A program made the position numbers and the translations under genes. From Oscillospiraceae bacterium (lineage in GTDB: Bacteria; Bacillota_A; Clostridia; Oscillospirales; Oscillospiraceae), in assembly GCA_015068175.1 (NCBI GenBank), contig SVLA01000085.1, positions 1-8,920 of the forward strand: a stretch of DNA of 8,920 bases, in the 5' to 3' direction. The notes under the pieces were generated by a model that searched no databases, was not told the DNA's origin, and was given only the letters and a program-made list of their open reading frames with translations. This document shows, one piece after another, positions 1-8,920 of the stretch (position 1 is the first letter of the stretch; each line of letters begins with the position of its first letter).

Positions 1-139
1 ACAACGGCTCTACCATATCGTAAATCTTAGTAAAATCCACAGCTGCATCAATTTTACGCAGCAAATGCTCCGCAGGCACCAGACTTTCGGTGTCCACGAT
101 TTCAAAAATTCCCCGTTCCATTTTTCCACGTTCCAGCAT
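1..139 (-). CDS. IS1182-family transposase, N-terminal fragment (runs off window)
   Basis: Reading the minus strand from the ATG at 139 gives 46 codons without a stop to the window edge. The peptide contains the segment ESLVPAEHLLRKIDAAVDF followed by TKIYDMVEPL. This matches the conserved start of IS1182 (DDE, IS5-superfamily-like) transposases, in which 'LVPxDHLLRKID..IDFSFIYDLV' precedes the catalytic domain. The DDE residues lie outside the window, so activity cannot be judged. A GGTGAT-like ribosome site lies just upstream (146-150) with an extended -10 promoter behind it. An alternative ATG at 146 is in a frame that closes quickly. The visible part is intact, with no frameshift. Confidence 0.8.
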   Translation of the reverse strand, partial: MLERGKMERGIFEIVDTESLVPAEHLLRKIDAAVDFTKIYDMVEPL

Positions 140-157
140 CTTTCATCACCCGGAACT

Positions 158-166
158 ATTATATCA
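158..166 (-). promoter_or_regulatory. Extended -10 promoter of the transposase
   Basis: The minus strand reads TGATATAAT (TATAAT at 158-163 with the TGn extension), 19 nt before the transposase ATG. No convincing -35 is found at the right spacing, because that stretch is occupied by the hairpin at 177-204. The predicted start near 151 would leave a leader of only about 12 nt. Confidence 0.5.
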
Positions 167-176
167 TATAAAACAG

Positions 177-204
177 AAAAAGCCCAGCTTTCGCTGAGCT
201 TTTT
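177..204. repeat. IS-end hairpin, possible shield against read-through
   Basis: Five A and GC at 177-183 pair with GC and five T at 198-204. The inner stem CAGC/GCTG closes a TTTC loop, with one C/A mismatch. It can act as a terminator on either strand because A and T tracts flank it. Hairpins between an IS end and its transposase promoter commonly block transcription entering from the host, and its position fits that role. Confidence 0.5.
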
Positions 205-214
205 CGACAAACTG

Positions 215-244
215 AGAGGATACCGCAAGGTATCCTCTGTTTTT
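215..244 (+). terminator. Rho-independent terminator beside the IS end
   Basis: A perfect 10-bp stem AGAGGATACC / GGTATCCTCT (215-224 and 229-238) closes a GCAA tetraloop (225-228) and is followed by GTTTTTTA. The U-tract is on the plus strand, so it would terminate a gene to the left that the insertion sequence now separates from it. The 3' arm and tail recur at 401 without the 5' arm. Confidence 0.75.
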
Positions 245-297
245 TATGGAATGGGATTCGAAAGGCCGGCCCCGAAGGGGTAAAAACGTGCCGGTGG
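229..297 (+). repeat. 69-bp exact direct repeat, copy 1
   Basis: Identical base for base to 401-469, an offset of 172 bp. It starts on the first base of the 3' arm of the terminator hairpin and ends two bases past the loop of the next palindrome (281-307). It contains GGGATTCGAA and a CCCC-GAA-GGGG mini-hairpin (270-280). Confidence 0.9.
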
Positions 298-307
298 CAC
301 GTTTTTA
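281..307. repeat. Perfect 12-bp palindrome with 3-nt loop
   Basis: TAAAAACGTGCC (281-292), loop GGT (293-295), GGCACGTTTTTA (296-307). It is flanked by GGCC on both sides (264-267 and 308-311) and further out by GGATTC (254-259) opposite GAATCC (318-323), so 254-323 can fold as one branched structure. No U-tract follows, so it is not a simple terminator. Confidence 0.8.
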
Positions 308-327
308 GGCCGTGGGAGAATCCTTTG

Positions 328-390
328 GCCCGGGGATGCGGTCCTGCGGACCGTAGACACGGGTCAAATTGCCGTATGGGCAGAGAATTT
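328..390. repeat. Further hairpins of the structured intergenic region
   Basis: CGGTCC (339-344) and GGACCG (348-353) pair around a TGC loop and are enclosed by CCCG (329-332) and CGGG (360-363). Next, AAATTGCC (366-373) pairs with GGCA and AATTT (379-382, 386-390) with a three-base bulge. With 215-323, nearly the whole 215-390 interval is self-complementary. The 140-542 interval contains no credible gene; short ORFs across it have no ribosome site. Confidence 0.6.
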
Positions 391-400
391 CCGGTAGCGG

Positions 401-469
401 GGTATCCTCTGTTTTTTATGGAATGGGATTCGAAAGGCCGGCCCCGAAGGGGTAAAAACGTGCCGGTGG
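401..469 (+). repeat. 69-bp exact direct repeat, copy 2
   Basis: Second copy of 229-297. It carries the terminator's 3' arm and T-tract but not the 5' arm, and the left arm of the 12-bp palindrome but not the right arm, so neither hairpin can form here. The esterase promoter begins 18 bp downstream. Confidence 0.9.
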
Positions 470-486
470 GGTTTCCGTTTTGGGGA

Positions 487-515
487 TTGACATTGGCGCA
501 AATTGGACGTATACT
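487..515 (+). promoter_or_regulatory. Sigma-A promoter of the esterase lipoprotein gene
   Basis: TTGACA (487-492), a 17-nt spacer, then TATACT (510-515). The predicted start is about 522, leaving a leader of about 21 nt before the ATG at 543. Confidence 0.85.
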
Positions 516-542
516 GGAAGAAAAAAGAAGGAAAACCCGAAC

Positions 543-1541
543 ATGCAACGTTGTATTGTTTTGTTTTTGACTCTGGCGCTGCTGCTGTGCGCCTGCGCCG
601 CCACGGAAATCACGCCCACAACCGGGGAGACCAATGCCCCCACAAACGGAACGGAGGGACCCACTGTGCCTGAAATGAACATCCACCCCGACCGTGAAAA
701 ATGCACCGTCCCCACGGAAAACGTGGAAGGCGACTATATTTACAAGGTCATCGGCAGCCGCCAACTGCGGATCATTTACCGGCCCGCCCTGGTCAATGTT
801 TATGAGAAAGCGCCGGTGCTGTTTTTGATCTCCGGCGGCGGCTTTATGGAATGCTCCGAGGAATGGGCCATCGACTATATGGCCAACGAGGCGATGAAAC
901 TGCGCCAGTCCGGTTTTGCCGTAGTCTCTGTGGAATACCGTGTGGGCGGCGAGGGCGTCAATATCAAGCAGGTCTATTCCGACATGGCCGACGCCATGCG
1001 CTACCTGAGCTATTACAGCGATGTGTTCGGCATTGACCCCAATAAGTTCGTCACGTCCGGCCATTCTGCCGGCGGTTCCGCCTCCCTGGCCCTGGCCTAT
1101 GTGGACCATGATGTGTTTGACGTGGACGGCTATTGGCCCGAAGCGGACTATCAGGTGGTGGGCGCCTATTCTCTGTCCGGCCATGGCGACTATACAAAGA
1201 CGGATTTCGGCCCCTACGGCGGCTATTGCTCCGAAAATGCCAGAACCAACAAGGGCCTGTTCCCCACAGAGGAGATGCGCCGGGAGGTTTCCCCCGTCTT
1301 TTACCTGGATGGCAGCAAGATCCCCTGCAAGCTGCTGATGGGCGAGATGGACAACGTGGTGGCGCCCGTATTTGTAGAGAAATTCAAGGAAGCCTGCGAT
1401 GCCGCCGGCGTTCCCTGCGATGTGGTTTGGTTTGAAAATGCCGGCCATACTTACGAGAGCATGAATGGCGAGGATGTCTGGCCCCGTTATTCCGTGCAGA
1501 AGGCCAAGATCGTGGACTTTGCCAAGTCCTGCGTGGAATAA
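543..1541 (+). CDS. Alpha/beta-hydrolase lipoprotein (esterase-like)
   Basis: The 332-residue product begins with a lipoprotein signal peptide whose lipobox is LCAC, predicting lipidation at Cys18 and anchoring outside the membrane. A Thr/Pro/Asn-rich linker (about 21-45) follows. The rest is an alpha/beta-hydrolase domain: oxyanion-hole segment LISGGGF (95-101), nucleophile elbow GHSAGG with Ser175, probable acid Asp270 (GEMD) and catalytic His302 (AGHTYES). This arrangement resembles carbohydrate-esterase or BD-FAE-like enzymes; the substrate cannot be told. The usual HGGG has Ser in place of His. I chose ATG 543 because AGAAGG (526-531) precedes it and a longer frame from TTG 480 would run through the promoter. 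The gene stands alone, between its own promoter and a terminator. Confidence 0.85.
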   Translation: MQRCIVLFLTLALLLCACAATEITPTTGETNAPTNGTEGPTVPEMNIHPDREKCTVPTENVEGDYIYKVIGSRQLRIIYRPALVNVYEKAPVLFLISGGGFMECSEEWAIDYMANEAMKLRQSGFAVVSVEYRVGGEGVNIKQVYSDMADAMRYLSYYSDVFGIDPNKFVTSGHSAGGSASLALAYVDHDVFDVDGYWPEADYQVVGAYSLSGHGDYTKTDFGPYGGYCSENARTNKGLFPTEEMRREVSPVFYLDGSKIPCKLLMGEMDNVVAPVFVEKFKEACDAAGVPCDVVWFENAGHTYESMNGEDVWPRYSVQKAKIVDFAKSCVE

Positions 1542-1558
1542 TACAGATCAGAATTTCA

Positions 1559-1590
1559 GGCCCGGCGGAACTTCCGCCGGGCCTTCCTTA
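1559..1590. terminator. Terminator between convergent lipoprotein genes
   Basis: GGCCCGGCGG (1559-1568) and CCGCCGGGCC (1574-1583) form a perfect 10-bp stem with an AACTT loop. TTCCTTA follows on the plus strand, so it mainly serves the esterase gene. On the minus strand the stem lies just after the GH25 stop but is followed by TGAAATTCTG, a poor U-tract. Confidence 0.75.
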
Positions 1591-1601
1591 CGTTATGGAG
1601 T

Positions 1602-2384
1602 TTACTCCTTGATCAAAATGTTGATATCCACATTGCCGTTGATACCGTCCACCTGGCCTTGGTCGGTGTATTGCCACAGATCAAAGCGGCAGGGGAATTC
1701 ACCGTTGACGTTATACATGGCCAGCCACCAGGGGTAGTCCGTCAACTGGAAAAGATCGAGCTGGCTTCCCACCTGGCTGGGGTTGAAGTAGATCATGGGC
1801 GTCAGGCCCCCCTGCTCCACTTCGTCGCAGAAGGCCAGGGCGCAGGCGGTGACCGTCGCCGGGTCCGCATTCTCCGTCCGCTCCTGGGTCTCCCAATCAA
1901 AGGTCAGGGGCAGGTCCAGTTCGAAATCCCCCAGGATCTCCAGGGCGAACTGTGCTTCTTCCCGGGCCTCCTCTTCGGTCAATGCCTGGGAGAAGAAGTA
2001 GGCACCCACCAGCAGGCCGGCATCCCGGGCGCCCTGCAGATTGACCCGGGCGTGGGTATCTTCGTTCAGCAGGCCCGTTTCATACCCCCGGTAACCCAGC
2101 CGCACGATGGCGAAGCGGATGCCGGCGGCCCGGACCTTTTCCCAGTCGATCTGTCCCTGGTACCGGGAAACGTCGATGCCGATGAGGGTGTTGGTGGTCA
2201 GGCAGGATAAGTAGGCCCCTTTCAGGGCGAAATCGTTGCTGTTATAAAGACTTTGCGGCAGTGTGGGGGGCGGTTCCGTGGGCGGCTGTGTTTCCCGACT
2301 TCCGAAATTGCAGGCGCACAGAGCAAAGGTCATCAGGAGGACCAGCACCCCAGCGGTCCACCGTTTGAATGTTTGGATGTGCAT
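1602..2384 (-). CDS. GH25 lysozyme-like lipoprotein (muramidase)
   Basis: The 260-residue product has a signal peptide ending in lipobox LCAC (lipidated Cys25), a Pro/Thr-rich linker (about 31-43), then a complete GH25 domain. Visible family marks are GIDVSRYQG (69-77) with Asp71, the strand TFDWET with Asp163 and Glu165 (the catalytic DxE), and a closing LWQYT...GNVDIN with Asp253. GH25 enzymes cleave the MurNAc-GlcNAc bond of peptidoglycan, so this is probably a cell-surface wall-remodelling enzyme. The start at 2384 is preferred: AAAGGAGGG (2391-2399) lies 6 nt before it, whereas the ATG at 2390 touches that site. It has its own promoter and faces the esterase gene. Confidence 0.9.
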   Translation of the reverse strand: MHIQTFKRWTAGVLVLLMTFALCACNFGSRETQPPTEPPPTLPQSLYNSNDFALKGAYLSCLTTNTLIGIDVSRYQGQIDWEKVRAAGIRFAIVRLGYRGYETGLLNEDTHARVNLQGARDAGLLVGAYFFSQALTEEEAREEAQFALEILGDFELDLPLTFDWETQERTENADPATVTACALAFCDEVEQGGLTPMIYFNPSQVGSQLDLFQLTDYPWWLAMYNVNGEFPCRFDLWQYTDQGQVDGINGNVDINILIKE

Positions 2385-2405
2385 GGTCATCCCTCCTTTG
2401 CAATC

Positions 2406-2434
2406 ACTATACCACATAACGACAAATTTCACAA
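2406..2434 (-). promoter_or_regulatory. Promoter of the GH25 gene
   Basis: On the minus strand TTGTGA (2429-2434) is followed by a 17-nt spacer and TATAGT (2406-2411) with an extended TGG. The predicted start is near 2399, which is the first base of the ribosome site, so the leader is about 15 nt. Confidence 0.8.
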
Positions 2435-2466
2435 GAAAAAATATGCGCTGTCCTTGCCCATAATGT

Positions 2467-2499
2467 GGCAAAAGAGGCTGTTGCCACCGCAACAGCCTC
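2467..2499 (-). terminator. Terminator of the gluQ operon
   Basis: A perfect 11-bp stem (GAGGCTGTTGC / GCAACAGCCTC, 2474-2484 and 2489-2499) with a 4-nt loop is followed on the minus strand by TTTTGCC. It lies 5 nt past the stop of the nucleotidylyltransferase gene and insulates the GH25 promoter. Confidence 0.8.
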
Positions 2500-2504
2500 A
2501 GATT

Positions 2505-3431
2505 TTAGTTCCACAATCCGTGGGGGTAGATCCCTTCGGCGGTCATTTCCCACAGAGCGGCCATCACCAGGGGCTTGTCGGCGGCATAGGTCACGCCGTA
2601 CCACCGGTCGGGGGAGGACAGCACCCGGACGGTGGCCTTGCCCTCCGTCAGAAGCTGTTCCACCGCCATGGGCAGATAGTATTCGCCCTTCAGGGCATTG
2701 GTCGCCAGGGCCCGGTCCAGGAAGGGGGCAAACCGCCGTTCCACTTCCGGCAGGAAGCTGGGGGTGAATCCCCACATGTTCATGGACACCACCGTGTCCG
2801 CCGGCAGATCGGTCCAGCTTTCGCCGCCATCCTCGGTGTAGTGGATACCGCCGTCGTATTTTTCCACCCGGGTCCGCTCGTTGATGGCAGTCAGCAGGCC
2901 GTCTTCCACCTGGCAGACGCCCCGGGCCACGCTGCCGTGTTCCGTGACGGTGTTGCCCAAGGCGTAACCCACCATGCAGTAATCGTAGGTCCGGCCGTCC
3001 CGGGCCCGGATCAGATGGTCGAAAATGGTCTTAAAAGCGCTGCGGCCGTAATAATCGTCGGCGTTGATCACGGCAAAGGGGGCGCCGCCGATGGCTTCCG
3101 CGGCGCACAGCACCGCATGGCAGGTGCCCCAGGGCTTGGTGCGTCCCTCCGGCACGGCATAGCCGGCGGGGAGCCGGTCCAGCTCCTGGTAGGCGTAGCG
3201 GATCTCCATGGGGCATTTTTCCAGCCGCTTGCCCACCGTGGCCATAAAATCTTCCCGAATGGCTTCTTTAATGATGATCACCGCGGTCTCAAATCCGGCG
3301 GCGTGGGCGTCGTAGAGCGAATAATCCAGGATCGCTTCCCCCTGGCTGCCCACGGGGTCGATCTGCTTCAGACCGCCGTAACGGCTGCCCATACCGGCGG
3401 CCATTACCACCAAAACCGGTTTTTTATACAT
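2505..3431 (-). CDS. Sugar-phosphate nucleotidylyltransferase-like protein
   Basis: This 308-residue cytoplasmic protein carries the NTP_transferase fold signature: VVMAAGMGSRYGGLKQ (8-23), where Gly-rich AAGMGSR binds the nucleotide triphosphate, KPWGT (99-103), and NADDYYG (123-129) with the metal-binding Asp pair. Enzymes of this family transfer NMP from an NTP to a sugar- or polyol-phosphate for surface polymer or glycan precursors. The exact nucleotide and sugar cannot be read from the sequence, and no glycan biosynthesis genes are adjacent. It is the last gene of its operon, starting 15 bp after the GluQ-RS stop with GGAGG 7 nt before the ATG, and is followed by a terminator. The frame is intact. 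Confidence 0.8.
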   Translation of the reverse strand: MYKKPVLVVMAAGMGSRYGGLKQIDPVGSQGEAILDYSLYDAHAAGFETAVIIIKEAIREDFMATVGKRLEKCPMEIRYAYQELDRLPAGYAVPEGRTKPWGTCHAVLCAAEAIGGAPFAVINADDYYGRSAFKTIFDHLIRARDGRTYDYCMVGYALGNTVTEHGSVARGVCQVEDGLLTAINERTRVEKYDGGIHYTEDGGESWTDLPADTVVSMNMWGFTPSFLPEVERRFAPFLDRALATNALKGEYYLPMAVEQLLTEGKATVRVLSSPDRWYGVTYAADKPLVMAALWEMTAEGIYPHGLWN

Positions 3432-3446
3432 GATATGTCCTCCAGA

Positions 3447-4343
3447 TTATAGCGTTAAGTAAATATCGTCCTTCCGCAGCTTCTCCCAGGAGAATTCCCG
3501 GGCCAGTTCCCTGGCGGAAATGGGCGTCTTTTGGTCAATGAGGCCGCTGCTGAAAGCCAGAATGCCCATCAGCTCCTCCGGTTTCATCCGCAGGCGCAAT
3601 TGCCCCAGATCCAGATCCCGGTCCCGTTTGCTTAAACGGCGGCCGTCGGGGGCCATCAGCATGGGCACATGGCCGTATTCCGGATGGGGGAAACCGAACA
3701 GTTCCTGCAAATACATCTGCCGTGGCGCGGAGCTGAGCAGGTCCATGCCCCGGACTACTTCCGTGACCCCGGCTTCGCCGTCATCCACCGTCACCGCAAG
3801 CTGATAAACATAGACGCCGTCGGCCCGGCGGACCACAAAATCGCCGCAATCCGTGGCCAGATTCTCGGAATAAAGTCCCTGGACCCGATCCCGAAACTGC
3901 CACAGCCGGTCCGGCACCGTCACCCGCCAGGAAGGGGCGCGGCCCGCCGGCGGATCCTGCAGACCCCGACAGGTGCCGGGATAAACGTAGGTCCCGTCGG
4001 AAAGGTGGGGAGCGTTGACGCTGTGGAGCTGACTGCGGGTGCAGTAGCAGGGGTAGAGCAGATCTTTTTCTGCCAGAATATCAAAGTAGCGGTCATAGAC
4101 CTTGCTCCTGGTGGACTGGGGCGGCGTTTCCCGATCCCAATCCAGGCCCAGCCAGGTCAGATCCTCCCGCAGGAGCCGTGCAAATTCTCCGCTGGTCCGG
4201 GCGGTGTCCAGATCTTCCATCCGCAGTACCATTTCGCCGCCGGCGCTGCGGACGGAGAGCCAGGCCATGAGCCCGGCAAATACGTTGCCCAGATGCATCC
4301 GTCCCGAAGGGGTGGGGGCGAAGCGACCCACCGGGGCCGTCAT
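3447..4343 (-). CDS. gluQ: Glutamyl-Q tRNA(Asp) synthetase
   Basis: The 298-residue product resembles the catalytic half of glutamyl-tRNA synthetase without an anticodon-binding domain, which defines GluQ-RS (YadB). That enzyme attaches glutamate to queuosine at position 34 of tRNA-Asp. Motifs present: GRFAPTPSGRMHLGN (7-20 region; HLGN is the HIGH motif), the zinc set C99-x-C101...Y121-x3-C125 typical of GluQ-RS, an active-site Asp/Glu-rich VRGMDLL (197-203), and RLSKRDRD (236-242; KMSKS equivalent). I chose ATG 4343 over an upstream in-frame ATG at 4391 because it starts at the motif region and forms an ATGA overlap with the preceding stop, implying translational coupling; its own ribosome site (GGGGG) is weak. 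The function requires queuosine-modified tRNA, whose pathway is not in this window. Confidence 0.9.
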   Translation of the reverse strand: MTAPVGRFAPTPSGRMHLGNVFAGLMAWLSVRSAGGEMVLRMEDLDTARTSGEFARLLREDLTWLGLDWDRETPPQSTRSKVYDRYFDILAEKDLLYPCYCTRSQLHSVNAPHLSDGTYVYPGTCRGLQDPPAGRAPSWRVTVPDRLWQFRDRVQGLYSENLATDCGDFVVRRADGVYVYQLAVTVDDGEAGVTEVVRGMDLLSSAPRQMYLQELFGFPHPEYGHVPMLMAPDGRRLSKRDRDLDLGQLRLRMKPEELMGILAFSSGLIDQKTPISARELAREFSWEKLRKDDIYLTL

Positions 4344-4651
4344 GACAAGACCCCCAGCCAGTAGATCAGCACCGCGATGATCCCCAGGCACAGCGCGCTG
4401 GCGGCCACCATGAGACCCAGGACCAGTTTGTCGTTGGATCCGGTTTTTTCCTCGGCCTTGGGCGGCGGATCGGTCCGGCCGTAATTGTTGGCATAATTCC
4501 GGTACCCCCGGCGCTGGGGGTCCCGGATCTCCTCGGGATCATCGAAGGCAGGCTTGGGCCGGCGGCCGGTTACTGTATCCGGATCCCGGTCATCCTCTTC
4601 GGCCAGCAGCGCTTTCTGGAGCCGTTCCAATTCCTTTTGCTGATCATCCAT
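4340..4651 (-). CDS. Small tail-anchored membrane protein, unknown function
   Basis: I do not recognise this 103-residue protein. The N-terminal half is highly charged: a likely short helix (2-22, rich in Glu, Lys and Gln) and then a disordered Asp/Arg/Pro-rich region (23-74), including GYRNYANNYGR. The C-terminal end is one strongly hydrophobic segment (about 76-102), predicting a single-pass protein with the N-terminus in the cytoplasm. The ATG at 4651 is chosen over GTG 4660 because AAGGAGG (4660-4666) overlaps that GTG but stands 8 nt from the ATG. It is the first gene of the operon and its stop overlaps the gluQ start (ATGA). The coupling suggests co-regulation, not necessarily a shared function. 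Confidence 0.75.
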   Translation of the reverse strand: MDDQQKELERLQKALLAEEDDRDPDTVTGRRPKPAFDDPEEIRDPQRRGYRNYANNYGRTDPPPKAEEKTGSNDKLVLGLMVAASALCLGIIAVLIYWLGVLS

Positions 4652-4672
4652 ACGCCGCACCTCCTTTTCCTT

Positions 4673-4701
4673 ATTCTAACCCAAAAACGGAATAAAGTAA
4701 A
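4673..4701 (-). promoter_or_regulatory. Promoter of the membrane protein-gluQ operon
   Basis: Minus strand TTTACT (4696-4701), 17-nt spacer, TAGAAT (4673-4678). The predicted start near 4666 coincides with the first base of the AAGGAGG ribosome site, giving a leader of about 15 nt, as for GH25. The -35 is only a 4/6 match. Confidence 0.6.
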
Positions 4702-4711
4702 GCCAATTTTC

Positions 4712-4735
4712 CCCAGGGCGTTCTGTCTCCCTGGG
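4712..4735. repeat. CCCAGGG / CCCTGGG dyad upstream of the operon promoter
   Basis: CCCAGGG (4712-4718) and CCCTGGG (4729-4735) are perfect inverted arms 10 nt apart, flanked by T and A runs that extend the pairing. No U-tract follows on either strand. It sits about 10 bp upstream of the -35, so a regulator site is possible. Confidence 0.4.
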
Positions 4736-4790
4736 AAAAACAAGAATATTTCACACAACTTCAAAAAATCTTAACAAATATTCACTTTTT

Positions 4791-4847
4791 TTATTCACAA
4801 ATAAAAACTACAATAATGTCAAACGATTCAAATTCTTCATTTTTCAT
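4791..4847 (-). CDS. Possible 18-codon peptide ORF
   Basis: The minus strand has ATG at 4847 followed by 17 codons and TAA, encoding MKNEEFESFDIIVVFICE. A strong ribosome-site-like GAGGAGAGG (4853-4861) lies 5 nt upstream. The ORF lies between the tatD hairpin and the next operon's promoter, inside very AT-rich DNA. No convincing promoter precedes it, so it would depend on read-through from tatD. AT-rich DNA gives A/G-rich ribosome-site look-alikes by chance, so this is tentative. The composition differs sharply from every other gene here. Confidence 0.25.
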   Translation of the reverse strand: MKNEEFESFDIIVVFICE

Positions 4848-4867
4848 TTTTTCCTCTCCTCTTTCTT

Positions 4868-4903
4868 GTACAAAGTCCGCAGCGGATGCTGCGGACTTTG
4901 TAC
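4868..4903 (-). terminator. Perfect 16-bp hairpin after tatD
   Basis: GTACAAAGTCCGCAGC (4868-4883) pairs perfectly with GCTGCGGACTTTGTAC (4888-4903) around a 4-nt loop, 3 nt past the tatD stop. The GC-rich core followed by TTTGTAC can act as a weak intrinsic terminator, but no real U-run follows the full stem on the minus strand (AAGAAAG). It may instead stabilise the 3' end of the transcript. Confidence 0.6.
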
Positions 4904-4906
4904 GTT

Positions 4907-5674
4907 TCAGGGGATCCGGTACAGCCGCTTGCCGTTTTCCATGGTGACGCGCCGGGCCGCCTCCGGGGAGATACCCCGGATCTCGGCCAATTTTTCTGCC
5001 ATGCGATACACCTTTCCTGGATCGTTCCGCCGGCCCCGGAAGGGTTCCGGGGACATATAAGGGCAGTCGGTCTCAATGACGATCCGCTCCAGGGGGATGG
5101 CCTGGGCGGCTTCGATGGCCCGCCGGGCGTTTTTGAAGGTCAGCACCCCGGTGAAGCCGATGTACCAACCCAAGTCCGTGAGCTGCCGCGCCAGTTCCGC
5201 GGAGCCGGAGAAGCAGTGGAACACGCCCGTGACCTCCGGGAAGGCCTTGACGATGGCCAGACCGTCCTCGTGGGCCTCCCGCTCGTGGACGATCACCGGC
5301 AGATCCAGTTCCCGGGCCAGTTCCATTTGCGCGATAAAGGCCTTCTTCTGCAGTTCCCGGGGGATGTCCTCGTAGTGATAATCCAGGCCGATCTCACCGA
5401 TGGCCTTTACTTTTTGGGGATGAAGTTTACATAATATCCGATATTCTTCCAAAACCCGGTGATCCACCTCATCCGCCGCATCGGGATGGGAACCCACCGC
5501 AGCATAGATATAGCCGTATTCTTCCGCCAGAGCCACCGCATTCCGGGAGGACTCCAGGCTGCAGCCGGGGTTCATCAGCAGGCCGATGCCGCCCTCCGGC
5601 AGCGCCTTCAGCAGCTCGTGGCGGTCCTCGTCAAATGCCTGGTCATCCATGTGGGCGTGGGTATCAAAAAGCAT
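4907..5674 (-). CDS. TatD-family metal-dependent DNase
   Basis: This 255-residue protein has the full TatD (amidohydrolase-fold) metal site: FDTHAH with His6 and His8, GSHP with His63, GEIGLDYH with Glu94, VIVHERE with His130, FHCFSG with His153, and ETDCPY with Asp203. Members are metal-dependent 3'-5' nucleases acting on DNA, some also processing tRNA ends, and the length is normal for the family. The ATG at 5674 is preferred to ATG 5680: GGAGG from the end of the preceding gene lies 7 nt from the former but only 1 nt from the latter. It starts 2 nt after the PPTase stop, so the pair should be co-translated. The exact paralogue (TatD, YcfH or YjjV type) cannot be decided. Confidence 0.88.
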   Translation of the reverse strand: MLFDTHAHMDDQAFDEDRHELLKALPEGGIGLLMNPGCSLESSRNAVALAEEYGYIYAAVGSHPDAADEVDHRVLEEYRILCKLHPQKVKAIGEIGLDYHYEDIPRELQKKAFIAQMELARELDLPVIVHEREAHEDGLAIVKAFPEVTGVFHCFSGSAELARQLTDLGWYIGFTGVLTFKNARRAIEAAQAIPLERIVIETDCPYMSPEPFRGRRNDPGKVYRMAEKLAEIRGISPEAARRVTMENGKRLYRIP

Positions 5675-5676
5675 AG

Positions 5677-6117
5677 TCATTCCTCCATCACGGCCACGAT
5701 ACAGCCGTCGATCTGTATGATGCGGCCGTCATCAGGCCGGAAATCCGTTTCTTTCAGGTAATTGCCGATGCCCCGGCCGGTGAGCTTGGCCCAGCTTTCC
5801 TTCAGCACCCACAGCCGCAGCAGGTCTGTATCGCAGCGGCACCGGGCCAACTCGGCGGCGCTGCACATATTCCGCAGGGCAGGGGAGACAGGGCGGTCCG
5901 CTTCTTCCGCGTCTATGCCCACGTTTTTCCCGGATACACAGCAAAAGGCATGATTTTTGGTATGGGCGATGGAAAAAAAGAGAGACCCGTCCGCGAAATA
6001 GGGTTTCCCCCGGTCCGTCACCAGGATGGGCGGCAGTTCGCCCACCAATTCCCTCAGCAATTCCCGGCCCACCGTATGCCCGTCCCGGCCATCCAGCCGC
6101 CGCCATGCCAATTTCAT
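5677..6117 (-). CDS. Short Sfp-like 4'-phosphopantetheinyl transferase
   Basis: The 146-residue product has the ordered motifs of Sfp-type enzymes: GKPYF (37-41) and FSIAHTKN (48-55), then VGIDAEE (66-72) with metal-binding Asp69 and Glu71, and WVLKESWAKLTGRGI (103-117) with Glu107 and Lys111. Such enzymes move the phosphopantetheine arm of coenzyme A onto a serine of acyl or peptidyl carrier proteins. It is well below the roughly 220 residues of Sfp, with short ends on both sides of the core, yet the core motifs and spacing are intact, so it appears minimal rather than broken. No carrier protein or synthase is nearby. The start is uncertain between ATG 6117 (GGTGAGG just upstream) and GTG 6126. 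It is first in the operon with tatD. Confidence 0.8.
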   Translation of the reverse strand: MKLAWRRLDGRDGHTVGRELLRELVGELPPILVTDRGKPYFADGSLFFSIAHTKNHAFCCVSGKNVGIDAEEADRPVSPALRNMCSAAELARCRCDTDLLRLWVLKESWAKLTGRGIGNYLKETDFRPDDGRIIQIDGCIVAVMEE

Positions 6118-6140
6118 GTCCCTCACCGTCCTTTTGCATT

Positions 6141-6169
6141 AGTATACGATAAATTTCTCTGTGGGTCAA
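6141..6169 (-). promoter_or_regulatory. Promoter of the PPTase-tatD operon
   Basis: Minus strand TTGACC (6164-6169), 17-nt spacer, TATACT (6141-6146). The start is predicted near 6134, about 17 nt before ATG 6117. If GTG 6126 were used, the leader would be only about 8 nt, which favours the ATG. Confidence 0.85.
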
Positions 6170-6204
6170 GGGCGGCAAGGCCCCCGGCAGGGATCAACAG
6201 AAAT

Positions 6205-6233
6205 TTGCAATTCCGGCGGAGCTGTGCTATAAT
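6205..6233 (+). promoter_or_regulatory. Promoter of the alanyl-tRNA editing gene
   Basis: TTGCAA (6205-6210), 17-nt spacer, TATAAT (6228-6233) with an extended TGC. The predicted start is about 6240, directly before AAGGAGGG (6241-6248), so the leader is about 16 nt. It is divergent from the PPTase promoter, with the -35 boxes 35 bp apart. Confidence 0.85.
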
Positions 6234-6255
6234 CCCGGAAAAGGAGGGATCCTCT

Positions 6256-7398
6256 ATGGAGAAATTGTTCTATGAAGACAGCCATATGACAGAATTTGAT
6301 GCCACGGTCACCGGCTGCGCCCAGGGTGAAAAAGGCTGGACCGTCACCCTGGACCGCACCGCTTTCTATCCCGAAGGGGGCGGCCAGGCCTGCGACCTGG
6401 GCATTTTGGGCGGCGTCCGGGTCCTGGATGTTCAGGAAGAGGGGACGCAGATCCTCCATCTGTGCGACGGCCCCCTGGCGGTGGGCCGGCAGGTCCACGG
6501 CGCCATCGATTGGGCCCGCCGCTTTGACCTGATGCAGCAGCACACCGGCGAGCATATCATCTCCGGCCTGATCCACGAAAAATTCGGCTACCAGAACACC
6601 GGCTTCCATGTGGGCCAGGACGTGATGGAAGTGGATTTCGACGGCCCCATCTCCCCGGAGGACCTGGCGGAGATCGAGCGGAAAGCCAACGAAGCCGTCT
6701 GGGCGGATATTCCCCTGAAATGCTGGATCCCCGACCCGGCGGAGCTGGCCGCCGTCACTTACCGCACCAAGCGGGCCCTGCCCTGGCCGGTGCGGATCGT
6801 GTGGGTGCCGGGATACGATTCCTGCGCCTGCTGCGGCATCCATGTGAAGCGCACCGGCGAGGTGGGCCTCATCAAGATCCTTTCCTGCGTCCGGCTCCGG
6901 GGCGGCGTCCGTCTGGGCATGGTCTGCGGACAGCGGGCCTACCGGCACATGGTGCGGATCTTCGAGGAAAACCGGGCCGTCAGCCAGGCATTTTCCGCCC
7001 ATATGGAAGATACCGGCGCCGCCGCCCGGCGGATGAACGAGGCCCTGGCGGCGGAAAAGCAGAAAAATAACCTCCTGCTGGACCGGATCTTCCGGAATAT
7101 TGCCGCCGGCTATGCCGGCCGGGCCGACGTACTGCACTTCGAGGAGGGCCTGGAGCCGTCCCAGGTGCGGGTGCTGGCGGATCGGATCGCCGATGCGGTC
7201 ACGGGCTATTGCGCCGTGTTCTCCGGCACCGACGGGCACTTCAATTTCTGCCTGGCCACCCGGTCCGGCGACCTGCGGCAACTGGGCAAGGACCTGACGT
7301 CCGCCTTGGACGGCCGGGGCGGCGGCAAGCCCAATTTCCAGCAGGGCAGCGTGAACGCGGAGAAAACCGCCATCGAAGCCTTCTTCGCGGGAAGGTGA
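6256..7398 (+). CDS. Alanyl-tRNA editing protein, AlaX-like with DHHA1 domain
   Basis: The 380-residue protein is built like the editing half of alanyl-tRNA synthetase without the aminoacylation domain. An N-terminal beta-barrel part contains TAFYPEGGGQ (35-44). The second-additional-domain zinc site is complete: HTGEH with His96 and His100, and CCGIH with Cys192 and His196. A coiled or helical linker (about 236-280) leads to a C-terminal DHHA1 domain ending in GRGGGKPNFQQGS (353-365). These trans-editing enzymes hydrolyse Ser- or Gly-tRNA(Ala). The long, DHHA1-bearing form is the AlaX-L type. The start is fixed by AAGGAGGG (6241-6248), 7 nt before the ATG. It has its own promoter and no clear downstream terminator; a weak dyad lies at 7451-7469. 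Confidence 0.88.
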   Translation: MEKLFYEDSHMTEFDATVTGCAQGEKGWTVTLDRTAFYPEGGGQACDLGILGGVRVLDVQEEGTQILHLCDGPLAVGRQVHGAIDWARRFDLMQQHTGEHIISGLIHEKFGYQNTGFHVGQDVMEVDFDGPISPEDLAEIERKANEAVWADIPLKCWIPDPAELAAVTYRTKRALPWPVRIVWVPGYDSCACCGIHVKRTGEVGLIKILSCVRLRGGVRLGMVCGQRAYRHMVRIFEENRAVSQAFSAHMEDTGAAARRMNEALAAEKQKNNLLLDRIFRNIAAGYAGRADVLHFEEGLEPSQVRVLADRIADAVTGYCAVFSGTDGHFNFCLATRSGDLRQLGKDLTSALDGRGGGKPNFQQGSVNAEKTAIEAFFAGR

Positions 7399-7450
7399 AC
7401 GGGGGGTTTAGCGTACGGCCCCTGCAATGGCGTATCACAACAGAACGCAG

Positions 7451-7469
7451 GCTGAAATTGAATTTCAGC
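7451..7469. repeat. 19-bp perfect palindrome between alaX-like gene and gap
   Basis: GCTGAAATT and AATTTCAGC flank a single central G (7460). As RNA it could fold as a 7-bp stem with a TTGAA loop, but no U-run follows, so it is a poor terminator. Its length and symmetry suit a dimeric DNA-binding regulator, although it lies about 70 bp upstream of the gap -35. Confidence 0.45.
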
Positions 7470-7536
7470 ACCTTCATTTGTCACAACCATGGAATAATTT
7501 TCGATAAAAAACCGCCTATTTATGCAAAAATCCCCC

Positions 7537-7565
7537 TTTACAATTTCAGGCAGATATTGTATAAT
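7537..7565 (+). promoter_or_regulatory. Strong promoter of gap
   Basis: TTTACA (7537-7542), 17-nt spacer, consensus TATAAT (7560-7565). The predicted start is about 7572, leaving a leader of about 76 nt, much longer than those of most neighbours. A short dyad, CATAC-T-GTATG (7567-7577), lies across the predicted start. Confidence 0.85.
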
Positions 7566-7573
7566 GCATACTG

Positions 7574-7625
7574 TATGGGGTTCAGAAAACCCATAAAAAC
7601 GTAACATATACTGCGAAAAGCAGTA
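7574..7625 (+). promoter_or_regulatory. Two hairpins in the gap 5' leader
   Basis: Hairpin 1 (7574-7595): TATGGG pairs with CCCATA, then a G/A mismatch and two more pairs. Hairpin 2 (7609-7625): TACTGC and GCAGTA close a GAAAA loop, 9 nt before the TGGAGG ribosome site. A hairpin at the extreme 5' end usually protects an mRNA from decay; the second may affect ribosome access. Confidence 0.5.
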
Positions 7626-7647
7626 ATTTGAAATGGAGGAAATTCCC

Positions 7648-8670
7648 ATGTCTGTTAAAGTTGCTATTAACGGTTTCGGTCGTATCGGCCGTCTGGCTTT
7701 CCGTCAGATGTTCGGTGCTGAGGGCTTCGAGGTTGTCGCCATCAACGACCTGACCTCCCCCAAGATGCTGGCTCACCTGCTGAAGTACGACTCCACTCAG
7801 GGCGCCTATGCTGCTCCCTTCGGCACCCACACTGTGGAGGCCGGCGAGGACCACATCGTTGTGGACGGCAAGAAGATCACCATCTACGCCCAGGCCAACG
7901 CCGCCGAGCTGCCCTGGGGCGAGCTGGACGTGGACGTTGTCCTGGAGTGCACCGGCTTCTACACCAGCAAGGCCAAGGCTCAGGCTCACATCGACGCCGG
8001 CGCCAAGAAGGTCGTTATCTCCGCTCCTGCCGGCAATGACCTGCCCACCATCGTTTACAACGTCAACCACGAGACCCTGACCAAGGACGACCACATCATC
8101 TCCGCCGCTTCCTGCACCACCAACTGCCTGGCTCCCATGGCTAAGGCGCTGAATGACCTGGCTCCCATCGAGTCCGGCATTATGTGCACCATCCATGCTT
8201 ACACCGGCGACCAGATGATCCTGGACGGTCCCCAGCGTAAGGGCGACCTGCGCCGCTCCCGCGCCGGCGCCATCAACATCGTGCCCAACTCCACCGGCGC
8301 TGCCAAGGCCATCGGCCTGGTCATCCCCGAGCTGAACGGCAAGCTGATCGGCGCTGCTCAGCGGATCCCCACTCCCACCGGCTCCACCACCATCCTGAAC
8401 GCCGTTGTGGCCAAGGAAGTCACCAAGGAAGAGATCAACGCTGCCATGAAGGCCGCTGTCACCGAGTCCTACGGCTACACCGAGGACGAGATCGTCTCCT
8501 CCGACATCGTGGGCATGACCTTCGGCTCCCTGTTCGATGCCACCCAGACCATGGTCAACAAGCTGCCCGGCGGCATGACCCAGGTCCAGGTCGTTTCCTG
8601 GTACGACAACGAGAACTCCTACGTTTCTCAGATGGTCCGTACCATCAAGCACTTCTCCACTCTGCTGTAA
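7648..8670 (+). CDS. gap: Glyceraldehyde-3-phosphate dehydrogenase (type I)
   Basis: This 340-residue enzyme oxidises glyceraldehyde-3-phosphate to 1,3-bisphosphoglycerate with NAD+ in glycolysis. The Rossmann motif INGFGRIGR (7-15) is followed by Asp34, which marks NAD over NADP preference. The catalytic loop SAASCTTNC holds Cys156, with His183 in [10 protein letters not shown] as the base. RIPTPTGS (239-246) and SWYDNENSY (317-325) are typical family segments. The true start is ATG 7648 (TGGAGG 8 nt upstream), not the in-frame ATG-like codon at 7633. Codon use differs from the neighbours, with many GCT, GTT and CGT codons near the start, as expected of a very highly expressed gene. It is monocistronic, between its own promoter and terminator. 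Confidence 0.97.
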
Positions 8671-8692
8671 TTCAGTAAGATAAGAAGCACTT

Positions 8693-8726
8693 CGCCCCTG
8701 CGCCACCCGGTGCAGGGGCGTTTTTT
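8693..8726 (+). terminator. Strong terminator of gap
   Basis: A 12-bp, GC-rich stem (8693-8704 with 8709-8720, one G-T wobble) with an ACCC loop is followed immediately by six T (8721-8726). Confidence 0.95.
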
Positions 8727-8755
8727 ACCATTTGAAAATTTTCCGGAAATGCCCC

Positions 8756-8784
8756 TTGCCGTTTTCGGAAAATCATGTTATAGT
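8756..8784 (+). promoter_or_regulatory. Promoter for the gene at 8901
   Basis: TTGCCG (8756-8761), 17-nt spacer, TATAGT (8779-8784) with an extended TGT. The predicted start is near 8791, so the leader to ATG 8901 would be about 110 nt. Confidence 0.75.
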
Positions 8785-8790
8785 AGCAAA

Positions 8791-8843
8791 GTCAGCGGAA
8801 CGCCGCCTGAGATCAAAATACGAAATGACATGGAATTTGCGTA
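8791..8843 (+). promoter_or_regulatory. Leader with candidate antiterminator hairpin
   Basis: The first leader hairpin pairs CAGCGG (8793-8798) with CCG and CTG of 8803-8809 (one bulged C, AACG loop). A second pairs TACGAAAT (8819-8826) with ATTTGCGTA (8835-8843), one bulged G, 8-nt loop. The latter uses bases that form the 5' arm of the terminator at 8827-8875, so the two are mutually exclusive. I do not recognise a known riboswitch class here. Confidence 0.5.
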
Positions 8844-8875
8844 CGAAAAGACTACGCAATTTCTATGTCTTTTTT
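8827..8875 (+). terminator. Intrinsic terminator inside a leader (attenuator)
   Basis: A long stem pairs 8827-8843 with 8853-8869 (GACAT...ATGTC outer, TTGCGTA...TACGCAA inner), with a single T/T mismatch, one G-T wobble and a 9-nt loop. Six T follow directly (8870-8875). It lies between the promoter at 8756 and the ribosome site at 8884, so it must be bypassed for the downstream gene to be expressed. Alternatively it ends a small RNA of about 85 nt. Confidence 0.8.
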
Positions 8876-8900
8876 AATTTTTGAAAGGTGGTAATTCCAT

Positions 8901-8920
8901 ATGACCAAGAACAATAATCA
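8901..8920 (+). CDS. Start of an unidentified gene (runs off window)
   Basis: ATG at 8901 is followed by codons for Thr-Lys-Asn-Asn-Asn to the window edge. AAAGGTGG (8884-8891) lies 9 nt upstream. The residues are too few to identify the product. The start is supported by the ribosome site and the upstream promoter and attenuator. Confidence 0.6.

Follow-up and report, generated by a model that had tools for sequence, protein, structure and literature searches.

A leader with a covarying intrinsic terminator upstream of a putative small basic protein gene looks like a transcription attenuator

The closest described systems are the rimP-leader and the leaders of greA and rnk. For the rimP-leader of the ylxS/nusA/infB operon, Naville and Gautheret argued that a protein reads the terminator stem (PMC2965389); in the passages devoted to this leader, the argument is based on a conserved stem and a U tail in the absence of an antiterminator or a sensing domain. 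The greA and rnk leaders are described in the corresponding passages as each having a clear antiterminator (PMC2965389). In the portions of a separate study that deal with the greA leader, overproduced GreA lowered expression through the leader and led to more GraL, which is the product of termination; the D41A mutant of GreA gave no repression (PMC6829880).

The leader described here lies on the + strand at the end of the window (the whole 8,920-nt stretch of DNA that was analyzed), downstream of a GAPDH gene (identified by Pfam) that is followed by a terminator-like hairpin at 8693–8720. It is made up of the following features:

8756..8784, + strand: sigma-70-type promoter, TTGCCG-17-TATAGT with an extended -10 (TGT before the hexamer), consensus score 9/12
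8791..8818, + strand: 5' leader, forming a small hairpin (8792–8810) or a basal helix with 8879–8905
8819..8829, + strand: first copy of a direct repeat, of which 8819–8826 is a proposed but unsupported antiterminator strand
8827..8843, + strand: terminator 5' arm, from folding and covariation
8842..8852, + strand: second copy of the direct repeat, in the terminator loop
8853..8869, + strand: terminator 3' arm, from folding and covariation
8870..8875, + strand: terminator U tract TTTTTT, read in the sequence
8879..8905, + strand: 3' strand of the basal helix, spanning the Shine-Dalgarno (SD) sequence and start codon
8886..8891, + strand: SD sequence AGGTGG, read in the sequence
8901..8920, + strand: first 20 nt of the putatively controlled gene, ATG at 8901, MTKNNN(H/Q), family predicted from leader homology

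The promoter is as described in the first-pass annotation, which had also noted the ribosome site before the ATG at 8901 and the imperfect direct repeat, confirmed here with 10 of 11 bases equal. Transcription would start at approximately 8791, around 7 nt past the -10 hexamer. Two near-identical palindromes, TTTCCGGAAA and TTTTCGGAAA, are located 22 bp apart at 8740–8749 and 8762–8771, the second within the spacer of the leader promoter. They are either operator-like or an instance of common promoter-spacer composition; the latter is possible because TTTTCGGAAAA is also found near promoter-like sequence in loci L099 and L100. At the other end of the window, a block including ggtatcctctgttttttatggaatgggattcgaaaggccggccccgaaggggtaaaaacgtgccggtgg is present in two copies (approximately 220–300 and 402–470), with a terminator-like hairpin at 215–238.

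The strong intrinsic terminator reported earlier was present: the hairpin at 8827–8869 folds at -19.3 kcal/mol (z -7.5), none of 200 shuffles was equally stable, and TTTTTT follows directly. Its 9-nt loop exceeds the maximum of 8 nt allowed by the consensus terminator scanner, which missed it. The distance from transcription start to terminator is 36 nt, too short to hold a large sensing domain. A first hairpin, previously suggested to be part of a ligand- or protein-sensing domain, does exist at 8792–8810 with modest stability (-7.9 kcal/mol, z -2.1, 9/200 shuffles equally stable, folding 8791–8811); the sensing role itself was unsupported, and the surrounding 5' leader is the least conserved part. 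No Rfam family matched the window leader at its gathering score; the first-pass annotation had likewise matched it to no known riboswitch, T-box, or ribosomal-protein leader. The best match in a lax search of 8740–8920 reached 22.9 bits, where the cut-off is 45.

Matches to the GAPDH gene came from Oscillospiraceae and other Clostridia genomes, the closest (96%) from the MAG Oscillospiraceae bacterium RGIG3008. The gene that follows gap (the GAPDH gene) varies among the relatives compared, and the GAPDH neighborhood was discarded as a means of naming the gene at 8901 by synteny. In one relative (L025, from 7009), the end of the GAPDH gene and its downstream terminator recur approximately 300 nt later, which would fit either a tandem duplication or a fault in the assembly. 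BLAST with the leader DNA produced short fragments only, in sets of 10 and 200 genomes; those in L096 and L102, before an S15-like gene, match the SD region only, and an rpsO leader was dropped as a candidate.

A covariance model built from the window leader alone (R1) had no match in 37 nearer-looking genomes and five matches at E ≤ 1 in 136 genomes of the nearest genus. The top three (L157, E 0.002; L158, 0.004; L159, 0.013) have E-values that apply per genome and are individually weak across 136 genomes; the case for them is that all three converge on one protein family (114–124 amino acids), lying directly upstream of its genes on the correct strand and at the correct distance. The other two matches (L160 and L161) are at other hairpins, not ahead of the family, and were set aside. 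A protein search of the same 136 genomes detected the family in three, exactly those with R1 leaders; the chance of three of five R1 matches coinciding with family genomes is 2e-5. Between terminator and SD, the window aligned with L157 in 55 of 67 columns, L159 in 56 of 68, L158 in 46 of 66, and L165 in 44 of 65. We conclude that the leaders of the window and its relatives are, as judged from their sequences, homologous. The gene at 8901, which the first-pass annotation had left without a name and which runs for 20 nt before the window ends, is on the basis of leader homology a probable member of this family.

Several family proteins start in a manner akin to MTKNNN(H/Q): MKNNNPQYFP (P0040), MKNNNTQQFP (P0014), and MTKSMSH (L169). 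The pattern MTKNNN was found within one mismatch in 4 of 400 genomes; three of these had no open family frame, and the remaining one, L133 (G207), encodes an alpha/beta-type small acid-soluble spore protein (SASP) that starts MMKNNNQ... with one mismatch and matches Pfam PF00269 at 2e-30. A non-family gene at 8901, such as a SASP, would fit this short start, yet the 280 nt preceding the L133 gene contain no terminator of this kind, the locus has no R1 match, all three R1 matches with a full leader precede the protein family, and the family starts quoted above resemble the window start equally. We therefore regard it as highly improbable that the gene lies outside the family.

Ten loci were compared: the window and nine relative loci (L157, L158, L159, L165, L167, L168, L169, L170, and L171). 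A promoter scoring at least 9/12 is found upstream of the gene in all ten, and nine, the exception being L169, carry between promoter and SD a hairpin with a folding energy of at most -12 kcal/mol and a U tail, defined as at least five T in the seven positions after the hairpin. The SD sequence AGGTGG or AGGCGG also occurs in L157, L158, L159, L165, and L169. As controls, 808 other starts at the loci were considered; 186 had a promoter 70–260 nt upstream, and 13 of these had a terminator under the same rule. Fisher's test gave 5e-9 for 9/10 against 13/186 and 3e-7 for 7/8 when the window and L167 were left out, p-values that are too small because the loci are related and that are hence upper bounds on surprise. 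L167, with a leader of approximately 310 nt in which two terminators in tandem are followed by approximately 190 nt more to the gene start, was scored over a wider stretch (the 310-nt leader) than the controls. The arrangement that led the first-pass annotation to propose a transcription attenuator (promoter, U-tailed terminator, SD, gene) thus recurs in 9/10 loci. The relatives' loci contain one Rfam match, a T-box in L168 (689–912, - strand, 102 bits) outside the leader at 1825–1959.

The terminator stem also covaries. An alignment of five sequences with 15 base pairs has 93% of its cells paired, and in 5/15 pairs both partners have changed; one shuffle in 500 was as good, and slid registers reached only 19%–46%. 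The arms in this alignment were cut to fit the stem, which biases it towards the stem. This covariation, like the leader order, the terminator, and the link to a protein family, was established by computation. The stem arms, with the motif GACATaGT.aTTGCG, are 63%–90% identical compared with 44%–53% for third codon positions and 47%–64% for the upstream leaders under global alignment (six pairs, four relatives for the codons). This letter conservation covers five sequences and 30 columns, and the terminators of L168, L170, and L171 have other letters. By comparison of the sequences, the stem looks to be under constraint in its letters as well as its pairing.

Two other readings of the leader were weighed. 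The terminator could be a plain unregulated brake that gives constant low read-through and weak expression, with no factor reading the stem. The failure to find a sensing domain or an antiterminator is consistent with such a brake, as is the retention of terminator position with other letters in the distant leaders; however, conservation of the stem letters in the five nearer leaders exceeds that of the upstream leader and of third codon positions, beyond what a brake would need, and we consider it somewhat unlikely. Alternatively, the terminated product of approximately 85 nt could be a small RNA that acts elsewhere, with read-through into the gene as a side product or with both outcomes in use, as for GraL, which is reported in the relevant portions of the greA leader study to act both in trans and in cis (PMC6829880). 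The leader has its own promoter, a strong terminator, and a well-kept 3' half, but its upstream part, where such RNAs usually bind their targets, is poorly conserved, and there is no Rfam match; we consider this reading quite unlikely.

The first-pass annotation had proposed mutually exclusive hairpins, in which 8819–8826 pairs with 8835–8843 in competition with the terminator under ligand or protein control. This pairing is possible, and while the growing transcript ends between approximately 8842 and 8854 it is the most favorable fold; the terminator then replaces it. By itself it is worth -2.9 kcal/mol (z -1.55, 21/200 shuffles equally stable), which is within chance and approximately 16 kcal/mol weaker than the terminator, and 919 of 1,000 shuffled leaders paired equally well with the terminator 5' arm of the window. 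Pairing between upstream leader and 5' arm was above shuffles in none of nine leaders (the window and eight relatives, L167 excluded; best z -1.15), and the direct repeat could not be made out when the leaders of L157, L158, L159, and L165 were aligned. The antiterminator was rejected on these grounds; conservation of the 8819–8843 pairing in orthologues, by which the proposal itself had set out to be judged, was not found, and a switch of this kind is scarcely probable. A common leader peptide was also rejected. In the window, an open frame runs from an ATG at 8825 through the terminator to a TGA; the frame across the 3' arm continues into the main ORF in L162/L159 and L163/L158 and stops in L164/L157, so that no peptide common to them is apparent.

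The full window leader (8788–8905) folds into one long rod of -42.8 kcal/mol, in which 8791–8794, 8797–8800, 8802–8808, and 8813–8818 pair with 8879–8905 around the terminator, so that start codon and SD are both covered. For the duplex of the outer arms (8788–8812 with 8884–8906), in which 8791–8808 pairs with 8886–8905, the energy is -20.0 kcal/mol and the mean of the shuffles -7.5 (z -5.5), and the SD is paired with a probability of 0.99, compared with 0.69 when the left arm is shuffled. Control could be mainly translational, if the rod conceals the start codon and SD and the terminator-like hairpin is no more than its tip. None of 1,000 shuffles gave a window rod as good, and in L169, which lacks a U-tailed terminator, a rod covers the SD. 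Across nine leaders (L167 excluded), however, the basal helix is clearly above shuffles only in the window (z -5.2), L157 (-4.0), and L169 (-3.8), and weakly in L159 (-2.3), L158 (-2.2), and L171 (-1.9); there is no excess in L165 (-1.5), L168 (-0.6), or L170 (+1.8), and the rod is absent from L168 and L170. SD pairing was clearly better than in shuffled leaders for the window (0/200) and L158 (7/200) and marginally so for L171 (15/200), and the other leaders tested (without L167) did not exceed shuffles. The terminator is the more constant element, and predominantly translational control is very doubtful. In some species the basal helix may act as a second lock; alternatively, part of it may only be A and U tracts that lengthen the terminator.

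The protein search returned 227 proteins, and a wider profile search returned 598 at E ≤ 0.01 among 7,994 candidates scored. Among the matches listed (120 per search), there was no precomputed Pfam domain, and those with names were called "hypothetical protein." Searches of 32 members gave nothing convincing in Pfam (best E 0.0027, HTH_31 in one member) and single matches only in NCBIfam (best E 0.015). The relatives' genes are not rimP. The family proteins have a median length of 115 and a median pI of 9.7 (n = 181), the C-terminal part reaching pI 11.6–12.0 in three proteins, and the consensus LRExLRxxA...RLSRSVARLTSCDxLPCLEYGEEV...LFYLQHCRxALERCI...LRYRWxDGTVTxTRFRKxGPxRVKVTG. AlphaFold2 predicted a two-helix hairpin and three strands (pLDDT 84, pTM 0.74). 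A PDB sequence search with the family produced no match, and of 448 Foldseek matches at E ≤ 10 none reached 0.001; the matches from the structure searches were to coiled-coil proteins, including Gfh1, DksA2, and GreA, and were of middling quality only. The near-invariant D40, E46, and Y47 at the hairpin tip correspond to D41, E47, and Y48 of E. coli GreA in a comparison of two consensus sequences. The GreA_GreB Pfam domain had no match at E ≤ 10 in 32 plus 5 members, and hhalign, with shallow alignments, gave a probability of 0.2% whether the target was E. coli GreA by itself or a set of ten close GreA proteins; homology behind the likeness at the hairpin tip is thus not supported by profile comparison at this alignment depth.

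The family is patchy, occurring in 3/136 genomes of the genus and 7/400 of a family-level sample (one of these being among the three). It was found in 5 of 213 relatives of genome G256, with no new locus, and two genus searches for further family genomes gave one genome each. A mobile or viral origin was considered and rejected: no family member was found in IMG/VR (pattern and tblastn), in phages searched with P0004, or in plasmids searched with P0083, and 15 members searched with PADLOC and PHROGs yielded single matches only (E 0.017 or worse). L158 and L157 have no neighbor in common downstream of the family gene; the next frames are presumably, judging by eye, a xanthine phosphoribosyltransferase and a PfkB-type sugar kinase. 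Among the papers listed in literature searches, none dealt with the leader or the protein family, which is no proof of absence.

Overall, the leader is real and looks regulatory, and it does not look like the proposed two-hairpin switch. It appears to represent an attenuator class absent from Rfam 15, upstream of a family for which no Pfam or NCBIfam assignment was found, with control of a known kind. RNA polymerase starting at approximately 8791 would be expected to end most transcripts at 8870–8875 in vivo. We infer that there is no internal antiterminator and that a trans-acting factor recognizing the terminator stem sets the level of read-through. The likeliest such factor would be the encoded basic protein, which would exert autogenous negative feedback by increasing termination within its leader, and in the window and some relatives the helix that links the SD with the leader's 5' end could mean that mistimed full-length RNA is also poorly translated. 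A rimP-leader-type attenuator of this design, in which a trans factor, most likely the encoded protein, reads the stem and the basal helix adds a second lock in some species, is a real possibility that we favor tentatively. In our analysis, autogenous control by the basic family protein appears to be the likeliest single mechanism, given the rimP-leader pattern with its proposed stem-reading protein and the autoregulation of GreA through its GraL leader, with the constant brake as the main rival.

A more specific version, which we think rather unlikely, is that these proteins are small factors of a new kind, binding RNA or acting on RNA polymerase, and control their own level via the terminator of their own leader in a GreA/GraL-like loop, with an unrelated or very distant coiled-coil protein and a translational lock in some species. 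An unexplained leader is now tied to a protein family not named in the libraries searched, and the family gains its first functional clue, expression gated by a terminator whose stem appears to be under selection. If the product acts on the stem, the leader would be a ready reporter of its activity and a further case, beside rimP and greA, of a possible transcription or RNA factor controlled via termination in its own leader.

Compared with known systems, the locus shares the attenuation order of promoter, leader, terminator, and gene with ribosomal-protein leaders, T-boxes, and riboswitches, but the window leader has no Rfam match and is too short ahead of its terminator for a large sensing domain. 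Like the greA and rnk leaders and GraL, it has a 5' terminator before the gene of a small protein, here one with a predicted coiled-coil hairpin, and the greA product is reported, in the portions of the study cited above, to raise termination in its own leader (PMC6829880). Unlike those leaders, for which antiterminators are described in the passages concerned (PMC2965389), none was found here, and neither hhalign nor Pfam showed a sequence relation between the proteins. The rimP-leader differs in its GGGc...gCCC stem upstream of rimP, as given in the passages devoted to it, whereas the stem here is GACATGGAATTTGCG, before another gene and without an Rfam match, and an SD helix is added in part of the members. 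The likeness to the rimP-leader as described there (PMC2965389) is otherwise extensive: both are short, hardly more than a terminator with a conserved stem motif and no visible antiterminator, both lie at a variable distance from the gene, and both at times carry two tandem terminators. The features that mark a rimP-leader-type system, conserved stem letters and no antiterminator, were both found here, in a comparison of five sequences only.
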